From assembly GCF_013249045.1 (NCBI RefSeq), contig NZ_JABRWP010000001.1:1-64000 (forward strand): a stretch of DNA of 64,000 bases, written 5' to 3'. Source of the stretch: Winogradskyella eckloniae. Its GTDB lineage: Bacteria > Bacteroidota > Bacteroidia > Flavobacteriales > Flavobacteriaceae. The notes below the pieces were generated by a model. It saw nothing but the letters and a program-made list of their open reading frames with translations. It made no database searches and was not told the DNA's origin. A program made the position numbers and the translations under genes. Positions within the stretch are counted from its first letter, which is position 1. Each line of letters begins with the position of its first letter. Shown piece after piece: positions 1 to 64,000 of the stretch.

Positions 1-7
1 GCGAAGG

Positions 8-80
8 AAAAGAGAGGGGATTTTCAATGTTGACGAAGTCTTAAGCTTCTACGTGTATTATAACCTTAATCCTCTCTTTT
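8..80. repeat. Long imperfect inverted repeat at window edge
   Basis: The arms are AAAAGAGAGGGGATT at 8-22 and AATCCTCTCTTTT at 68-80. They pair over about 13 bp with one bulged G and enclose a 45-nt loop. No gene is seen in 1-310. The structure could be a processing or termination stem of a transcript lying left of the window, which cannot be judged from here. The rest of 81-310 is AT-rich, with a short imperfect hairpin near 245-271 (TTATAGCC against GGGCTTATAA) that may be a remnant of the attC-like repeat type described at 2450. Confidence 0.4.
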
Positions 81-310
81 GTCTTTTCTTGTTTATTGTC
101 TAATTTAATGAATTGTAAACTTAAGACATGTATAAATAATAAGGGTTTTAGTGCTAAACCGAAAGTTAATACTTATTTATAAAGTCCTCCAAATTTGAAA
201 TTATTGTATTTTCACTCCCTTACTATTCATACACAAAACGTTATAGCCAATTTGTGGGCTTATAATAAAAAGCGGACCATTTAGATTTTTAAAATATTTT
301 ATTACTTAGT

Positions 311-2314
311 ATGTATAAAAAATTACTCATAAAGACAATATCATTATTTACTTTGTTAACATTTCAAAGTTATGCACAATCCAAAAATCTTCCTCTTTCT
401 GGCTATTATGTTATAGACTCTATAAATCATAATCTTGAAAATACAGATATGATTAGTGATGTAAACCATTCATACTCATACTTAAATATGGATGAAAAAA
501 CATTAACAAGCTATGAATTTCCTAAAACAAAAACAGGGTACTTAGACATTGAAAACAAAACATTAAAAAATGATTCTGATGCCTTAAAAGCAGCACTTAT
601 TTGGAAAGACAAAAATCATTTTGCTATACACATACAAGATACCATTTTTAAACCTATAAACATCTATGCAGAATTAAAACGAGTTGAAAAAAACGACCCA
701 ATAATTGTAAAAATAAATGCAGATATAGAACAAAAGCATCAACAAAGACAATTAAAACATACCGCATTAAAAAAACAATTTCTTAAGCCTATAAATACGC
801 CTTTAGGCTATTTGCATCCTATTCCTGAAACAGACTTTGGCTTATCAAAACCATTAAACGTTTATCAAAACACGTATATAGACCAAAATTTCAATTACCA
901 ATTGGTCTATTTAGAAAAAGACAGCCTGATAGAAAAAAATAGCATTGTTTTTTATGGTATTTACAAACATGAAACAAACACAAACTCTTTTGATGGATTA
1001 AACCTTGCCATTATAAAATCTGAAAAACCGTTTACATTACATAGTTTTATAAAAAAATTGAACTTAAAGCCTCTAACAATCGTTTTTAAAACCGAAGAAA
1101 CCTTGCTTTTAAAAAATAATTGGGGTCAGTATATTTTCTTTACAGTTAAAAAGCTAAACAAAAACAGTTATGCTGTAGCAAAGGGTATTTCTACGACGTT
1201 TGAGTACTCAAAAAAGCAATTTCAACTTTTTTCTTCCATTGAAAAAGCAGAAGATGTAAAGTCGTTATCCATAAAAAAAATGTTTACAGAGCAACCTTTA
1301 ACCAAGGTAGATAGTGTTTTTGAAAAAACGACAGATTTAGCACTAAAAAAACAATTTGAGCCCTATCGTTATATAAATGCAACGTTTGTTGATGAAAAAT
1401 TATACGCAGAACAACTCACACTTCAAAACGCTTATTTAGAATTAAAAAAAGAGTCTATTGCTACTATTATAAAGTCTATTAAAGCAAGCCATAAGGCCTA
1501 TACTATAATACATCAAGACGAAAATAGTTTCGTTTTTAGGAATAAAAAAGGCCACTACAACGTATTTGTTTTAAAATCATATAATACTTATACCGTTGTG
1601 TTTCGTTTAAGCCAAATTAAAGCGTTTTTCTCAGTAAATAAACCTTTACAATCGGCTGTTTATTTCTATAAAAATGCAAAAAACGTAAGGTTAAATGCGT
1701 ATTCAATTTCTGAAAATTTAACACCCTATTTTAATTATTTTAAAAGCGTTTGGAAGGTTCATAATACAAAAGACAACTTATTTATTGTAAGCAACAAAGA
1801 AAAAAAAGAAGCTGTACTTTCTATAACAGGAAATTATGTACTTCCTTTTATATATGATGATATCAACTACTCTCAAGAAAGCAAAGGTTTTTATGTAGAA
1901 ACTTTTAAAAGGCAAAGAGTTAAGTCTAAACCAGGAGATAGCATACAATTTAATTACATAAAAGAAATCAACAAAAAAAGAGGTTGGGTAAGCGAAGACG
2001 GAAAACAAATTATTGAGCCACAATACCACGGCATCGGCAAAATTAATTATACCAATTTTATGCACGTTTATGGTTTTAATGATGAAGAAGGCATTTTAGA
2101 TATTAGTACAAAACAGTATGTAATTCCGTTTAAAAAACACGACATTAGGCATTATGACCAAGCAAAACACTTTCTTATTTCAGAAAGGTATGACATTCAA
2201 TATTTAGCCAATTATAAAGGCGATATAAAAGGTCCTTTTGAGAAATTAAAATATAATCATGGTGAATTTATAGGCATTAAAAATGGTAATGAAACTAAGT
2301 TATTATTTGATTAA
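311..2314 (+). CDS. Secreted WG-repeat-like protein
   Basis: A 667-residue protein of unknown function, probably exported: residues 1-23 form a signal peptide ending near SYAQS. Most of the chain is rich in Lys, Phe and Tyr and is unrecognised. The last third (about 500-660) carries degenerate WG-type repeats, seen as a Gly-Trp-Val segment followed by D/E-G-K-x-I-I-x-P-x-Y. Repeats of this family form beta-rich scaffolds, and no catalytic motif is visible. The ATG at 311 is chosen because it opens directly into the signal peptide. The gene stands alone, with no obvious promoter box and an attC-like repeat downstream. The call of a secreted WG-like protein is fairly safe; any role is unknown. 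Confidence 0.7.
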   Translation: MYKKLLIKTISLFTLLTFQSYAQSKNLPLSGYYVIDSINHNLENTDMISDVNHSYSYLNMDEKTLTSYEFPKTKTGYLDIENKTLKNDSDALKAALIWKDKNHFAIHIQDTIFKPINIYAELKRVEKNDPIIVKINADIEQKHQQRQLKHTALKKQFLKPINTPLGYLHPIPETDFGLSKPLNVYQNTYIDQNFNYQLVYLEKDSLIEKNSIVFYGIYKHETNTNSFDGLNLAIIKSEKPFTLHSFIKKLNLKPLTIVFKTEETLLLKNNWGQYIFFTVKKLNKNSYAVAKGISTTFEYSKKQFQLFSSIEKAEDVKSLSIKKMFTEQPLTKVDSVFEKTTDLALKKQFEPYRYINATFVDEKLYAEQLTLQNAYLELKKESIATIIKSIKASHKAYTIIHQDENSFVFRNKKGHYNVFVLKSYNTYTVVFRLSQIKAFFSVNKPLQSAVYFYKNAKNVRLNAYSISENLTPYFNYFKSVWKVHNTKDNLFIVSNKEKKEAVLSITGNYVLPFIYDDINYSQESKGFYVETFKRQRVKSKPGDSIQFNYIKEINKKRGWVSEDGKQIIEPQYHGIGKINYTNFMHVYGFNDEEGILDISTKQYVIPFKKHDIRHYDQAKHFLISERYDIQYLANYKGDIKGPFEKLKYNHGEFIGIKNGNETKLLFD

Positions 2315-2449
2315 TTAGAAATAAAAAGTAGAGAATTTAAAAAATAAGATATGGAGAAATAAATTTATAGTTTTACTATAATAGTCAAAATTGAAATTTA
2401 AAAAACGTAGGCATTAAGAGCAATTTAAAGGTAAACTGGCTAAAACAAT

Positions 2450-2557
2450 GGCTATAAGTAATTGCTTATTCTCGCCTACTCATGAAAATCCTTATGGAAT
2501 TTAAGTTTGGTGTGTACTTGCAAAATTAAGAACTAACCCACACAACTACTCATAGCC
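2450..2557. repeat. attC-like folded repeat (cassette-type element)
   Basis: The outer arms GGCTATAAGTA (2450-2460) and TACTCATAGCC (2547-2557) pair over 11 positions with one mismatch. Inside are a small hairpin around 2483-2503 (AAATCC against GGAATTT) and a GTGTG/CACAC stem (about 2510-2515 with 2539-2544). The fold resembles elements that I recall flanking single orphan genes in many flavobacterial genomes, which behave like large attC sites of gene cassettes. It lies in the 330-nt gap 2315-2644, directly before an orphan gene. The structure is seen; a recombination role is inferred. Confidence 0.5.
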
Positions 2558-2644
2558 GCGACCGCTGGCAATAATGTTGAAAATGCGCAAAGGAATCATA
2601 ATTTCAGCTTATTTAATTACCTTACCAATATATTTGGACAGAAT

Positions 2645-3067
2645 ATGAATTTACCCAAAGACTTGACGAGATTTTTAAAATCAAAATCGGAATTGATTTA
2701 CGACCACAAAACTGTGGAACCTGACTTTGTCGGAATTATTGACTTTGACAAATTAGAACTCGGAAAAGTATGGATTGAGGGAAATGTTAGTGGAAAATCT
2801 TATTATGAAATTCCTGCAATTAATCTGACTGACGAGTGTAAACATTATGACCCTGAATATATCCTACTCTACTTGCCAAATGAAAAACTTTACGGAACTT
2901 GGGATTCTGACCATTGGAAACTTTATGTTTTCCCAAATATTAATTGGGCAGACATTGCTGAAAATCCAGCAGAATTTATAAACCAACAGTGGAATCCAAA
3001 AAAAGAAATCGGAATTGAATTTGACCCGAAAGCGAATTATAAAATAATAAATGGATGGCCATTTTAA
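2645..3067 (+). CDS. Hypothetical protein, cassette-like orphan gene
   Basis: A 140-residue acidic, aromatic-rich protein with no signal peptide, no transmembrane segment and no motif I recognise. It reads like a small cytoplasmic alpha/beta protein. It follows an attC-like folded repeat by 87 nt, and such elements often precede single genes of unknown function, including toxin, immunity or defence accessories. The start ATG at 2645 has no Shine-Dalgarno site, as is normal here. Its stop overlaps the longest possible frame of the next gene, but that overlap disappears if the next gene starts at the TTG at 3094. It is likely a real gene because of its codon use and length; the function is unknown. 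Confidence 0.6.
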   Translation: MNLPKDLTRFLKSKSELIYDHKTVEPDFVGIIDFDKLELGKVWIEGNVSGKSYYEIPAINLTDECKHYDPEYILLYLPNEKLYGTWDSDHWKLYVFPNINWADIAENPAEFINQQWNPKKEIGIEFDPKANYKIINGWPF

Positions 3068-3093
3068 CCGAAAATAATAACACTATTAGTAAT

Positions 3094-4065
3094 TTGATAA
3101 AGAACCAACTCATATGCATTTTAATGTTAACTTTTTTCATTTCAAGTTGTAAAAATAAACTCGAAAATGAAAATATTTTTCCTGATGTAAAGAATGTGAC
3201 AGCATTAAAAAACACGGACTTCGTTCCTACATTAGAGAGTTCATTTCAAATAGAGAATAATAACATTTACGCCGCAACAATACCATTAACCTGGAACGAA
3301 ATTAGAACTGAAATAGGCACAACATTAACGCATTTTTCAAGCAAGCAACTCAAAGAAATTAATAGTACAAAAAGTTACTTAGATGTTTTAAAAGAGAATG
3401 CATATGACATCTCAGCAGAAGTTGATGGAACTGAAGTAAATGCAAAAGCTATTTTCCGAAAATCATTACCCTTTGATCAACCACTAACAAAATTTAGCAA
3501 GCCTCTAACCTTTGGAAATTCTAAAGTTGAATCTTTTGGGTTTTGGGGAAATTGTGAATTTGCAAAAATAAATTACTATACCAATGAAAATGAGTTCTCC
3601 ATATCGCTTTTCCCTAAAGACAAGGAACACGAAATTATTTTAATAATGGATAAAAGAAGAGAAAAGAGCTTTAAAAATCATATTCAGAACTATTATCAAC
3701 GGAAAGAACTACAAAAAAATAAAAGAATACACTTCAATACTAATGACAAGGTAGAAATACCAATATTAGAATTCAATCTTGAAAAATCGTTTGATCACAT
3801 TATTGATAGCACTTTTAAATCAAATGACACCACTTATACCATGTTAGAAGCATACCAACGTAATGCTTTTATTCTAAACGAAAATGGCGCAGAAGTTGAA
3901 AGTGTCGTTGAAGTGGCAGCTGATGCCACCGAAGAATTAACAACACAACATCCTAAGATGATGCTTTTTAATAAGCCCTTTGTAATTTTATTAAAACGGA
4001 AGGATGCCAAAAACCCTTACTTTGGGATTTATATTTTTAATGAAGAATTACTAAAAAAAGTATAA
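3094..4065 (+). CDS. Hypothetical lipoprotein (TTG start)
   Basis: Predicted outer- or inner-membrane lipoprotein of about 323 residues. Starting at the TTG at 3094 gives a short basic N-terminus, a hydrophobic stretch and a lipobox ending Ile-Ser-Ser-Cys, which is a textbook lipoprotein signal. An upstream ATG at 3055 would add 13 polar residues and overlap the preceding gene by 13 nt, and the later Met (3124) is too close to the lipobox Cys. The mature part is mixed alpha/beta with no family I can name. The C-terminal motif FVILLKRKDAKNPYFGIYIF resembles the last strand of secreted serpin-like or other protease-inhibitor folds, but this is a weak hint only. Confidence 0.65.
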   Translation: MIKNQLICILMLTFFISSCKNKLENENIFPDVKNVTALKNTDFVPTLESSFQIENNNIYAATIPLTWNEIRTEIGTTLTHFSSKQLKEINSTKSYLDVLKENAYDISAEVDGTEVNAKAIFRKSLPFDQPLTKFSKPLTFGNSKVESFGFWGNCEFAKINYYTNENEFSISLFPKDKEHEIILIMDKRREKSFKNHIQNYYQRKELQKNKRIHFNTNDKVEIPILEFNLEKSFDHIIDSTFKSNDTTYTMLEAYQRNAFILNENGAEVESVVEVAADATEELTTQHPKMMLFNKPFVILLKRKDAKNPYFGIYIFNEELLKKV

Positions 4066-4288
4066 AATCACAACCAGTAACCATAGATAAACCATGATTA
4101 GACAAGGCTACATACCAAAATTCTTAGGAATACTCTATTCGGTTTTTACTTGCGAGATAAGGTCACTTACCTACACCTCAATTAACGCAATTCAACTACA
4201 ACAATCCATTAGTTAGTGCTATAAAAAACGGATTCCTAATGTTTTATAATTATAATAATTAGTATCTTGTAGTAACAAAACTAAGATT

Positions 4289-4639
4289 ATGCGCAAAAAA
4301 TGTCCCGAATGTGGAGATGTAATTATTGGTAGAATTGATAAAAAATACTGCAGTGATGGTTGTAGAAATGCGCAAAACAATCGTCTAAATAAAGATTCTA
4401 AAAACCTTGTAAGAAATACCAATAACCGTCTAAGAAAAAATTATAGAATTCTAGAAGCACTCAACCCAAATAAAAAGATGAAATGCTCTAGAGCAAAACT
4501 GATTGAAAAAGGTTTCGATTTCAATTACTTCACAAGCATTTACACTACAAAATCAGGTACCGTTTACTATTTTGTTTACGACCAAGGCTACTTACCATTA
4601 GAAGGTGAGTATTATGCCTTAGTAAAGCGCGACGACTAA
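4289..4639 (+). CDS. Small zinc-ribbon protein
   Basis: A 116-residue protein opening with a four-cysteine zinc ribbon: Cys-Pro-Glu-Cys-Gly at residues 5-9 and a second knuckle Tyr-Cys-Ser-Asp-Gly-Cys-Arg near 20-26. A basic helix rich in Asn, Arg and Lys follows, and then a short beta-rich tail. This layout is typical of a conserved flavobacterial family of unknown function, presumably nucleic-acid or protein binding. The 223-nt gap before it (4066-4288) holds no feature I can support. Its stop lies 3 nt from the stop of the convergent CBS gene. Confidence 0.7.
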   Translation: MRKKCPECGDVIIGRIDKKYCSDGCRNAQNNRLNKDSKNLVRNTNNRLRKNYRILEALNPNKKMKCSRAKLIEKGFDFNYFTSIYTTKSGTVYYFVYDQGYLPLEGEYYALVKRDD

Positions 4640-4642
4640 GCG

Positions 4643-5122
4643 TTACCCTTTAGTGGCACTGTTCCAGTTTTCACCTTTTAACTGTAATGCCGCTTTTAAT
4701 ATATCTTTTTGGCTAATTTGACCAATTAACTTACCATTTTCAACAATAGGAAAACGTCGTCTCTTAGACTGTAAGAACTTATTTGCTGCATCAAAGACAT
4801 CGAGATTAGCGTCTATAGTTTCAACATTTGTAGCCATGCGTTTTTCAACATTGTCATGATCTAATGGCATATTATAATACCGACTCTCACTTAATTGTTT
4901 TAGACAATCACCTTCAGATATTATTCCAACCAATTCTTGGTTACTATTAACTACTGGTCCTCCAGAAATTTTGTTTTTTATTAGTGCCTCAACAACCTCT
5001 TGTACAGACTGTTCTGGTCTAAACGTTATGAGATTAGTAGTCATATAGTCTCTCACTTTTAACGCTACTGTCTCTGATGAATTTTGTTGCTTACGAGAAC
5101 CTTGAAAACTTTTTACTGGCAT
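4643..5122 (-). CDS. CBS-domain protein
   Basis: A 159-residue cytoplasmic protein made of two CBS motifs (about residues 24-80 and 92-150). CBS pairs bind adenosine nucleotides and gate partner proteins; here no partner domain is fused. Visible hallmarks are the V-R-D-Y-M-T-T-N opening of the first CBS and a second copy beginning V-E-K-R-M-A-T-N. Both contain the G-G/R-P-V/I-V strand. The first 22 residues are polar and probably disordered. The gene is monocistronic and convergent with the zinc-ribbon gene. Confidence 0.85.
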   Translation of the reverse strand: MPVKSFQGSRKQQNSSETVALKVRDYMTTNLITFRPEQSVQEVVEALIKNKISGGPVVNSNQELVGIISEGDCLKQLSESRYYNMPLDHDNVEKRMATNVETIDANLDVFDAANKFLQSKRRRFPIVENGKLIGQISQKDILKAALQLKGENWNSATKG

Positions 5123-5165
5123 AACTTTTAATTTTAGAGTGAATACTAAAGTTACTGAAAATTAA

Positions 5166-5177
5166 TTGGTTAACCAA
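5166..5177. promoter_or_regulatory. 12-bp perfect palindrome upstream of CBS gene
   Basis: TTGGTTAACCAA lies 44 nt upstream of the CBS gene start, in the 258-nt divergent gap 5123-5380. It is flanked by AATT on the left and AAATT on the right, which extends the symmetry slightly. It may be an operator. No other clear element is seen in this gap. Confidence 0.3.
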
Positions 5178-5380
5178 ATTCAAACACTTTAGGTATTATA
5201 TTTTGTACCTTTATTCCTAATATTATTGGGATTAGTGTTTTATAAAAATAGCGCGTTATCCATTACACTATCAAATCATAATGTTTTGATATACAGCATA
5301 TTTTGTGTTATAAAAAGGCAATCACAATCCAATAATCATTTAAAATTCTATAATCATTATTTTATCTACTATAATTTATC

Positions 5381-6190
5381 TTGAAAACACAAATAAGCGT
5401 CATTGGCTGTGGATGGTTAGGTTTACCATTAGCAAAAAAATTAATTAGCGAAGGCTATTTAGTTCACGGCTCTACAACCTCAGCATCAAAATTAAATACC
5501 TTGAGTGACTTTAAGATTAGTCCTTATTTAATCACATTAAATGAAAACGGAATTTCAGGCAATTTTGAAGCGTTCTTAACATCAAGTGAAACCATAATCA
5601 TTAATATACCACCAGGATTACGTAAACAGCCAAATAAGAATCATGTTGCAGAAATAAAACACTTAATGCTTGCTATTGAACACAGCACCATTAAAAATGT
5701 GTTATACATAAGCTCTACCTCAGTGTTTCAAAATGAAATAGGTTGTCCGACCATCTCTGCAGATACCAAACCCAATGCAACTACGAGCAGTGGACGTCAA
5801 CTTATTGAAATAGAAAACATGTTATTAGAAAATTCAAAGTTCAATACTACCATTTTACGATTTGGTGGCTTAATTGACAACCAAAGACATCCTTCTAAAA
5901 TGTTATCTGGCAAAACCAATGTTGCTCATCCAGACGCACCTATTAATTTAATCCATAAAACAGATTGCGTAGATATAATCCATAAAATTATAGAACACAA
6001 ACTTTGGAACACAACCTTATTGGCAGCATATCCTAAACATATTAGCAAAGCAGTGTATTATTCAGAATACTGCAAACAACATAATTTGCCTTTACCTCTA
6101 TACAATACGACTGAAAAAAGTAAAGGAAAAATTATTGATAGTTCTAAAATGGTACAACTTTTGAATTATACGTTTAAGATAGAACCATAG
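5381..6190 (+). CDS. SDR-type NAD(P)-binding protein (YeeZ-like)
   Basis: A 269-residue atypical short-chain dehydrogenase/epimerase-fold protein. The Rossmann nucleotide-binding motif is G-C-G-W-L-G at about residues 9-14, followed by L-A-K-K-L and an acceptor strand that suggests NADP preference. A S-S-T-S-V-F strand near residue 110 replaces the classic catalytic segment, and no clear Tyr-x3-Lys pair is obvious. It resembles the YeeZ family of uncharacterised epimerase-like proteins. The start is the TTG at 5381, because the glycine motif begins within nine residues and no ATG is available upstream in frame. Confidence 0.7.
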   Translation: MKTQISVIGCGWLGLPLAKKLISEGYLVHGSTTSASKLNTLSDFKISPYLITLNENGISGNFEAFLTSSETIIINIPPGLRKQPNKNHVAEIKHLMLAIEHSTIKNVLYISSTSVFQNEIGCPTISADTKPNATTSSGRQLIEIENMLLENSKFNTTILRFGGLIDNQRHPSKMLSGKTNVAHPDAPINLIHKTDCVDIIHKIIEHKLWNTTLLAAYPKHISKAVYYSEYCKQHNLPLPLYNTTEKSKGKIIDSSKMVQLLNYTFKIEP

Positions 6191-6265
6191 AAAATCATAG
6201 ATTTATAAGCTCTTTTCTTATAATTTTTTATAGATTTAGCCCATTATAAAACTAATTTAATACAA

Positions 6266-6973
6266 ATGAAGACAATTATTATTGCATTTCTTATGCTATT
6301 TTCTGTAAGCTTAATTGCGCAATCAAATACAGAATTAAAAGCGCACTACGAAGCCTATTATAAACAAATGAAAAAACAAGGCGATGTTCAAGGCATAATA
6401 AACGCTATGACGCATTTAGAAGTGATAGAACCATCGGTAGCTCGTAGAGATACTATTGCTTACATTTACCTTTCAGAAGGAAAATATTTGCAAGCATTAA
6501 ACACTATTGGTGTAGAAAAAAATGAATCCGACTCTGATATTAATGTCGAAGTAAAAGCCTTAGCGCTAAAAAATCTTAACCAGCCAAAAATGGCATTAGA
6601 GCATTTTGAAGTTTTATTTATACGTAATCCTAATGTGTATTTGGCTTATGAAATGGCTGATATGAAAATACAAGTGAAAGACTTGGTTGGAGCAAAATTA
6701 AATATTGATTATGCTTTAGCAAACGTTAAAGACGAAGACAAGCGTGCCTTTTACGAAAGACAACAACCTTATGAAACTTCAATGAAAGCCGCTTTGTTAT
6801 ATTTAAATGGATTATTAAAGTTTAATGAAAATAATGTAGCTAACACTGATGCTGCACTACAGCTATTTAATGAAGCATTAGCTATAGATCCAAATTTTAA
6901 TATGGCAAAAATTAGCAGAGAAGCATTGGAAGCTCAAAAAGCAAAACGTGCAGCAACCGAAAAGAAAAATTAA
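6266..6973 (+). CDS. Exported TPR-like protein
   Basis: A 235-residue periplasmic protein with a signal peptide (residues 1-19, cleaved after LIAQS). It is otherwise helical with tetratricopeptide-like pairs: a segment with ...AYIYLSEGKYLQAL... (about 67-80), one near 95-130, and a C-terminal copy ending DAALQLFNEALAIDPNF (about 195-211). TPR proteins scaffold protein-protein contacts, and the partner here is unknown. It lies 75 nt after the SDR gene on the same strand and is closed by a strong bidirectional terminator. Confidence 0.75.
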   Translation: MKTIIIAFLMLFSVSLIAQSNTELKAHYEAYYKQMKKQGDVQGIINAMTHLEVIEPSVARRDTIAYIYLSEGKYLQALNTIGVEKNESDSDINVEVKALALKNLNQPKMALEHFEVLFIRNPNVYLAYEMADMKIQVKDLVGAKLNIDYALANVKDEDKRAFYERQQPYETSMKAALLYLNGLLKFNENNVANTDAALQLFNEALAIDPNFNMAKISREALEAQKAKRAATEKKN

Positions 6974-6995
6974 ACCATTTTTCTATCGTTTTTAT

Positions 6996-7030
6996 ACAAA
7001 AGAAGCCGCTCAATGAGCGGCTTCTTTTGT
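6996..7030. terminator. Bidirectional intrinsic terminator
   Basis: A perfect 15-bp stem (ACAAAAGAAGCCGCT and its complement) with a 5-nt loop. It has a GC-rich core and A/T tails on both sides, and sits between two convergent genes (stops at 6973 and 7034). It should stop transcription from both directions. Confidence 0.9.
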
Positions 7031-7033
7031 ATT

Positions 7034-7561
7034 CTATTCTGGTTGAATATCATTATACATATCACGTTCTAACTTTTTATTAAGCTGGTAATTAAGATTA
7101 GAAAACGCAACAAAAACATCTTTAATTCCTAATAACTTATCTTTTCGAGATATATTATCTAACGTTAAATACTCATTGAGTTTTAACAGCGACGTTTCTA
7201 TAATTACGTTTCGAGATAAGATCGGGTTCGTATTAAACGTATTGGGCAAACTGGCTTTAAAACCATCTATAAACTTTTGCAACGGCTCTATCTCATCATT
7301 AAAAAATGAAAAGTCGCCTTTCTTTAAAAATTCTATTTGCTTTGATAATTCTTGATATGGAGCCCAAGAGCTAACTTCTAGTTCTGCCTCAGGACTTAAA
7401 GCATAATCCTTATAGTCAATACTTTCTATTGTTTTTGCCGTAATTTTATTATTTAAATTGTCGTTTTCAATAATGACCTCTTCTGTTGTAATCTTTTTTT
7501 CATCACCACAACTTATAATCATAAAACTAATTAGCATAACAACAACATATGAAATTTTCAT
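7034..7561 (-). CDS. Hypothetical lipoprotein
   Basis: A predicted lipoprotein of 175 residues. From the ATG at 7561 the N-terminus is M-K-I-S-Y followed by a hydrophobic run and the lipobox Ile-Ser-Cys-Gly near residue 18. A longer frame starting at 7600 would put 13 aromatic and basic residues before this signal and is rejected. The mature part is helical and acidic, with no recognised domain. It is convergent with the TPR gene across a shared terminator. Confidence 0.65.
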   Translation of the reverse strand: MKISYVVVMLISFMIISCGDEKKITTEEVIIENDNLNNKITAKTIESIDYKDYALSPEAELEVSSWAPYQELSKQIEFLKKGDFSFFNDEIEPLQKFIDGFKASLPNTFNTNPILSRNVIIETSLLKLNEYLTLDNISRKDKLLGIKDVFVAFSNLNYQLNKKLERDMYNDIQPE

Positions 7562-7707
7562 AAACAATTGTAATTTGAGATTGTAAAGGTAAATAAACAA
7601 AGTTATTTAAGATTTAGTATTAACATACCATATTTAAAGATTATAAATTTCTTAACAAAACAGACTTTTTGCTAAAAAAAATAATATTACAGCATATAAA
7701 TTCTTAC

Positions 7708-7715
7708 TATTTTTG
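7708..7715 (+). promoter_or_regulatory. -7 box of threonine dehydrogenase promoter
   Basis: TATTTTTG matches the Bacteroidota -7 consensus TAnnTTTG, 22 nt before the ATG at 7738. No well-placed -33 TTG is seen. Confidence 0.5.
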
Positions 7716-7737
7716 CGAATAAAATAGTTAAGCACAA

Positions 7738-8691
7738 ATGTCTTCAAAAATATTAATCATTGGTGCCTGCGGGCAAATTGGTACAGAACTTACTACCAAA
7801 CTAAGAGAAATTCATGGTGTAAATAACGTCATTGCAAGTGATATTAATACAAGAAAATTAGACTTGGTTAATGCTGGTCCATTTGTAATTTTAGACGCCA
7901 AAAATTTTAATGCCATTAAGGACTGCTGTATAAATAACAACATTGATACGGTTTATCTCATGGCTGCCTTATTAAGCGCTACAGGCGAAAAATACCCAAT
8001 GGAAGCATGGGACTTAAATATGAACTCGCTTTTTCATGTTCTTAATTTGGCCAAAGGCGGACAAATAAAAAAAGTATTTTGGCCAAGTAGTATTGCCGTT
8101 TTCGGTCCAACTACTCCAAGTTTAAATACACCTCAACATACCATATGTGAACCTACAACCGTCTATGGCATTACAAAACAAGTTGGTGAACGTTGGTGCG
8201 AATACTATTATAACAAATATGGTGTAGATGTTAGAAGTATTCGCTATCCTGGTATAATTAGCTATAAAGCTATGCCTGGAGGAGGAACCACTGATTATGC
8301 TGTTGAAATCTATCACCAAGCAATTAAAGAAGGGAAATACACCAGTTTTTTATCTAAAAACACCAACTTACCAATGATGTTTATGGATGATGCGATTAAA
8401 GCTACAACAGATATTATGGCTGCGCCTGCTAAAAATATATCCATTAGATCATCTTATAATCTTGCTGCTATTAGTTTTACGCCAGAAGAGATTGCAAATA
8501 GTATTAAAGCTGAAATACCAGAATTTAATATTAGTTATAAACCAGATTTTAGACAAGCCATTGCAGACAGTTGGCCTGCCTCTATAGATGATAGTGTGGC
8601 TAGAAACGATTGGAACTGGTCTCACGAATTTGATCTTAAAACCATGACTGCCGAAATGCTAACGCAACTTAGAAAAAAGTACAACGGTTAA
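7738..8691 (+). CDS. L-threonine 3-dehydrogenase, SDR type
   Basis: Oxidises L-threonine to 2-amino-3-ketobutyrate with NAD+, feeding glycine and acetyl-CoA production in the cytosol. The 317-residue length and motifs match the short-chain (UDP-galactose-epimerase-like) threonine dehydrogenases known from psychrophilic Flavobacterium rather than the zinc type. Visible are the Rossmann motif G-A-C-G-Q-I-G (about 9-15), W-P-S-S-I-A-V-F-G-P (about 119-128), the catalytic Tyr-x3-Lys in Y-G-I-T-K (about 143-147), and the substrate loop S-Y-K-A-M-P-G-G-G-T-T-D-Y-A. It is monocistronic, with its own -7 box and terminator. Confidence 0.92.
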   Translation: MSSKILIIGACGQIGTELTTKLREIHGVNNVIASDINTRKLDLVNAGPFVILDAKNFNAIKDCCINNNIDTVYLMAALLSATGEKYPMEAWDLNMNSLFHVLNLAKGGQIKKVFWPSSIAVFGPTTPSLNTPQHTICEPTTVYGITKQVGERWCEYYYNKYGVDVRSIRYPGIISYKAMPGGGTTDYAVEIYHQAIKEGKYTSFLSKNTNLPMMFMDDAIKATTDIMAAPAKNISIRSSYNLAAISFTPEEIANSIKAEIPEFNISYKPDFRQAIADSWPASIDDSVARNDWNWSHEFDLKTMTAEMLTQLRKKYNG

Positions 8692-8719
8692 CTTTTAAAA
8701 TAGCATTAAAAGCACATTA

Positions 8720-8756
8720 AATATCCTAGGCATTTGCGCTAGGATATTTTTTTGCA
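8720..8756 (+). terminator. Intrinsic terminator after threonine dehydrogenase
   Basis: The stem ATATCCTAG/CTAGGATAT (9 bp, about 9-nt loop) is followed by a run of seven to eight T. It lies 30 nt after the stop of the upstream gene and before the convergent tRNA. Confidence 0.85.
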
Positions 8757-8806
8757 TAGTATTATAAAACACAAAAAAGCCACTACTTTCGTAATGGCTT
8801 TGTTTG

Positions 8807-8880
8807 CTCCTCTTCTTAGGCTCGAACTAAGGACCCTCTGATTAACAGTCAGATGCTCTAACCAACTGAGCTAAAGAGGA
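8807..8880 (-). tRNA. tRNA-Asn (anticodon GTT)
   Basis: A 74-nt cloverleaf on the minus strand. The acceptor stem is TCCTCTT/AAGAGGA with discriminator G, the D arm contains AGCTCAGTTGG, the anticodon loop is CTGTTAA giving GTT, and the T arm contains GTTCGAGCC. CCA is not encoded. A well-spaced promoter lies upstream. Confidence 0.97.
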
Positions 8881-8905
8881 AGGTTATTTTTCGCGTTAGC
8901 GGATG

Positions 8906-8937
8906 CAAATATAAATTATTTTTTTCATTCTTTCCAA
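8906..8937 (-). promoter_or_regulatory. Promoter of tRNA-Asn
   Basis: On the minus strand TTG (complement of 8935-8937) is followed after 21 nt by TATATTTG (complement of 8906-8913). This is a full match to the Bacteroidota -33/-7 promoter, 25 nt before the tRNA 5' end. Confidence 0.75.
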
Positions 8938-8974
8938 ATGAAATAATATTTTTTTAATGTTTTTTAAAAAAATT

Positions 8975-10318
8975 TTAATCTGTTATCGCCTTAAATATAT
9001 CATTTCCGTTTGCAAACAACACTAATGCGATTAAAATAAAGAAACCTACCATCTGTGCACGCTCTAAAAACTTTTCACTTGGTTTCTTTCCAGAAATCAT
9101 TTCGTATAATAAAAACATAACGTGTCCTCCATCTAATGCTGGTATCGGTAGTAAATTTAAAATAGCTAGCATAACAGATAAAAAGGCTGTTAAACCCCAA
9201 AAATAAGACCAACTCCATACCGGAGAAAACTGATCGTAAATAGCCTTAAATCCACCTAATCCTTTATAAGCACCTGTACTTGGATTAAAAATAGCTTTTA
9301 ATTGATCAAAATAATTAGTGATGGTTTTTGTAAACTTACGTCCACCTGCCGCAAAACTTTCTCCAAAGGTGTATTCTTTTCTAAATACATCAAAATATCC
9401 TAAGTCTTCAAATCGCGATGCGTTATAACCTGGTCTTATGCCAAATTTACCATCTTCATCTAGCTTTAATTCTTTGCTTATAATAGAATTATCTGCCTTT
9501 AGAATTTCTACAGTTACCGTTTGGTTATTTAAATCTTTAGTGAATTCTTCAACTTGATCAAAATACGTTAACGCCTTACCATTTATACTTTTAATAATAT
9601 CACCTTGTACTAAGCCTTTATTTACATTTAATGAGGTATCTGCCACTTTATCTACCATAAAAGGCATTCTATATTCAAAGTTAAGTTTACTTTTACTTGA
9701 AGAGTATTGTCCTAAAAAATCTTCTGGTAAAGTAATAACTTTCTCCTCACCTCCTCTATTAATTGTAATCGTTTCTGCGCTTATTAGATTATATCCTATA
9801 TCAGAATCGTTTATAATTGGTGTATCGTTAATTGCTAAAACCTTATCTCCTGTTTTAAATCCAATCTCTAATAAAGCAGGATTATTAATCCAATACCCAT
9901 CTTTTAGACTATCTACTTTAACATCTGCATCACCATAAACAAAAGACATAACGACATAAATTATGTATGCCAATATAAAATTTACTGTAACACCTCCTAA
10001 CATAATAATTAAGCGTTGCCAAGCCGGTTTAGAACGGAATTCCCACGGCTGTGGTGGTAATGCCATTTGTTCCTTATCCATACTTTCGTCAATCATTCCG
10101 GCAATCTTTACGTAGCCTCCAAGAGGTAACCAACCAATACCATACACGGTATCACCTATTTTCTTTTTAAAAAGTGAAAACTTTACATCAAAAAAGAGGT
10201 AAAATTTTTCAACTTTAGTTTTAAAAAGTTTTGCAGGTATAAAGTGCCCTAACTCATGTAATACAATAAGCAATGATAAACTGAGTAAAAATTGAGATAT
10301 TTTTATTATAAATTCCAT
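8975..10318 (-). CDS. rseP: RIP site-2 protease RseP
   Basis: Intramembrane zinc metalloprotease that cleaves anti-sigma factors within the membrane during envelope stress. The 447-residue protein has the zinc motif H-E-L-G-H in the first membrane segment (residues 21-25), a second membrane block around 105-130, and two PDZ-like regions in the periplasmic part (about 135-215 and 215-300). The second catalytic motif L-D-G-G-H lies near 398-402, followed by a last helix. Length and order match the family. The gene is on the minus strand upstream of the tRNA, with a likely -7 box TACTTTTG at 10344-10351. Confidence 0.93.
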   Translation of the reverse strand: MEFIIKISQFLLSLSLLIVLHELGHFIPAKLFKTKVEKFYLFFDVKFSLFKKKIGDTVYGIGWLPLGGYVKIAGMIDESMDKEQMALPPQPWEFRSKPAWQRLIIMLGGVTVNFILAYIIYVVMSFVYGDADVKVDSLKDGYWINNPALLEIGFKTGDKVLAINDTPIINDSDIGYNLISAETITINRGGEEKVITLPEDFLGQYSSSKSKLNFEYRMPFMVDKVADTSLNVNKGLVQGDIIKSINGKALTYFDQVEEFTKDLNNQTVTVEILKADNSIISKELKLDEDGKFGIRPGYNASRFEDLGYFDVFRKEYTFGESFAAGGRKFTKTITNYFDQLKAIFNPSTGAYKGLGGFKAIYDQFSPVWSWSYFWGLTAFLSVMLAILNLLPIPALDGGHVMFLLYEMISGKKPSEKFLERAQMVGFFILIALVLFANGNDIFKAITD

Positions 10319-10410
10319 GTAATTTTTTTCAAAATGCGATGCGCAAAAGTAAGGTATTTATATCAAAAGTTTAATTTATTTAAGCGACATAAATTTTATG
10401 TGCTTCGCTA

Positions 10411-12345
10411 CTAATTTTTAATAATACGTTTGTTAATTATATGATCTTCTGTTTGAAACTGAATAAATAGCAATCCAGGAGCTAAGGCTTCTAAATCCAT
10501 TTGTGCTTTCCAATCGTTTTGAAGTAACAATTGCCCTAAGCTATTGTATATTTTAATGCCTTTTACATCTAAAGATTCTGGTTTTATAAAATTAACAACA
10601 GAAGAAGCCGGACTTGGGTACACAGTTATATCCGTATGCAATTCAAAATCTGCTGTGCTTAACGTTGCCGTGTTATTTTTTGAAATAAGATGAACATCTG
10701 GATCAACCAACACCTCTTGAACCGTAAAATTTACTGTTTCAATAAATTGTTGATTGTTTATGGTATTGTCTAAAACGACATCTAGGGATTCACCTAAAGT
10801 TCCTATTAACCTAATTGGCACACCTGCTTCAAAAAATGAAACAGAACTGTGACTTTGGGATTGCGAAACCGTTAAGCCTAATTGGTTTCCATTTTGTTCC
10901 CAATTTACACTGTAACTTGGATACCCTTGATTGTACAACCAATCATCAAAAAATTCATCTAAATTTCCACCTGTCGTAGCTTCCATCACATCAACAAAAT
11001 CTTGGGTTTTTGCATAATTAAAAGCCAAATCTGGTGTTGCTAAATAATCTTGTAAACCTTGATAAAAATCAACATCTCCAAGCTGTCGTCTTAGCATATG
11101 TAAAACCATAGCACCTTTACTATAACTCAATCTACTATTAAAAATACGCTCTACTAGAGTTGTATCTTGATCCGTAAGATAAACCGCTCCTCCTGGTTGA
11201 GACGTCACACTATTTACGGTTTGTTGTCTCCAATTTTTAAAATTAGCTTCACCGTCTAAATCTTCTATTACTAATGCCGCCAAATACGTGGCAAATCCTT
11301 CGTTTAACCAAATATCTTTCCAACTGCCACAGGTTATTTTGTTACCAAACCATTGATGCGCTAATTCATGTGCAATAAGACCTCGACTAAATCCTCCCAT
11401 AAAGGAAATGGTGGTATGCTCCATGCCGCCTCCCCAACCAAATTGCGCATGACCATATTTTTCGTCCGCAAAAGGATATTCTTCAAACAAATCTGTAAAT
11501 ATTTCCATGATATCTACTGTGATTTCTGTGCTTGCCTGAGCACTTACCAAACTTTCTGGGTAAACATAATTTACAATATCAAAAGGATTTCCGTTGTTGG
11601 GTACTTGATGTGAATACACTTCGTAATTGGTAACCGCAAAGGCTATTAAATATGCTGGAATAAGGTGTTTATGCTTAAATCTTGTCGTTTTCTCAGAATT
11701 TTGAATGGCCTGACTTATTTCTACACCATTTGAGGCTACAACATAACTTTCGTTATCAGCATTAAACTCTGGCGTGGTTACATACACATCTACAGAATCT
11801 ATTTTATCGATTAAATCTTGTTTGCATGGCCACCAACCTTTTGCACCATAAGGCTCTGAAAGGGTCCACATAATAGGATCTCCATTGTGCGTTGTTTGCT
11901 CAAACGATCCAAAACCAGAACTAATAGGATTACCAGAATAACTTACCGATAGAGAATCTAAAACACCTAATGCTTGCGTTGTGGGTAAAGTAATGACTAA
12001 CTCATCATCTGCATTTTGCACAAAACTTAAACTATTTCCACGTTGTAAAACCTGAGATACAACCATATTGTTGGCTAAATCAAATATGACAGAAGTTAAA
12101 TCGTCTTTAGCTTCAAAATAGGTCGTAACAACACCACTAATTTGAGACACCGAAGGATCTACATTTAACTCTAATCTATGATATTTTACATCATAGTTAC
12201 CTGTATTAGCATTTTGACTATTTAGCATTTGACTTAACGCTAAATTCGCTTCAGAAGACCGAATTGCATTTAAAGTTTCATGATAATCTTGAGCACTGAT
12301 TTGAAAAGCAGATATCAATAGTAAACATCCCAAAAATCGTTTCAT
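10411..12345 (-). CDS. M1-family aminopeptidase with T9SS sorting tail
   Basis: Secreted zinc aminopeptidase that removes N-terminal residues from peptides outside the cell. From the ATG at 12345 (chosen over one nine bases upstream because it opens directly into the signal peptide) it has 644 residues. The zinc site H-E-L-A-H is at about 326-330, with the third ligand Glu in N-E-G-F-A-T-Y 18-19 residues later. The exopeptidase motif is G-G-M-E-H rather than the classic G-A-M-E-N. The last 75 residues form a type A sorting domain (V-Y-P-S-P-A ... G-L-L-F-I-Q ... K-R-I-I-K), so it should leave through the type IX system. Confidence 0.92.
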   Translation of the reverse strand: MKRFLGCLLLISAFQISAQDYHETLNAIRSSEANLALSQMLNSQNANTGNYDVKYHRLELNVDPSVSQISGVVTTYFEAKDDLTSVIFDLANNMVVSQVLQRGNSLSFVQNADDELVITLPTTQALGVLDSLSVSYSGNPISSGFGSFEQTTHNGDPIMWTLSEPYGAKGWWPCKQDLIDKIDSVDVYVTTPEFNADNESYVVASNGVEISQAIQNSEKTTRFKHKHLIPAYLIAFAVTNYEVYSHQVPNNGNPFDIVNYVYPESLVSAQASTEITVDIMEIFTDLFEEYPFADEKYGHAQFGWGGGMEHTTISFMGGFSRGLIAHELAHQWFGNKITCGSWKDIWLNEGFATYLAALVIEDLDGEANFKNWRQQTVNSVTSQPGGAVYLTDQDTTLVERIFNSRLSYSKGAMVLHMLRRQLGDVDFYQGLQDYLATPDLAFNYAKTQDFVDVMEATTGGNLDEFFDDWLYNQGYPSYSVNWEQNGNQLGLTVSQSQSHSSVSFFEAGVPIRLIGTLGESLDVVLDNTINNQQFIETVNFTVQEVLVDPDVHLISKNNTATLSTADFELHTDITVYPSPASSVVNFIKPESLDVKGIKIYNSLGQLLLQNDWKAQMDLEALAPGLLFIQFQTEDHIINKRIIKN

Positions 12346-12394
12346 AACACACATTTTTAACGTTAAAAATAAAGCTTTTATTGAGATTGGGTCG

Positions 12395-12402
12395 TATTTT
12401 TG
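12395..12402 (+). promoter_or_regulatory. -7 box of SCO gene promoter
   Basis: TATTTTTG matches TAnnTTTG, 28 nt before the ATG of the SCO-family gene. Confidence 0.45.
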
Positions 12403-12430
12403 CCATTCAACTTTCTTTAAAATCGGTTTA

Positions 12431-13111
12431 ATGTCATTTCTTTCATTTTTTAAAGGCTATAAAAACTTTGGAATCTTTTTTTCAATCCTCTGTATTATAA
12501 TTATTACTATTATATACAACATTCTTAATGTAAAGCAGCCTTTAAATATTTATCAACCTGCTGGTGTAAGTGTTGAATTGGTAGATAGTACCATTCAACA
12601 TATTGCAAAATATCATAAGATTGCAGATTTTAGCTTAACCAATCAGAATGGTAAAACCATTACACAAGACGATTATAAGGATAAAATCTATGTTGCCGAT
12701 TTCTTTTTTACAACCTGTCCAACAATTTGCCCAATAATGACAAAAAACATGGCGCAAATACAAAAAGCAATTCTTAACGATGACGAGGTAATGTTGCTAT
12801 CACATTCCGTTACTCCTAAAATAGATAGTGTTGCACAGTTAAAAAAATATGCCATAGAAAAAGGCGTTATAGACCGAAAATGGAATTTAGTTACTGGAGA
12901 CAAAAAACAAATCTATAAGCTTGCTAGAAAAAGCTATCTCGCTGTTAAAACAGATGGCAATGGTGATGCCTATGATATGATACATACCGAAAATTTTATG
13001 CTCATTGATAAAAAACGTCAAATTAGAGGGTTTTACGATGGTACAAATTCAGAAGAAATAGAGCGCCTTTTAGATGACATTGAAACCTTAAAATATTTTG
13101 GAGGTTCTTAA
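12431..13111 (+). CDS. SCO1/SenC/PrrC-family copper protein
   Basis: Membrane-tethered thioredoxin-fold protein thought to deliver copper to the CuA site of cytochrome oxidase or to reduce its cysteines. It has 226 residues with one N-terminal transmembrane anchor (about 12-32). The thioredoxin-like domain carries the copper pair in T-C-P-T-I-C-P (Cys near 97 and 101) and the third ligand His in M-I-H-T-E-N-F (about 185-189), so all three ligands are present. It stands alone between the M1 peptidase (divergent) and feoA, about 100 nt upstream of the latter. Confidence 0.92.
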   Translation: MSFLSFFKGYKNFGIFFSILCIIIITIIYNILNVKQPLNIYQPAGVSVELVDSTIQHIAKYHKIADFSLTNQNGKTITQDDYKDKIYVADFFFTTCPTICPIMTKNMAQIQKAILNDDEVMLLSHSVTPKIDSVAQLKKYAIEKGVIDRKWNLVTGDKKQIYKLARKSYLAVKTDGNGDAYDMIHTENFMLIDKKRQIRGFYDGTNSEEIERLLDDIETLKYFGGS

Positions 13112-13169
13112 AAAAGGAAAAAGCAATTAAATATTCATTCTACCGCTTTTTACACTAACAATTTTCGCT

Positions 13170-13177
13170 TATTTTTG
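13170..13177 (+). promoter_or_regulatory. -7 box of feo operon promoter
   Basis: TATTTTTG matches TAnnTTTG, 31 nt upstream of the feoA TTG start. No clear -33 TTG or Fur-like site is seen. Confidence 0.45.
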
Positions 13178-13208
13178 CTTCTTTAAAATTATTCTAAATA
13201 AGGAAATA

Positions 13209-13436
13209 TTGACGTTAGCAGAATTAAAACGAGGCCAACAAGGTATAATAACCGATGTGTCTTCAAATCATATTCCATTAAAATTACTCGAAATGGGCTG
13301 TTTGCCAGGTAACGCTGTAGAACTTTTACAGGTAGCGCCATTTGCAGATCCTATGTACCTCAACATCAATGGAACACATTTAGCAATAAGAAAAGAAACT
13401 GCTGTTCACATTTTAATTGAAGCTACAAATGAGTAA
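13209..13436 (+). CDS. feoA: Ferrous iron transport protein A (FeoA)
   Basis: A 75-residue cytoplasmic SH3-like protein that assists FeoB. The whole length fits the FeoA domain: an opening T-L-A-E-L-K-R-G-Q-Q-G, then L-L-E-M-G-C-L-P-G, and a last strand with L-A-I-R-K-E-T-A. The start is the TTG at 13209, because no in-frame ATG precedes the conserved first strand. The gene overlaps feoB by 8 nt, which points to translational coupling. Confidence 0.9.
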   Translation: MTLAELKRGQQGIITDVSSNHIPLKLLEMGCLPGNAVELLQVAPFADPMYLNINGTHLAIRKETAVHILIEATNE

Positions 13437-15543
13437 GCAGATCAACGTTGCATTAATAGGAAATCCTAATACAGGTAAAACATCTGTTTTTAACGCCTTA
13501 ACAGGCTTAAATCAGAAAGTAGGTAATTATCCAGGAATCACTGTAGATAAAAAAGAAGGTATCTGCAAATTACCTCGTGGTCTAAAAGCTCACATTATTG
13601 ATTTACCTGGTACGTATAGCTTAAATGCTTCTTCTTTAGATGAAAATGTAGTGATAGAATTATTACTTAACAAAAACGACAAGGATTATCCAGATGTTGC
13701 CGTAGTTGTTAGTGATGTTGAAAATTTAAAAAGAAACTTATTATTATACACACAAATTAAAGATTTACAAATTCCGACAATTTTAGTCATAAACATGTCT
13801 GATAGAATGGAATACAAGGGTATATCTTTAGATATTTTGTATTTAGAAGAACAATTAAAAACCAAAATTGCTCTTATTAGCACAAGAAAAAACAAAGGCA
13901 TAGAGCAATTAAAAGAACTAATTACCAAATACAAAGAGCTTTCAACGGAAGCTTGCTTGGATACTTCAATTATAGATGCATCTTATTTTAATAGTTTAAA
14001 AAAAGCGTTTCCAAATCAACTGGTCTATAAATTATGGTTGGTAATCACTCAAGATGTTAATTTTGGTAAAACCGACAGAGCTACCTTTGATAAGGTTGAA
14101 GATTTTAAAACAAAATCTAACGCAGATTTAAAACGTCTTCAACAGAAAGAAACCATAAAACGTTATCAATTTATAAACGAAACCTTAAAGAAAGGACAAA
14201 CGATAGACTTAAAATCTGCCAAGGATTTACGTATTAAATTAGATAGAATTCTAACACATAAAGTTTGGGGCTATGTTATCTTTTTCTTTATTCTGCTTAT
14301 CATGTTTCAAGCGGTTTATGATTGGGCATCCTATCCAACAGATTTAATTGATGCCGGATTTTCTAATTTAGCTAATTGGGTACAACATACCTTGCCAGAA
14401 GGTGCATTTACTAATCTTTTAGCAGAAGGAATCATTGCTGGTATAGGTGGCATTATGGTTTTTATACCACCAATTGCGTTCTTATTTTTATTTATTTCAC
14501 TGTTAGAAGAAAGTGGCTACATGAGTCGTGTCGTCTTTTTAATGGATAATATTATGAAACGCTTTGGCTTAAGTGGAAAAAGTGTGGTGCCTTTAATTTC
14601 TGGAAATGCCTGTGCAATTCCGGCAATTATGGCAGCAAGAAATATAGAAAGCTGGAAAGAACGTTTAATTACCATACTTGTTACACCATTTACAACCTGT
14701 TCTGCACGATTACCTGTATATGTTATTATTATTTCATTGGTGATTCCCGAAGGCACATTTTTAGGGTTAAGTTTTCAAGCGCTTACATTAATGAGCCTAT
14801 ATATCATTGGATTCTTAACAGCTGTATTTTCAGCGTACATATTAAATAAGATACTTAAAATTAAAAGCAAATCTTATTTTGTTATAGAAATGCCTAGTTA
14901 TAAAATTCCATTATTTAAAAATGTACTGCTAACCGTTTTAGAAAAAACCAAAACGTTTGTCTTTGAAGCCGGAAAAATTATCTTAGCGATATCTATTGTT
15001 TTATGGTTTTTAGCCTCTTATGGTCCAGGTGAACCATTTAATAATGCAGAAGCTATTGTACAGCAAAAACATCCTAATCTATCTGAAGACCAACAAAACG
15101 ATCTCATTGCAGAACAAAAATTAGAACATTCTTATATTGGTATTGTAGGAAAAGCTATTGAACCTGCCATACGTCCATTAGGTTATGATTGGAAAATAGG
15201 TATTGGTCTCGTTACCTCTTTTGCTGCAAGAGAAGTATTTGTGGGTACTTTAGCCACCATTTATAGTATAGGAAGTGCTAATGATCTTGAAGACGAAGAT
15301 GAAGCTATGTCTACCATAAAAAACCGAATGTCTGAAGAAGTTTATAGTGATGGCAGCAAAGTCTTTACCTTAGCTTCTGGTATTTCTCTTTTATTGTTTT
15401 ATGCTTTTGCTATGCAGTGTATGAGCACGTTAGCTATTGTAAAACGAGAAACCAACTCTTGGAAATGGCCAGTTTATCAATTAGTGATAATGAGTGGTTT
15501 TGCCTACATTGTAGCATTAATTGCGTTTCAAGTATTAAAGTAA
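13429..15543 (+). CDS. feoB: Ferrous iron transporter FeoB
   Basis: GTP-dependent Fe(II) permease of the inner membrane. The N-terminal G domain (about 1-170) shows G1 G-N-P-N-T-G-K-T, G3 D-L-P-G-T and G4 N-M-S-D. A helical spacer follows, then a membrane domain of two Gate repeats (about 300-480 and 500-700) with conserved Cys in G-N-A-C-A-I-P and T-T-C-S-A-R. Length is 704 residues from the ATG at 13429, preferred over a TTG at 13417 because it opens into M-S-K-Q-I-N-V-A-L-I-G. It overlaps feoA by 8 nt and is followed 2 nt later by a Cys-rich small protein. Confidence 0.95.
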   Translation: MSKQINVALIGNPNTGKTSVFNALTGLNQKVGNYPGITVDKKEGICKLPRGLKAHIIDLPGTYSLNASSLDENVVIELLLNKNDKDYPDVAVVVSDVENLKRNLLLYTQIKDLQIPTILVINMSDRMEYKGISLDILYLEEQLKTKIALISTRKNKGIEQLKELITKYKELSTEACLDTSIIDASYFNSLKKAFPNQLVYKLWLVITQDVNFGKTDRATFDKVEDFKTKSNADLKRLQQKETIKRYQFINETLKKGQTIDLKSAKDLRIKLDRILTHKVWGYVIFFFILLIMFQAVYDWASYPTDLIDAGFSNLANWVQHTLPEGAFTNLLAEGIIAGIGGIMVFIPPIAFLFLFISLLEESGYMSRVVFLMDNIMKRFGLSGKSVVPLISGNACAIPAIMAARNIESWKERLITILVTPFTTCSARLPVYVIIISLVIPEGTFLGLSFQALTLMSLYIIGFLTAVFSAYILNKILKIKSKSYFVIEMPSYKIPLFKNVLLTVLEKTKTFVFEAGKIILAISIVLWFLASYGPGEPFNNAEAIVQQKHPNLSEDQQNDLIAEQKLEHSYIGIVGKAIEPAIRPLGYDWKIGIGLVTSFAAREVFVGTLATIYSIGSANDLEDEDEAMSTIKNRMSEEVYSDGSKVFTLASGISLLLFYAFAMQCMSTLAIVKRETNSWKWPVYQLVIMSGFAYIVALIAFQVLK

Positions 15544-15545
15544 AT

Positions 15546-15683
15546 ATGAACCATTTTATTCAGAACATATTAGTTGTTATCGCCTTAGGATTTGCAGTGT
15601 TTTTTCTAATTCGAAAGTTTGTATGGACACCTAAGAAAAAGTCATCAAAATCTTGCGGAAATGATAATTGTGGCTGTAGCTAG
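15546..15683 (+). CDS. FeoB-associated Cys-rich membrane protein
   Basis: A 45-residue protein with one transmembrane helix (about residues 5-24), a basic linker and a cysteine tail (S-C-G-N-D-N-C-G-C-S). It starts 2 nt after the feoB stop, in the position where Bacteroidota and Firmicutes carry such a FeoB partner (FeoC-like in place, unrelated in sequence). The cysteines may sense or hand over iron. It is too short for many gene callers, and its stop overlaps that of the convergent gene by 4 nt. Confidence 0.85.
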   Translation: MNHFIQNILVVIALGFAVFFLIRKFVWTPKKKSSKSCGNDNCGCS

Positions 15684-16483
15684 TCTTTTAGATATTTAAT
15701 TTTTCGGCTTTTAATTTCAGTTGTTTTTTTCTTCTGGCCGTCAATTTGTATTTTTTTGATTCTTGTCCAATTTCCATTTTCATCATATTTATACGTTATT
15801 ACATATTTAATATCCGTACTTGATGTTGGCCAATAAAACGCGGTCAAATCTCCATATTCATTTCTTTCTATTTCATAGTCTTTTTTAAACCATTCCGTTT
15901 TATTAAGAGCTACTGTACCATCTTCTTTATAAACTGTATAGGTATACCTATTGGTCTTATAATTATATTCTGCAGTAGACAACCCAATTAACTGACCATT
16001 AGTATTTAGAGTTTTAATTTCGGTAGGATTGTGATTTTCGTTATAAAGTACTCGCATTGTGTAATTCAATGTACCATCTGAATTGAGCATTTTTAAATCC
16101 TTTGTATTTTCTCCATATACAGTTTCGTATTTTGAAGTTGTCCATCCTAAAGTTTTGTATTTAAGCCTTACTGTATTTTTAACAACTCTGTTCAGAGTAT
16201 CTAAAGAAAATTCTCTTGTTGATTCTAATTCTGAATCTTTATATCGTTTTATCCTAACTATTGAATCTTCTGGAAATGTATAATTTGATTTTTCGATATA
16301 CGAGAAATCTCCACCAGGATTAACTTTCCTTGTCACAATTATTTCTTTGGCAATACCGTTCTCTAAGAGGTAATCTTTTGGTAAATCAATTCGGCTTATT
16401 TCAGTATAAATTGATGTTTGTCCCGAACAATAAATACTAAACAATAGCAAAAATAGTATTTGAAGTAAATGTCCTTTCATCAT
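15680..16483 (-). CDS. Secreted protein with RHS/YD-like repeats
   Basis: A 267-residue exported protein with a signal peptide (about 1-21, ending YCSGQ). The mature part is a run of beta-hairpin units of the form Y-x-E/D-N-x-N-x-T/W, for example Y-N-E-N-H-N-P-T near 150 and Y-D-E-N-G-N-W-T near 234. These resemble degenerate YD (RHS-type) or MORN-like repeats. No toxin domain is fused. It overlaps the feo operon tail-to-tail by 4 nt. The 143-nt spacer upstream (16484-16626) has only a 13-nt direct repeat at 16567-16593. Confidence 0.6.
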   Translation of the reverse strand: MMKGHLLQILFLLLFSIYCSGQTSIYTEISRIDLPKDYLLENGIAKEIIVTRKVNPGGDFSYIEKSNYTFPEDSIVRIKRYKDSELESTREFSLDTLNRVVKNTVRLKYKTLGWTTSKYETVYGENTKDLKMLNSDGTLNYTMRVLYNENHNPTEIKTLNTNGQLIGLSTAEYNYKTNRYTYTVYKEDGTVALNKTEWFKKDYEIERNEYGDLTAFYWPTSSTDIKYVITYKYDENGNWTRIKKIQIDGQKKKTTEIKSRKIKYLKD

Positions 16484-16626
16484 AATAATTACATTGATTT
16501 TTTTTAAAAATTAACGGTATTGCTTAAACACTCAATTTAATAAATACCGAATGAAAAATCTACAAAAACCAGAATTAGCAAACCAGAATTAGCTATAAAC
16601 AAAATGCCGAGTTTGTTTTCTAATTT

Positions 16627-17907
16627 TTAGTTTCTAATCCTTAACAATTCCATGTCTAACTCTTCTTTAGATTTTTTTTCAATTGTATTTAGTGACGAAT
16701 CTAAAATGTTGTTTTTTTCGTAAGGATCATTAATTAGGTTGTACATTTCTTCATTTCCATCTGCAAATACTAATAATTTAAAGGTGCCATTACTAATAGT
16801 CCAAGCATCATTTTTTTCATTCTTCATTTCAGAATATTGATACTTTCTAATTGACTTCTCTTCTGTTAAAAGCGACTTAAAGCTTTTACTATCATTTATT
16901 CTATCAGTGTCTACGCCTGCTATTTCGGCTATGGTAGCAAACATATCTGTTGTAGTGATTAAATTATTATCGCTTCCTTTTCTTTCAACCCCTTTACCAG
17001 ACACAAATAATGGCATATTTATACCACCTTGATAAAGACTTCTTTTTACTTGATTTTTTTTATAAGGATCTTGAGTAACTATAGGTTCTATACCGTTATC
17101 ACCCATAAAAATGATAATGGTATTTTCCCTGTCTTCTTTTGATAATGCATTTAAAAGTTCTCCTATTTGATAATCCATAGCCTCAATAGAAGCCATAAAA
17201 TATGGTGTAGGATCTACCTCTTTGGTATAAGGTGGTAAATTACCTTGGCTATGCATCTCTAAAGGAGGCAAATGAAAAGGTGTATGTGGCGCATTATAAG
17301 CTAACCACATAAACCAAGGTTTTTCTTGTTTGTTAATCCAATTGAACGCTAAATCTGTAAATTTCTTGGTAGTATATTCTGTTGCTACTGTTTGTTTTCC
17401 GTTTTCTGATAAAGGCCAGTTGTAATAATCTTTTACAGAACCTTTAAATATACCTGCGTAATAATCGATGCCAAAGGTTTCAGGATTAATAGTTGTATCG
17501 TAACCCGAGAGATGCCATTTACCAACTACAGCTGTGGCGTAAGCACTATCCGTGTTTTGGTTAATGTATTTTTGCAATAAAACTTCACTTTCACTCAATT
17601 TTTGATTGGCCCAACGCACATCTGTTCGATAACCATATTTACCTGTAATCATGGAAGCTCTAGTTGGTGAACAGGTTGGATATGTCCAGAAATTGTTAAA
17701 GCTTAAACCTGTTTCTCTAATAGCATCTATATTTGGTGTATGCGGTTTTATGGTGCCTTCATTATATCCTGCCAACGCTTCTTTTCCCATATCATCTGCT
17801 ATTATAAACAATATGTTTGGTGCTTTGCTAGATGTTTTTTTATGGTGGTTTGTTTTACAGCTTAAGCATAAGATTGCTATTAAAATGTATAGTGTATTTT
17901 TATTCAT
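16627..17907 (-). CDS. Sulfatase lipoprotein
   Basis: Type I sulfatase that hydrolyses sulfate esters, likely of algal polysaccharides, and is anchored as a lipoprotein. From the ATG at 17907 it has 426 residues with a lipobox L-C-L-S-C near residue 17; a longer frame from 18006 adds 33 residues that do not fit a signal. The active-site signature C-S-P-T-R-A-S-M-I-T-G is present (Cys becomes formylglycine). Metal-binding residues are visible in N-I-L-F-I-I-A-D-D-M-G and F-M-G-D-N-G. The C-terminus is short, and no sulfatase-maturing enzyme is in the window. Confidence 0.92.
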   Translation of the reverse strand: MNKNTLYILIAILCLSCKTNHHKKTSSKAPNILFIIADDMGKEALAGYNEGTIKPHTPNIDAIRETGLSFNNFWTYPTCSPTRASMITGKYGYRTDVRWANQKLSESEVLLQKYINQNTDSAYATAVVGKWHLSGYDTTINPETFGIDYYAGIFKGSVKDYYNWPLSENGKQTVATEYTTKKFTDLAFNWINKQEKPWFMWLAYNAPHTPFHLPPLEMHSQGNLPPYTKEVDPTPYFMASIEAMDYQIGELLNALSKEDRENTIIIFMGDNGIEPIVTQDPYKKNQVKRSLYQGGINMPLFVSGKGVERKGSDNNLITTTDMFATIAEIAGVDTDRINDSKSFKSLLTEEKSIRKYQYSEMKNEKNDAWTISNGTFKLLVFADGNEEMYNLINDPYEKNNILDSSLNTIEKKSKEELDMELLRIRN

Positions 17908-18015
17908 TAATATCTTTAAAATTGTCAACAAAACATTTCGATTAAACCATAAAGCATTCAATGCTGTTTCTTGATTTCTATGAATATTGTCTAACACGAA
18001 GTACAACCCATAATT

Positions 18016-18828
18016 TTATTTTTCAACAAACCCTTCAGGAATATCAAATGTTGTTGGTGCTGTGGTTACAAATTTAGCACTTCTAATAGTAGCATCACCA
18101 ATAACTTTTCCTATACCATTGGCACTAGACCACTCATAAAACTCCCAATTATGAGCTACAGGTATACCATCAATCATTTTGTAATTAGAATATCCTATGG
18201 CATGCGGATCTGCTTCTGCTGCTTCTGTAGATTTATTCACTGTAACGATATAGGCTACATAGTCCATTAAATGAGTTTGTGGGTCACTGTAAACAATATA
18301 CCAATCATCTGGCGCATCGCCTGTGTTTGCTTCAAATGTTAGTCGTTGAGAATTGTACGTTTTATTATTAAGTTTTGCAGATTCTACATCAGACCAAATT
18401 GTACCTTGATCATCTAATTTATTTGGAAATAATAAAAAATACATCCAAGTATAAGCATCAAAACGGGCTGCTTTTTCATTTTTTAAATCGGCCGAATGAA
18501 ATACTCTTGCACCATCATAGTATATTGAAGAGCCATCTTTTAATTCAATTTTCCCTTTAGTAGAATTAGTTAGATAGGTCATTTTAGCATCTAAACGTAC
18601 TTGACCTCCAAAACTAATAACCATATCTACTTCAATGGCATTATGAGCCAAAAATTTATCTTTTTTATAAGCCTTCTCAATAGCTTCTATTGACGATATC
18701 GCTTTCTTGGCTTCTGTTTTAACTGTAGGCGTTTCTAATTCTGGTGTTACTTTGTTTTCATTTTTACAACTTGTGGTTAACGCTAAAACCATGAGACACG
18801 CAAAACCCAACTTAAAGATAGATGACAT
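18016..18828 (-). CDS. DUF6503-type lipoprotein
   Basis: A 270-residue lipoprotein: the signal peptide ends with the lipobox T-T-S-C at residue 21, followed by an acidic Thr/Pro-rich linker. The mature domain is a beta-rich fold of the type found in secreted Bacteroidota proteins of unknown function, resembling LolA-like lipoprotein-binding barrels (strands with W-Y-I-V-Y-S-D-P-Q-T-H-L-M-D-Y). I place it in DUF6503 from the general pattern and have not run a search. It lies 108 nt upstream of the sulfatase start and may be transcribed with it. Confidence 0.65.
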   Translation of the reverse strand: MSSIFKLGFACLMVLALTTSCKNENKVTPELETPTVKTEAKKAISSIEAIEKAYKKDKFLAHNAIEVDMVISFGGQVRLDAKMTYLTNSTKGKIELKDGSSIYYDGARVFHSADLKNEKAARFDAYTWMYFLLFPNKLDDQGTIWSDVESAKLNNKTYNSQRLTFEANTGDAPDDWYIVYSDPQTHLMDYVAYIVTVNKSTEAAEADPHAIGYSNYKMIDGIPVAHNWEFYEWSSANGIGKVIGDATIRSAKFVTTAPTTFDIPEGFVEK

Positions 18829-18932
18829 ATATTTTTTTATTAAAATTGATTCAACTCCAAAACTAGAGCCTATTGATCACAATAAGGTGTTCTATTCTCT
18901 ATTTTAAGAGAATTTTAAGTTTTATGAGGGAT

Positions 18933-19595
18933 TTAAGACTCTACTTTTTTTAAATAAAGGTTTTTAGCTACATTTTGTGAAACCACAATTGCCGTATCTC
19001 CTAATGCGATTTTTACAGAATTATCATAAGGTTCTTTATGTAATACACTTATCACAGTACCCAAAGCAATTTTATTACTATCTAAATACTTTAAGAAACT
19101 AGACGAACTATCATCTACACCCACGCATTTATATACGGAACCAACATCTGCTTTTGCCAAAATAATCTTTTCTATATGCTGAAACTTTCCTTCTTTGTCT
19201 GGTATGGGATCACCATGCGGATCATGCTTAGGGAATTCTAAAAATGCATCTAATTGATTAATCAGTTTTTCGGATTTAATATGTTCTAAATGCTCTGCGA
19301 CTTCATGCACCTCATCCCAAGAAAAATTTAGCTTTTCTACAAGAAACACTTCCCATAACCGGTGTTTTCTAATAATACTAACCGCAACTTGCCTACCACG
19401 TTCTGTTAATGTTACACCTTGATATTTCTTATAATCTGCATAATTTTTCTCTGATAACTTCTTTACCATATCTGTAACTGAAGATGCCTTAGTTTGCATG
19501 GCCTCTGCAATAGCATTTGTGTTCACGGACTCATTTCCATTGCTTCCTAAATGATAAATGGCTTTAATGTAATTCTCTTCTGTAAGTGTAATCAT
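18933..19595 (-). CDS. DtxR/MntR-family metal-dependent repressor
   Basis: Metal-sensing transcriptional repressor of 220 residues. The N-terminal winged helix (about 1-65) includes A-M-Q-T-K-A-S-S-V-T-D-M-V-K-K-L. The dimer and metal-binding part has E-V-A-E-H-L-E-H-I, with a H-D-P-H-G-D-P-I-P loop near 130. The C-terminal 70 residues form an SH3/FeoA-like domain. It is divergent from a TonB receptor and metal ABC operon, with a perfect palindrome between the two, so it most likely represses both when Mn or Fe is plentiful. Which metal it senses cannot be told from sequence alone. Confidence 0.92.
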   Translation of the reverse strand: MITLTEENYIKAIYHLGSNGNESVNTNAIAEAMQTKASSVTDMVKKLSEKNYADYKKYQGVTLTERGRQVAVSIIRKHRLWEVFLVEKLNFSWDEVHEVAEHLEHIKSEKLINQLDAFLEFPKHDPHGDPIPDKEGKFQHIEKIILAKADVGSVYKCVGVDDSSSSFLKYLDSNKIALGTVISVLHKEPYDNSVKIALGDTAIVVSQNVAKNLYLKKVES

Positions 19596-19612
19596 AAATT
19601 TCTAGTGTTATA

Positions 19613-19620
19613 CAAATATA
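19613..19620 (-). promoter_or_regulatory. -7 box of the metal-repressor gene
   Basis: The complement of CAAATATA reads TATATTTG, a full TAnnTTTG match 18 nt upstream of the regulator ATG. The 16-bp palindrome at 19645-19660 falls over its -33 region. Confidence 0.55.
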
Positions 19621-19644
19621 AAAAGATATATTTCTTAATTTATT

Positions 19645-19660
19645 TTTAGACTAGTCTAAA
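19645..19660. promoter_or_regulatory. Putative DtxR/MntR operator
   Basis: TTTAGACTAGTCTAAA is a perfect 16-bp palindrome in the 93-nt divergent region. It sits just upstream of the TonB-receptor -7 box and at the -33 position of the regulator's own promoter. Size and symmetry fit DtxR-family operators. Confidence 0.75.
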
Positions 19661-19668
19661 TTTTATTT

Positions 19669-19676
19669 TAAATTTG
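19669..19676 (+). promoter_or_regulatory. -7 box of the metal-uptake operon
   Basis: TAAATTTG matches TAnnTTTG, 12 nt before the receptor ATG and 8 nt after the palindromic operator, so a bound repressor would block it. Confidence 0.55.
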
Positions 19677-19688
19677 CACAAAAAAACA

Positions 19689-21998
19689 ATGAACCTCATA
19701 AAAGTGTTTCTGTTTCTATTTGGAGCTACACTTTCGGCTCAGACTACATTTACTATTAACGGAAATGTTAGCACTAATGGTAAACCGTTAGCTTATGCTA
19801 ATATTTATATTAAAAACACAACCAAGGGCACAACCAGTGACTACAATGGCGCATTTACAATTTCTAATTTAGAACCAGGAACCTACACCTTAGTGGCATC
19901 GTTCACAGGATATTTAACTCAAAAAAAAACCATTGCTATTATAGATAAAGACATCAGTATTAATTTTAATATCGATGAAGATGATTCCCTAGACGAAGTA
20001 ATTATTTCAGGAACTTTAAAAGCAGTCTCTAGACTAGAAAGTCCAGTGCCTGTAGAAGTGTATTCAACTACGTTTCTAAAGAAAAACCCAACGCCTAATA
20101 TTTTTGAAGCCCTACAAAACGTTAATGGTGTACGTCCACAACTCAATTGTAATGTTTGCAACACTGGAGATATTCATATCAATGGTTTAGAAGGGCCTTA
20201 TACCTTGGTTTTAATTGATGGAATGCCAATAGTAAGCGGCTTATCTACAGTATATGGTTTATCTGGAATACCAAATTCACTCATTGAACAAATTGAAGTG
20301 GTTAAAGGACCTGCATCGTCTTTATATGGCAGTGAGGCGGTTGGTGGCCTAATTAACGTTATTACTAAATTACCAGAAAATGCTCCACGTTTCTTTGCTG
20401 ATGGCTTTGTTTCAGATTGGGGTGAATTAAATTTAGACCTTGGATTTAAAGCTAAAGTAGGAGAAAAAGCAACTGTATTGGTCGGAACTAATTACTTTAA
20501 ATACGACAATCCAATTGATAATAATGACGATAATTTTACAGATCTAACGCTACAAGATCGTATTTCTATTTTCCAAAAATGGGACTTTAAACGTACTAAT
20601 AACAGAAAATTCTATTTAGCTGGCCGTTACTTTTATGAAGATCGTTGGGGCGGAGAATTACAATGGAACAAAGGATTTAGAGGTGGAGACCAAGTTTATG
20701 GTGAAAGTATTTATACCTCACGATTTGAGATTCTTGGAAATTATCAGTTACCAATAGAAGAAACAGTAAACTTTCAATTCTCGTACTCCGACCACGACCA
20801 AAATTCAGTTTATGGCAATACACCATATTTAGCACAACAACGTATTGGGTTTGGACAATTAGTTTGGGATAAAAAGATCAATAATCACGATTTATTATTG
20901 GGTACAGCGCTTCGCTATAATTACTATAACGATAATACAACAGCGACTATAGAAGCAGATGAAGTTACAATACCGTCTGTATTTATTCAAGATGAAATTA
21001 AATTCAACAAAAAACAAAGTCTCTTATTAGGCATGCGTTATGATTACGACAGCAGACATGGTAATATTTTTACACCAAGACTCGCCTATAAATATAAACC
21101 AACCGACAATGACATTATAAGATTAAATGCTGGTACAGGCTTTAGAGTCGTTAATCTATTTACAGAAGATCATGCTGCTTTAACAGGTTCTCGTGATGTC
21201 ATCATAGAAGAAACCTTAAAACCAGAAGAATCCTACAATGTAACGCTTAACTATCTTAAAAAGTTGTATCTCAAAAGCGGCATGTATTTTACTTTAGATA
21301 CCTCAGCTTGGTACACTTACTTTACCAATGCTATATTACCAGATTATGATACCAATCCAAATCAAATTATATATGATAATTTAGATGGTTATTCTACATC
21401 AAAAGGTTTAAGTTTTAATATAGATACTGTATTAGGAAGCGGCATAAAAGCATCTATAGGCGCAACGTACCAAGAGGTTTCACAAACCGAAAACGGAATA
21501 CGAACGGAACAAATTTTAACAGAGAACTTTTCTGGTGTGTGGTCATTTAGCTACAAACATTACGGCACAAACCTAACCTTTGATTACACAGGAAATCTCT
21601 ATGGACCAATGCGATTACCTTTATTAGGTGAATTAGATCCTAGAAATGAATATTCACCGACATGGAGCATACAAAACATACAAATTACCTATGATGGATT
21701 GCATAATTTAGAAATTTATGGTGGTGTAAAGAACTTATTAAACTGGACACCAAATAAAGGAAACCCATTTATTATTGCGCGAGCTCACGATCCTTTTGAT
21801 GAAAACGTTACATACAACGAAACAGGCTCTACACAAACTTATCCTGTACCAAATTCTACTAGAACCATTGAAGTTGAAAACGGAGCCGTTATTCCAACAT
21901 CCAACAATCCATACGCTTTAACGTTTGACCCAGCTTATGTCTATGGACCAAACCAAGGAATCCGATTATTTTTGGGTTTAAGATATAATTTAAACTAA
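19689..21998 (+). CDS. TonB-dependent receptor for metal uptake
   Basis: Outer-membrane gated channel energised by TonB. The 769-residue protein (ATG at 19689; an upstream TTG at 19674 lies in the promoter and is rejected) has a signal peptide ending T-L-S-A-Q. A carboxypeptidase-like beta domain follows (about 25-105), then a plug with N-G-V-R-P-Q and L-I-D-G-M-P-I, and a beta-barrel ending in L-G-L-R-Y-N-L-N with a terminal aromatic-rich strand. C-N-V-C-N in the plug could contact metal. As the first gene of a metal ABC operon under a DtxR-type operator, it probably imports Mn or Fe chelates. Confidence 0.9.
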   Translation: MNLIKVFLFLFGATLSAQTTFTINGNVSTNGKPLAYANIYIKNTTKGTTSDYNGAFTISNLEPGTYTLVASFTGYLTQKKTIAIIDKDISINFNIDEDDSLDEVIISGTLKAVSRLESPVPVEVYSTTFLKKNPTPNIFEALQNVNGVRPQLNCNVCNTGDIHINGLEGPYTLVLIDGMPIVSGLSTVYGLSGIPNSLIEQIEVVKGPASSLYGSEAVGGLINVITKLPENAPRFFADGFVSDWGELNLDLGFKAKVGEKATVLVGTNYFKYDNPIDNNDDNFTDLTLQDRISIFQKWDFKRTNNRKFYLAGRYFYEDRWGGELQWNKGFRGGDQVYGESIYTSRFEILGNYQLPIEETVNFQFSYSDHDQNSVYGNTPYLAQQRIGFGQLVWDKKINNHDLLLGTALRYNYYNDNTTATIEADEVTIPSVFIQDEIKFNKKQSLLLGMRYDYDSRHGNIFTPRLAYKYKPTDNDIIRLNAGTGFRVVNLFTEDHAALTGSRDVIIEETLKPEESYNVTLNYLKKLYLKSGMYFTLDTSAWYTYFTNAILPDYDTNPNQIIYDNLDGYSTSKGLSFNIDTVLGSGIKASIGATYQEVSQTENGIRTEQILTENFSGVWSFSYKHYGTNLTFDYTGNLYGPMRLPLLGELDPRNEYSPTWSIQNIQITYDGLHNLEIYGGVKNLLNWTPNKGNPFIIARAHDPFDENVTYNETGSTQTYPVPNSTRTIEVENGAVIPTSNNPYALTFDPAYVYGPNQGIRLFLGLRYNLN

Positions 21999-22037
21999 AT
22001 CATTGAATTTTATTACTTTCACATTAAATATACAGAT

Positions 22038-22949
22038 ATGAAAAAATTAATACTCCTTCTTACTATAACGCTTGTTTTTAATTGCAAAAACGATAACGAA
22101 ACAAAAATTAATAAAAAGCTAAATGTGGTAACCACAACTACAATGATCACTGATTTAGTGAAAAATATTGGTGGAGATTCTATAAACGTGCAAGGTTTAA
22201 TGGGCTCTGGTGTAGACCCTCATCTCTACAAAGCTAGCGAAGGCGATGTGACCAAATTAGTAGAAGCCGATGTTATTTTTTATAACGGCCTACATTTAGA
22301 AGGCAAACTTGTTGAAGTCTTTGAAAAAATGGCAGGCACAGAAAAAACACCTGTCGCTTTAGCTGATGAACTAAATAAAAAACTATTAATTGGTTCTGAG
22401 TATTTTGCTTCTAATTATGATCCGCATGTTTGGTTTAATATTGACTTTTTCAAACAATTCACAGAAAAAGTAACACTTGTGCTAAGTGAAAAAGATCCTA
22501 AGAACGCAGATACGTTTAGGGCCAATGAAAAAAGATATTTAGCCGAATTAGATAAACTAAAAGAAGATATTCAAGGTGTTGTGAATGTACTTCCTAAAGA
22601 GAGAAGAATTTTAGTAACAGCCCACGATGCCTTCAATTATTTTGGCAATGCTTACGATTTTGAAGTTGTTGGCTTACAAGGCTTATCTACTGCCACAGAA
22701 GCTGGTGTACAAGACGTACAAAAATTAGCCGCATTTATTATTGATAAAAATATTAAAGCTATTTTTATAGAAAGCTCAGTCCCAAAAAGTACAATAGAAG
22801 CCTTAAAAGCAGCCGTAAATGCAAAAGGACATAAAGTTGAAATTGGTGGAACTCTATATTCCGATGCTCTCGGAACAGCTGGCACAGCAGAGGGAACATA
22901 TACTGGTATGTATCGCTATAATATTAAAACGATTGTAAGCGCATTATAA
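22038..22949 (+). CDS. Metal ABC transporter substrate-binding lipoprotein
   Basis: Cluster A-I (ZnuA/MntA/TroA-like) periplasmic metal-binding protein of 303 residues that captures Mn, Zn or Fe. The signal peptide ends with the lipobox V-F-N-C at residue 16. Metal ligands of the family are visible: His in D-P-H-L-Y (about 61), His in D-P-H-V-W-F-N (about 130), His/Asp in T-A-H-D-A-F-N-Y-F (about 196), and Asp in Y-S-D-A-L-G near 275. The zinc-type His-rich loop is absent, which favours Mn or Fe. It follows the TonB receptor by 39 nt. Confidence 0.92.
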   Translation: MKKLILLLTITLVFNCKNDNETKINKKLNVVTTTTMITDLVKNIGGDSINVQGLMGSGVDPHLYKASEGDVTKLVEADVIFYNGLHLEGKLVEVFEKMAGTEKTPVALADELNKKLLIGSEYFASNYDPHVWFNIDFFKQFTEKVTLVLSEKDPKNADTFRANEKRYLAELDKLKEDIQGVVNVLPKERRILVTAHDAFNYFGNAYDFEVVGLQGLSTATEAGVQDVQKLAAFIIDKNIKAIFIESSVPKSTIEALKAAVNAKGHKVEIGGTLYSDALGTAGTAEGTYTGMYRYNIKTIVSAL

Positions 22950-22977
22950 TAAACGTAAATAATACAGACCGATTAAA

Positions 22978-23751
22978 GTGAATTCTAAACCCATTGAAAA
23001 AAACAATACGACCTCAGCAAAAAAAATTGCTGTAAAAGTTGACGATTTAACTGTAGCTTACAACTACAAGCCAGTACTTTGGGATATCGATTTAGAAATC
23101 CCAGAAGGTGTTCTTATGGCAATTGTTGGGCCAAATGGCGCAGGAAAATCTACACTAATTAAATCTATATTGGGCATTTTAAAACCTATCGCAGGAAGTG
23201 TTTCTATCTATGATAAACCTTATGAAAAACAAAGACAACTGGTTGCTTATGTTCCACAGAAAGGCAGTGTAGATTGGGACTTCCCAACGACAGCCTTAGA
23301 TGTTGTTAAGATGGGAACTTATGGGAGTTTAGGTTGGATTAAACGTCCTGGACAAAAAGAAAAAAAAGCCTCGCTTGAAGCGTTAGAAAAAGTTGGCATG
23401 TTAGCGTTTAAAAGCCGGCAAATAAGCCAACTTTCGGGAGGACAGCAACAACGTATATTCTTGGCAAGAGCATTAGTCCAAAATGCATCCATCTATTTTA
23501 TGGACGAACCGTTTCAAGGTGTAGACGCAACCACAGAAATTGCAATTATCAACATATTAAAAGAATTAAGAAAAGCAGGAAAAACAGTAATCGTGGTTCA
23601 TCATGATTTACAAACTGTGCCAGAATATTTTGATTGGGTAACATTTTTAAATGTAAAGAAAATTGCTACAGGTCCTGTTAAGGATATTTTTAATGATGAT
23701 AATTTAACGAAGACTTATGGTATTAATTATAAAGTGAGTATTCAGGAGTGA
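22978..23751 (+). CDS. Metal ABC transporter ATPase
   Basis: A 257-residue ABC ATPase that powers the metal importer. Walker A is G-P-N-G-A-G-K-S-T (about 52-60), the signature is L-S-G-G-Q-Q-Q-R, Walker B is Y-F-M-D-E-P-F-Q-G, and the switch His is in V-V-H-H-D-L. The Mn/Zn/Fe class is shown by [12 protein letters not shown] after the Q-loop. It starts with GTG 28 nt after the binding protein. Its permease partners lie about 690 nt downstream, separated by repeats and a VOC gene, an unusual break. Confidence 0.92.
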
Positions 23752-23756
23752 AAAAT

Positions 23757-23985
23757 AGTTAGCAGTATTCAGTAAACAGTTGGCAGTGTTAACTTATACT
23801 GATGAAAAAAAGGCTTCATTAAAAAAGTAAAAATTCGAGCCCAAAATTTCGCCATAGTCGGAAAACATCAAAATAAATAATGAACATAATTTAGAAAAAA
23901 CAGATTGCCACGACTTAAAAAAGTCTCATTCTTAGTCTTCTATTATTAATGTCAGTCTAAGCGCAGTCGAAGACCCTTATTATAA
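23757..23985. repeat. Cluster of degenerate intergenic repeats
   Basis: The 249-nt spacer between the ABC ATPase and the VOC gene carries fragments that I recognise as common dispersed flavobacterial repeats. These include a GTTAGCAG...AACAGTTGGCAG type, a CAGATTGCCACGACTT type, and GTCAGTCTAAGCGCAGTCG, which is closely followed by AAGACC. The match is from memory of similar genomes. No coding frame is seen. Confidence 0.45.
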
Positions 23986-24000
23986 AATTGAATTTTAAAT

Positions 24001-24393
24001 ATGAAATACGCATACACTATTTTATACGTAGCAGATGTTGAAAAGACTTTAGCATTCTACAATACTGCATTCGGGTTTCAAAAAAAATTTATGACACCAG
24101 AACATGATTATGGCGAATTAGTATCTGGCGAAACAACCATTGCATTTGCTGCTAATGAGCTAGGACAATCTAATTTCAAAAATGGCTTTGAAAAATTAGA
24201 TTTAAATAAAAAACCTAACGGAATAGAAATGGCATTTACAACAAAACATATTGAAGATGATTTTGCCAGAGCTATAAAAGCTGGCGCCATTCAATACGAA
24301 CCTATTATAGAAAAACCTTGGGGACAAAAGGTTGGCTATTTAAGGGATATTAACGGATTTCTTATAGAGATTTGCACACCAATAAAGAATTAG
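24001..24393 (+). CDS. VOC-family (glyoxalase-like) protein
   Basis: A 130-residue vicinal-oxygen-chelate fold protein: two beta-alpha-beta-beta-beta modules, starting Y-A-Y-T-I-L-Y-V-A-D-V-E-K-T-L-A-F-Y and ending G-F-L-I-E-I-C-T-P. Members include glyoxalases, dioxygenases and resistance proteins. Candidate metal ligands are few: His in P-E-H-D-Y-G and Glu in L-I-E-I. The substrate cannot be inferred. It sits inside the metal ABC operon between the ATPase and the permeases, after a block of degenerate repeats, and looks like an inserted passenger. Confidence 0.8.
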   Translation: MKYAYTILYVADVEKTLAFYNTAFGFQKKFMTPEHDYGELVSGETTIAFAANELGQSNFKNGFEKLDLNKKPNGIEMAFTTKHIEDDFARAIKAGAIQYEPIIEKPWGQKVGYLRDINGFLIEICTPIKN

Positions 24394-24440
24394 TAAAATA
24401 AATGCAATTTAAGATTCTGAAATACATTCAGAATTACAAA

Positions 24441-25568
24441 ATGGACATTACAGAATACATAGAATTAGTCTTCACAGACTACACCCTTAGAACCATTACC
24501 CTTGGCACAGCAATTTTGGGTGCTGTAACGGGTATGTTGGGAAGCTTTGCCGTGTTGAGAAAACAAAGTTTATTAGGTGATGCCATTTCTCATGCAGCTT
24601 TACCTGGCATTGCCATCGCCTTTTTAATTACAGGCACAAAAGACAGTAACACCTTATTAATTGGCGCTTTAATCAGTGGACTTATTGGTACATTTTGGAT
24701 TAGAGGTATTATTACCAAAACCCATTTAAAGTCAGATACAGCTCTTGGCTTAATTTTATCTTTATTCTTTGGATTTGGTATGTTGCTATTAACCTTTATT
24801 CAAAAACAACCTAATGCAAATCAAGCTGGTTTAGACAAATATCTTTTTGGACAAGCGGCAACTTTAGTAGAAAGTGATGTTTGGATGATGGCTATTGTCA
24901 CAGGACTCTGTTTAATTGTAATGCTTACATTCTGGAAAGAATTTAAAATACTTTTGTTTGATGCTGACTACACCAAAACCCTTGGTTTTAACACCAAAAT
25001 CATAGACATCCTCATCACATCATTTATAGTTTTGGCTATTGTTTTAGGATTACAAACCGTTGGTGTGGTGTTAATGAGTGCCATGCTTTTAGCACCTGCA
25101 GCAGCAGCTAGACAATGGACAAATAGTCTATCCGTTATGGTCTTTTTAGCAGCCATTTTCGGAGCGTTTTCTGGTGTATTTGGAACGGCAATTAGTGCAA
25201 GTCAGAATAATTTATCTACAGGACCAGTAATTGTATTAGTTGCGGCTGTTTTTGTGGTGTTCTCATTTATTTTTTCACCGAGTCGTGGTTTACTTTTTAA
25301 ACAAATTCGGTTTATTAAAAACCGTCGTGATTTAGAACTACATAAAACCCTAACGTTTATGCATCATATTGCAAAAACACACGAAGACATTTCGCATCCT
25401 CATGCCATTAAATTACTCAATAATTTTCAAGGTTACACAAAGAATACACTTCGGAAATTAGTAGAAAAAGATTACGTACAGCTAAAAGGAAACATGTGGA
25501 GTTTAACCAAAGTTGGTTTTGAAACTGCGGCCAATTTATACACCAAACAAACTACAGAAGATGAGTAG
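24441..25568 (+). CDS. Metal ABC permease with C-terminal winged helix (first)
   Basis: Cluster ABC-3 permease for Mn/Fe/Zn of 375 residues. The membrane part (about 1-285) has the family motif L-L-G-D-A-I-S-H-A-A-L-P-G-I near residue 50 and about eight hydrophobic helices. The last about 85 residues (from R-R-D-L-E-L-H-K-T) look like a winged helix of the DtxR dimer type and end in T-E-D-E. The ATG at 24441 is chosen over one at 24402, as M-D-I-T-E-Y-I-E-L-V-F matches the usual start. It overlaps the next permease by 8 nt. Confidence 0.88.
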   Translation: MDITEYIELVFTDYTLRTITLGTAILGAVTGMLGSFAVLRKQSLLGDAISHAALPGIAIAFLITGTKDSNTLLIGALISGLIGTFWIRGIITKTHLKSDTALGLILSLFFGFGMLLLTFIQKQPNANQAGLDKYLFGQAATLVESDVWMMAIVTGLCLIVMLTFWKEFKILLFDADYTKTLGFNTKIIDILITSFIVLAIVLGLQTVGVVLMSAMLLAPAAAARQWTNSLSVMVFLAAIFGAFSGVFGTAISASQNNLSTGPVIVLVAAVFVVFSFIFSPSRGLLFKQIRFIKNRRDLELHKTLTFMHHIAKTHEDISHPHAIKLLNNFQGYTKNTLRKLVEKDYVQLKGNMWSLTKVGFETAANLYTKQTTEDE

Positions 25569-26721
25569 CGCACAAATAGAAATACAACTAATAGCATGTA
25601 TAGTTGCTATTGCCTGTGCTATTCCTGGAACATTTTTAGTGTTAAGAAAAATGGCTATGATTAGTGATGCTATAAGCCATTCTATTTTACCTGGTATTGT
25701 TGTCGGTTTTTTTATTACTCAAGATTTAAATTCGCCACTACTTATTCTTTTGGCAGCACTCACAGGCATAATTACCGTAATATTAGTTGAGTACATTCAA
25801 AAAACAGGACTAGTAAAGGAAGATACAGCCATAGGATTAGTATTTCCTGCGTTATTTAGTATCGGTGTCATTATGATCGCTAAAAACGCTAATGATGTTC
25901 ATTTAGATGTCGATGCTGTGTTATTGGGCGAATTAGCATTTGCTCCTTTTGATCGATTATTAATTGCCGGAACTGACGTTGGACCTAAATCCCTTTGGGT
26001 CGTTGGTACGATATTAATCATTACAATCGCGCTTTTAATACTCTTTTTTAAGGAACTAAAAGTGAGTACGTTTGATAAAGGTTTAGCCGCTTCATTAGGC
26101 TTTTCTCCTGCCATCATTCATTACGGTTTAATGTCTGTTTCTTCCGTAACAACGGTTGGTGCTTTTGATGCTGTTGGTGCTATCTTGGTAGTTGCTTTGA
26201 TGATTGCGCCTGCGGCTACGGCTTATTTATTAACCACAGACTTAAAGAGAATGCTTGCTTTAGCTATTGGTTTTGGCATTTTTAGTGCCATTTTTGGCTA
26301 TTGGGTAGCGCATTGGCTAGATGCTTCTATCGCTGGTTCCATTACAACCATTCTCGGATTGGTGTTTTTATTTGTGTATTTATTTGCACCTTCTAAAGGC
26401 ATTATCGCTGTGATGTACAGGGAAAAACAACAACAAACCGAAGTCTCTTTACTTACATTTTTATTACACCTAAAAAACCATGACGAGTTAGAAGAGCGAC
26501 ACGTTAACCATCTCAACGAACACATAAATTGGCAAAAAGTACGCGCTAAGACTGTTTTAGATTTAGCTCAAAAAAATAATATGATTCATATTGAAAAAAA
26601 TATAGTTTCCCTTACCAAAAAAGGCGATGAATTTACATCTAAAGCTATCGATTATATTATTACTAATGAAGATGCCCAAATTGAAGACATGAAAGATGAC
26701 TTCTTTTTATTTAGAGGGTAA
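25561..26721 (+). CDS. Metal ABC permease with C-terminal winged helix (second)
   Basis: A second ABC-3 permease, 386 residues. It shows M-I-S-D-A-I-S-H-S-I-L-P-G-I near residue 40, eight or so hydrophobic segments to about 285, then a cytoplasmic tail with a helix-turn-helix-like region ending V-S-L-T-K-K-G-D-E-F. The ATG at 25561 overlaps the previous stop by 8 nt, a clear sign of coupling; an earlier frame from 25513 lies wholly inside the preceding gene. It presumably forms a heterodimer with the first permease and closes the metal operon. Confidence 0.9.
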   Translation: MSSAQIEIQLIACIVAIACAIPGTFLVLRKMAMISDAISHSILPGIVVGFFITQDLNSPLLILLAALTGIITVILVEYIQKTGLVKEDTAIGLVFPALFSIGVIMIAKNANDVHLDVDAVLLGELAFAPFDRLLIAGTDVGPKSLWVVGTILIITIALLILFFKELKVSTFDKGLAASLGFSPAIIHYGLMSVSSVTTVGAFDAVGAILVVALMIAPAATAYLLTTDLKRMLALAIGFGIFSAIFGYWVAHWLDASIAGSITTILGLVFLFVYLFAPSKGIIAVMYREKQQQTEVSLLTFLLHLKNHDELEERHVNHLNEHINWQKVRAKTVLDLAQKNNMIHIEKNIVSLTKKGDEFTSKAIDYIITNEDAQIEDMKDDFFLFRG

Positions 26722-26809
26722 CTTTATTTTAAACAAAAAGAAAAAAATAATTAAACCCGAAAGCTTTCATTCTTATTACGACTATTAAACCCTAAATTAT
26801 AATTAATCA

Positions 26810-26962
26810 ATGGAATTATTTGAATATTTTACAGGCAAGGCAGGCTTAATCTTATTAGCTTTTATTGTCCTTTGCGTTTTTATTTATAACAAATACAAAA
26901 CACAACGATACTTTAAATATATAGAAAAACAAAGGAAAGGTAAAGACTCACAACGATCTTAA
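26810..26962 (+). CDS. Small single-pass membrane protein
   Basis: A 50-residue protein with one hydrophobic helix (about residues 11-27) and a basic, polar tail (K-Y-I-E-K-Q-R-K-G-K-D). It starts at the ATG at 26810, 88 nt after the second permease, and its TAA ends 1 nt before the convergent DnaJ/TerB gene. Its compact length and membrane topology suggest a real small protein, possibly a subunit or regulator. No family recognised. Confidence 0.55.
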   Translation: MELFEYFTGKAGLILLAFIVLCVFIYNKYKTQRYFKYIEKQRKGKDSQRS

Positions 26963-26963
26963 G

Positions 26964-27755
26964 TTACTTAAACCCACGTTCTTTTTGAATATGCTCATAG
27001 GCTTCTTGCACTTGTCTAAACTTAGCTTCCGCACCTTCCTGATGTTCTTTTCCTAAATGACCAACGCGATCTGGATGGTATTTTTTAGCCATAGTTCTAT
27101 ACGCTTTCTTAACCTGGTCATCTGAAACCGATTTATCAATTTCTAGAATTTTGTACGCATTATCACTCGTGTTATAAAACATGGCTTTAATGCTTTCGTA
27201 ATCTCTATTGCTAATACCTAAATAACCAGTTATGGTATAAATTTGTCTTAATTCATCTTCAGTTACCAATCCGTCTGCTTTGGCTATGCCGAACAAAAAA
27301 TGTAATAATTGCAAACGCGAAGCATGATCCATCATTTGACGAATTTGTGTACAAACCTGACGCGTAGAAATATTCTGTTTACTAATACGCTTAAACAGCT
27401 CAAAAGCCTTATTAGCTCTTTCTTTACCGTACATATTGCTAAACTGCTGACGTACAAAATCTAATTCTCGTTGATCTTGTTTGCCATCTGCTTTAATTAC
27501 TATTGAAGCCAAAATTAAAAGACTGACTTCAAAATCACCAGATTGTGTTTGCGGTCTAGACGATGTACGTCTTCCAGAAGTAGTGGTTTTTCTATAGGTG
27601 CCTCCCTGACTTCCTGTTTGGCCATCTCCTAAAAGTGGTGTACCTCCAATAGTTAAATTATCAACAAAACTACCAATAGCCAATCCTATAATTGCACCAA
27701 TTGGTCCACCAAAAGACCAACCTAAAGCACCACCAATCCATTTTGCAAAACTCAT
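26964..27755 (-). CDS. TerB/DjlA-like co-chaperone with J domain
   Basis: A 263-residue protein of DjlA layout. An N-terminal glycine-rich hydrophobic segment (about 7-30, W-I-G-G-A-L-G-W-S-F-G-G) may insert in the membrane. A TerB-like helical domain follows (about 75-185, with V-I-K-A-D-G-K-Q-D and I-A-K-A-D-G-L-V-T), and then a C-terminal J domain (about 195-260) with the catalytic H-P-D in K-K-Y-H-P-D-R. It likely stimulates a DnaK at the membrane. A Ser/Thr/Arg linker lies between the N-terminus and TerB. Confidence 0.9.
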   Translation of the reverse strand: MSFAKWIGGALGWSFGGPIGAIIGLAIGSFVDNLTIGGTPLLGDGQTGSQGGTYRKTTTSGRRTSSRPQTQSGDFEVSLLILASIVIKADGKQDQRELDFVRQQFSNMYGKERANKAFELFKRISKQNISTRQVCTQIRQMMDHASRLQLLHFLFGIAKADGLVTEDELRQIYTITGYLGISNRDYESIKAMFYNTSDNAYKILEIDKSVSDDQVKKAYRTMAKKYHPDRVGHLGKEHQEGAEAKFRQVQEAYEHIQKERGFK

Positions 27756-27888
27756 ATTTATTTATTTTTATGAAATTCAAATATACTATTTGTTAGTCTA
27801 TCTTTTAATGTTTTTGTTACTATTCAAAACTAAAATAGTTCTATTGAGACTACGTACTAAAGACCGTGTAAAGCGCATAAATTTTCAT

Positions 27889-27896
27889 TATCTTTG
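27889..27896 (+). promoter_or_regulatory. -7 box of bacilliredoxin gene
   Basis: TATCTTTG matches TAnnTTTG, 35 nt before the ATG at 27932. No well-placed -33 TTG was found. Confidence 0.5.
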
Positions 27897-27931
27897 CACT
27901 TCAATTTAAGATTAATTAAAATTAAAAACAT

Positions 27932-28342
27932 ATGTATCCAGCAGAATTAGTAAAACCAATGCGTGAAGATTTAACTAGCGTAGGTTTTGAAGAATTACAT
28001 ACATCAGAAGCTGTAGAAGCAGCATTAGCAAAAGAAGGTACAACACTAGTGGTTGTTAATTCTGTTTGTGGTTGTGCGGCAGCAAATGCAAGACCAGGTG
28101 CCAAAAGCAGCATTCAGAACGACAAACGACCAGATCATATCTTTACTGTTTTTGCAGGTGTAGACAAAGAAGCAGTAGACGCAGCGCGAGCGCATATGAT
28201 TCCGTTTCCTCCTAGCTCACCAAGTATGGCTTTATTTAAAAATGGAGAATTGGTGCATATGTTAGAGCGTCACCACATTGAAGGTAGACCTGCAGAATTA
28301 ATTGCAGAAAATCTAAAAGATGCGTATAACGAGTACTGTTAA
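27932..28342 (+). CDS. BrxA/BrxB-type bacilliredoxin
   Basis: Thioredoxin-like protein that removes bacillithiol (or a related thiol) from oxidised proteins. The 136 residues start M-Y-P-A-E-L-V and carry the signature V-C-G-C-A-A-A-N-A-R-P near residues 46-56 with the active-site C-G-C. The C-terminal part has M-L-E-R-H-H-I-E-G. Length and motifs match the YphP/YqiW family closely. It is monocistronic with its own promoter and terminator. Confidence 0.93.
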   Translation: MYPAELVKPMREDLTSVGFEELHTSEAVEAALAKEGTTLVVVNSVCGCAAANARPGAKSSIQNDKRPDHIFTVFAGVDKEAVDAARAHMIPFPPSSPSMALFKNGELVHMLERHHIEGRPAELIAENLKDAYNEYC

Positions 28343-28358
28343 GATATTATAACACGAT

Positions 28359-28391
28359 TAAAAAACCACGAAATATTTCGTGGTTTTTTTG
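28359..28391 (+). terminator. Intrinsic terminator after bacilliredoxin
   Basis: The stem AAAAAACCACGAA/TTCGTGGTTTTTT with a 4-nt loop, ending in a T run, lies 17 nt after the stop. Confidence 0.85.
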
Positions 28392-28410
28392 TGCATAAAA
28401 GACATTAAAT

Positions 28411-28418
28411 TACATTTG
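28411..28418 (+). promoter_or_regulatory. -7 box abutting acyltransferase start
   Basis: TACATTTG is a full TAnnTTTG match that ends only 4 nt before the ATG at 28423. If used, the transcript would begin at or near the start codon. Confidence 0.4.
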
Positions 28419-28422
28419 TAAT

Positions 28423-29160
28423 ATGAGAAAACTAGTAGCTTATCCGCTTTCCGTTTTATTTTATTTATGCTTTGGTTTAACCTTAGTTATATTTCATGGT
28501 ATACAATGGTTTTCTCACAAAGTCTTTGGTTATAAAGGTCTTAAATTAGCAGTTGATGGCTTGCAATTTGTAATAATGCGATGTCTTAATCTACTAGGCA
28601 CCAGAATTTCGTTTTACAATGCGTATAACATTAGCACAGACAAACCCTTAATTATAGTGGCGAATCACCAAAGCATGTATGATATCTCACCAATAATGTG
28701 GTATCTGCGCAAACACCATGTTAAGTTTGTTTCTAAAAAAGAATTAGGTAAAGGAATTCCTAGTATTTCATATAATTTAAATCATGGTGGATCCGTTTTA
28801 ATCGATAGAAAAAATCCAAGACAAGCTTTACCTGCAATGATGAAATTTGGAGAATATATTGAGAATACTAAACGAGCAGCTGTCATTTTCCCTGAAGGCA
28901 CCAGAAGTAAAGATGGTGTACCCAAGCCATTTAAAACCAAAGGACTAGAATTATTGATGAAAAAGGTTCCGTCTGCCCTTATTGTACCTATAACCGTCAA
29001 TAACTCTTGGAAAATGTTACGTTACGGAAAATTTCCTATGGGAATTGGAAATCATATGACATTTACTGTGCATAAGCCCTTAGAAATTGTTAACTTTACA
29101 GATAAGGCTGAATTAATACAACAAGTTGAACACACCATTGTTGAAGCAATAGAACGTTAA
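28423..29160 (+). CDS. 1-acyl-glycerol-3-phosphate acyltransferase (PlsC-like)
   Basis: Membrane acyltransferase that adds the second fatty acid to lysophosphatidate in phospholipid synthesis. The 245-residue protein has an N-terminal hydrophobic helix (about 5-28) and the catalytic N-H-Q-S-M-Y-D (His and Asp of the HX4D motif, about 87-92). The substrate motif F-P-E-G-T-R-S lies near 155-161. It is followed after 21 nt by an acyl-ACP desaturase and then an HD protein, so the three probably share a transcript for lipid maintenance. Confidence 0.9.
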   Translation: MRKLVAYPLSVLFYLCFGLTLVIFHGIQWFSHKVFGYKGLKLAVDGLQFVIMRCLNLLGTRISFYNAYNISTDKPLIIVANHQSMYDISPIMWYLRKHHVKFVSKKELGKGIPSISYNLNHGGSVLIDRKNPRQALPAMMKFGEYIENTKRAAVIFPEGTRSKDGVPKPFKTKGLELLMKKVPSALIVPITVNNSWKMLRYGKFPMGIGNHMTFTVHKPLEIVNFTDKAELIQQVEHTIVEAIER

Positions 29161-29181
29161 CCATCAAAAATAACCATCAAG

Positions 29182-30162
29182 ATGTCGTTAAAAAATATAA
29201 GATTAGAAGTGATGCAACATCTTGAAAAAGATGTACAATCTCTTATTGAAAAATATTTAATTCCTGTAGAAAAAATTTGGCAACCAACCGATTTCTTACC
29301 AGATTCTAAAAAGGATACATTTTTTGAAGAAGTTAAAGAAATAAGAGAATTATCTAAAGAATTACCCTATGATTTTTGGGTCGTATTAGTTGGTGATATG
29401 ATTACTGAAGAAGCATTACCTACGTACGAATCTTGGCTTATGGATGTAGAAGGTGTAGATCAGGTAGAAAAAAATGGATGGTCTACTTGGGTAAGACATT
29501 GGACCGGTGAAGAAAATAGACATGGCGATGTTCTTAATAAATACTTATACTTATCTGGCCGTGTAAATATGCGCGAAGTCGAAAAAACAACCCAGTATTT
29601 AATTAATGATGGCTTTGATATTGGTACAGATAGAGATCCTTATAAAAACTTTGTTTATACGAGTTTTCAAGAACTAGCAACTTACATATCACATAACCGT
29701 GTGGCCAAAATTGCAAGACAAAAAGGAAATAAACAATTGGCTAAGATGTGTAAAATTATTTCTGGCGACGAAATGCGTCACCACCATGCTTATTCCGAGT
29801 TTGTAGAACGCATTTTTGCAGTAGATCCTAATCAAATGATGATGGCTTTTCATGATATGATGAAACGAAAAATAGCCATGCCAGCTCATTTTTTAAGAGA
29901 GTCTGGTGAAAGTTTAGGCGCTGCCTTTGAGGAGTTCTCAAATACAGCACAACGTATTGGTGTATACACATCTACTGATTATGTAGATATACTACAAAAA
30001 CTTTTAGATCGTTGGGATATTGGAAATATGACAGGTTTAAACGAAGAAGCCGAAAAAGCTAGAGATTACTTAATGAAACTTCCTCCTAGAATGTATCGTT
30101 TGTCTGAACGTATTAAAATACCTGAGAATTCATTTCAGTTTAAGTGGGTAGATCCTGCATAA
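29182..30162 (+). CDS. Acyl-ACP desaturase
   Basis: Soluble di-iron enzyme that inserts a double bond into acyl-ACP chains, adjusting membrane fluidity. It has 326 residues. Iron ligands are visible as E-E-N-R-H-G-D (about 111-117, ExxH) and D-E-M-R-H-H-H (about 197-203), the second ExxH of the ferritin-like four-helix bundle, and further ligands should be the preceding Glu residues. It is close to the plant stearoyl-ACP desaturase family. It lies between plsC and an HD-domain gene with short spacers. Confidence 0.92.
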   Translation: MSLKNIRLEVMQHLEKDVQSLIEKYLIPVEKIWQPTDFLPDSKKDTFFEEVKEIRELSKELPYDFWVVLVGDMITEEALPTYESWLMDVEGVDQVEKNGWSTWVRHWTGEENRHGDVLNKYLYLSGRVNMREVEKTTQYLINDGFDIGTDRDPYKNFVYTSFQELATYISHNRVAKIARQKGNKQLAKMCKIISGDEMRHHHAYSEFVERIFAVDPNQMMMAFHDMMKRKIAMPAHFLRESGESLGAAFEEFSNTAQRIGVYTSTDYVDILQKLLDRWDIGNMTGLNEEAEKARDYLMKLPPRMYRLSERIKIPENSFQFKWVDPA

Positions 30163-30171
30163 TTATTTGGC

Positions 30172-30834
30172 ATGACAGTTTCTGAATCACAACTTATTGA
30201 AGCAACGATAAATTTCGTAAAATCTGAGCTTAAAAACGCAGAAGGTGGCCACGATTGGTTTCATATTGAACGTGTTTACAAAAACAGTCTGTTAATTGCT
30301 AAACAAGAAAAAGTAGATATCACTGTGGTTTCCTTAGCGGCATTGCTTCATGATATTGCTGACTCTAAATTTCATAAAGGTGATGAAACTTTAGGATCAA
30401 AAATTGCGAGCACCTTTTTATTAAAACATAATGTTGATAGCGAAATCATTGAACATGTTACTCAAATTATTGATAATATGTCGTTTAAAAACTCTTTTGA
30501 TTTAAATACTTCTTTTTCATCTAAAGAAATGGAAGTTGTTCAAGATGCTGATCGTTTAGATGCTATAGGTGCCATAGGAATTGCTCGTTGTTTTAATTAT
30601 GGAGGCTTTAAGGATAGAGCACTTTATAATCCAGAAATAAAGCCTAATCTCAATATGACAAAAGCCGAGTATAAATCGTCTAATGCACCAACGATTAATC
30701 ATTTTTACGAAAAATTGCTGTTATTAAAAGACCAAATGAATACTAAAACAGGACAACGTATTGCATTAGAGCGCCATAAGTATATGGAAGGCTTTTTAAA
30801 ACAATTTTATGCAGAATGGAACGGAGAAAAATAA
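30172..30834 (+). CDS. HD-domain phosphohydrolase
   Basis: A 220-residue metal-dependent hydrolase of the HD superfamily. It contains G-G-H-D-W-F-H-I-E-R-V near residues 24-34, then the core H-D pair in A-A-L-L-H-D-I-A-D-S-K-F (about 63-64). A distal Asp lies in V-Q-D-A-D-R-L-D-A (about 125-130), and all metal ligands appear present. The YedJ-like group acts on nucleotides or small phosphates; the substrate is unknown. It begins 9 nt after the desaturase stop. Confidence 0.88.
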   Translation: MTVSESQLIEATINFVKSELKNAEGGHDWFHIERVYKNSLLIAKQEKVDITVVSLAALLHDIADSKFHKGDETLGSKIASTFLLKHNVDSEIIEHVTQIIDNMSFKNSFDLNTSFSSKEMEVVQDADRLDAIGAIGIARCFNYGGFKDRALYNPEIKPNLNMTKAEYKSSNAPTINHFYEKLLLLKDQMNTKTGQRIALERHKYMEGFLKQFYAEWNGEK

Positions 30835-30839
30835 CGGTC

Positions 30840-31013
30840 TTAATTCATTTTAGCCACTTCTAAAGCGGTTAACTTATATTCTATAGCAGCCATTTCTTCA
30901 CCATAGTGAATAATTTCATCTGCCGTTAAATTTTTATTGGTATTTACAGCATCTAAAATCTCTTGCCCTTTTTTTGTATAATACGCTATGGTACTATTTA
31001 TTTTATCGTCCAT
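30840..31013 (-). CDS. Small conserved-looking protein downstream of AraC regulator
   Basis: A 57-residue acidic, helical protein (starts M-D-D-K-I-N-S-T-I-A-Y-Y, ends E-V-A-K-M-N) encoded 16 nt downstream of the AraC stop on the same strand, which suggests one transcript. It has no signal peptide, membrane segment or cysteine. The strong amphipathic pattern points to a two-helix coil. No family is recognised. It ends 5 nt from the stop of the convergent HD gene. Confidence 0.6.
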   Translation of the reverse strand: MDDKINSTIAYYTKKGQEILDAVNTNKNLTADEIIHYGEEMAAIEYKLTALEVAKMN

Positions 31014-31029
31014 ACCTGTAAAAAATAAA

Positions 31030-31908
31030 TTATTGAACCATCATTTTTAGTTCACCTCTATATTTAGAAGCACTTTTTCCTGTAAATTCTTTAAAGAGTT
31101 TATTAAAATGTGAAAAATTATTAAATCCACATTCAAAACTTACATCAGCAATGCTCATTTGACTTTCGGATAATAATTTTGTTGCGTGTACTACTCTATA
31201 TTCGTTTACAAGCTTGGTAAATGTTTTACCTGTTACTTTCTTAAAGTAGCGACAAAACGCAGGAACCGTCATACTTACCTTCTCTGCAATCTCATCTAAA
31301 CTAATATGCTCTTTGAAATTTTGGTTAACATGCTTAAATACAATATCTATCTTAGCACTATCTTGTGGCTCGGTTTCAAAAGCAAAACCATCTACATTTA
31401 ATAAGGTATAATCTTCTGACTTAGCTAAACCATGCAATACTTCAAGTAGAATTAGAATTTTTTTAAATCCTTCCTTTTCATTAAGCTTTTCTATTTTAGC
31501 ACCAAGCTTCTGCTTTGTTTTTACTCCAAAAAGAATTCCTTTTTTAGAACGCTCAAATAAAAGGTTGATTTTTTCCATCTCTGGAATATCAAAAAAATGA
31601 TTTCCCAAAAACTCTGGTTTAAATTGTACTAAGGTTTCAGATCCATTAATAGTTAAACGGTCTGTAAAACCATTATGCGGTAAATTGGGTCCTATTAATA
31701 ATAACTGGCTATTGTTAAAATAAGATAAATGGTTTCCTATATGTCTTTTACCTTGACCTTTGTTAACATACACCAATTCTATTTCTGGGTGAAAATGCCA
31801 AAATGGTTTATTCTCACCTTTATATACATCCATTTTGTGTCGCCTTACTTTTAAGGAACTACCAAACTCAGGACTAATTTTTTCTAATGTAGGTTTTCTT
31901 GCTTTCAT
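31030..31908 (-). CDS. AraC-family regulator with N-terminal cupin
   Basis: Transcriptional regulator of 292 residues. The N-terminal cupin (about 25-110) has P-F-W-H-F-H-P-E-I-E-L-V-Y-V-N-K-G, a sugar/effector-binding barrel. The C-terminal double HTH (about 190-290) has S-L-D-E-I-A-E-K-V-S-M-T and the second helix pair ending C-G-F-N-N-F-S-H-F-N-K-L-F-K. It is divergent from the first of three small secreted paralogues, and the shared 265-nt region carries a 12-bp inverted repeat found again before the other two paralogues, so this protein is the natural candidate to bind it. Its own -7 box is at 31925-31932. Confidence 0.92.
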   Translation of the reverse strand: MKARKPTLEKISPEFGSSLKVRRHKMDVYKGENKPFWHFHPEIELVYVNKGQGKRHIGNHLSYFNNSQLLLIGPNLPHNGFTDRLTINGSETLVQFKPEFLGNHFFDIPEMEKINLLFERSKKGILFGVKTKQKLGAKIEKLNEKEGFKKILILLEVLHGLAKSEDYTLLNVDGFAFETEPQDSAKIDIVFKHVNQNFKEHISLDEIAEKVSMTVPAFCRYFKKVTGKTFTKLVNEYRVVHATKLLSESQMSIADVSFECGFNNFSHFNKLFKEFTGKSASKYRGELKMMVQ

Positions 31909-31924
31909 AACATATTAATAAGTG

Positions 31925-31932
31925 CAAATTTA
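31925..31932 (-). promoter_or_regulatory. -7 box of AraC regulator gene
   Basis: The complement of CAAATTTA reads TAAATTTG, a TAnnTTTG match 16 nt before the regulator ATG. Confidence 0.5.
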
Positions 31933-31977
31933 AGTTATATAATTCTTACATTCTATGTAAAATTACCAAAAACATAC

Positions 31978-32081
31978 ACAAAATTAACCTTATTACATAA
32001 TTAACACCCTCGAAAGGTTAATTTTGTATATAAATTTGACAAAATTGATGTTTTCTCCGACGAAATGCTGCTCTAAATTTG
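31978..32081 (+). promoter_or_regulatory. Composite promoter/operator of paralogue A
   Basis: In order: ACAAAATTAACC (31978-31989), a 26-nt gap, its perfect inverted copy GGTTAATTTTGT (32016-32027), a CAAAATTGA half-site (32040-32048), GATGTTTTCT (32047-32056), 17 nt, and the -7 box TAAATTTG (32074-32081). The same elements at the same spacings precede paralogues B and C. The 5' leader is about 85 nt. Confidence 0.75.
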
Positions 32082-32173
32082 CAGTGTTGATTTAATTGAA
32101 CTGTGACTCATATAATTGTCACTAAACGTAAAAGACAATTTTAATTTCAGTTCTCACTTAAAAACAAAACATT

Positions 32174-32731
32174 ATGAAAACATTATTTAAAAACATTTTA
32201 GTATTAGCAGTGATGTTAGGAACATGCACTACTTACGCAAATGCAACCTTAGACAATTCACCAACATTTAACAATGTAAATGAAGGCGATTTAATTTCTG
32301 TAACAGACGCAAAAGGGCAAATCGTTTATAACGGTCGCATTAACAACTCAGGTAACATTCAAAATCTTTATGATTTTTCTCAATTAAAAGATGGCGTTTA
32401 TACAATAGAAGTAAATAAAGATTTTGAAATTAAAATCAATAAGGTTCAGGTTTCAAACAACATCGTTACTTTTTTAGAAACATCTGAGACCACTATTTTT
32501 AAACCAGTTTTTAGATCAGAAGATTCTAAACTTATTGTTTCAAAATTAGCGATTGATACTGACGAGATGGAAATAGAATTATATTTTGGAAATGATTTAA
32601 TCCATACTGAAACAGTAAAAGGAAATGAAATAATAAACCGAGTTTACCAATTAGATAAATCAAGAAAAGGCGAATATACTGCGATCATTAAAGCAAATGG
32701 ACGTGTATTTGTTGAAGATTTCAAATTATAG
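32174..32731 (+). CDS. Small secreted two-module protein, paralogue A
   Basis: A 185-residue exported protein with a signal peptide ending T-T-Y-A-N near residue 22. The mature part looks like two beta-sandwich modules, each similar to the T9SS type A sorting fold: the first has ...VTDAKGQIVYNGRI... with Q-L-K-D-G-V-Y-T-I-E, and the second has M-E-I-E-L-Y-F-G-N and R-K-G-E-Y-T-A. It is the first of three tandem paralogues. It differs most from B and C (for example it ends F-V-E-D-F-K-L). Possible roles are an abundant surface or adhesion component; this is inference. Confidence 0.7.
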   Translation: MKTLFKNILVLAVMLGTCTTYANATLDNSPTFNNVNEGDLISVTDAKGQIVYNGRINNSGNIQNLYDFSQLKDGVYTIEVNKDFEIKINKVQVSNNIVTFLETSETTIFKPVFRSEDSKLIVSKLAIDTDEMEIELYFGNDLIHTETVKGNEIINRVYQLDKSRKGEYTAIIKANGRVFVEDFKL

Positions 32732-32762
32732 ATTATTGTTTACACATTAGTTTTATTAGTTG

Positions 32763-32791
32763 AAAAAGTGGGCCAGAAAGCCCACTTTTTT
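32763..32791 (+). terminator. Intrinsic terminator of paralogue A
   Basis: The stem AAAAAGTGGGC/GCCCACTTTTT with a 6-nt loop and a T run, 31 nt after the stop. The remainder of the 391-nt gap (32792-33122) holds only the promoter of paralogue B. Confidence 0.9.
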
Positions 32792-32994
32792 AATTTTATA
32801 AAGTAACAACCCATCACGTTATTCTTCGCTTAACTTTTTTTATTAAAAAGTGTCTATTACTATTTTACTCAACGTCCTTTTTCTTCTTAATTTTTTAATG
32901 TAACAAACACTTCATATTGGTCGCCCATTTTACCATGCGACTCAACGTTTTACTTAAAAACAACTGTTGCTTAAATTATCTCAAAAATATACTA

Positions 32995-33094
32995 TTTTAA
33001 CCTAATAGTTTTACCCAAATAATTATACGGTTAATTTTGTATAAAAATGTACCAAAATTGATGTTTTCTACAAAGCAAACTACCTTTAATTTTG
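32995..33094 (+). promoter_or_regulatory. Composite promoter/operator of paralogue B
   Basis: TTTTAACC (ending 33002), exactly 26 nt, GGTTAATTTTG (33029-33039), CAAAATTGA (33053-33061), GATGTTTTCT (33060-33069), 17 nt, and the -7 box TAATTTTG (33087-33094). Spacing is identical to paralogue A. The ATG is 28 nt further on. Confidence 0.75.
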
Positions 33095-33122
33095 TACCTG
33101 TAATCACTTAATACAATTTATT

Positions 33123-33680
33123 ATGAGAACAGTATTTAAAAAATTATTAGTAGTAGCATTAGTGTTTGGAACATTAACAAGCTACGCCAACGAAGTTGTA
33201 GATGTTAACACAACTATGAACTACGTAAAAAAAGGAAACCACATTTCTGTATCAGATGCTTTTGGAAAAATCATCTATAGTGGAGAAATTAACTATAACG
33301 GAAATCTTACATCACTATATGATTTTACCCAACTACAAAATGGTTTATACGATGTAGAAGTTACCAATGGCTATAAAATAGAAATTAGCACTATTGAAGT
33401 AATGAACAATAAGGTTTCTATCGTAGATGTTAACAAAACAGTAATCTTTAAACCTGTTGTTAGAAATGATAATTCTCAATTAATTATTTCTAAACTGGCT
33501 TTAGATCATGAAGATATGGAAATAGAACTTTTTTATAAAGGAGAACTAATCCATACAGAAACTGTTTCTGGAGAAACAATTCTAAACCGTGTGTACAAAT
33601 TAGATGCCACTCTAAAAGGAAATTACACAACTATTATTAAATCTAATAATAGAGTTTTTGTTAAAAACTTTAGAATATAA
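33123..33680 (+). CDS. Small secreted two-module protein, paralogue B
   Basis: A 185-residue paralogue of A and C, with a signal peptide ending near S-Y-A-N. It shares with C the core H/Y-I-S-V-S-D-A-F-G, N-R-V-Y-K-L-D and the ending R-V-F-V-K-N-F-R-I, so B and C look like the more recent duplicates. There are two beta-sandwich modules and no cysteines in the mature part. It has its own promoter and terminator, so each copy is an independent transcription unit. Confidence 0.7.
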   Translation: MRTVFKKLLVVALVFGTLTSYANEVVDVNTTMNYVKKGNHISVSDAFGKIIYSGEINYNGNLTSLYDFTQLQNGLYDVEVTNGYKIEISTIEVMNNKVSIVDVNKTVIFKPVVRNDNSQLIISKLALDHEDMEIELFYKGELIHTETVSGETILNRVYKLDATLKGNYTTIIKSNNRVFVKNFRI

Positions 33681-33716
33681 TTCCGTAGTCACTTCACAAT
33701 TATTATTAACCTATAT

Positions 33717-33747
33717 AAAAGGTAAGCGCAATGCTTACCTTTTTTTA
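33717..33747 (+). terminator. Intrinsic terminator of paralogue B
   Basis: The stem AAAAGGTAAGC/GCTTACCTTTT with a 5-nt loop and seven T, 36 nt after the stop. Beyond it, the 526-nt gap holds two further hairpins (33858-33882 and 33939-33962) and the promoter of paralogue C. Confidence 0.88.
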
Positions 33748-33857
33748 TTTATAGATTTTATAAAAGTGTTTATATAAGGTAGTACCTATTTAATAAATAC
33801 AGCGTCTTTTGCATTCTTAGTTTACTTAACACATATGAAGACTCCCAAACAATTACT

Positions 33858-33962
33858 TCCCATAATTTGTGTTTTTATGGGATCTATTTATCCTGTTGGT
33901 TGTTTTAAATGATAAATACCTACTTATATTGTGACATAACATAGATCATAAATTATCTATGT
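33858..33962. other. Two unexplained hairpins between paralogues B and C
   Basis: TCCCATAA/TTATGGGA (33858-33865 with 33875-33882, 9-nt loop) and ACATAGAT/ATCTATGT (33939-33946 with 33955-33962, 8-nt loop) lie in a long spacer with no good gene. They could belong to a small RNA or be remnants of a former unit. Confidence 0.35.
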
Positions 33963-34080
33963 GTATGTTATTAATGTCATTTATTATCAAAATTGTATAG
34001 TCAAAAACCAATATATAATTCTACATCTTTTTTGGGCCATTTTTAAAAGCTATGGAAAATTACCATTAATATATGTTATA

Positions 34081-34178
34081 TTAACCCATAATATAACACC
34101 TTTACCTTACATGGTTAATTTAACACACAAATAAGCCAATTTCGATGTTTTCTACACTTCAAATACCCTATATCTTTG
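34081..34178 (+). promoter_or_regulatory. Composite promoter/operator of paralogue C
   Basis: TTAACC (34081-34086), exactly 26 nt, GGTTAATTT (34113-34121), a weak third half-site, GATGTTTTCT (34144-34153), 17 nt, and the -7 box TATCTTTG (34171-34178). Spacing matches paralogues A and B, though the rest of the sequence has diverged. The ATG is 28 nt further on. Confidence 0.75.
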
Positions 34179-34206
34179 TATCAGTATTAACAAATACATT
34201 TTTATT

Positions 34207-34764
34207 ATGAAAGCAGTATTTAAAAAAATCGCAATAGTAGCCTTAATGTTAGGAACATTTACAAGCTACGCTAACGAGATTGCAGAAGTAAAGTCTTCTT
34301 ATTACCGTGTTGAAAAAGGAAATTACATTTCTGTGTCAGATGCTTTTGGTGAAGTAATCTATAGTGCAGAAATCAATAATAATGGTAACTTAATTAAGCT
34401 TTTTGATTTTACTCAATTAAAAAATGGTGAGTATAACGTAGAAGTTACTAAAGATTTTGAAATTGAAGTTAACACTATATTAGTAAAAAACAATATTGTT
34501 TCCATTTTAGATTCTAACAAAAAAACAATTTTTACACCTGTAGTAAGAAATGAAGAGTCTAGAATATTAGTATCTAAATTAGCCTTAGATGCAGAAAAAA
34601 TGGAAGTTGAAATTTATTTTGAAGATGAGCTTATTCATACTGAATCAGTTGAAGGAGAAACTATATTAAACCGTGTGTACAAATTAGACGAAACACTTAA
34701 AGGGAATTACACAACCGTTATCAGGTCTAACGACAGAGTGTTCGTCAAGAATTTTAGAATATAA
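34207..34764 (+). CDS. Small secreted two-module protein, paralogue C
   Basis: The third 185-residue copy, with a signal peptide ending near S-Y-A-N. Like B it has Y-I-S-V-S-D-A-F-G in the first module and ends R-V-F-V-K-N-F-R-I. Identical length in all three copies, despite divergence, indicates constraint on the whole chain. It has its own promoter and terminator, and lies upstream of a convergent enoyl-CoA hydratase gene. Confidence 0.7.
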   Translation: MKAVFKKIAIVALMLGTFTSYANEIAEVKSSYYRVEKGNYISVSDAFGEVIYSAEINNNGNLIKLFDFTQLKNGEYNVEVTKDFEIEVNTILVKNNIVSILDSNKKTIFTPVVRNEESRILVSKLALDAEKMEVEIYFEDELIHTESVEGETILNRVYKLDETLKGNYTTVIRSNDRVFVKNFRI

Positions 34765-34801
34765 ATTGTTGTTTATATATTATTAGTTTATTTATTTAGT
34801 T

Positions 34802-34835
34802 AAAAAAGTGGGTGGTAGAGAACCCACTTTTTTTT
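34802..34835 (+). terminator. Intrinsic terminator of paralogue C
   Basis: The stem AAAAAAGTGGGT/ACCCACTTTTTT with an 8-nt loop and a T run, 37 nt after the stop. It can also work on the opposite strand. Confidence 0.9.
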
Positions 34836-34910
34836 GTTTAATACTTTCATAGAAAATCTACTAATACACAAAGACAGATATTAGATCTATCATCGTTTTA
34901 GCTTAGCATT

Positions 34911-35693
34911 TTATTTTCCAGGAAAATTTGCTTTACGTTTCTCCAAAAATGCCGTAGTACCTTCTACAAAATCTTCGGTACCAAAACACTTACCAAACTG
35001 TTTTATTTCTGTATTGTAACCATCTTTACCATCCTTAAAATTTGCGTTAATTGCTTTGATCGCTTTTGATATCGCAACAGAAGAATTTCGCATAATTTTA
35101 CCTGCTATTTTCTCCGCAAAAGGCAACAATTCTTCTTGAGCAACTACATGATTAATTAACCCATAATTAAGTGCTTGGTTAGCATCAATCATTCCTGCGG
35201 TCATAATCATTTCCATAGCTCTACCTTTACCAATTAATTGCGGTAAGCGCTGTGTCCCTCCATAACCCGGAATTACTCCAAGAGAGGTCTCTGGTAATCC
35301 CATTTTTGCATTGGTACTTGCCACTCTAAAATGGCACGCCATAGCTAACTCTAATCCGCCTCCTAATGCAAATCCATTGACAGCACCAATCACTGGCTTA
35401 CTTAAGTTTTCTATAAAATCAAATAATATTGATTGCCCTAATGCCGCCAATTTCCCACCTTCTTTAACGCTAAAATCAGCAAACTCGCTAATATCAGCTC
35501 CAGCGACAAATGCCTTTTCTCCACTACCAGTTATAATCACAACCTTAGTGTTTTTATCATTTTCTGCCACATCAATAGCATCATGTAATTCTTGTATGGT
35601 ATCTTTATTTAAAGCATTAAGCTTTTTGGGTCTATTAATTGTAATTGTGGTAATACCAGCTGCGAAGTTAGAATGTATGTTTTTATAAGCCAT
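34911..35693 (-). CDS. Enoyl-CoA hydratase/isomerase-family protein
   Basis: A 260-residue crotonase-fold enzyme, probably hydrating 2-enoyl-CoA in fatty-acid or amino-acid breakdown. Oxyanion-hole segments are visible: A-F-V-A-G-A-D-I-S-E-F (about 64-74) and A-L-G-G-G-L-E-L-A-M-A-C-H (about 107-119). The two catalytic Glu positions appear as E in G-G-L-E-L and E in G-L-P-E-T-S-L-G-V-I-P-G, as in true hydratases. It begins 13 nt after the histidine kinase on the same strand. Confidence 0.9.
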   Translation of the reverse strand: MAYKNIHSNFAAGITTITINRPKKLNALNKDTIQELHDAIDVAENDKNTKVVIITGSGEKAFVAGADISEFADFSVKEGGKLAALGQSILFDFIENLSKPVIGAVNGFALGGGLELAMACHFRVASTNAKMGLPETSLGVIPGYGGTQRLPQLIGKGRAMEMIMTAGMIDANQALNYGLINHVVAQEELLPFAEKIAGKIMRNSSVAISKAIKAINANFKDGKDGYNTEIKQFGKCFGTEDFVEGTTAFLEKRKANFPGK

Positions 35694-35706
35694 ATATTAA
35701 TTAGTT

Positions 35707-37161
35707 TTATTCTCTAGGAAAAGTTACAATAAAGGTTGTGCCTTTACCTAACTCTGATGTAAAGGTAATACTTCCATTATAAGTTTCTACAATGTTCTTT
35801 ACCATAGCTAAACCTAAGCCCATTCCACTCGATTTGGTTGTGAATTTAGGTTCAAATATTTTAGTCTTTGTATCCTCTGCTATACCTGTACCATTGTCTT
35901 CTATAGAAATTTTTACATTGTCTTCATCGTTAAGAACACGTACTTCTATTTTCGGGTTTTCAACACGATCCGGAATTGCTTGTATACTATTTTTTACCAA
36001 ATTGGTAACTACTCTTATTAATTGAGTTCTATCAAACTTTGCAATTATTTCTTCCGTTTCTGGTTTAAATTCTATGTAATGTTCGTTAAAAATATCGAGT
36101 GCTAACTTTATAATATTTACAACATTTAAGTTTTCGCTTTTTTGCGCTGGCATTTTAGCAAAGTTCGAAAAAGCCGAAGCTATAGAACTCATCGTATCGA
36201 TCTGCTCAATCAAAGTATTGCTATATTCGTTTATTTTCTGATGTATATTCTCATCAGTAGGATCAAATTTTCGTTGAAAACTTTGAACCGTTAATCGCAT
36301 TGGTGTTAAAGGGTTTTTAATTTCGTGAGCCACCTGTTTTGCCATTTCTCGCCAAGCTTGCTCTCTTTCATTGGTAGCCAAAACAACTGCACTAGCTTCT
36401 AACTCATCAATCATGCTGTTGTATGAATTCACTAATGCTTCTATTTCTTCACTAGTAGATTCTATCTGTATTTTTTTATTTCGTTTTTCTAAACGTGTTT
36501 CATTCATTTTGTCACTTATAGTTTTTAGCGACTTTGTAATAAATTTTGAAATAAAATAAGCAAAGACAATGGCGACAAAAATCAATACTAAATAGGCATA
36601 AGCTAAACGCATTAAAAACTCCTTTAGCTCTTTGTTTAAAAAATCATCGTTTTCTAAATAAGGTAAATTTAAAATAGCTAATGTCTTAAACTTCTCATCT
36701 GTAATATAAGTGTATGAAGACTGAAATGTTAATCCGGCTTCTTTATTTTTTATAACATATCGATGCTCTAAGGTATTGGCTAAAGTGTTTAAAATCTCTG
36801 GTTTTAAACTAATTTCTGTGGTATCGCGCTGTATGGTTCGCTTTGAACTCTTTAACAATTGACCATCTAAATCATACAGATTAATCTGAAGGTTGTGAAT
36901 GGCATCAATATCAAATATCTCATCTTTAAAAATTAACGGAATATTCTCTGTAGTTACAGGATAAGTAGTCTCTTTTATAACAAAGTCAATACTTTGCCTA
37001 ATCGCCTTTTCTTTTCGTTCTAGACGTTCTTTATGGTAATCTTTAGCCTCTTCCCTATACTGATATATAGTCACTGCAGCAATTAAAATTGAAGCCACTA
37101 ATACCAATAGAATCATATTGATATTAATCCGAGCTCTTAAGGAAAGACGTTTTTTATTCAT
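35707..37161 (-). CDS. Sensor histidine kinase (NtrY-like)
   Basis: A 484-residue membrane kinase. There is one transmembrane helix near 15-35, a periplasmic sensor (about 36-180) and a second helix (about 190-210). A HAMP linker, a HisKA with the phospho-His in A-H-E-I-K-N-P-L-T-P-M, and an ATPase domain with N-x-x-K-N-S-I-Q-A-I, D-N-G-T-G-I and S-G-M-G-L-G-L-A-M complete it. The H-E-I-K-N-P-L-T-P sequence is typical of NtrY-type kinases. No response regulator is adjacent. It lies in the minus-strand string after hemJ. Confidence 0.92.
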   Translation of the reverse strand: MNKKRLSLRARININMILLVLVASILIAAVTIYQYREEAKDYHKERLERKEKAIRQSIDFVIKETTYPVTTENIPLIFKDEIFDIDAIHNLQINLYDLDGQLLKSSKRTIQRDTTEISLKPEILNTLANTLEHRYVIKNKEAGLTFQSSYTYITDEKFKTLAILNLPYLENDDFLNKELKEFLMRLAYAYLVLIFVAIVFAYFISKFITKSLKTISDKMNETRLEKRNKKIQIESTSEEIEALVNSYNSMIDELEASAVVLATNEREQAWREMAKQVAHEIKNPLTPMRLTVQSFQRKFDPTDENIHQKINEYSNTLIEQIDTMSSIASAFSNFAKMPAQKSENLNVVNIIKLALDIFNEHYIEFKPETEEIIAKFDRTQLIRVVTNLVKNSIQAIPDRVENPKIEVRVLNDEDNVKISIEDNGTGIAEDTKTKIFEPKFTTKSSGMGLGLAMVKNIVETYNGSITFTSELGKGTTFIVTFPRE

Positions 37162-37283
37162 TGAAATAATCTTGAACGCTGAGTTTTATTCTGAACTTTA
37201 AGTTTTAAATATAGCAATAATCAATCCAAACAAGTGAAGTCAAAACGCCAATTTAAGAATACTTTAATTTTTAAAACAAACCT

Positions 37284-37832
37284 TTATGCTTCAGGATTTT
37301 TAGACCTTATGTTTTTATAAAGCTTAAAGCCCAACATAATTAAAACACCTAAAACCACTAAACCGATAATTCCATAAACCCAATTGATGGCACTTTTAAG
37401 GATGACTAAAAACACAACGGCAAATAAGATAAATGTTGCGCCTTCATTCCAAATACGCATATAACTTGAGGTTATTTTAACCTCATCATTTTGAAGTTGT
37501 TTAAAATATTGATGCGTCTTAAAATGATAAATAAACAACAAAAACACAAAAAACAATTTTACATGCATCCAACTTTGTTGCAACCAAAATGGATTTAAAA
37601 TCATTAACCAAATAGCAAATAGTGTTGCTAATATTGCTGAGGGCCATGTGATAATAAACCACAATCGTTTTGACATTAACTTTAATTGCTTACCCAAAAT
37701 TTCCTTTTCTGGCGATGGTTTATGAAAGGCTTCTATTTGATAAACAAACAATCTCGGAATATAAAACAAACCAGCAAACCAAGTTATTACAAAGATGAGA
37801 TGTAAGGATTTTATATAGCCGTAATATTCCAT
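37284..37832 (-). CDS. hemJ: Protoporphyrinogen IX oxidase HemJ
   Basis: Membrane enzyme of the penultimate heme step, oxidising protoporphyrinogen IX. The 182-residue protein has four or five helices and starts with Y-I-K-S-L-H-L-I-F-V-I-T-W-F-A-G-L-F-Y-I-P-R (the conserved His and Arg of HemJ lie here). A second conserved region is W-M-H-V-K-L-F-F-V near residue 88. It is in the same minus-strand group as hemH, with a MATE gene between. The family also includes CopD-like proteins, but the motifs favour HemJ. Confidence 0.85.
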   Translation of the reverse strand: MEYYGYIKSLHLIFVITWFAGLFYIPRLFVYQIEAFHKPSPEKEILGKQLKLMSKRLWFIITWPSAILATLFAIWLMILNPFWLQQSWMHVKLFFVFLLFIYHFKTHQYFKQLQNDEVKITSSYMRIWNEGATFILFAVVFLVILKSAINWVYGIIGLVVLGVLIMLGFKLYKNIRSKNPEA

Positions 37833-37882
37833 GAGATTAAACAGTAAGTTGAAAAATTATGTAAAATTACAGATTAAAAATT

Positions 37883-39238
37883 TTACGCTGTTGTTTTTGG
37901 GTTAAGATTTAAATTGACTTCGCGATATAAAAAATAGGCGGTAACTAGTGTAGACAATAAATCTGCAATAGGAAATGATAACCAAATACCAAATTCACCC
38001 AAATACAAGGGCAATATGTACATGAGTGGAATAAAGAATATGGCCTGTCTCGTTAACGTTAATAACAAAGCTGGCAATGCTTTACCTACAGCCTGAAAAT
38101 ATGCAGCACCTATTAACTGAAGCGCCAAAATAGGCACAGCAGCAAATGTCCATCGCATATTATTTGGTGTTTCTTTGATCACATCCGCATCTGTTGTAAA
38201 CCATTTTGTAATCACTTCCGGAAAAAACATTAGTGCTATAAACACAATTGTTCCTAAAATGGTTGCATACTTTATGGCAGTAAAAATAACCTCTTTTACA
38301 CGATCGTACTTTTCTGCTCCAAAATTATAGCCTGCAATTGGTATAAACCCTTGAGTTATCCCAAAAACAGGAAATAAGGCAAACATACTCAACCTTCCTA
38401 TAATCGCATAAGTCGTTACCGAGGTTTCGCCTCCAAAATTGTAAAGTGCATTATTAACTAATAAAAATGTAACACTAACAACGGCTTGCCGTGCTAAAGT
38501 CACAAAGCCTAATGAGCCAATTTCTGACACTATGGCTTTACTAAAGCCAAAATGTGATAGATTAATTTTTAATTCAGAGTGCTTAGATAAAAAATACCAT
38601 AATATAAATAGAAAAGCCACGATATAAGAGCCTGTTGTTGCCCATGCAGCTCCTGCCATACCGTAGTTGAGAACATTAATAAAAAGATAATCCAAAACTA
38701 AATTACCAATAGAAGGAATTAACATGGCATACATCGCAAATTTTGCATTGCCTTCTGCCCTAATAACGTTATTCCCCAACATTACAAATCCCAAAACCGG
38801 TACACCATACAGTATAATTTCATAATATACTTTTGCAGGTTCAAAAATATTTCCTTTCCCTCCAAATGCAGGAATTAAGGTGTCTACAAAATACAATCCA
38901 AAGACAGCAAAGGTTATTGTAAATATAAACGTAAGAGACAATTGATTTCCAAAAGTTTTAAGTGCTTTTGGTTTATTGTCCGCACCTAAGGCTCGCGATA
39001 TTATAGAAGATCCACCCACACCAATCGCCATACCTAAAGCAGCAATAAAAAATGACACAGGCAAAACAACATTTATGGCCGCAATGGCAATGGCACCTAT
39101 CCAGTTACCAACAAAAATGGTATCTACCAAAATATTTAGCGACATCACTAATATACCTATGGCAGCTGGCACAGCTTGTTTTACTAATAATTTACCTATT
39201 GGTTTTGTCCCTAAATCTTGGGAAGTTACATGAGACAT
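37883..39238 (-). CDS. MATE-family efflux transporter
   Basis: A 451-residue multidrug/toxin exporter of the MATE family, with 12 hydrophobic helices in two six-helix halves. It starts with G-T-K-P-I-G-K-L-L-V-K-Q-A-V-P-A-A-I-G and has a charged loop with R-A-L-G-A-D-N-K-P-K-A near 80-95. Its start codon overlaps the hemH stop by one base, so it is co-transcribed with heme genes. Export of a porphyrin intermediate is a possible but unproven role. Confidence 0.92.
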   Translation of the reverse strand: MSHVTSQDLGTKPIGKLLVKQAVPAAIGILVMSLNILVDTIFVGNWIGAIAIAAINVVLPVSFFIAALGMAIGVGGSSIISRALGADNKPKALKTFGNQLSLTFIFTITFAVFGLYFVDTLIPAFGGKGNIFEPAKVYYEIILYGVPVLGFVMLGNNVIRAEGNAKFAMYAMLIPSIGNLVLDYLFINVLNYGMAGAAWATTGSYIVAFLFILWYFLSKHSELKINLSHFGFSKAIVSEIGSLGFVTLARQAVVSVTFLLVNNALYNFGGETSVTTYAIIGRLSMFALFPVFGITQGFIPIAGYNFGAEKYDRVKEVIFTAIKYATILGTIVFIALMFFPEVITKWFTTDADVIKETPNNMRWTFAAVPILALQLIGAAYFQAVGKALPALLLTLTRQAIFFIPLMYILPLYLGEFGIWLSFPIADLLSTLVTAYFLYREVNLNLNPKTTA

Positions 39239-40272
39239 TAGGCTTCAACATTTTTTGAAGTTGCCCAATTGTTTATCCATTTTACTAATAAATTTACCCA
39301 TTCTGCATCATCATTTAAGCATGGTACAGTTGTAAATTCCTTACCTCCCATTTCATGAAAAATCTCCTCACCTTCCATGGCAATTTCTTCTAAAGTCTCC
39401 AAACAATCACTGACAAAAGCTGGTGTAACAATTGCCATTGTTTTAGTACCTTGTTTTCCCATACGCTCTATTGTTCTGTCTGTATAAGGTAATAACCATG
39501 GATCAAAACCTAAACGCGACTGAAAGGATGTAGAAAAACTACCTTCGGTTAATTTTAGTTTTTCACCAACTAAACGAGTCACTTCTAAACATTGATGTCT
39601 GTAACAAAACTCATGTGCCTTACTAGGCGTTACACAACAACTCCCATCCATTTTACAATGTGATTTTGTGATATCTCGCTTTCTAATATGTCGTTCTGGT
39701 ACACCATGATATGAAAACAATACATGCTCATAGGTTTTACCTTCTAAGTGTTTAGCTATGTTATTAGACAATACTTCTATATAATCTGGTCGGTTATAAA
39801 ATGCTTTTAAGTCAGAAATTTTTAAATCCGGAAAAAACTCTTGCTTCAACTCTTCAGTTAATACCGTTATGGTTTCTGTCGTTGCCATTGCAAATTGAGG
39901 ATATAATGGCATTAAAAAAACTTCTGTCACACCCTTATCTACTAATTCTTGCAAACCTTTTTTTATGGTCATACTGCCATAACGCATTGCTAAAGCAACC
40001 GGATACTCTATATTTTTCTGAATCTTAGCTTGTAAACGTTCAGAAATTACTATTAACGGAGAACCTTCCTCCCACCATATTTTTTGATATGCTGCTGCCG
40101 ATTGTTTTGGACGCGTATTTAGTATTATTCCTTTCACTAGAGCAGTCCTTGCTGCGTACGGAATATCAATAACACGCTCATCCATTAAAAACTCACCAAG
40201 ATATTTCTTTACATCCTTTGGGTTTGGGCTTTCTGGAGAACCTAAATTGACTAATAAAATTCCTTTTGACAT
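39238..40272 (-). CDS. hemH: Ferrochelatase
   Basis: Inserts Fe(II) into protoporphyrin IX, the last step of protoheme synthesis, in the cytosol or at the membrane face. The 344-residue chain starts G-I-L-L-V-N-L-G-S-P. The catalytic His is in F-S-Y-H-G-V-P-E-R (about 193), further motifs are Q-S-R-L-G-F-D-P-W-L and the acidic S-D-C-L-E-T-L-E-E. Cys residues in the H-C-K-M-D-G-S-C-C segment may bind an Fe-S cluster. It overlaps the MATE gene by one base. A long hairpin and a -7 box lie upstream. Confidence 0.95.
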   Translation of the reverse strand: MSKGILLVNLGSPESPNPKDVKKYLGEFLMDERVIDIPYAARTALVKGIILNTRPKQSAAAYQKIWWEEGSPLIVISERLQAKIQKNIEYPVALAMRYGSMTIKKGLQELVDKGVTEVFLMPLYPQFAMATTETITVLTEELKQEFFPDLKISDLKAFYNRPDYIEVLSNNIAKHLEGKTYEHVLFSYHGVPERHIRKRDITKSHCKMDGSCCVTPSKAHEFCYRHQCLEVTRLVGEKLKLTEGSFSTSFQSRLGFDPWLLPYTDRTIERMGKQGTKTMAIVTPAFVSDCLETLEEIAMEGEEIFHEMGGKEFTTVPCLNDDAEWVNLLVKWINNWATSKNVEA

Positions 40273-40291
40273 GCTTGTTTTTTTTCAATAA

Positions 40292-40299
40292 CAAAAATA
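40292..40299 (-). promoter_or_regulatory. -7 box of hemH promoter
   Basis: The complement of CAAAAATA reads TATTTTTG, a TAnnTTTG match 19 nt before the hemH ATG. No -33 TTG at the usual distance, but a hairpin covers that region. Confidence 0.5.
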
Positions 40300-40306
40300 C
40301 AATTCT

Positions 40307-40341
40307 AAAACCAATACTAACTGATGAAAAGTATTGGTTTT
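40307..40341. promoter_or_regulatory. 12-bp hairpin between hemH and the TraB-like gene
   Basis: AAAACCAATACT (40307-40318) and AGTATTGGTTTT (40330-40341) are perfect complements with an 11-nt loop. Because both neighbours point away from it, it cannot be the 3' terminator of either. It covers the -33 region of hemH and may be an operator. Confidence 0.45.
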
Positions 40342-40494
40342 ATTTATAGTAGTATTCACCAATATTTTAACAAAAATCGTGTTAATAAAATTAAAATAGT
40401 CAACCGTAATTACTACTTTTTAACGAGTTTTACTAATTATACATGGCTATTTAAAGTAAATAAATATCTTTACAAGCCTTGACCAAAACATATT

Positions 40495-43400
40495 ATGAAA
40501 AAAAATCTATTTATAGCCCTCACATTTTTTACCGTCTTAGCATTCTCACAACAACAATATCAAAGCTTACTCTGGAAAATTTCTGGCAACGGACTAGAAA
40601 AACCATCCTACCTGTATGGCACTATGCACGTTAGTAAAAAAGTAGCATTTCGTTTAGATGACGTTTTTTATAAAGCACTTAACGAAAGTGAATGTATAGC
40701 TCTAGAGTCTGACCCAACAACATGGCCAGGTTTTAATTACGAAATGATGCTAGACCAAATGGCTGCCTATAACAATTACAGTAATGAAGTTTATACCAAC
40801 TTATTTAAACTAACACATCCTGAGGAAATGGCTATACGAGGATCTGTAAGAATGGATAATAATGCGGTTAACGCTTATTTGTACAGAAAAAATTATGGGT
40901 CAGATAATTTTGAAGAAGAAACCTACTTAGATATGTTTATTTTTCAAGCCGGAAAGAAAAATAATAAAGAAATATATGCCCTAGAAGATTTAGCAGAATC
41001 GCGCTATTTAACCACAAAAGCAGCCTATAATGCTAACAAAAAAGAGCTCGACCCTTGGGTACAAAAACTATACGCAAAAGAAAATCCTTATTTAATTCAA
41101 GAAAATCTATATCGCGATAGAAACTTAGACCTTTTAGATTCTATTGGTGCTGGTGTAAATACTGAATTCTACAGAGAAAACATGTTATACATTCGTAATA
41201 AAAACATGGTTGTATCTCTAATAGACTTAATGCCAACCAAATCTGTATTTGCAGGTGTAGGTGCGGCACATTTACCTGGTGATCAAGGGATGATTAATAT
41301 GCTACGAAAAAGAGGATATACCGTTACATCGTTAACATCAAAACAGACCGACTATAGTAAAACTGAAAAAACAAAACTAGATAGTTTATTTATTGCTCCT
41401 GCACTAAAAAAACACAGTACACCAGACCAATTTTTAAGTATTAATTCTTACGATGAATTACGCGAATTCTCCTATGGTGGACAAAAATATTACTTAGATC
41501 CAGATATGACTAATGGTGCTTATTTAACCATGAATAGAATCAGTCGTTTCAGCTATTTACCAAACGAAAAAGAAAACATTACCCTTAAAGATATTGATCA
41601 TTTATTATATGAAGATATACCAGGAGATATCATAAGAAAAGAAGAACTTACAACGCCTTATCCTGGTATTAGTATCGTAAATAAAACAAAGAAAGGGGAA
41701 TTTCAGAAATACCATATCTACCAAACGCCATTGGAGATTATTATAATAAAATTTGCCGGACGAAGTGATTTTGTATTAAAACACGAAAGCAAAATCTTTG
41801 AATCTATTACATTGAAAACACCTTCAGACCAATCTCAATTATTCGTTTCACCAAATAAGAAATTCCAAGTAGATTTTCCAGAATATTATGTATCTAGTAA
41901 TGTAAATAATTTTGGTAAAAAACTAATTGAAGGTTATAAAAACAATGCTTTCTATTTTGTTGAAGAAGCCGTTTTAAATGATATTTCTTATATCGAAGAA
42001 GATAGTTTTGAAGCAAAATATTTTCATCATGCTTTATATAAAAACTATAAACTCGTGGAAGAAGATGGCGGATTTAAAGCAGGCGATTACAAAACTTATG
42101 AATCTAAGGCAATTTTAGATTCTACAGCAAACAAAAGATTGCATCTAAAAACAATAGTAAAAGACGGAAGCTATTATTTATTAGGTTACGTTGGTAGCAA
42201 TGAAGCCGATAAGACTGCTTTTTTTAAATCCTTTAAATTTAACAAAACAGAGTATTCTGGGTTTAAAAAAGTAATTGATACAACATTGCACTTCTCTATA
42301 AATACAAATTCTAAATCACCTAGTCCAAACCCTTATGGATATGGCTATAATAGCAGAAAAAAGGACAAAGATTACGAACAAAAAATAAACGAAACTACGT
42401 ATTCTACACATGCCAACGAACAAATCTCTATTTCTAGAACAAAATTTCATGACCTGCAAATGTATCATAACATTGATAGTCTATGGGCAGGACTAGAAAA
42501 GAAGGTAAATTATGGTTCGTATTATTATGATGAAAACAAAGGTTTTAAAATTTCAAACCGTTCATCTACCTATAAAGATTCTATATACACCAACCGTTTT
42601 AGTTATACAGATTCTGCAAGCGCCAAGCAAGTTTTAGTAAAAAACATATTAAAAAAAGGCGTTCTTTTTGAATTAAAAACATTAGTAGATTCCATCAGTG
42701 GACCATCAAAATTTGTCACGGAATTTTATGACTCTTTTACACCAATAGATACCCTTATGGGCAAAAGTGTCCTTAAAGACAAAACAAAACAGTTTTTTGA
42801 AGCTCTAAGAGCAAAAGACAGTATTATCTTAGAATCTTATGGTTTAATAAAATTTAAAAAACACAATAGTAAAGAGATTGTTTCAGTACTAAAAGATTTT
42901 GAGTTCGAAAAAGAACGTTTAGATATTAAATCGCATTTAGTAGGAGAACTTATAAAAATTGATCTCAAAAACAACTTACCTTTTATTAAACAACTGTATT
43001 ACGATAGTTATTCAGATACGCAAACGCAAACTGCCATACTAAACGGATTGTTTAGTTCTAATAGTAAAGAAAATTATGAGTTAGCCCTAGAATTAATGGA
43101 ACGCGATTTACCTTTGGGTAGCGTAAGTTCTATGTTTTATAACTATCAAGGAAAAGATTCTTTAGCACTAAAGGCAACGCTATTTCCTAAGGTTTTAGAA
43201 TACACTACTATTTCAGAATATAAACAACCGCTTTACAATATATTAGCAAGAGCGACAGATAGTGGCTTTATTAAAAGAAAATCTTACAAGAAATACAAAA
43301 GCCAACTCATCAATGATGGTAAAATTGAAGTTAAGCGTAACTTAGGAAACTCTGGTTATGGTTATAATTCGTATTCGTATACATTGTCTACTTATGTTAG

Positions 43401-44010
43401 GCTTATTTTTCCATACAGACATGAGCGCTCAGCACAAGATTTCTTTGAAAAACTCCTTAATGTAGATGACAAAAACGCCTTAGTAAAATATTACGTACTA
43501 TTAACTAAGGCCAAAGAAAGCATTCCAGAAAAATTAACTGAAAAACTAGTCGATGATGAAGAAAACCAATATTTATTGCTAGAAGAATTAGACGATGCCA
43601 AACTATTAAAAACCGTAAAGTCATTTAAAATAAATCAGCAACAATTTGCAAAATCTAAATTGTTAGCCACAGCAAACTTTGAAAAAGAGAAAGACTCCAT
43701 TCAGTTTCTTTTTAAACGTGATTTCATAACTGATAAAGGCCATAAAAATGCTGTGATGTATTTCTTTAAAGTAGATAAAGATGATGACTATTCTGGTAAA
43801 GTTGAGGCCTTGCATTACATCTCGTTTATTAAACCAAAGGACCCAACAGCTTTAGTTGTAAAGTATTATTCTAAATCAGATAGCTACGGAACTATTGTAG
43901 ACAAAACTAAAGAGCGCGAAGAGCAATATGCTGAGATTATTAATTTAGCTATCTATAAAGATCGTGAACGCGTAACACCAAGTGGGCGAGATAATTTTTA
44001 TGATTATTAG
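40495..44010 (+). CDS. TraB/GumN-like protein with long C-terminal region
   Basis: A 1171-residue exported protein with a signal peptide ending A-F-S-Q near residue 19. The TraB/GumN (tiki-like) protease domain spans about 22-280: L-L-W-K-I-S-G-N-G, the G-T-M-H motif near 42-45, and the closing G-A-A-H-L-P-G-D-Q-G with its His. About 890 residues follow that I do not recognise; they are rich in Lys, Tyr and Ser, with HEAT-like helical pairs in the last third. Typical family members are about 300 residues, so this is a large expansion. It is monocistronic. Confidence 0.8.
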   Translation: MKKNLFIALTFFTVLAFSQQQYQSLLWKISGNGLEKPSYLYGTMHVSKKVAFRLDDVFYKALNESECIALESDPTTWPGFNYEMMLDQMAAYNNYSNEVYTNLFKLTHPEEMAIRGSVRMDNNAVNAYLYRKNYGSDNFEEETYLDMFIFQAGKKNNKEIYALEDLAESRYLTTKAAYNANKKELDPWVQKLYAKENPYLIQENLYRDRNLDLLDSIGAGVNTEFYRENMLYIRNKNMVVSLIDLMPTKSVFAGVGAAHLPGDQGMINMLRKRGYTVTSLTSKQTDYSKTEKTKLDSLFIAPALKKHSTPDQFLSINSYDELREFSYGGQKYYLDPDMTNGAYLTMNRISRFSYLPNEKENITLKDIDHLLYEDIPGDIIRKEELTTPYPGISIVNKTKKGEFQKYHIYQTPLEIIIIKFAGRSDFVLKHESKIFESITLKTPSDQSQLFVSPNKKFQVDFPEYYVSSNVNNFGKKLIEGYKNNAFYFVEEAVLNDISYIEEDSFEAKYFHHALYKNYKLVEEDGGFKAGDYKTYESKAILDSTANKRLHLKTIVKDGSYYLLGYVGSNEADKTAFFKSFKFNKTEYSGFKKVIDTTLHFSINTNSKSPSPNPYGYGYNSRKKDKDYEQKINETTYSTHANEQISISRTKFHDLQMYHNIDSLWAGLEKKVNYGSYYYDENKGFKISNRSSTYKDSIYTNRFSYTDSASAKQVLVKNILKKGVLFELKTLVDSISGPSKFVTEFYDSFTPIDTLMGKSVLKDKTKQFFEALRAKDSIILESYGLIKFKKHNSKEIVSVLKDFEFEKERLDIKSHLVGELIKIDLKNNLPFIKQLYYDSYSDTQTQTAILNGLFSSNSKENYELALELMERDLPLGSVSSMFYNYQGKDSLALKATLFPKVLEYTTISEYKQPLYNILARATDSGFIKRKSYKKYKSQLINDGKIEVKRNLGNSGYGYNSYSYTLSTYVRLIFPYRHERSAQDFFEKLLNVDDKNALVKYYVLLTKAKESIPEKLTEKLVDDEENQYLLLEELDDAKLLKTVKSFKINQQQFAKSKLLATANFEKEKDSIQFLFKRDFITDKGHKNAVMYFFKVDKDDDYSGKVEALHYISFIKPKDPTALVVKYYSKSDSYGTIVDKTKEREEQYAEIINLAIYKDRERVTPSGRDNFYDY

Positions 44011-44102
44011 GAAAAGGGGAAAAGAAGTCAATGATGACATAATTCTAATGCTAATAAAAAACCTAACTTATAAAACTATTCCTAAAAAGTATATTATCAC
44101 TT

Positions 44103-45002
44103 CTAACTAGAAGCTGTTATATACTTTTTAGGCGTAGTACCAAACTTCTTCTTAAAAGCGGCTATAAAGTGACTTCCTGTGCTATACCCAACTTTTAAAC
44201 CAACTTCGTTAACGTTATAATCACCAGATTCTAAAAGCTTGCGAGCCACTTCCATTTTATAATCAAACAGAAAACTAAACACCGAATCGCCATAAATCTG
44301 CTTAAAACCTTCTTTTAATTTTTTAAGGCTTAAATCTATGTCATCTGCTAATTCTTGTAAGGTTGGTGGCTCAGCCATGTTGGCAATAATAATGTCTTTT
44401 GCTTTTTTAAGTTTGGCTACATTTACCTCATCAACTAAATAAGGACATTGCTCAATATTAGCATCTTCACTTCGGTTAAAAAACAAACTTAATAACTCAT
44501 AAGCTTTACCTCTAAAATATAACGACCGAATAGAAGTATTTAAATTAAAACTAATCAACTGGTTTAAAACCACAGCCATAGATGGCGATATTTTACCATC
44601 TTTGTAATATTTTTTGTCCTTATTGTCATCCGTTAAAAAAGTGACATAATTAGCATCTTCAGAAAAAAGTCCATGAAATTTTTTAATAGAAATTACCAAT
44701 GATACTAACCAAGAATGTGGTTGTAATTCTAAATGAATAGGTAAATCGCGTTGCGGATTATAAAGCAATAATGAGGTTTCTTCATCTATATTTAAGGTAT
44801 AATTCCCTTGATTAAACATAAAAGCCGCAGAACCTTTGGTACAAAAATGAAATTGAATATAACTGCTATCAATCTCACGTTCAAGAACTTTAAAGCTGTC
44901 TCCATCATTTTTGCTCGTTAATATAAAAAAGCCTTCTTCTATTTTAACCTCATCAAAAGTACCGTTAGCGTTACTTTTAAAAGCTGTTTTTTCTGATTTC
45001 AT
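44103..45002 (-). CDS. AraC-family regulator divergent from hemA
   Basis: A 299-residue regulator. The N-terminal two-thirds are a cupin-like sensor without clear ligands. The C-terminal double HTH (about 195-295) has T-L-Q-E-L-A-D-D-I-D-L-S and G-Y-S-T-G-S-H-F-I-A-A-F-K-K-K-F-G. The ATG at 45002 is preferred over one ten codons upstream that lies within the leader. It is divergent from hemA across 209 nt and is the obvious candidate to control the heme operon. Its own -7 box TACTTTTG is at 45060-45067. Confidence 0.9.
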   Translation of the reverse strand: MKSEKTAFKSNANGTFDEVKIEEGFFILTSKNDGDSFKVLEREIDSSYIQFHFCTKGSAAFMFNQGNYTLNIDEETSLLLYNPQRDLPIHLELQPHSWLVSLVISIKKFHGLFSEDANYVTFLTDDNKDKKYYKDGKISPSMAVVLNQLISFNLNTSIRSLYFRGKAYELLSLFFNRSEDANIEQCPYLVDEVNVAKLKKAKDIIIANMAEPPTLQELADDIDLSLKKLKEGFKQIYGDSVFSFLFDYKMEVARKLLESGDYNVNEVGLKVGYSTGSHFIAAFKKKFGTTPKKYITASS

Positions 45003-45059
45003 TTTAAAGTTATTTAGATTCGTTCTAAACAAAAGCCTTAAAAACCCTTGATTACACTA

Positions 45060-45067
45060 CAAAAGTA
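45060..45067 (-). promoter_or_regulatory. -7 box of AraC regulator at heme locus
   Basis: The complement of CAAAAGTA reads TACTTTTG, 57 nt before the ATG. A small palindrome ATGATA-TT-TATCAT lies next to it at 45067-45080. Confidence 0.45.
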
Positions 45068-45137
45068 TGATATTTATCATGTTTTAATAAAAAACATTCC
45101 TAAAAAACCCGAAACGATACTTTAAGTTCTTCTAGCG

Positions 45138-45169
45138 TTGTTTTTTTTTGAAAATCAAATTTACATTTG
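45138..45169 (+). promoter_or_regulatory. Promoter of hemA and the heme operon
   Basis: TTG (45138-45140), a 21-nt spacer and TACATTTG (45162-45169) form a full Bacteroidota promoter. Because transcription would begin near 45175, an in-frame TTG at 45167 cannot be the hemA start. Confidence 0.75.
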
Positions 45170-45211
45170 CGCTGTTACTTTCCTAAGTCAGGTAAACGAG
45201 TAAAGCAACAC

Positions 45212-46459
45212 ATGCCAAACAGAAGCAAACATTTTTACGCTATAGGTCTCAGCTATAAAAAAGCTGATGCACGCGTACGTGGTCATTTTAGTTTAAGTGA
45301 TGATGCAAAACAAAACGTTTTGTCTCAAGCTAAACAGAATAATATAGAAAGTCTAGTCGTTATTTCTACATGCAATAGAACCGAACTTTATGGTTTTGCA
45401 GAACACCCTTTTCAACTCATTCAGTTATTATGTGATAATACCAAAGGAACGGTTGAAGAATTTAGAGAAGTAGCCTACGTTCATAAAAACAAAGAGGCCA
45501 TCAACCACATGTTTCGTGTTGGTTCTGGTTTAGATAGTCAAATTCTTGGCGATTTTGAAATTATTAGCCAACTAAAATTTGGTGCAAAAGCATCTCGTAA
45601 AGTCGGTTTATTAAATTCATTTACGGAGCGTTTAGTGAATTCTGTCATTCAAGCCAGTAAACGTATTAAAAATGAAACCGAATTATCTTCTGGTGCAACG
45701 TCTGTATCGTTCGCTTCGGTTCAATATATTATGAATAACGTAGATTCAATTTCTGAAAAGAACATTCTACTCTTCGGCACCGGAAAAATAGGAAGAAACA
45801 CTTGCGAAAACTTAGTAAAACACACTAAGAATTCACATATTACTTTAATAAACAGAACCAAAACTAAAGCGGAAGAAGTTGCTGGTAAATTCAACCTAGT
45901 TGTAAAAGATTATGAGAATTTAACCGAAGAACTTAATGTTTCAGATATTGTTATTGTGGCTACAGGCGCACAAAATCCAACGGTTTACAAATCTTTAATT
46001 TCTACCGAAAAGCCATTATTAGTTTTAGATTTATCAATTCCTAAAAATGTCAACGACGATATTAGAGACCTTTCTAATGTTACCTTGATACACTTAGATG
46101 ATTTAGCTAAAATTACAGACGATACTTTAGAAAAACGCAAAGCTTTTATTCCTGCAGCAGAAGCTATTATAGAAGACATTACAGCCGAATTTAATGCATG
46201 GTTAGATACCTTAAAATTTGTACCAACCATTCAGGCTATAAAACATAAATTAACAGATTTTAAAAATTCTGAATTTAACACACAACGTAAAAAATTAGCG
46301 GACTTCAATGAAGACCAAGCAGAATTGATTACAACTAATTTAATTCAGAAAATCACAAATCAGTTTGCACATCACTTAAGAGAAGACAGTAATTCTTCCG
46401 ATGAAAGCATTGAACTTATCAAAAAAATATTTCAGTTAGAAACTACCGATAATGTCTAA
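45212..46459 (+). CDS. hemA: Glutamyl-tRNA reductase
   Basis: First committed step of heme synthesis by the C5 route: reduces glutamyl-tRNA to glutamate semialdehyde with NADPH. The 415-residue protein shows the catalytic Cys in V-I-S-T-C-N-R-T-E-L-Y (Cys near 54), the tRNA/substrate loop G-S-G-L-D-S-Q-I-L-G-D, a Rossmann domain with F-G-T-G-K-I-G-R, and a C-terminal helical dimer arm. The ATG at 45212 is chosen since the promoter excludes an earlier start. It overlaps hemCD by 8 nt, and a regulator is divergent upstream. Confidence 0.95.
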   Translation: MPNRSKHFYAIGLSYKKADARVRGHFSLSDDAKQNVLSQAKQNNIESLVVISTCNRTELYGFAEHPFQLIQLLCDNTKGTVEEFREVAYVHKNKEAINHMFRVGSGLDSQILGDFEIISQLKFGAKASRKVGLLNSFTERLVNSVIQASKRIKNETELSSGATSVSFASVQYIMNNVDSISEKNILLFGTGKIGRNTCENLVKHTKNSHITLINRTKTKAEEVAGKFNLVVKDYENLTEELNVSDIVIVATGAQNPTVYKSLISTEKPLLVLDLSIPKNVNDDIRDLSNVTLIHLDDLAKITDDTLEKRKAFIPAAEAIIEDITAEFNAWLDTLKFVPTIQAIKHKLTDFKNSEFNTQRKKLADFNEDQAELITTNLIQKITNQFAHHLREDSNSSDESIELIKKIFQLETTDNV

Positions 46460-48032
46460 AATAATTCGCATTGGCACACGCGACAGCCAGCTCGCTTTGT
46501 GGCAAGCAAAAACTGTTCAATCACAACTTGAAAGATTAGGACATAAAACCGTTTTGGTTCCCGTAAAATCCACAGGAGATTTAGTATTAGACAAGCCCTT
46601 GTACGAACTAGGAATTACAGGTGTTTTTACTAAAACCCTAGATATCGCCATGCTAAATGGTAGTATTGATATCGCTGTGCATTCTTTAAAAGATGTACCT
46701 ACGATTTTACCAAAAGGTATTGTACAAGCTGCTGTATTAAAACGAGGCAACATCAATGACACTTTGGTTTTTAAAGACAACGAAGAGTTTTTATCTGCTA
46801 GAGATGCTGTTATAGCAACCGGAAGTTTAAGACGACGTGCACAATGGCTCAACCGTTACCCAACGCATACAATAGTTGGTTTACGCGGTAATGTTAATTC
46901 TAGATTAGAAAAACTTGAAACCAATGAAGATTGGAATGGCGCTATTTTCGCAGCTGCTGGTTTAGGACGATTAGGCATTACACCAGAAAATTCAATTAAT
47001 TTAGGTTGGATGATACCTGCGCCAGCGCAAGGTGCTGTAATGATTGCAGCCTTAGAAGCCGATGAAGAAACCAGAGCAATCCTTGCAGAAATTAATGACG
47101 AAACCACTCAAATTTGTACCACAATTGAACGCGAATTTCTAAACCGTTTAGAAGGTGGATGTACGGCTCCCATTGGAGCAATTTGCTACATCAATAAAGA
47201 GGAAGAAATTAATTTTAAAGGGATTCTTTTAAGTAAAGATGGCACCAAAAAAATTGAAGTTACTAAAGTTACTCCTTTAGGCAAACATGAAGACATAGCT
47301 GAATTTTGTGCGGATTATATCATAGGAAAAGGTGGTAAAGTTCTAATTGACGAGTTAACCCAAGGCGATAAAATCACCAATATATATTCCACCAAAAAAC
47401 TAACCAATGACCAAATTGCTAAGTTTCATGATGATGTAGTTGCGCAAAGCAATGATGCTGTAAAAATTAATCCAAACCGATTAAACAAAAGCATCATTCG
47501 TAACGAAATTGAAAATGTGATTATAACGAGTCAGAACGCTGTTGAAGCCTTGTTAACTAACTTTTCGGCTGTAGAATTACAGTTCAAAAACATCTATTGT
47601 GTAGGTCGAAAAACCAAGCGTATGGTTGAAAAACGCATCGGTAAAGTGAAGCATTACGAACAAAATGCAAAAGCCTTAGCTGAGCATATGGTAGAACTAA
47701 TGGATGGTACAGAAGCAACCTATTTCTGTAGTAATTTAAGATTAGATACAATTCCAGATATATTATCAGAAAACAATATAAAAGTCAACGAAATTGAAGC
47801 CTACGAAACAAAGTTTGATGCAGATAAAGTAGAAGGCGATTTAGATGGTGTAATGTTTTACAGTCCATCTACGGTTCAAAGTTTCTTAAAACAAAACAAA
47901 GCAAAAGGTATTGCCTTTTGTATTGGAGAAACAACCGCAACAGAAGCCAGAAAGTATTTTGAGGATGTAAGAGTAGCAAAAGTTCCTTTGGTGGAGCGTG
48001 TTGTGGAATTGGTAAATGCGTTTTATGAGTAG
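46452..48032 (+). CDS. hemC: Fused porphobilinogen deaminase and uroporphyrinogen-III synthase
   Basis: Bifunctional 526-residue enzyme. Residues about 1-310 are hydroxymethylbilane synthase (HemC): R-I-G-T-R-D-S-Q-L-A-L, H-S-L-K-D-V-P and the dipyrromethane-binding Cys in E-G-G-C-T-A-P (about 237). Residues about 335-526 fold like uroporphyrinogen-III synthase (HemD): V-I-I-T-S-Q-N-A-V, then F-Y-S-P-S-T-V-Q-S-F and C-I-G-E-T-T-A near the end. The fusion links two consecutive steps so the unstable product can pass on, and is common in this family. It is coupled to hemA by overlap. Confidence 0.93.
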   Translation: MSKIIRIGTRDSQLALWQAKTVQSQLERLGHKTVLVPVKSTGDLVLDKPLYELGITGVFTKTLDIAMLNGSIDIAVHSLKDVPTILPKGIVQAAVLKRGNINDTLVFKDNEEFLSARDAVIATGSLRRRAQWLNRYPTHTIVGLRGNVNSRLEKLETNEDWNGAIFAAAGLGRLGITPENSINLGWMIPAPAQGAVMIAALEADEETRAILAEINDETTQICTTIEREFLNRLEGGCTAPIGAICYINKEEEINFKGILLSKDGTKKIEVTKVTPLGKHEDIAEFCADYIIGKGGKVLIDELTQGDKITNIYSTKKLTNDQIAKFHDDVVAQSNDAVKINPNRLNKSIIRNEIENVIITSQNAVEALLTNFSAVELQFKNIYCVGRKTKRMVEKRIGKVKHYEQNAKALAEHMVELMDGTEATYFCSNLRLDTIPDILSENNIKVNEIEAYETKFDADKVEGDLDGVMFYSPSTVQSFLKQNKAKGIAFCIGETTATEARKYFEDVRVAKVPLVERVVELVNAFYE

Positions 48033-48069
48033 CGGTTAGCTTTTGGCCCTTGGCTGTTGGTACCACTGT

Positions 48070-48145
48070 TGTCATTCCTGCGCAGGCAGGAATCCAAAAA
48101 AAATAAAGTAGAATTAAATAGATTCCTGCCTTCGCAGGAATGACA
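48070..48145. repeat. REP-like inverted pair before hemE
   Basis: Two 25-nt arms (48070-48094 and 48121-48145) are inverted copies with one mismatch, spaced by 26 nt. Each arm is itself an imperfect palindrome around CCTGC/GCAGG. The second arm ends 5 nt before the hemE ATG, so the element is transcribed in the hemCD-hemE spacer. Confidence 0.8.
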
Positions 48146-48150
48146 GAAAC

Positions 48151-49182
48151 ATGATAAAAAACGATTTATTTCTTAGAGCATTAAAAGGCGAAACTGTAGA
48201 ACGTCCACCAGTTTGGATGATGCGCCAAGCAGGTAGATATTTACCAGAGTTTATGGAAATCAAAGCGAAATACGATTTCTTTACGCGCTGCCAAACTCCA
48301 GAATTAGCAAGTGAAATTACCGTACAACCGATTCGTCGTTACGGAATGGATGCTGCCATTTTGTTTTCTGATATTTTAGTGATTCCTCAAGCAATGAATA
48401 TTGAGGTACAGATGAAGCCGAACTTTGGACCGTATTTACCAAATCCTGTACGTTCTCAAAAAGATGTGGATAATGTTATTGTTCCTGATGTCAAAGACGC
48501 TTTAAACTATGTTTATGAAGCTATAAAAGCGACTAAAGAAAAACTAAACGATGAGATTCCATTAATTGGTTTTGCAGGTTCACCTTGGACCATTTTATGT
48601 TATTGTGTGCAAGGACAAGGTTCTAAAAACTTTGATAAAGCCAAAGAGTTTTGTTTTACAAATCCGATTGCTGCACATGGTTTATTGCAAAAGATTACAG
48701 ATACAACTATTACTTATTTAAAAGAAAAGGTAAAAGCAGGTTGTAATGCGGTTCAAGTATTCGATTCTTGGGGAGGCATGTTGTCGCCTTTAGATTATCA
48801 AGAATTTTCTTGGCAATATATTCAACAAATCATTGATGCTTTAAAAGAGGATGCACCAGTTATCGCATTCGGTAAAGGTTGTTGGTTTGCCTTAGATACG
48901 ATGGCAAAATCTGGCGCTTCAGCTTTAGGTGTCGACTGGACATGCTCTGCAAAAAACGCAAGATATTTAACAGGAGGAAATATAACACTTCAAGGTAATT
49001 TTGACCCAACACGTTTATTTTCGCCACCTGCAGAAATCAAAAAGATGGTAACCCAAATGATTAATGATTTCGGAAAAGATAAATACATTGTTAATTTAGG
49101 TCATGGTATCTTACCAAACATACCTTTAGAGAATGCTAAGGCATTTATCGATGCTGTAAAAGAATATAAAAGCCCATCCTAG
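48151..49182 (+). CDS. hemE: Uroporphyrinogen decarboxylase
   Basis: Cytosolic enzyme that removes four acetate carboxyls from uroporphyrinogen III to give coproporphyrinogen III. The 343 residues include the signature [12 protein letters not shown] at about 19-30 and the second motif near [10 protein letters not shown]. Catalytic Asp and Tyr regions are seen in F-S-D-I and Y-C-V-Q-G-Q-G-S. It is in the heme operon after hemCD, with a REP pair in the spacer and no Shine-Dalgarno site. Confidence 0.95.
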
Positions 49183-49184
49183 CC

Positions 49185-49198
49185 TTCCCAATTGGGAA
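49185..49198. repeat. 14-bp palindrome after hemE
   Basis: TTCCCAATTGGGAA is a perfect palindrome beginning 3 nt after the hemE stop, of the type common in flavobacterial spacers. The rest of 49199-49355 holds no clear feature. Confidence 0.5.
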
Positions 49199-49355
49199 AG
49201 AACTCAAACTCGGACGGCTTACTCATTTTAAAAAAGTGCTTAAATATTCCTAACTTTTGAAGTGAACTTTAAAGCATAGCGAGTTTAGTCATCAATTATT
49301 GTAACTTGAAGCCTCTTTTTGCGTCTTTTAAGTAATCATCATCAAAAACAATAAT

Positions 49356-50123
49356 ATGATAAAGAACATATTAAAAGGTATCCAAGCCTACACCGGAACT
49401 TTCGCGCTAATTTCAAAATTGAAACTTTGGAAATACTTCGCAATTCCTATAATTATTAGTGTAGTTACAGCATTTATAATAGGATTATCCGCTTATGGAT
49501 TGTCAGACAATATTGGTCGTTTTATTGCAAAAATTTGGTTTTGGGATTGGGGAAAAGAAACGTTCACATCCATCTCAACCTTTATTGGTGGCATCGCTGT
49601 TATTGCAATTGGCTTAATTCTGTACAAACACATTATCATGGCATTTTCTGCGCCATTTATGAGTCCGGTTTCAGAAAAAATCGAACATCATTTAACAGGA
49701 ATAAAACCGCACAATCACAGAAACACCACGTTTCAAGAACAACTGTGGAGAGGTATTAGAATAAACATCAGAAATTTAGGAAAGGAATTACTATTTACCA
49801 TTCCATTATTGATTTTAAAATTTATTCCGATTATTAATATTTTTTCAACAGTTTTATTATTCCTGTTACAAGCATATTACGCGGGTTTTGGTAATATGGA
49901 TTACACTTTAGAGCGTCATTATAAGTACAGAGAAAGTGTAAAATTTGTCGGCAGACATAAAGGTATTGCTATAGGAAATGGTATTGTTTTTATTCTGTTT
50001 TTACTAATTCCTGTAATTGGAGTGATTCTGGTATTACCAATGAGTGTTACAGCCTCTTCGCTTAATACTGTAAAATTAATTGAACAAGAGAAAACACTAA
50101 ATCAAAATACAGTAGTCGTATAA
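49356..50123 (+). CDS. EI24-domain membrane protein
   Basis: A 255-residue inner-membrane protein of the EI24/CysZ group, with about four to five helices (near 22-48, 70-90, 140-165, 205-235). It has a conserved cytoplasmic F-S-A-P-F-M-S-P-V-S-E-K-I loop and a G-F-G-N-M-D-Y-T-L-E-R-H motif. CysZ relatives move sulfate; these relatives have unknown cargo. Its stop shares one base with the start of the GNAT gene, so the two are coupled. Confidence 0.85.
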   Translation: MIKNILKGIQAYTGTFALISKLKLWKYFAIPIIISVVTAFIIGLSAYGLSDNIGRFIAKIWFWDWGKETFTSISTFIGGIAVIAIGLILYKHIIMAFSAPFMSPVSEKIEHHLTGIKPHNHRNTTFQEQLWRGIRINIRNLGKELLFTIPLLILKFIPIINIFSTVLLFLLQAYYAGFGNMDYTLERHYKYRESVKFVGRHKGIAIGNGIVFILFLLIPVIGVILVLPMSVTASSLNTVKLIEQEKTLNQNTVVV

Positions 50124-50683
50124 TGATTGTACAATTTAACGGTTTTGAGATTAGCCCAATCCATGGTGGAGACGCTTGGAAAGTTTGTAATTTCTGTGTT
50201 GCCAATGAAGACCGATTAAAACGCTATTTCCCCAAAACTTTAGAGCAAAATCTCAACCCAACATTATCTAATTATTTTGTTGAATCAAAAGTGAAAGCCT
50301 TTGAAAATAAAGAGGAATTTCTATTCACATTAAAACATTCTGAAACTAGAGCACTTGCCGGATTAATCTATCTCAAAGAACTCAATTGGGAAACCAAACA
50401 AGGCGAATTTGCCTATTGTATTGGATACACGTTTGAAGGGAATGGCCTAACCACAAAAGCTATAAAACATCTATCTGAATATGCTTTTAATGATTTAGGC
50501 TTAGAAACACTTCAAATCATTGCACATAAAGATAATTTAGCTAGTGTAAATGTAGCTTTAAACAATAATTTTAAGTGGATAAAAACATTGATTAATGAGT
50601 TTACACCTGCAGGAGAAAAGCCTTTGGATATGGAACTTTATGAATTAAAATCTAAGACCTTGCAGGTTTTAAAAACCTATTAA
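50123..50683 (+). CDS. GNAT acetyltransferase with REP-encoded C-terminus
   Basis: A 186-residue N-acetyltransferase of the RimJ/RimL type that transfers acetyl from acetyl-CoA, probably to a protein N-terminus or small amine. The acetyl-CoA segment is I-G-Y-T-F-E-G-N-G-L-T-T-K-A (about 111-124), with I-I-A-H-K-D-N and A-S-V-N-V-A-L-N-N downstream. Codons for the last eight residues (T-L-Q-V-L-K-T-Y) come from a REP-like palindrome at 50656-50678, so the normal stop was probably replaced. It overlaps the EI24 gene by one base. Confidence 0.88.
   Translation: MIVQFNGFEISPIHGGDAWKVCNFCVANEDRLKRYFPKTLEQNLNPTLSNYFVESKVKAFENKEEFLFTLKHSETRALAGLIYLKELNWETKQGEFAYCIGYTFEGNGLTTKAIKHLSEYAFNDLGLETLQIIAHKDNLASVNVALNNNFKWIKTLINEFTPAGEKPLDMELYELKSKTLQVLKTY
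50656..50678. repeat. REP-like palindrome (translated end of GNAT gene)
   Basis: A copy of the ACCTTGCAGG/AAACCT family with core AGGTTTT-A-AAAACCT. It lies inside the last codons of the GNAT gene, just before the TAA at 50681-50683. Confidence 0.65.
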
Positions 50684-50696
50684 CAATTATTACAAT

Positions 50697-50723
50697 CCTG
50701 CAAGGTTTCTAAAACCTTGTAGG
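50697..50723. repeat. REP palindrome upstream of RAYT (1)
   Basis: Arms CCTGCAAGGTTT and AAAACCTTGTAGG pair with a short loop. It is a member of the same family as the copies at 50827, 51403 and 52458, and lies in the GNAT-RAYT spacer. Confidence 0.8.
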
Positions 50724-50826
50724 TATAAAAACTAAATCAAATATTTAAATCAAAAGATAGTACGATACACTTGTTATTAATCTACCTGTGAATTCAATGA
50801 ATAAACAGGTTAAACTAATATCAACA

Positions 50827-50853
50827 CCTACAAGGTTTTAGAAACCTTGCAGG
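50827..50853. repeat. REP palindrome upstream of RAYT (2)
   Basis: Arms CCTACAAGGTTT and GAAACCTTGCAGG. This copy is inverted relative to 50697, and together they form a BIME-like pair in front of the RAYT gene. A further ACCTGT/ACAGGT pair lies between them at about 50784-50810. Confidence 0.8.
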
Positions 50854-50880
50854 ATAGCGAAACTAAAAATTAGACTTAAA

Positions 50881-52359
50881 ATGAAACTAGAGACTTTAGA
50901 AAAAGACCTTTATTATCATATATACAATCGCGGAATTAATGGCTGTAATATCTTTAATTCAGATGAAAACAAGCGCTATTTTTTAGAATTAACAGGAAAA
51001 TATTTAGGAAGCAAAGTAAAAATTTCTGCTTACTGCCTTTTAGATAATCATTTTCATTTCCTAGTTCAAATTAATGCTGAAACAAAGGAAGCAACTCAGG
51101 CTTTTTCTAACCTTTTTAATGCGTATTCTAAAGCATTCAACAAACAAAACAATAGAACTGGCAGTCTTTTTGAAAAACATTTTAAACGAAAAATAATAGG
51201 TTCAGAAGACTATTATAAAACTGTATTTTGCTACATTCATAGAAACCCATTAAATGATTGGCAAGGTTATAAATTCTCTTCTTATTCTTTCTATCTTCAA
51301 GAAAACACACCAGAATATTTTAATTTAGACAAAAATTATAGCTTGGATTTATTTAATGGTTTAAACAACTTAAAATATATCCACACACAATATAAAACAG
51401 AAGACCTACAAGGTTTTGAAAACCTTGCAGGTCGTAAACCCGAATACAATAAAGAAGTGAAAAATAAATTCTTCAACTACATCAACCAATTACAAGACAG
51501 CATAACCTCTAAACTTGAAGAAGTAGATGGCAAAGCCAAATTCCAAGAAGACCTTTGGGACCGACCTGAAGGTGGTGGCGGAAGAACACGCGTTATTGAA
51601 AACGGTAACGTTTTTGAAAAAGGTGGTGTCAATATCTCTGGTGTTCACGGTAAATTACCAGACTCTATGCAAAAATACTTCGGTGTAGAAGATGCCGATT
51701 TCTTTGCCTGTGGACTAAGTTTAGTCTTGCATCCTACAAATCCAATGGTACCGACGGTTCATGCGAATTGGCGCTATTTTGAAATGTATGATAAAGATGG
51801 AAACATTGTTGACCAATGGTTTGGTGGTGGACAAGATTTAACACCATACTATTTGTTTGAGGACGACGCCAAACACTTTCATCAAACCTGTAAAACGGCT
51901 TGCGATAAGCATAATCCGGAATTTTACGCCAAATACAAAGCCCGTTGCGATGAGTATTTTTACAACGCACACCGAAATGAAGGTCGTGGCTTAGGTGGTT
52001 TATTCTTTGATTACTGTAAAGTTACCGACCAGATGAGCATGCAAAACTGGTACGACTTCGTCACTGAAGTTGGCGATAGCTTCCTAGAAGCTTATGTTCC
52101 TATTGTTGAAAAACGAAAAGATTTAAACTACACCAAAGAACAACGCGACTGGCAAGAAATAAGAAGAGGCCGTTATGTGGAATTTAATTTGGTGCATGAT
52201 AAAGGCACTTTATTCGGATTAAAAACTAATGGTCGAATTGAAAGTATCCTTATGAGTTTACCACCACATGTACAATGGGTTTACGACCATCATCCGGAAG
52301 CCGGAAGCGAAGAAGAAAAACTGATTAAAGTGTTGCAAAATCCAGTGGATTGGGTGTAA
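50881..52359 (+). CDS. RAYT transposase in frame with coproporphyrinogen oxidase
   Basis: A single uninterrupted 492-codon frame. Residues 1-175 are a REP-associated tyrosine transposase of the IS200-like Y1/HUH family: Y-H-I-Y-N-R-G near 12-18, the HUH metal motif H-F-H at 57-59, G-S-L-F-E-K-H-F-K-R near 94-103, and the nucleophile Tyr in C-Y-I-H-R-N-P near 118. Residues about 174-187 are encoded by a REP palindrome. Residues 193-492 are a complete HemF. No stop separates them. It may be a true fusion, or hemF may start at the internal GTG at 51457. Such a join is not known to me. Confidence 0.85.
   Translation: MKLETLEKDLYYHIYNRGINGCNIFNSDENKRYFLELTGKYLGSKVKISAYCLLDNHFHFLVQINAETKEATQAFSNLFNAYSKAFNKQNNRTGSLFEKHFKRKIIGSEDYYKTVFCYIHRNPLNDWQGYKFSSYSFYLQENTPEYFNLDKNYSLDLFNGLNNLKYIHTQYKTEDLQGFENLAGRKPEYNKEVKNKFFNYINQLQDSITSKLEEVDGKAKFQEDLWDRPEGGGGRTRVIENGNVFEKGGVNISGVHGKLPDSMQKYFGVEDADFFACGLSLVLHPTNPMVPTVHANWRYFEMYDKDGNIVDQWFGGGQDLTPYYLFEDDAKHFHQTCKTACDKHNPEFYAKYKARCDEYFYNAHRNEGRGLGGLFFDYCKVTDQMSMQNWYDFVTEVGDSFLEAYVPIVEKRKDLNYTKEQRDWQEIRRGRYVEFNLVHDKGTLFGLKTNGRIESILMSLPPHVQWVYDHHPEAGSEEEKLIKVLQNPVDWV
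51403..51433. repeat. REP palindrome translated between RAYT and hemF
   Basis: A 31-nt near-perfect palindrome with arms GACCTACAAGGTTTT and AAAACCTTGCAGGTC around a single G. It lies in frame between the RAYT domain and the HemF start and is read as E-D-L-Q-G-F-E-N-L-A-G-R, with no stop in the frame used. Confidence 0.85.
51457..52359 (+). CDS. hemF: Oxygen-dependent coproporphyrinogen III oxidase (internal start)
   Basis: Converts coproporphyrinogen III to protoporphyrinogen IX with O2. Starting at the GTG at 51457 gives 300 residues, the usual HemF length. Motifs: R-P-E-G-G-G-G-R-T-R-V, G-V-N-I-S-G-V-H-G, V-P-T-V-H-A-N-W-R-Y-F, W-F-G-G-G-Q-D-L-T-P-Y-Y, and the catalytic-type Y-V-E-F-N-L-V-H-D-K-G-T. 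It is in the heme cluster after hemE. The start follows A-rich sequence and only nine codons of linker after a REP. Whether it is made alone or as the C-terminal part of the RAYT frame is the open question. Confidence 0.88.
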   Translation: MKNKFFNYINQLQDSITSKLEEVDGKAKFQEDLWDRPEGGGGRTRVIENGNVFEKGGVNISGVHGKLPDSMQKYFGVEDADFFACGLSLVLHPTNPMVPTVHANWRYFEMYDKDGNIVDQWFGGGQDLTPYYLFEDDAKHFHQTCKTACDKHNPEFYAKYKARCDEYFYNAHRNEGRGLGGLFFDYCKVTDQMSMQNWYDFVTEVGDSFLEAYVPIVEKRKDLNYTKEQRDWQEIRRGRYVEFNLVHDKGTLFGLKTNGRIESILMSLPPHVQWVYDHHPEAGSEEEKLIKVLQNPVDWV

Positions 52360-52363
52360 AAAG

Positions 52364-52383
52364 CCCCTTAATCCCCAAAGGGG
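52364..52383. repeat. Small CCCCTT/AAGGGG hairpin after hemF
   Basis: CCCCTT, an 8-nt loop, and AAGGGG, starting 5 nt after the hemF stop. There is no T run, so it is more like a dispersed repeat than a terminator. Confidence 0.5.
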
Positions 52384-52411
52384 AAACTGTTATGCCGAAT
52401 TAGCCTAACTA

Positions 52412-52485
52412 AGACCTAGCAGGTTTTAAAAACCTAGCAGGTCTAACAACAACAAACACCTGCAAGGTTTCCAAAACCTTGTAGG
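52412..52485. repeat. Two REP palindromes downstream of hemF
   Basis: One palindrome (52412-52444) has core AGGTTTT/AAAACCT and AGACCT/AGGTCT ends; the other (52458-52485) has arms ACCTGCAAGGTTT and AAAACCTTGTAGGT. They match the family flanking and following the RAYT gene and complete a REP-RAYT-REP arrangement. Confidence 0.8.
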
Positions 52486-52516
52486 TATCCATCAAAGACA
52501 TATTATAAATTCAACC

Positions 52517-52903
52517 ATGAACTGCTACTGCGGAACCAATAAAACTTATCAAGCGTGCTGCGAAGTTTTCCATCTCAATAACGGAAAAACAGAAACTGCA
52601 GAACAACTCATGCGTTCTAGATATTCCGCCTTTGTCCTTGCCAATGGTGATTATTTAATGGCAACGCATCATAAATCCACACGACCTACAAAAGAGAAAA
52701 AAGCGATTGTAAAATGGGCAAAATCGGTACAATGGATTAAATTAGAAGTTTTAGACACTTCAAAAGGTTCTAAAGACGATGCTGAAGGAACAGTTACCTT
52801 TAACGCCTATTTCTTTGAAAATGGAAAAGTGGATGTTATCCATGAGAAATCGGCTTTTGTAAAGGAAGACAATCATTGGTATTACTTAGGATTAAGTAGA
52901 TAA
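52517..52903 (+). CDS. YchJ-family SEC-C motif protein
   Basis: A 128-residue protein of the YchJ (UPF0225) group. The N-terminal SEC-C-like zinc motif is C-Y-C-G-T-N-K-T-Y-Q-A-C-C (residues 3-15), followed by L-M-R-S-R-Y-S-A-F and a NTF2-like beta fold with Y-L-M-A-T-H-H-K-S-T near 46-55. Its function is unknown, though zinc and nucleic-acid or SecA-related contacts are typical of the motif. It lies between hemF and a convergent helicase. Confidence 0.9.
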   Translation: MNCYCGTNKTYQACCEVFHLNNGKTETAEQLMRSRYSAFVLANGDYLMATHHKSTRPTKEKKAIVKWAKSVQWIKLEVLDTSKGSKDDAEGTVTFNAYFFENGKVDVIHEKSAFVKEDNHWYYLGLSR

Positions 52904-52908
52904 GCAAC

Positions 52909-52923
52909 CAGACCGCAGGTCTG
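52909..52923. repeat. 15-bp palindrome between YchJ and helicase
   Basis: CAGACC-GCA-GGTCTG is a perfect 6-bp hairpin 5 nt after the YchJ stop and before the convergent helicase stop. It may help end transcription, though it lacks T runs. Confidence 0.5.
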
Positions 52924-52930
52924 TAAACTA

Positions 52931-55567
52931 TCATTTCCACACCATAACTTCCTTAGTCACTTCTTTAAAAGCATTATACACATGAAACAATCTTGCTTTT
53001 AATAACAGTTTTCTGCCTTCAACACTTCTTGTAAAAACCAGTTTGTTTTTACCTAAATAGTTTGTCCAATGTTTTTGAAACACTAAAGCATTATCCTTTT
53101 TATCGCCAAATAATTCCGGAACAGGATAGAAATTTTCAACATCTAGTTGTTTTCTGAAAAAATTGGTCTTTACAATTAAATATCTTGGCGATTCAATTGG
53201 TTCTAAAAGCTCAGTCAATGCTTTTGCGAATAGTGAATTTTCAAGCGCATTGGCACCAACCAGATTACAAACCACATCGCCTTTTCCTAATACATAAGAA
53301 TTCACGCTTATATTTTCTCTACCTGAAGTGATATAACCCAACTCATCTAAAGTATCTAAAATGGCGAATCCCATTTTCCCAATTTTCTTATACAAATAAC
53401 CATGACGAATATAGAGTTTTAGCGCTTTCCAAAGCTTATAGCCAAACATAGCAACAAACGCAGCAATAAATGCATAGACAAAATACAACACGCCTCGTTG
53501 TAAAATAAGATTGAAACTGCCTGCTATAAATTCCACATAAAAAAGCGTGATGGTAACTAACAATTCTACCACAAAAAACCGAAGCACATCAAAATAATAG
53601 ATTTGCTTTTGGCGTTTATAAGGGCGTTTTCCTTGATGTAAAATCTTAACTTCTTTGGTTAGCTTCGTGCCTTTTCCAATGGCATTATTCCATTTTTCGG
53701 TCGTTAATATTCGTTTGGTTGCAACATTTAAGGTTGATTCATTTAAAGCATCAATCTGTTCCACCGGAATCTCATCAGGAATATTTAAACGTTCAAAACC
53801 GTTGGAAATAAACGGAATCGTACTGTTGGTTACACCCACAAAAGCTTCAAAGCGTCGTTTTAAAGTATCTACTTCTCTTCCTCCATCTAAATCCGTTGGG
53901 TCCACACAGGCCAAATGCCAAATGTTTCCGGTTTTTTTTGGTGCATTGGCATCTTTCCGAATGGCGCGTCCTCGCATTTGATTAGACGATACAAAAGACC
54001 CAATGAAAGAAGCCAGAATTAAACTATTAATCGATGGTGCGTCCCAACCTTCGCCTAATAAGGATTTTGTACCAATTAAAACTCTAATATAACCTGCTTC
54101 AAAAAGTTGTGTAATAATGCTAACAATAGAATTTTTCGGTTTTCCTTTTGAAGTTACTAAGAGGAAAGATTCATCTATTTGTAAAGGCGAAAATGAAAAA
54201 TAATCTAAAGATTCAATCGCCTCAAAATGTCTTAAAATAGATTGATGAATAATAACAATACTGCCAGAAAGCACCGCTAATTCTTCAGGTTTATCGCAAT
54301 AATAACGTACATATTGAAAAATAGGCAGTACACCAATTTTGTCTATACCTTCTATTTCTTCAGTTTTAATATTCAAAAATTCCTTTCGGATATAATCTGT
54401 TAGAATTACGCATCTTAAATCGCGTTTTAAGCTTTCGCGTTCTGCCTTTACAATACTGACGATGCTTTTTAGCTTACTCGGACTGTTAGAAAGAGATTTA
54501 TACAATAAATTTTCACCAATAAAATCGACTGAATTTCGCTCAAAAACATGAAGGCGTCTAAGTCGTTTTTCTAAAGTAGACACATACTTTTCTTGCTCAA
54601 TTAATTGTTCTCTATCGGAAACTAATAGGTTCTGAAATAAAATACCTAACCAATGTAAATCGAGTTCAGGGAACTGAATCATTTCTTTTTCATCGAACCC
54701 TAAAACTTCTAATTTTTGATGGTCAATTTCAAAGCCACAAGCATATAAAAATATGAGAATGGCAGAAAAATATTCGGTATTGGCATAAAGTTCATCTAAG
54801 TGCCAATTTGGGTTTTTGTAAAACCGATGGTCAATTAAAAAATCGATAAAGGTTTCGTCCTTTAATAATTCGTCTTTAAAATCTGAAATGTTTCGTCTAT
54901 AATCAACAATAAAATTAATCTCTAAATCTTCGGGTTTTGAGAAATAGACAAAATCTTGATGTGGACTCAAATCCTTTTCGCGTACCAAATCTGGCACTGC
55001 AATTTCATCATCTACTTCGCCACAAAGTGTGAAATATTTAGACACCTCAGCTCTGCTGCTGTCGTAAGGTGGTGTAGCTGTGAGCGCAACAATGTAAAAT
55101 TCAGTATTGCGTTTTAAGTCCATTAAGCAATTCCACCATGCATTTTTTAAATGATGTGCTTCGTCTAAAACTAAAGTTTCAATTTGGTGTGTTTTGAAGA
55201 ATTGGTAATAGTCGTTTTTATCTTCAAACGTTTTATAAAAAGCGTGCAAAGATTGGTAGGTCGAAAAGGTAACATCGCTTGGCGATTTAATATCAAATGA
55301 AAAGGCTTCAAAATCACAATTCTCGGTAAAAAAGTTTTGTAATCGGTCTTCCCATTGATTTCTAATGGTCAGCGTTGGTGCCAACACCAATGTTTTCTTT
55401 CCTAATTTTCTAACTATTTCTAATCCCAGAATGGTTTTCCCAGAACCTGGTGGTGCAATAACATGAAAATGGTTATCTGCAATATGACTATTAAAGTGCT
55501 TTAAAAGTTCGGCTTGGTAGCTTCGCCATGGAAAAATAAATTCTAAATCATCTAAGGATTTGAGCAC
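52931..55567 (-). CDS. SF2 helicase-like protein with C-terminal membrane segment
   Basis: An 878-residue DEAD/DEAH-type ATPase. Walker A is A-P-P-G-S-G-K-T (38-45), motif II D-E-A-H-H (135-139), motif III T-A-T-P (163-166), and motifs V/VI G-E-G-W-D-A-P (505-511) and Q-M-R-G-R-A-I-R (530-537). An insert of about 250 residues (200-450) separates the two RecA folds. Residues about 663-685 and 693-712 form two hydrophobic helices, so the protein is likely membrane-anchored, and a cytosolic domain follows. The role is unknown; DNA or RNA processing or defence are possible. It interrupts the heme cluster on the opposite strand. Confidence 0.85.
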   Translation of the reverse strand: MLKSLDDLEFIFPWRSYQAELLKHFNSHIADNHFHVIAPPGSGKTILGLEIVRKLGKKTLVLAPTLTIRNQWEDRLQNFFTENCDFEAFSFDIKSPSDVTFSTYQSLHAFYKTFEDKNDYYQFFKTHQIETLVLDEAHHLKNAWWNCLMDLKRNTEFYIVALTATPPYDSSRAEVSKYFTLCGEVDDEIAVPDLVREKDLSPHQDFVYFSKPEDLEINFIVDYRRNISDFKDELLKDETFIDFLIDHRFYKNPNWHLDELYANTEYFSAILIFLYACGFEIDHQKLEVLGFDEKEMIQFPELDLHWLGILFQNLLVSDREQLIEQEKYVSTLEKRLRRLHVFERNSVDFIGENLLYKSLSNSPSKLKSIVSIVKAERESLKRDLRCVILTDYIRKEFLNIKTEEIEGIDKIGVLPIFQYVRYYCDKPEELAVLSGSIVIIHQSILRHFEAIESLDYFSFSPLQIDESFLLVTSKGKPKNSIVSIITQLFEAGYIRVLIGTKSLLGEGWDAPSINSLILASFIGSFVSSNQMRGRAIRKDANAPKKTGNIWHLACVDPTDLDGGREVDTLKRRFEAFVGVTNSTIPFISNGFERLNIPDEIPVEQIDALNESTLNVATKRILTTEKWNNAIGKGTKLTKEVKILHQGKRPYKRQKQIYYFDVLRFFVVELLVTITLFYVEFIAGSFNLILQRGVLYFVYAFIAAFVAMFGYKLWKALKLYIRHGYLYKKIGKMGFAILDTLDELGYITSGRENISVNSYVLGKGDVVCNLVGANALENSLFAKALTELLEPIESPRYLIVKTNFFRKQLDVENFYPVPELFGDKKDNALVFQKHWTNYLGKNKLVFTRSVEGRKLLLKARLFHVYNAFKEVTKEVMVWK

Positions 55568-55588
55568 TCTAAAATGGGTTTAAATCGT

Positions 55589-55596
55589 TAACTTTG
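55589..55596 (+). promoter_or_regulatory. -7 box of hemB
   Basis: TAACTTTG matches TAnnTTTG, 100 nt upstream of the hemB ATG, in the divergent region shared with the helicase. Confidence 0.5.
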
Positions 55597-55628
55597 TATT
55601 TGATAAAAGTAATCATAAAGACCTTAAT

Positions 55629-55680
55629 GACCTAGCAGGTTTAGATACTGAAATAAATTCAGCATAACACCTAGTTGGTC
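55629..55680. repeat. Degenerate REP-like element in hemB leader
   Basis: GACCTAGCAGGT (55629-55640) and ACCTAGTTGGTC (55669-55680) are related to the REP family of the RAYT region. They lie between the hemB -7 box and its ATG, thus in the leader mRNA. Confidence 0.5.
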
Positions 55681-55696
55681 TAAAAAAGCATGGAAT

Positions 55697-56686
55697 ATGT
55701 TCCCAATTAAAAGACATCGCAGACTAAGAACAAACGAAGCTATTAGAAGTTTGGTTAGAGAAACGTACATTACACCAAACGACTTTTTAGTTCCACTTTT
55801 TGTGGTGGAAGGCAAAGGTGTAAAAGACGAAATTGCATCTATGCCCAACTATTTTAGGTACAGTTTAGATTTGCTTGAAAAGGAAGTGAAAGAATTATGG
55901 AATTTAGGTTTAAAAGCCGTTTTACTTTTTGTTAAAGTTCCGGATAATTTAAAAGACAACAAAGGCACAGAAGCTTTAAACTCAGACGGATTGATGCAAC
56001 GCGCTATTAAAACGGTAAAAAATGCTTGTCCGGATATGCTAGTGATGACAGATGTTGCGCTAGACCCATACTCTTCGGTTGGCCACGATGGTATTGTACA
56101 AAACGGTATGATAATTAATGATGAATCTGCCGAAGTTTTAGCAAAAATGGCATTAACACACGCCCAAGCAGGTTCTGATTTTGTTGCACCAAGTGATATG
56201 AATGATGGCAGAACCTTACAAATTCGTCAATTACTAGAACAAGAAGGTTTTAAAAACACTGGTATTATGGCGTACACCGCAAAATATGCGTCGTCCTTTT
56301 ATGGCCCTTTTAGAGATGCACTAGATTCTGCACCTGTAGATATGGTAGATGTTCCAAAGGATAAAAAAACGTATCAAATGGATTTTGGTAACCGCATAGA
56401 GGCCGTTAGAGAAACCTTGATAGATATTGAAGAAGGTGCCGATATTGTGATGGTAAAACCAGGCCTTTCGTATCTTGATATTTTAAGAGATATTAAAAAC
56501 GAAGTCGATGTGCCTGTAGCGGTTTATCAAGTGTCTGGTGAATATGCTATGATTAAAGCTGCTGCAGAAAAAGGTTGGTTAAACCACGACCAAGTGATGC
56601 TAGAAACCACGATGGCATTTAAGCGTGCTGGTGCCGATATCATTACTTCTTATTTTGCTAAGGATGTGGTGAAGTTGATAAGTTAA
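55697..56686 (+). CDS. hemB: Porphobilinogen synthase (ALA dehydratase)
   Basis: Condenses two 5-aminolevulinates to porphobilinogen in the cytosol. The 329 residues carry both Schiff-base lysines, in Y-T-A-K-Y-A-S-S-F-Y-G-P-F (about 200) and in M-V-K-P-G-L-S-Y-L-D (about 253). The metal segment D-V-A-L-D-P-Y-S-S-V-G-H-D-G has Asp instead of Cys, so it is the Mg-type, zinc-independent class. It lies apart from the hemA operon, separated by the helicase, with its own promoter and a leader containing REP-like arms. Confidence 0.95.
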   Translation: MFPIKRHRRLRTNEAIRSLVRETYITPNDFLVPLFVVEGKGVKDEIASMPNYFRYSLDLLEKEVKELWNLGLKAVLLFVKVPDNLKDNKGTEALNSDGLMQRAIKTVKNACPDMLVMTDVALDPYSSVGHDGIVQNGMIINDESAEVLAKMALTHAQAGSDFVAPSDMNDGRTLQIRQLLEQEGFKNTGIMAYTAKYASSFYGPFRDALDSAPVDMVDVPKDKKTYQMDFGNRIEAVRETLIDIEEGADIVMVKPGLSYLDILRDIKNEVDVPVAVYQVSGEYAMIKAAAEKGWLNHDQVMLETTMAFKRAGADIITSYFAKDVVKLIS

Positions 56687-56689
56687 TTA

Positions 56690-57418
56690 TTAGTCCTTTC
56701 CAAAGGGATCACCACAGAACTCTTTAAATTCTTCTTTGGTCATTAAATCGCCTTCCACTGGCTCTATAATATCATCAGCTTCTGGGCTTTTAAAATCTAG
56801 CTTAATGGCTTTCCATAAGAAAACAACGTCTTCGATTTCTAAAATTAATCCAGGTAAACCATTAAATCCTTTTGGCCCATGTTTCACTGGTATTTCTGGC
56901 GTGTACCACGCTTTTAATATTTTATCATTAAGCTTATCAATGGTAGCTAAATAACAGGTATAACCATCAATAACTTTAGACTCTTCGGTAAGTATCCATT
57001 CTTTAGGCTTTTGAATCACTCTTACTGTTGGACCCATTATTTCATTTTGAGTAATAGTAAAATCGCGACTCAGGTCATTAAAGTATACAGAACTACCACC
57101 AGCTAATGACCACGAAATATTATGTTTACTTTTAGTGATAATAAGACCATCACTACCGTTGTTCCAACCAGGAATATCAATTTTTGGCTCAACATTATAA
57201 ATAGAAACGCTATCATTAAATATCAAATATCCCTCAACAGGTTCAGAATCTTGAAACATTTGTAAAGCCATATTTTTCGCTTCTGAGTTTTCCAAATTTT
57301 CAAAAGGCTTCTCAATGCTATCTTTAATAACTTCAATTCTGTAGGTTATTTTTCCTTTATTCTGAGCAGTTAAGCTATAGATCCCTAAAAAGCAGATTGT
57401 TAAAATAAATTTTTTCAT
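56690..57418 (-). CDS. GLPGLI-family secreted protein
   Basis: A 242-residue exported protein with a signal peptide ending S-L-T-A-Q. Its family name is spelled out in G-F-N-G-L-P-G-L-I-L-E (about 195-205). Members are Bacteroidota-specific, of unknown function, sometimes next to TonB receptors or proteases. The ATG at 57418 is chosen over one eight codons upstream because it opens directly into the signal peptide. It is convergent with hemB, 3 nt between stops. Confidence 0.9.
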   Translation of the reverse strand: MKKFILTICFLGIYSLTAQNKGKITYRIEVIKDSIEKPFENLENSEAKNMALQMFQDSEPVEGYLIFNDSVSIYNVEPKIDIPGWNNGSDGLIITKSKHNISWSLAGGSSVYFNDLSRDFTITQNEIMGPTVRVIQKPKEWILTEESKVIDGYTCYLATIDKLNDKILKAWYTPEIPVKHGPKGFNGLPGLILEIEDVVFLWKAIKLDFKSPEADDIIEPVEGDLMTKEEFKEFCGDPFGKD

Positions 57419-57519
57419 TCTTAAATTTACAAAAAATAACAATACTCAAATATTAAGTATATATTACAACTTAATTATATCTCTAAAATTAGCTAGCAGA
57501 TAATTAGTATTCATTTTGT

Positions 57520-57527
57520 AACTTTGC
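57520..57527 (+). promoter_or_regulatory. -7 box of CNNM gene
   Basis: TAACTTTG matches TAnnTTTG, 23 nt before the ATG at 57551. Confidence 0.5.
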
Positions 57528-57550
57528 ACATCTAAAACTTCAAAATATTA

Positions 57551-58669
57551 ATGGGCTTACTCATTTTTTACGCTGTCATTTCCATCTTCTTTTCATTTCT
57601 ATGTTCTATTCTAGAAGCTGTACTCCTAAGTATTACGCCAACTTTTCTTAATCTTAAAAAGAAAGAAGGCAAAGCGTATGCTACCGAATTAGAAGAATTA
57701 AAAAAAGATGTAGACCGTCCTCTAATTGCAATTCTAACATTAAATACAATTGCGCATACCGTTGGTGCGATTTTGGTTGGTGTACAAGCCGAAGCCGCTT
57801 ATGCAGATTTATATGGTACTGAAAAGCAAAGTCTATTTGGCTTTGAGTTTACGGAAGACATTATGGTTGGTGTAGTCTCTACTATAATGACCATACTTAT
57901 ATTGGTGGCTTCAGAAATTATCCCAAAAACTATTGGTGCAACATATTGGAAAAAATTAGCAAATTTCACAACCAAAGCACTTAATGTTTTAATATTCCCA
58001 TTAAAATGGACAGGTATATTATGGCTGTTACAACTCACTACTAAATTAATTGGTGGTAAAGGTCACGGCAGTGTATTAAGCAGAGAGGGCTTTGTTGCCA
58101 TGGCAGATATTGCGCAAGAAGAAGGTGTTTTTGAAGAAAATGAAAGTAAAGTCATTAAAAACTTGCTCAATTTTAAAGAAGTGAGAGCCAAAGATGTTAT
58201 GACACCTAGAACCGTTGTAAAAACGGAAAATGAAAAAATGACCATTGAAGAATTTTTTAATGCAAATTCTAACATTCGCTTTTCTCGAATTCCCGTTTAC
58301 ACGAATGACGCAGATAATATTACGGGCTTAGTTTTAAAAGCCGAAGTCTTTAAAGAAATGGCTTTAGGTAATGGTTCAAAATTATTATCAGAAATTAAAC
58401 GTAGTATCATTATAGTTAATAGAGACTTATCTATACCAACGTTGTTTGAACAATTAATAGAAAGCCGAAACCATTTGGCCTTAGTCGTTGATGAATACGG
58501 AACCGTAAGTGGTTTAGTGACTATGGAAGATGTCATTGAAACCTTACTTGGACTCGAAATAATGGACGAAAGTGATAACGTATCTGACTTACAACTCTTA
58601 GCGCGTCGAAGCTGGGAAACAAGAGCGAAACGATTGGGTATAATTGATAGCGATAAGCCTACGGAATAA
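57551..58669 (+). CDS. CNNM/CBS (hemolysin-like) membrane protein
   Basis: A 372-residue protein: an N-terminal CNNM/DUF21 transmembrane domain (about 1-165, with S-I-L-E-A-V-L-L-S near 19 and L-T-L-N-T-I-A-H-T-V-G-A) and a CBS pair (about 205-335), with V-M-T-P-R-T-V in the first CBS and V-D-E-Y-G-T-V-S-G-L-V-T-M-E-D-V in the second. The usual CorC-type C-terminal domain is short or missing. Relatives export Mg or Co. It overlaps the MGMT start by one base. Confidence 0.9.
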   Translation: MGLLIFYAVISIFFSFLCSILEAVLLSITPTFLNLKKKEGKAYATELEELKKDVDRPLIAILTLNTIAHTVGAILVGVQAEAAYADLYGTEKQSLFGFEFTEDIMVGVVSTIMTILILVASEIIPKTIGATYWKKLANFTTKALNVLIFPLKWTGILWLLQLTTKLIGGKGHGSVLSREGFVAMADIAQEEGVFEENESKVIKNLLNFKEVRAKDVMTPRTVVKTENEKMTIEEFFNANSNIRFSRIPVYTNDADNITGLVLKAEVFKEMALGNGSKLLSEIKRSIIIVNRDLSIPTLFEQLIESRNHLALVVDEYGTVSGLVTMEDVIETLLGLEIMDESDNVSDLQLLARRSWETRAKRLGIIDSDKPTE

Positions 58670-59142
58670 TGCAAACATGTTATATTGAAACACCTCTTGG
58701 ACATGCCAAAATCGTAGGAAACGAAAACGGTATTGTCTCCGTTTCAATAGAAAATACATCTAAAGCATTATCAGATACCATACCAGAAGCACTACTAGAT
58801 TGTGTGATTCAGTTAAAAGAATACTTCTACGAAAAACGAAAAACTTTTAACCTAAAACTAAACCCAGAAGGCACTACTTTTCAGAAAAAAGTATGGAATG
58901 AATTATCTACCATTCCTTATGGCAAAACCATATCGTACTTACAATTATCTAAACAGCTAGGTGATGTAAAGGTTATACGAGCTGCCGCAAATGCCAATGG
59001 GAAAAATCCACTTTGGATCATTGTACCTTGCCACAGAGTTATTGGTAGCGATGGTAGTTTAACAGGATATGCTGGTGGATTACATAGAAAACAATGGTTA
59101 CTTAACCATGAAAATGCCTATAAACAACAATCCTTATTTTAA
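58669..59142 (+). CDS. Methylated-DNA-protein cysteine methyltransferase
   Basis: Suicide DNA repair protein that takes methyl from O6-methylguanine or O4-methylthymine. The 157 residues end with the active-site motif I-I-V-P-C-H-R-V-I-G (Cys near 122) and L-T-G-Y-A-G-G-L-H-R-K. The helix-turn-helix with R-A-A-A-N-A-N-G-K-N-P is intact. It is coupled by one-base overlaps to the CNNM gene before and the DUF4442 gene after. Confidence 0.93.
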   Translation: MQTCYIETPLGHAKIVGNENGIVSVSIENTSKALSDTIPEALLDCVIQLKEYFYEKRKTFNLKLNPEGTTFQKKVWNELSTIPYGKTISYLQLSKQLGDVKVIRAAANANGKNPLWIIVPCHRVIGSDGSLTGYAGGLHRKQWLLNHENAYKQQSLF

Positions 59143-59663
59143 TGTATAAAAAAGGTACAGAATTCCTAAAACGCTTTTTTAAAACGTCTACTATTTACAA
59201 ATATGGCTTTAATTGGTCGCCAATGTACAGACGCACCACAGCAAAACTCATAACCGTTAGTGACGATTTAAGCTATGTAAAAATTAGACTAAAGCCTAGT
59301 TGGAAAAACCGCAATTACGCTGGTTCTATTTTTGGAGGAAGCATGTTATCTGCAACAGATCCCATCTATATGATTCAATTAATTCAGTTACTTGGAGAGG
59401 ATTATGTTGTTTGGGATAAAGCGGTAGAAGCGCGTTATAAAAAACCCGGAAAATCTACAATCTATGGCGAATTTGTTTTTAAATTAGAGGAAATAAAAGC
59501 CATAAAAGCATCTGTTGCAACAAATTTTGAAACAGATATCCATAAAACAATGCATCTTGTTGATGATGAACAAAATATTATTGCTACTTTTAATAAAACA
59601 CTTTATATCGCTGACAAACAGTTTTATAAAGAAAAACTAGCTAAAAGAAATACTAATACTTAA
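59142..59663 (+). CDS. DUF4442 hotdog-fold protein
   Basis: A 173-residue hotdog-fold protein of the DUF4442 group, related to thioesterases. Core motif: N-Y-A-G-S-I-F-G-G-S-M-L-S-A-T-D-P-I near 62-79, where the central helix of the fold would be. A classical active-site acid is not obvious, so activity on acyl-CoA is only inferred. Its start overlaps the MGMT stop by one base, and a serine-hydrolase gene begins 13 nt later. Confidence 0.85.
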   Translation: MYKKGTEFLKRFFKTSTIYKYGFNWSPMYRRTTAKLITVSDDLSYVKIRLKPSWKNRNYAGSIFGGSMLSATDPIYMIQLIQLLGEDYVVWDKAVEARYKKPGKSTIYGEFVFKLEEIKAIKASVATNFETDIHKTMHLVDDEQNIIATFNKTLYIADKQFYKEKLAKRNTNT

Positions 59664-59676
59664 ACACGCGCTCTAC

Positions 59677-60831
59677 ATGAAATTCTTAAAAAAGACTTTA
59701 AAATTCATAGCTATCTTACTCGCTATAATTGTTGCTGCATTATACATCACAGATACAGACTATTTATTAAAAGCAGTAAGAACAATCTACCTCACAGGTC
59801 ATTCTACAGCCTATTTAGAAGATTATAAAAAATTCGATAACCAGTCAATTGCAGGAAGTAGTACACCACAACCATGGCCTAATCACAAAAACTATAATAC
59901 TGTTGAAGCTACAGATGCTCTAAAAAAAGCCCATAACGACTGGAAATCCATTGCTTATGTGATTATAAAAAATGACAGTGTTTGGTTTGAAGAATATTAC
60001 GACGGTTTTAACGCAAATTCTAAAACCAACTCATTTTCTATGGCCAAGAGTTATGTCTCTGGTTTAATGTTTAAAGCCATACAAGATGGTTATATAAAAA
60101 GTATAGACCAACCTGTATGTGATTTTCTACCCGCATTTTGTGATGGTAATGCGGCAAAAATGACCGTTGGCGATTTGTCTAGTATGGCTTCTGGTACCAA
60201 TTGGGACGAAGCTTATTATTCGCCATTATCTATAACAACGCGCGCTTATTTTGATGATGACTTGGCTAAAGTAATGAATGGTCTAAAAATGGAAAAAGAC
60301 CCAGGACAAGCCTTTAAATATGCTAGTGGAGACACTCAAATGTTAGCCATGGTTGTAGAAAAAGCAACAGGGAAAAAATTATATACATACCTAGAAGAAA
60401 GCTTCTGGAAACCTTTAGGTTCTGAAAACGAAACGCTTTGGCAAGTAGATAGCGAAGATCATGATTTAGTAAAAGCCTATTGTTGTATTGCAAGTAATGC
60501 TAAGGATTTTGCCAGATATGGTAAGCTATTTAAAGATCACGGAAAATGGAATGGCAAAACCATATTAGATTCTACATTTGTTGCTAAATCCATAACACCA
60601 AGATTTTCTGAAAGCCCAGAATACGGTTATGGTTGGTGGTTAAAAAAACAATTTGGAAAAGACTTTTTTATGATGCGTGGTCATCTCGGACAATATGTTA
60701 TAGTTCAACCAGAAGACAATATTATAATTGTAAGGTTAGGTCATAAAAAGTCACCAGATGCAGGCGTTGGCGTTTTTACAAATGATATTAGCCTATACAT
60801 TGAAGAAGCTTATAAGATGATGCGTAAATAA
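59677..60831 (+). CDS. Serine hydrolase (class C beta-lactamase-like)
   Basis: A 384-residue membrane-anchored or periplasmic serine hydrolase. After an N-terminal hydrophobic helix (about 6-24), the beta-lactamase fold shows the nucleophile motif S-M-A-K (about 122-125), a Tyr in F-K-Y-A-S-G-D-T in place of Y-x-N, and R-G-H-L-G-Q near 330 for the third K/H-x-G element. Family members are penicillin-binding or esterase-like; the substrate is unknown. It is in an operon-like string with the preceding genes. Confidence 0.88.
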   Translation: MKFLKKTLKFIAILLAIIVAALYITDTDYLLKAVRTIYLTGHSTAYLEDYKKFDNQSIAGSSTPQPWPNHKNYNTVEATDALKKAHNDWKSIAYVIIKNDSVWFEEYYDGFNANSKTNSFSMAKSYVSGLMFKAIQDGYIKSIDQPVCDFLPAFCDGNAAKMTVGDLSSMASGTNWDEAYYSPLSITTRAYFDDDLAKVMNGLKMEKDPGQAFKYASGDTQMLAMVVEKATGKKLYTYLEESFWKPLGSENETLWQVDSEDHDLVKAYCCIASNAKDFARYGKLFKDHGKWNGKTILDSTFVAKSITPRFSESPEYGYGWWLKKQFGKDFFMMRGHLGQYVIVQPEDNIIIVRLGHKKSPDAGVGVFTNDISLYIEEAYKMMRK

Positions 60832-60840
60832 ATTTGTACT

Positions 60841-61317
60841 TTGAACCAATTAATAACAAAAGAGCATCTATTATTTTTAGTAATAGGAGGATTTTCAATA
60901 CTTCTTACTGCTGAATTAGCCTATTTTGTTGGACAAATAGTGAGCGATTCGCTCATAATTGCTAAACTTAATCCTGTATTTATTATTAGCGTTAAAGCCT
61001 TTGTTCGCCTAGTCATTTATATACTTTCTGTCTTCTTAATTTTAAAGTTAATAGTTAAACGAAAACGATTCAATAAAGCGAATCTCAAAACATTAATAAT
61101 TGGGATAATTGTAACTTATGCAATAGTTCAAGTTTTTCAAATTCTTTATGGCATATATGGCATTTCAAGTTTAGAAAACTATAGTACAGCAGCAATCGAT
61201 TACTCGAAATATCTTAAGGAAAATTACTTTATTCTAATTATTTCATCAATTGTATATTATTTTCAACTGCTACTTTTTGCTCTTATCATTATAAATTATA
61301 CCATAAAAGATGATTAG
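60841..61317 (+). CDS. Small membrane protein, unknown
   Basis: A 158-residue protein with four predicted transmembrane helices (about 11-32, 45-67, 80-105, 127-153) and few charged residues outside a K-R-K-R-F-N-K-A loop between helices 2 and 3. It starts with TTG at 60841, 9 nt after the serine hydrolase, and overlaps the next gene by 8 nt. No family is recognised. The tight packing suggests it belongs to the same operon. Confidence 0.65.
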   Translation: MNQLITKEHLLFLVIGGFSILLTAELAYFVGQIVSDSLIIAKLNPVFIISVKAFVRLVIYILSVFLILKLIVKRKRFNKANLKTLIIGIIVTYAIVQVFQILYGIYGISSLENYSTAAIDYSKYLKENYFILIISSIVYYFQLLLFALIIINYTIKDD

Positions 61318-62023
61318 TAAACTCAATTTAGAAAACATACTGTTCTTGGACATAGAAACCGTTCCTGAAATGGAATATTTCTCAGATTTAGACAACACCA
61401 AACAAGAGCTTTGGGAAGCAAAATCGCGCTATCAAAGAAAGGATGAGTTTACAGCCGAGGCATTTTATGACAGAGCAGGCATTTGGGCAGAATTTGGGAA
61501 AATAGTTTGTATTTCAGTTGGGTATTTTAAACTAGAAGGCGCATCTAGAACCTTTAGAGTAACCTCGTTTTATGGCGATGAAATAAAACTATTAAAGGAC
61601 TTTAAAAATTTATTAATTACGCATTTTAGCTCAAACAAACATTTATTATGCGCTCATAATGGTAAGGAATTCGATTTTCCATACATCGCAAGGCGAATGA
61701 TTATTCACAACATAGAATTACCGTATAAACTAAATTTATTTGGCAAGAAACCTTGGGAAGTACCACACTTAGACACTTTAGAACTCTGGAAATTTGGCGA
61801 TTACAAAACCTATACATCCTTAAAATTATTAACCAATGTATTAGGCATTCCCTCACCTAAAGATGACATAGATGGCAGCGAAGTTTATAATGTTTATTAT
61901 AAAGACAAAGAAATAGATCGCATTATAATCTATTGCGAAAAAGATACCATTGCTGTAGCCCAAATTTTCTTAAGATTACGAGGAGATGAGTTACTTCACG
62001 ACAATGAAATAAAACATGTATAA
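61310..62023 (+). CDS. DEDDy-type 3'-5' exonuclease
   Basis: A 237-residue RNase H-fold nuclease (PolB-like exonuclease family), acting on DNA or RNA ends in the cytosol. Acidic metal ligands appear in F-L-D-I-E-T-V-P-E (Asp and Glu near 14-16), A-H-N-G-K-E-F-D-F-P-Y (Asp near 124) and the last Tyr-x3-Asp in Y-C-E-K-D-T (about 204-208). All four acidic positions are present. It overlaps the upstream small membrane gene by 8 nt and is 28 nt before the ABC gene. Confidence 0.88.
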   Translation: MISKLNLENILFLDIETVPEMEYFSDLDNTKQELWEAKSRYQRKDEFTAEAFYDRAGIWAEFGKIVCISVGYFKLEGASRTFRVTSFYGDEIKLLKDFKNLLITHFSSNKHLLCAHNGKEFDFPYIARRMIIHNIELPYKLNLFGKKPWEVPHLDTLELWKFGDYKTYTSLKLLTNVLGIPSPKDDIDGSEVYNVYYKDKEIDRIIIYCEKDTIAVAQIFLRLRGDELLHDNEIKHV

Positions 62024-62051
62024 TTAATAAAACAAGATTAGAACTTCAGTT

Positions 62052-63737
62052 ATGACAAACTTACTAGAGGTCAATAAATTAAACATATCATTCTATAAAA
62101 ATAATATTGAAAAACAAATTATTAAAAATATTTCATTTCAATTACAACAGAATGAAATCGTCGCTGTAGTAGGAGAATCTGGTTCTGGTAAGTCTATTTC
62201 GTCGCTTGCGCTAATGGGTTTGCTACCTAAACGTATTTCAAAAATTACTTCTGGATCAATTTTATTTGAAGACCATGACTTAGTTGCACTATCTGAAAAA
62301 GAATTTCAGTCGGTAAGAGGCAACGAAATAGCTATGATTTTTCAAGAACCTATGAGTTCCTTAAACCCTTCCATGCGATGTGGCAAACAAGTAGAAGAAA
62401 TCTTAAAACAACACTGTGATTTATCGCGTTTAGAACTAAAAACGGAAGTCTTAAATTTATTTGATAAAGTAAAACTTCCAAATCCAAAACGGATTTATGA
62501 CGCATATCCTCACGAAATTTCTGGTGGACAAAAACAAAGGGTAATGATTGCTATGGCTATTTCTTGTCAACCTAAATTATTAATTGCTGACGAGCCAACG
62601 ACAGCTTTAGATGTTACGGTTCAAAAAGATATATTAGAATTGTTAAAAAGCATTCAATCTGATACAAAAATGAGCGTGCTTTTTATTTCTCATGATCTGT
62701 CTTTGGTCTCCGAATTAGCAAATCGTGTATTAGTGATGTATAAAGGCGAAATCGTAGAACAAGGAACAACAACTGCTATATTTAACGCGCCAAAACATAA
62801 TTACACTAAAGCATTAATAGCAGCTAGGCCTTCTACAGACTTTAGGTTAAAACAATTACCTACGATCTCAGATTTTATGACCAATAGTGTAAAAACTTCA
62901 ATAATATCTGAAGCAGATAGAAAATTAAACCACAAGTCCTTATATCAACAACAGCCACTTTTAGAAATTATAGATGTAGAAAAAACGTACATTACAAATA
63001 CTGGATGGTTTTCTAAAGATTTAGAATTTAAAGCAGTGAATGGCGTAAGCTTTAAAGTGTATCCAGGTGAAACTATTGGATTGGTTGGTGAGTCTGGCTG
63101 TGGAAAATCCACATTAGGAAATGCTATTTTACAATTAGATAAAGCTACTTCTGGACAAATATTATACAAAGGGAACAATATCGTTAACCTAAAACGATCA
63201 GAAATGCGAGCCTTACGAAAAGATATTCAAATCATATTTCAAGATCCGTTTGCCTCATTAAATCCTCGTTTAACCATAGGCAATGCCATTATTGAACCTA
63301 TGCAAGTCCATAAGATAGGAACCTCTAACAAGCAACGAAAAGAAAGCGTATTAGAGCTACTAGAAAAGGTAGGCTTAGACGCTTCTGCTTTTGACAGGTA
63401 TCCACATGAGTTTTCTGGAGGCCAAAGACAACGTGTAGGAATAGCAAGGACTATTGCTTTAGAACCAAAATTAATAGTGTGTGACGAATCGGTTTCTGCT
63501 TTAGATATTTCCGTACAAGCGCAAGTATTAAACTTATTGAATACCTTAAAAACACAATTTGGCTTTACTTATATCTTTATTTCACACGATTTAGCCGTTG
63601 TAAAATATATGGCAGATCAATTGCTCGTAATGAATAAAGGAAAAATTGAAGAAATTGGAGACGCAGACCACATTTATGCCTCACCAAAACAAGAGTACAC
63701 AAAAAAGTTAATTCATGCTATTCCCAAAGGATTATAG
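62052..63737 (+). CDS. Tandem ABC ATPase for oligopeptide-type transport
   Basis: A 561-residue protein with two complete nucleotide-binding domains in one chain, like YejF or fused DppD-DppF. Domain 1 (about 1-260): G-E-S-G-S-G-K-S, I-S-G-G-Q-K-Q-R, L-I-A-D-E-P. Domain 2 (about 305-560): G-E-S-G-C-G-K-S, F-S-G-G-Q-R-Q-R, I-V-C-D-E-S. The family powers peptide or nickel importers; no permease gene is in the window. It is last in the plus-strand string. Confidence 0.93.
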   Translation: MTNLLEVNKLNISFYKNNIEKQIIKNISFQLQQNEIVAVVGESGSGKSISSLALMGLLPKRISKITSGSILFEDHDLVALSEKEFQSVRGNEIAMIFQEPMSSLNPSMRCGKQVEEILKQHCDLSRLELKTEVLNLFDKVKLPNPKRIYDAYPHEISGGQKQRVMIAMAISCQPKLLIADEPTTALDVTVQKDILELLKSIQSDTKMSVLFISHDLSLVSELANRVLVMYKGEIVEQGTTTAIFNAPKHNYTKALIAARPSTDFRLKQLPTISDFMTNSVKTSIISEADRKLNHKSLYQQQPLLEIIDVEKTYITNTGWFSKDLEFKAVNGVSFKVYPGETIGLVGESGCGKSTLGNAILQLDKATSGQILYKGNNIVNLKRSEMRALRKDIQIIFQDPFASLNPRLTIGNAIIEPMQVHKIGTSNKQRKESVLELLEKVGLDASAFDRYPHEFSGGQRQRVGIARTIALEPKLIVCDESVSALDISVQAQVLNLLNTLKTQFGFTYIFISHDLAVVKYMADQLLVMNKGKIEEIGDADHIYASPKQEYTKKLIHAIPKGL

Positions 63738-63857
63738 CATGAATACTTTTTTGGCTAATTTAAAAACATTTGAGACTAACTTCAAAGTGTCTTCTAAAAC
63801 TGAAAATTCTTGATCTTCATTTAAATTTTTTTCTGGTAGATTTGATTTTGATTTCAT
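63732..63857 (-). CDS. Small basic protein, possible
   Basis: A 41-residue frame (starts M-K-S-K-S-N-L-P-E-K, ends F-K-L-A-K-K-V-F-M-L) that overlaps the ABC-gene stop by 6 nt in convergent orientation. The amphipathic C-terminal helix (L-K-L-V-S-N-V-F-K-L-A-K-K) is reasonable for a peptide. There is no promoter box and no known family, so it may be chance. The remaining 63858-64000 shows no other feature. Confidence 0.35.
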   Translation of the reverse strand: MKSKSNLPEKNLNEDQEFSVLEDTLKLVSNVFKLAKKVFML

Positions 63858-64000
63858 AAGCGGTAATTTATGGTAGATTTAGGGCAAAAAGGTAAATTTC
63901 GTTTTATGTTAAAAAATCAGGTTAATTCAGTTTATTTGTTTGGGACTGCAATATGACATATATTTTCAATATATCAGATAAAATACATTATAAATCGATG

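Follow-up and report, generated by a model that had tools for sequence, protein, structure and literature searches.

A probable two-sided operator with a fixed 26-bp spacer beside an AraC-family gene and DUF3244-like paralogues in Winogradskyella and other Flavobacteriaceae

The window analyzed here (64,000 nucleotides, positions 1-64000 of contig C10 in the 3.69-Mb Winogradskyella genome G000) contains three tandem paralogues for DUF3244-like proteins, each preceded by a module of about 110 bases in which the left half, some 40 bp long, is a mirror image of the right half across a 26-bp spacer. The module is conserved in related genomes with its spacing and dyad symmetry intact, and it co-occurs with the gene for an AraC-family regulator that, in the window, lies divergent from the first paralogue. 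With a probability of roughly 0.8, this operator of two halves is bound by the AraC protein, which regulates its own gene and switches on the target units. The components are of known kinds (AraC regulators, divergent autoregulation, TAnnTTTG promoters), and the whole is apparently a small, old gene-control circuit that is undescribed: the operator, its 26-bp geometry and the shared 3' element discussed below have no description in the open-access literature (which leaves most subscription papers outside) or in Rfam, and a search of the open-access literature on the regulator, and on the combination of DUF3244 and AraC, in Flavobacteriaceae or Winogradskyella returned nothing relevant. To our knowledge, few Flavobacteriaceae transcription factors have a known operator. 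In the present case the operator, with four half-sites around an invariant 26-bp spacer and divergent promoters placed symmetrically, can be read from the sequence alone, and the regulon that it would define (araC, DUF3244-like secreted proteins, tiny peptides outside any Pfam or NCBIfam family and possibly a small RNA) is testable, so that the function of a regulator carried by about half of the family genomes sampled becomes directly testable. The features of the window are as follows.

31030..31908, minus strand: AraC-family regulator, 292 aa, with a cupin-like N-terminal part and a C-terminal HTH_18; proposed binder of the operator
31925..31932, minus strand: -7 element TAAATTTG of the araC promoter (sequence; conserved block; left -7 offset)
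31954..31968, minus strand: copy A, left outer half-site (AAATTACC block; about 0.9 bits per column in 72 copies)
31975..31989, minus strand: copy A, left inner half-site, TTAACC side (72-copy conservation, dyad, sequence)
31990..32015, no strand: copy A, 26-bp spacer of variable sequence and fixed length (family-wide gap)
32016..32030, plus strand: copy A, right inner half-site GGTTAATTTTGTATA (72-copy conservation, dyad)
32037..32056, plus strand: copy A, right outer half-site running into GATGTTTTCT, -33 region (conservation, sequence)
32074..32081, plus strand: copy A, -7 element TAAATTTG (sequence; right -7 offset in relatives)
32174..32731, plus strand: paralogue A, 185 aa, putative signal peptide, DUF3244-like
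32967..33002, minus strand: copy B, left half-operator, degenerate outer part and TATACTATTTTAACC (sequence; internal-copy conservation)
33003..33028, no strand: copy B, 26-bp spacer (sequence)
33029..33069, plus strand: copy B, right half-operator to GATGTTTTCT (sequence; R1 E 7.2e-13)
33087..33094, plus strand: copy B, -7 element TAATTTTG (sequence)
33123..33680, plus strand: paralogue B, 185 aa
34051..34086, minus strand: copy C, left half-operator (TATGGAAAATTACC...TATGTTATATTAACC) (sequence)
34087..34112, no strand: copy C, 26-bp spacer (sequence)
34113..34153, plus strand: copy C, right half-operator to GATGTTTTCT (sequence; R1 E 1.8e-14)
34171..34178, plus strand: copy C, -7 element TATCTTTG (sequence)
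34207..34764, plus strand: paralogue C, 185 aa, two beta-sandwich domains in the model

The operator and its two promoters

The original prediction placed TTAACC-N26-GGTTAATTT before all three paralogues with a gap of exactly 26 nt, GATGTTTTCT 31 nt past the first G of GGTTAA, and TAnnTTTG 17 nt after GATGTTTTCT, and each of these distances holds in every copy: TTAACC starts at 31984, 32997 and 34081 and GGTTAA at 32016, 33029 and 34113 (copies A, B and C, respectively), GATGTTTTCT begins at 32047, 33060 and 34144, and the -7 elements begin at 32074 (TAAATTTG), 33087 (TAATTTTG) and 34171 (TATCTTTG). The flanks have diverged around the module, as had been noticed, with differing spacers and 5' leaders and constant half-sites and spacing. 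The inverted repeat reported for copy A is present, but it is 14 bp long rather than 12 bp (ACAAAATTAACCTT, 31978-31991 and 32014-32027). In a genome search for TTAACC-N26-GGTTAA, three of the four perfect matches are the window copies; the remaining one, at C23:263897, falls within an open frame of 404 codons and was rejected. Allowing one mismatch brings no enrichment (21 matches in the 3.69-Mb genome versus 41 for a reversed control pattern). Without mismatch, GATGTTTTCT-N17-TAnnTTTG occurs genome-wide only in the three window copies, and at two mismatches the whole genome holds no excess over the reversed control.

The same-spaced module precedes the paralogue family in related genomes (58 distinct regions). 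Across 72 non-redundant Winogradskyella copies (less than 85% alike, picked by consensus score), conservation begins about 40 bp to the left of the spacer, pauses in N26 and resumes from GGTTAATTTTGYATATAAATATGCCAAAATCGTTGTTTTCT to TAnnTTTG; the half-sites carry 0.9-1.1 bits per column, N26 0.2 and N17 0.4-0.5, with the qualification that selection by consensus score inflates the bits of the columns used. The resemblance is beyond chance because these copies keep the spacing and the half-sites while N26 and N17 vary. The left half, which reads GGTTAAAATAGTATATATTATTGGTAATTTTCTATAGGTTT on the opposite strand, is equally conserved in the internal copies (0.94/0.96 bits) and beside AraC (0.88/0.87 bits), and its outer half-site (0.94 and 0.88 bits per column, respectively) lies outside the selection consensus. 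The dyad symmetry of the halves scores 6.8 against a mean of 0.4 under column permutation (sd 1.7, p ~5e-5), and no other shift between -8 and +8 exceeds 1.8. As a direct repeat, a 21-bp offset outscores all others in the left half (3.63 versus 1.59 for the next) and in the two-half average (2.66 versus 1.21). It does not do so in the right half alone, where the outer half-site repeats the inner one poorly, its overlap with the -33 region having degraded it. The operator is read as four half-sites, two on each side, about 21 bp apart and facing outward, and the consensus of the better half-sites is GGTTAAWWTWGYATA. The expectation of multiple sites beside the -33 region is thereby retained, with their number put at four, in two outward-facing pairs, rather than two to three, the left outer half-site having gone unnoticed at first. 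Within the spacers of L202-L249, at least one inner TTAA is seen in 39 of 49, and outside Winogradskyella the TTAAC copies in the spacers are often about 11 bp apart.

The AraC-adjacent operator serves two promoters, which extends the original description. On the right, the promoter-side half-site meets the -33 region, the outer half-site running into G[AT]TGTTTTCT, 17 nt before TAnnTTTG; on the left, the block TAACTTTGCA, the araC -7 element, accompanies AraC-adjacent copies only and is absent from internal ones. The AraC-side operator was read in 49 Flavobacteriaceae genomes, nearly all from different genera, and the distance from the right -7 element to its GG is 58 nt in 45 of them, that from the left -7 element to the left GG being 57 nt in 36 and 58 nt in 7 (43 of 49). 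Internal copies have no divergent gene and yet retain the left half, which therefore probably does more than drive araC.

The Bacteroidota housekeeping promoter has a -7 element, TAnnTTTG, which was mapped in Flavobacterium psychrophilum (PMC9723704). This element, the -7 mark of a Bacteroidota sigma-A promoter, is shared by the three window copies and almost every relative. The -33 TTG, expected some 17-23 nt before the -7 element, is not found in the window copies, which read ATG at the upper end of that spacing (23 nt); most Winogradskyella relatives read TTG at this position. An ATG at -33 would fit a promoter dependent on an activator. The leader of copy A (32082-32173) is long and carries GAACTG...CAGTTC arms, those of copies B and C being without them, and leaders of this type were seen in many AraC-adjacent family genes.

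The AraC-family regulator

The C-terminal part of the AraC protein is a double helix-turn-helix (HTH_18, 78.6 bits with a cut-off of 33.6, E 4.4e-22; HTH_AraC, 48.9 bits with a cut-off of 26.6), and its N-terminal part has sub-threshold matches to AraC_binding (17.6 bits, cut-off 21.1) and Cupin_2 (18 bits, cut-off 27.2). The weak cupin match would suit a small-ligand signal. Mean identity over 109 homologues is 84% in the C-terminal domain versus 75% in the N-terminal part. Orthologues are found in 62 of 68 Winogradskyella genomes (AraC presence being taken at E <= 1e-50) and in 159 of 299 Flavobacteriaceae genomes, and the gene is divergent from the first unit in those Winogradskyella loci that were read far enough.

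The operator follows the regulator across genomes. In the 299 family genomes, a strong operator match (E <= 1e-5, from an R1 search run with strict filters) is found in 72 of the 81 with a close AraC orthologue (E <= 1e-115), in 1 of the 218 others and in none of the 140 that lack an AraC match, and the single genome among the 218 has AraC at E 8e-106. This co-occurrence gives p = 7e-58 with relatedness ignored, and such Fisher p-values overstate independence because the genomes are related. Within the genus, 52 of 62 AraC-bearing genomes contain a strong operator, versus 0 of 6 AraC-less ones. Beside AraC, the half-operators are exactly 26 bp apart in 47 of the 49 family genomes by score and in the other two by eye (the left half being degraded); plus-half scores range from 14.8 to 32.5, the 99% level after shuffling being 11.4. 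The constant gap does not come from a lack of insertions and deletions, because the distance from the araC start to the operator varies from 56 to 89. Further genomes vary the arrangement: a second AraC paralogue, 64% identical, stands divergent from a family gene of its own and has the same operator (G031, G033 and G068); AraC and the operator are present and the family ORF is absent in four genomes (G013, G062, G071 and G076); and a clade of six Winogradskyella genomes with an AraC 73-75% identical (G007, G020, G024, G027, G078 and G079) has an altered right half and a membrane peptide of about 40 aa as the divergent gene, left-half-like sequence still standing beside araC in several members. 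The original prediction had named the product of 31030-31908 as the most likely regulator beside the -33 region, and adjacency, the 49 genomes, the co-occurrence and the AraC paralogue all point to the same protein. The proposal of a defined regulon with a new operator is supported as well; the regulon appears small but would extend beyond the three paralogues.

AraC activators bind direct repeats about 21 bp apart, with a promoter-side site at -35, an arrangement that suits a dimer touching sigma. The AraC protein of the window may occupy all four half-sites, each half seating a side-by-side dimer, and the protein at the outer half-site would activate by contacting sigma or RNA polymerase. 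The left half beside araC would allow AraC to control its own gene, and the two halves may cooperate, since copies that lack a divergent gene still have their left half. The putative targets are araC itself, the secreted DUF3244-like proteins, a 35-aa peptide, a membrane peptide in relatives and the ORF-less units described below. At the divergent araBAD-araC promoter of E. coli, AraC at araI1-I2 likewise uses direct-repeat half-sites about 21 bp apart. The two systems share an AraC-family gene divergent from its target, half-sites about 21 bp apart in direct repeat, a promoter-side half-site by the -35 region (here -33) and divergent promoters that use one regulatory region; they differ in that the operator described here consists of two outward-facing pairs symmetric about a fixed 26-bp spacer, has an unrelated half-site sequence and promoters of the TAnnTTTG type, and is repeated as a whole ahead of each tandem target.

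The same protein could instead bind the operator as a repressor or looping regulator of both promoters, as the overlap of the right outer half-site with the -33 region, halves close enough to be bridged at 26 bp, and the retention of the left half where no divergent gene exists would allow; this is unlikely, since the ATG at -33 in the window copies suits a need for activation and a direct-repeat half-site adjacent to polymerase is generally typical of AraC activators. Other AraC-family genes are numerous, with many first-look candidates per genome, and one could imagine an unlinked regulator binding the module while the AraC gene is a mere neighbour, yet this is improbable given the strict co-occurrence in 299 family genomes, the AraC duplicate that has an operator and a target of its own, and the persistence of the operator at araC in genomes without the family gene. 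That the promoter likeness is a functionless relic of tandem duplication, as three tandem paralogues of common ancestry might suggest, is scarcely credible, being contradicted by the cross-genus comparison (the same pattern in 49 family genomes) and by spacers and 5' leaders that have diverged where half-sites and spacing have not.

DUF3244-like proteins and ORF-less units

Binding and activation by the AraC protein would place the three paralogues, which are mutually about 51-66% identical and begin with a signal-like N-terminal stretch, among its targets. Across relatives the family consists of putative secreted two-domain proteins of 185-200 aa in one to three copies. In Pfam, the best scores fall below the cut-offs for both DUF3244 (PF11589, up to 22.8, cut-off 25) and Por_Secre_tail (PF18962, 24.4, cut-off 27), and the protein sequence gives nothing below E 0.5 against the PDB. 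The model of paralogue C (pLDDT 80) aligns with the DUF3244 chain 3sd2 (BT_3571; Z 10.6, 83 residues, rmsd 4.2) and with the T9SS C-terminal domain of RgpB (5ag8; Z 8.8, 62 residues, rmsd 1.7). Foldseek alone finds no match to the model at E <= 0.001, the DUF3244 match having E 4.6e-3 and a TM-score of 0.71 by target length; the VIA second look ranks DUF3244 chains first and fourth. As modeled, paralogue C appears to have the DUF3244 beta-sandwich fold. The beta-sandwich is held in common with DUF3244 (BT_3571, 3sd2; BT_1867, 4g5a) and the RgpB C-terminal domain, whereas the proteins described here have two domains in 185-200 aa without larger cargo, and sequence scores below the cut-offs.

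Some operators are followed by ORF-less units, for which the predicted transcript runs 110-270 nt from the operator and ends in a conserved 3' element (ATTCATTAATAATTAGTTTAATGTCTTATTTAGTTTAGTTGGTAAAGTGAGC-TGTGGTG-GCTCACTTTTTTTT in many genera). A similar 3' element terminates the DUF mRNAs, including those of window copies A and C:

32723..32791, plus strand: 3' element and terminator after paralogue A (RNA model R2, E 1.0e-6)
34756..34835, plus strand: 3' element and terminator after paralogue C (RNA model R2, E 1.3e-8)

Within the genus, all R2 matches but one are at the AraC locus, and in a search of the 299 family genomes the 38 with matches at E <= 1e-5 all have a close AraC. Downstream of paralogue B (33681-33760) the 3' element is missing, and an unrelated terminator, AAGGTAAGC-GCAAT-GCTTACCTT, is seen. 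ORF-less units beside AraC, complete with 3' element and terminator, were observed in about 20 genomes (e.g., L138:1961-2240, L122 on the minus strand, L128:3569-3829, L213, L230, L222 and L211), and the tandem units of L272 are ordered ORF-less, DUF, DUF, DUF.

In the window, Rfam has no match at the gathering score except a tRNA located elsewhere, and no Rfam family reaches that score in the ORF-less loci. Sub-threshold Rfam matches, including BTncRNA_FopS in L243, were taken as chance. The ORF-less transcripts are a candidate small RNA (sRNA) absent from Rfam. Small RNAs can be released from mRNA 3' ends, CpxQ being an example. A broader proposal, offered tentatively, is that the ancient output of AraC is RNA as much as protein, in the form of an ORF-less sRNA that is also carried or released by the 3' ends of DUF3244-like mRNAs, one family-wide operator thus governing a mixed regulon of proteins, sRNA and peptides. 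A competing account, for which somewhat less than an even chance is allowed, holds that the ORF-less units are not RNA genes, but decayed remnants of deleted protein genes; the middle of the units is not conserved, and some Winogradskyella 3' elements open with what appears to be the end of a coding sequence (TTAGAATATAA, e.g., in L068). Decay is harder to reconcile with the operator, -7 element and 3' element that ORF-less units retain in some 15 genomes of the family beyond Winogradskyella, where they often come first beside AraC, or with the two units that have no ATG ahead of the 3' element. The FopS sRNA of Bacteroides (PMC11697453) and sRNAs of the CpxQ type resemble the proposed sRNA in having a 3' end and terminator common to mRNAs and ORF-less transcripts; the ORF-less units differ from both in matching no Rfam family at threshold, in belonging to a different bacterial order and in being known here from sequence alone.

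Small peptides behind the operator

Two kinds of small peptide gene follow the operator, and neither the 35-aa peptide nor the membrane peptide has a family in Pfam or NCBIfam. The 35-aa peptide (MKTNNRIVVESKVGTKTLKFGNASSLVWNTKRRFK; C21:121295-121399 in G000, locus L182) is conserved and cationic, lies behind a degenerate operator and is encoded by 16 of the 68 Winogradskyella genomes (G000 and 15 others), every one of them AraC-bearing. The hydrophobic membrane peptide of 35-45 aa, found in relatives, has the right half-operator only (genes at L068:7127, L075:7144, L079:6791, L137:3945 and L128:3965). Its gene either has the family cluster on one side and an enoyl-CoA hydratase gene on the other or, in one clade, is divergent from AraC, and it stands beside AraC in L121, L123-L126 and L129. 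The 35-aa peptide gene is present in two tandem copies in G033 (L195). In L249, a 36-aa peptide (MRATISKMPTEARKNSFFSNFKDSKRVRWASQRNYR) that by eye resembles the 35-aa peptide is encoded between the operator and the DUF-like gene.

Follow-up and report, generated by a model that had tools for sequence, protein, structure and literature searches.

Why would a bacterium keep three genes for small proteins lacking a cargo domain side by side, and equip each of them with a promoter and a terminator of its own? The question is raised by Winogradskyella eckloniae (contig NZ_JABRWP010000001.1, positions 1 to 64,000; these 64,000 nucleotides are hereafter the window). The initial annotation had described three tandem proteins of exactly 185 residues, made of two beta modules and controlled by private promoters and terminators. 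This description holds: three such open reading frames are present (Table 1), the structure model of copy 3 shows nothing but two beta modules behind an N-terminal helix, a conserved box with a TAnnTTTG element precedes each gene, and a hairpin with a T-run lies 3' of each. The N-terminus of every copy is signal-peptide-like when read by eye. Copy 1 shares 51% identity with copies 2 and 3, which are 66% identical to each other, and no fourth copy was found in the same genome at E ≤ 10. A phage origin of the family was rejected, as phage records gave zero matches. Overall, the sequence-level picture, composed of the gene family, the fold prediction, the box and its spacing, co-occurrence with araC, an RNA element and its stand-alone units, makes it rather probable that this is an AraC-controlled locus yielding exported proteins together with a small RNA.

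Table 1. Features of the locus, in window coordinates.
Feature	Position	Strand	Evidence
AraC-family regulator (cupin-like N-terminal part + HTH_18), proposed dedicated activator	31030..31908	-	Profiles, orthologs
Inverted half-site 5' of box 1, 47 bp from box	31949..31968	-	Score 10.2
Conserved 39-bp box of copy 1	32016..32054	+	Matrix score 44.5
TAnnTTTG -7 element of copy 1, TAAATTTG	32074..32081	+	Pattern match
Family protein copy 1, 185 aa	32174..32731	+	ORF, comparison of copies
3' RNA element of copy 1, terminator hairpin at its end	32718..32793	+	Covariance-model search
Inverted half-site 5' of box 2, 26 bp from box	32983..33002	-	Score 14.7
Conserved box of copy 2	33029..33067	+	Matrix score 40.5
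TAnnTTTG -7 element of copy 2, TAATTTTG	33087..33094	+	Pattern match
Family protein copy 2, 185 aa	33123..33680	+	ORF, comparison of copies
Terminator of copy 2, without strong 3' RNA element	33717..33746	+	Terminator scan
Inverted half-site 5' of box 3, 26 bp from box	34067..34086	-	Score 14.6
Conserved box of copy 3	34113..34151	+	Matrix score 47.6
TAnnTTTG -7 element of copy 3, TATCTTTG	34171..34178	+	Pattern match
Family protein copy 3, 185 aa	34207..34764	+	ORF, comparison of copies, structure model
3' RNA element of copy 3	34751..34835	+	Covariance-model search

The combination of box and TAnnTTTG gave three perfect matches in the window and none in 100 shuffles; no fourth promoter of this kind exists in the genome at up to two mismatches. 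All 84 family genes examined have the 39-bp box upstream, and in 82 of them its distance to TAnnTTTG is exactly 19 bp. With a matrix trained on the same 84 upstream regions that it scored, the lowest family score was 25.1, against at most 5.8 for 420 Markov-generated controls. In 71 of the 84 regions, an inverted half-site scores above the 95th percentile of shuffled sequences; its distance to the box is mostly 26 bp, while smaller groups stand at 36 and 46-47 bp, so the groups are about one helical turn apart. A 21-bp direct repeat within the box was also considered and is unsupported (0.358 at lag 21, 0.379 at lag 12). Thus, the shared operator at a fixed promoter distance that is expected in all targets of an AraC-controlled regulon was found. 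The annotation had taken the private promoters as a sign of selection for dosage or independent control. The former part is favoured; the latter loses ground to an operator-like box shared by all three promoters. Since the same box accompanies every family gene examined and is strongly tied to the adjacent AraC-type gene, co-activation and dosage are likelier, and the three promoters probably serve co-activation rather than independent control.

The regulator itself matches HTH_18 with 78.6 bits (cut-off 33.6) and HTH_AraC with 48.9 bits (cut-off 26.6), while its N-terminal part stays below the cut-offs of AraC_binding (17.6 bits; 21.1) and Cupin_2 (18 bits; 27.2). Across 29 aligned sequences, H38, H40, E44, G51 and H78 are invariant, which we take to fit a cupin-like metal site; the 28 orthologs compared are 64-95% identical to the window protein. 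In 36 of 42 loci picked from family hits, a divergent AraC/cupin gene lies within about 1.5 kb of the family. Among 397 Flavobacteriaceae genomes, 216 carry the AraC gene (E ≤ 1e-80), 180 a family profile match (E ≤ 1e-10) and 175 both, i.e., 175 of the 180 family-positive genomes (raw counts that ignore kinship); 41 genomes with the AraC gene gave no family hit. Within Winogradskyella the box promoter was found in 27 of 27 family-positive genomes (the scan left out the family-positive G023) versus one of ten family-negative ones, the reversed-pattern control giving 0 of 37. In a wider scan, it was present in 49 of 60 genomes with the AraC gene and in none of 20 lacking it, the control giving 0 of 80. 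For a more distant AraC group (55-58% identical), 12 loci were read (L106-L112, L115-L117, L120, L122), and a box scoring at least 18 stood beside the expected promoter in three, L109, L116 and L120. The evidence tying regulator to box is thus of two kinds, co-occurrence and adjacency, and from it we infer that the adjacent AraC protein may bind the box and activate transcription.

The messages of copies 1 and 3 share a further feature, an AU-rich, two-hairpin element at the 3' end. These copies score 81.4 and 77.3 bits, respectively, with the Winogradskyella covariance model, of which both are training sequences; the 3' end of copy 2 matches weakly (31.7 bits, E 0.003). A generic terminator scan lists the terminators of copies 2 and 3 only. 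Between genomes, the 3' element has a median likeness of 84% versus 33% for the araC 3' flank, in 55 pairs drawn from 11 hand-picked elements, three of them stand-alone. This comparison is fairer than an earlier one of 114 genome pairs (medians of 85% for the 3' UTR, 63% for coding DNA and 54% for protein, the 3' UTR being the more conserved in 100 pairs), which is inflated because its 16 elements had been picked by an exact 24-base core. Compensatory changes occur at one pair of the terminator stem in 8 of 23 sequences, and the loop and linker are conserved without covariation. Over the window, Rfam yielded only a tRNA (8807-8880), and for the element no match passed the cut-off in L123-L125 or in ten further loci; sub-threshold L20_leader matches there were taken as chance. 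Two pairing partners were tried and rejected: pairing with family leaders shows no signal, the mean z over 36 of them being -0.21, and pairing with the araC start is unsupported, its codons not being conserved to match.

In other genera, the element has a counterpart that also occurs apart from any protein gene. A model of it (R1) gave 81 strong hits (E ≤ 1.3e-6), 44 at the 3' ends of family genes, 33 stand-alone beside araC and four others near family genes. The stand-alone hits are spread over 31 genomes and, in 30 of 33 cases and many genera, lie 259-495 bp from the araC start. At E ≤ 0.01, hits occur in 53 genomes, 15 of which supplied training sequences. Thirteen of the 94 listed hits (E 1.2e-5 to 0.00924) lie outside this classification; by eye, 11 sit at araC or a family gene, and the two in G409 and G235 do not. 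The 19 stand-alone units that were read measure 152-275 nt, each with its own box (scores 30.8-50.7), and share no ORF, the longest being of 5-30 aa. With a promoter and a terminator but no coding capacity, they have, as far as sequence can tell, the form expected of a stand-alone small RNA. Since these separate short units carry the same box and end in the element, the element is probably a small regulatory RNA. Two genomes appear to keep regulator and RNA with no protein gene detected: G228, which is 77% complete, and G013, where the box is weak. Winogradskyella also has stand-alone units, in G031 and G033, whose 3' ends differ by one base from window copy 3 from TTAGAATAT onward; the W. eckloniae genome has none. 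The R1 model reaches just 31-33 bits on window copies 1 and 3 with filters off, the opposite strand of a terminator reaching 26 bits, and the Winogradskyella element is, therefore, only weakly linked to that of other genera.

Two messages ending in an RNA piece that relatives also seem to make separately hint at an unrecognised protein-plus-RNA control module. It is tempting to go further and suppose that the conserved, working part of the locus is the RNA: AraC would activate a regulatory RNA that is transcribed alone and also forms the 3' end of secreted-protein mRNAs, each message would carry two products, and tandem copy number would tune RNA dosage. We put this forward tentatively, as somewhat short of an even chance. 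A less likely rival to the AraC-controlled protein-plus-RNA reading holds that the 3' sequence is a mere terminator and mRNA-stability end homogenised by gene conversion, and that the stand-alone units arose from family genes through internal deletion of the coding part. Such an origin would agree with the apparent last codons of a family gene retained in the units, with ends almost identical within one genome, with 5' parts that do not align, with covariation confined to the terminator stem, and with the boxes beside araC at L113 and L114, which precede no recognisable product. It accounts less readily for units holding the same place beside araC in many genera, for box scores kept though the inner sequence was lost, and for the 3' element being so much better conserved than the araC flank.

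What, then, are the proteins? The proposal that they are free-standing and built from sorting-domain-like modules, for which structure prediction had been named as the check, agrees with the model of copy 3 (pLDDT 86.8, pTM 0.69). Both modules are predicted Ig-like sandwiches rather than an unrelated fold, and their best-ranked solved neighbours include DUF3244 proteins and the T9SS C-terminal domains of RgpB, PorZ and NucA. Module 2 is closest to DUF3244 structures from Bacteroides, namely 3SD2 (Z 10.6, rmsd 3.2, 82 residues), 3D33 (Z 9.7, rmsd 2.1, 76 residues) and 4G5A (Z 9.3); the RgpB domain 5AG8 gives Z 8.8 (rmsd 2.0, 63 residues). For module 1, the DUF3244 values (3D33 6.4, 3SD2 6.2, 4G5A 6.1) and the T9SS values (PorZ 6.3, NucA 6.3, RgpB 5.9) are all too low to indicate anything beyond a shared arrangement. 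In profile searches, the window proteins reach no curated cut-off: copies 1, 2 and 3 score 21.1, 13.6 and 22.8 bits with PF11589 (DUF3244; gathering cut-off 25). Of 61 family members, 40 match PF11589 at E ≤ 0.01, some reaching E 2e-8, while 31 match PF18962 and 18 match TIGR04183 at the same threshold. Sequence searches of solved structures returned none for query A1 and two chance-level matches for query A2 (E 0.57 and 0.79).

Fold neighbours of this kind invite the thought that the proteins are T9SS-linked, i.e., sorting-domain modules secreted by, or reporting on, the type IX system in the manner of PorA, whose architecture, in the available part of its description, is a signal peptide, an Ig-like domain and a CTD (PMC7712824). 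The host genome is rich in T9SS cargo, with 75 TIGR04183 matches above cut-off among 76 listed; the sole sub-cut-off one is copy 1 (22.1 bits; cut-off 23), and copies 2 and 3 are absent from that list. Copy 1 also falls short of PF18962 (24.4 bits; cut-off 27), and copies 2 and 3 have lower T9SS scores or none. The match of copy 1, however, spans residues 29-91, which is module 1 and not the C-terminus; the C-terminal module alone matched none of six in NCBIfam and one of six with Pfam T9SS models, below cut-off (E 0.041); and the top structural match is DUF3244, not a T9SS domain. We regard a T9SS link as unlikely, at roughly one chance in four. Least credible is that the three copies serve independent control or specialised roles: their promoters and terminators are separate, they have diverged (being only 51-66% identical), the leader of copy 1 is longer and the 3' end of copy 2 differs, but all three have the same box at the same spacing and the genome holds no further promoter of that type at up to two mismatches.

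The AraC-controlled protein-plus-RNA reading suggests the following scenario. The divergent AraC/cupin protein would sense a cue and bind the box of each copy, which reaches the -33 region of the promoter, assisted by the inverted half-site further 5'. The three genes would then start together, terminators holding the units apart. Each mRNA would give a protein with two Ig-like modules of the DUF3244/T9SS-CTD fold, presumably Sec-exported to either the periplasm or the cell surface. The conserved element would form the 3' end of the copy 1 and copy 3 mRNAs, and we infer that it could act as a small regulatory RNA, either cut from the mRNA end or produced alone. If so, an unnamed but common regulated envelope-protein locus exists in about 180 of the 397 sampled Flavobacteriaceae genomes, its regulator and operator defined and its promoters open to testing, and 53 of those genomes (E ≤ 0.01) hold a small-RNA candidate. 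One regulator, and a 3' end common to secreted-protein mRNAs and a stand-alone RNA, would make the passage of mRNA ends into independent regulators directly testable. Among the open-access papers searched, small RNAs whose transcriptional regulator is known were few for Bacteroidota, and neither these papers nor Rfam gave an earlier description of this locus.

Several known systems resemble the locus in part. Rfp18 of Flavobacterium psychrophilum, which might even be the same RNA, is a small RNA conserved in Flavobacteriaceae; it is described as having protease targets and a strong structure of several stems, and the text consulted does not contain 'arac' (PMC9723704). FopS/GibS of Bacteroides thetaiotaomicron form a multi-copy sRNA family whose members include intergenic ones and a single one derived from a 3' UTR, FopS-14 (PMC11697453, PMC7366714). 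The candidate RNA of the AraC loci likewise has 3'-end and intergenic stand-alone forms in Bacteroidota. By these accounts, FopS/GibS have a conserved 5' seed, dispersed loci and glycan-use operon targets (PMC11697453, PMC7366714), whereas here the 3' end is conserved and the units sit at one AraC locus. PorA of Porphyromonas gingivalis, again by partial description, is small and exported, as the window proteins are predicted to be, and joins an Ig-like domain to a CTD; it stands upstream of PorXY-SigP signalling and acts through it, with no AraC or RNA part in that description (PMC7712824). The window modules have a sandwich similar to the T9SS type A C-terminal domain (TIGR04183, PF18962), but unlike type A cargo the proteins have no cargo domain, score below cut-off and, in copy 1, match away from the C-terminus. 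With DUF3244 (PF11589) they share small size, predicted secretion and an Ig-like sandwich; they differ in scoring below the curated cut-off, in having two modules instead of one, and in a locus with a dedicated AraC gene and an RNA element. Finally, in the SgrR-SgrS pair of Escherichia coli, the regulator gene is divergent from the small RNA that it activates; the proteins and RNA of the AraC locus are unrelated to that pair, and here it is tandem secreted-protein genes that share the 3' end of the RNA.

The three family ORFs are arranged in tandem on the + strand, with copy 1 sharing 51% identity with copies 2 and 3 and the latter two sharing 66%; a similarity search at E ≤ 10 revealed no additional family copy in this genome. 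Beyond the divergent araC gene lie genes for an HD-domain protein and then a fatty acid desaturase, and the downstream side of the copies is occupied by genes for an enoyl-CoA hydratase and a histidine kinase. We lean towards a scenario, read from sequence, in which the AraC protein would sense a cue and bind a common operator-like box, raising all promoters of the locus together; the outputs would be exported proteins of two modules each, along with a 3'-end RNA. The proposed regulatory half of this scenario (AraC, box and co-activation) has strong sequence evidence. No prior description of the locus was found in the open-access literature searched.

Features of the locus and of the 35-residue-peptide loci
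Feature	Position	Strand	Remark
Family copy 1 ORF	32174-32731	+	exactly 185 codons
Family copy 2 ORF	33123-33680	+	exactly 185 codons
Family copy 3 ORF	34207-34764	+	exactly 185 codons
AraC-type regulator gene	31030-31908	-	292-residue product; divergent, upstream of copies
35-residue-peptide locus L182 (own genome)	near 3012 (G000:C21:121446-121510)	-	box
35-residue-peptide loci L175, L176, L177, L178			box

Copy 3 as a query matched 28 of 60 genomes, comprising 27 of 37 Winogradskyella (own genome included) and one distant partial match; at E ≤ 0.001 it matched 172 of 397 Flavobacteriaceae genomes (118 of 237 genera), and a 61-row family profile at E ≤ 1e-10 matched 180 of the 397. Adjacency was read from 42 loci, namely the window, one named Winogradskyella locus and 40 fetched regions, which together contain 84 family genes. 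A divergent AraC homolog (64-100% identical) lies within ~1.5 kb of the family genes in 36 of these loci; the genomes of the other six (L064, L065, L073, L074, L098 and L100) carry the AraC gene elsewhere. Of the 397 genomes, 175 contain both AraC (E ≤ 1e-80) and the family (E ≤ 1e-10), 41 only AraC, 5 only the family and 176 neither; these counts are uncorrected for kinship. Two Winogradskyella genomes possessing the main locus also have, at a separate locus, a second, diverged AraC (64% identical) paired with a family gene (L062 on G033:C3 and L063 on G031:C12). An AraC group further removed in sequence (55-58% identical) likewise has an adjoining family member in 12 of 20 loci read: 193-195-residue proteins at eight, and at four (L115, L116, L121 and L122) short 110-147-residue versions, perhaps single-module ancestors or remnants. 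The box matrix mostly gave no site in this distant group.

This 39-bp matrix, trained iteratively on the upstream regions of the 84 family genes, detected a box in all 84 (lowest score 25.1, median 42.1), the highest of 420 Markov controls being 5.8. TAnnTTTG follows exactly 19 bp after the box in 82 of the 84, the strict -7 sequence being absent in two; with the -33 region at the box end, the arrangement is consistent with the Bacteroidota -7/-33 promoter consensus. Whole-genome pattern searches served as an independent test. At ≤2 mismatches, the pattern occurred in 27/27 family-positive versus 1/10 family-negative Winogradskyella genomes, and at one mismatch in 49/60 AraC-positive versus 0/20 AraC-negative genomes; the reversed pattern gave no match throughout either scan. 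The own genome has the three window sites without mismatch and a fourth site with three. In 71 of 84 regions an inverted half-site that scores above the shuffles' 95th percentile precedes the box; 46 of these lie at 26 bp and 18 at 36 or 46-47 bp, spacings about one DNA turn apart. Direct half-sites (4/84) were no commoner than chance. In the window, the inverted half-site stands at 26 bp for copies 2 and 3, whereas that of copy 1 is weaker and stands at 47 bp.

Several Winogradskyella genomes show a fourth kind of box target, a basic peptide of 35 residues encoded next to an RNase G-like gene (table), without a match in a Pfam search; L177 has two such genes in tandem, and the own-genome box, which departs from the pattern at three positions, scores 28.4. 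At the locus itself, a hydrophobic peptide of ~42-43 residues also follows a box in three genomes (L179/L184 in G013, L180 in G017, L181 in G036), likely with one membrane helix; one example searched against Pfam gave no match. A similar 33-residue frame stands behind a box at L114.

The copy 3 structure model, built from 61 aligned relatives (pLDDT 86.8, pTM 0.69), predicts a helix at the N-terminus and a pair of beta modules, which the initial annotation had likened to T9SS tails. For module 2 of this model the best alignments are to DUF3244 structures (3SD2, Z 10.6; 3D33, Z 9.7; 4G5A, Z 9.3); the RgpB T9SS C-terminal domain (5AG8, Z 8.8, rmsd 2.0 over 63 residues) is among the other structures that align. 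Module 1, modelled alone (pLDDT 87.0), has DUF3244 and the PorZ, NucA and RgpB CTDs among its best rows, at Z values of only 5.9-6.4. Sequence scores of the window proteins fall below the DUF3244, PF18962 and TIGR04183 cut-offs; among the 76 TIGR04183 matches listed for the genome, 75 exceed the cut-off, and the sole exception is module 1 of copy 1. Therefore, the window proteins are fold relatives of DUF3244 and T9SS CTDs, not members by curated tests. They may have a T9SS-linked role resembling that of PorA, as the available part of one report presents it (PMC7712824).

As for the RNA, many family genes of other genera have in common, at their 3' ends, an AU-rich stretch plus a terminator whose loop is conserved; compensatory changes appear in the terminator stem, and the remainder is conserved without covariation. 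At E ≤ 0.01, a covariance model built from 23 such ends matched 53 of 397 genomes, of which 52 are AraC-positive. The 81 matches at E ≤ 1.3e-6 fall directly after a family gene (44), in stand-alone units beside araC (33, in 31 genomes) or otherwise near family genes (4). Each of 19 stand-alone units read has its own box (scores 30.8-50.7) and -7 element, runs 152-275 nt to the T-run and shares no ORF with the others (longest 5-30 residues). Rfam gave no match above cut-off for the element in the window and other loci scanned; the sole window match above cut-off is a tRNA (8807-8880, - strand), and a Flavo-1 RNA (RF01705), also above its cut-off, lies at 8635-8708, - strand, of L123, a stretch that includes an AraC locus of G073.

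The Winogradskyella element has a sequence different from that of other genera, and in the window it is carried by copies 1 and 3, hardly by copy 2. Stand-alone units with strong boxes were found in two other Winogradskyella genomes; compared from TTAGAATAT onwards, their 3' ends match that of window copy 3 except at a single base. G013, a Winogradskyella without a family match, carries beside araC a short unit whose box is weak (19.4).

The chief competing view of the RNA, which we consider rather unlikely, is that gene deletions left the stand-alone units behind as remnants and that the 3' end is no more than a terminator. In the 19 units read, the last 75 nt are near-invariant, including the apparent last codons of the family gene, and median identity between genomes is 84% for the element versus 33% for the araC 3' flank (55 pairs). 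Because the element is conserved and occurs separately, we infer that the RNA would be active. Bacteroides is already known to have small RNAs of which some members are intergenic and others 3'-UTR-derived (PMC11697453), and a conserved sRNA, Rfp18, has been described in Flavobacterium (PMC9723704).
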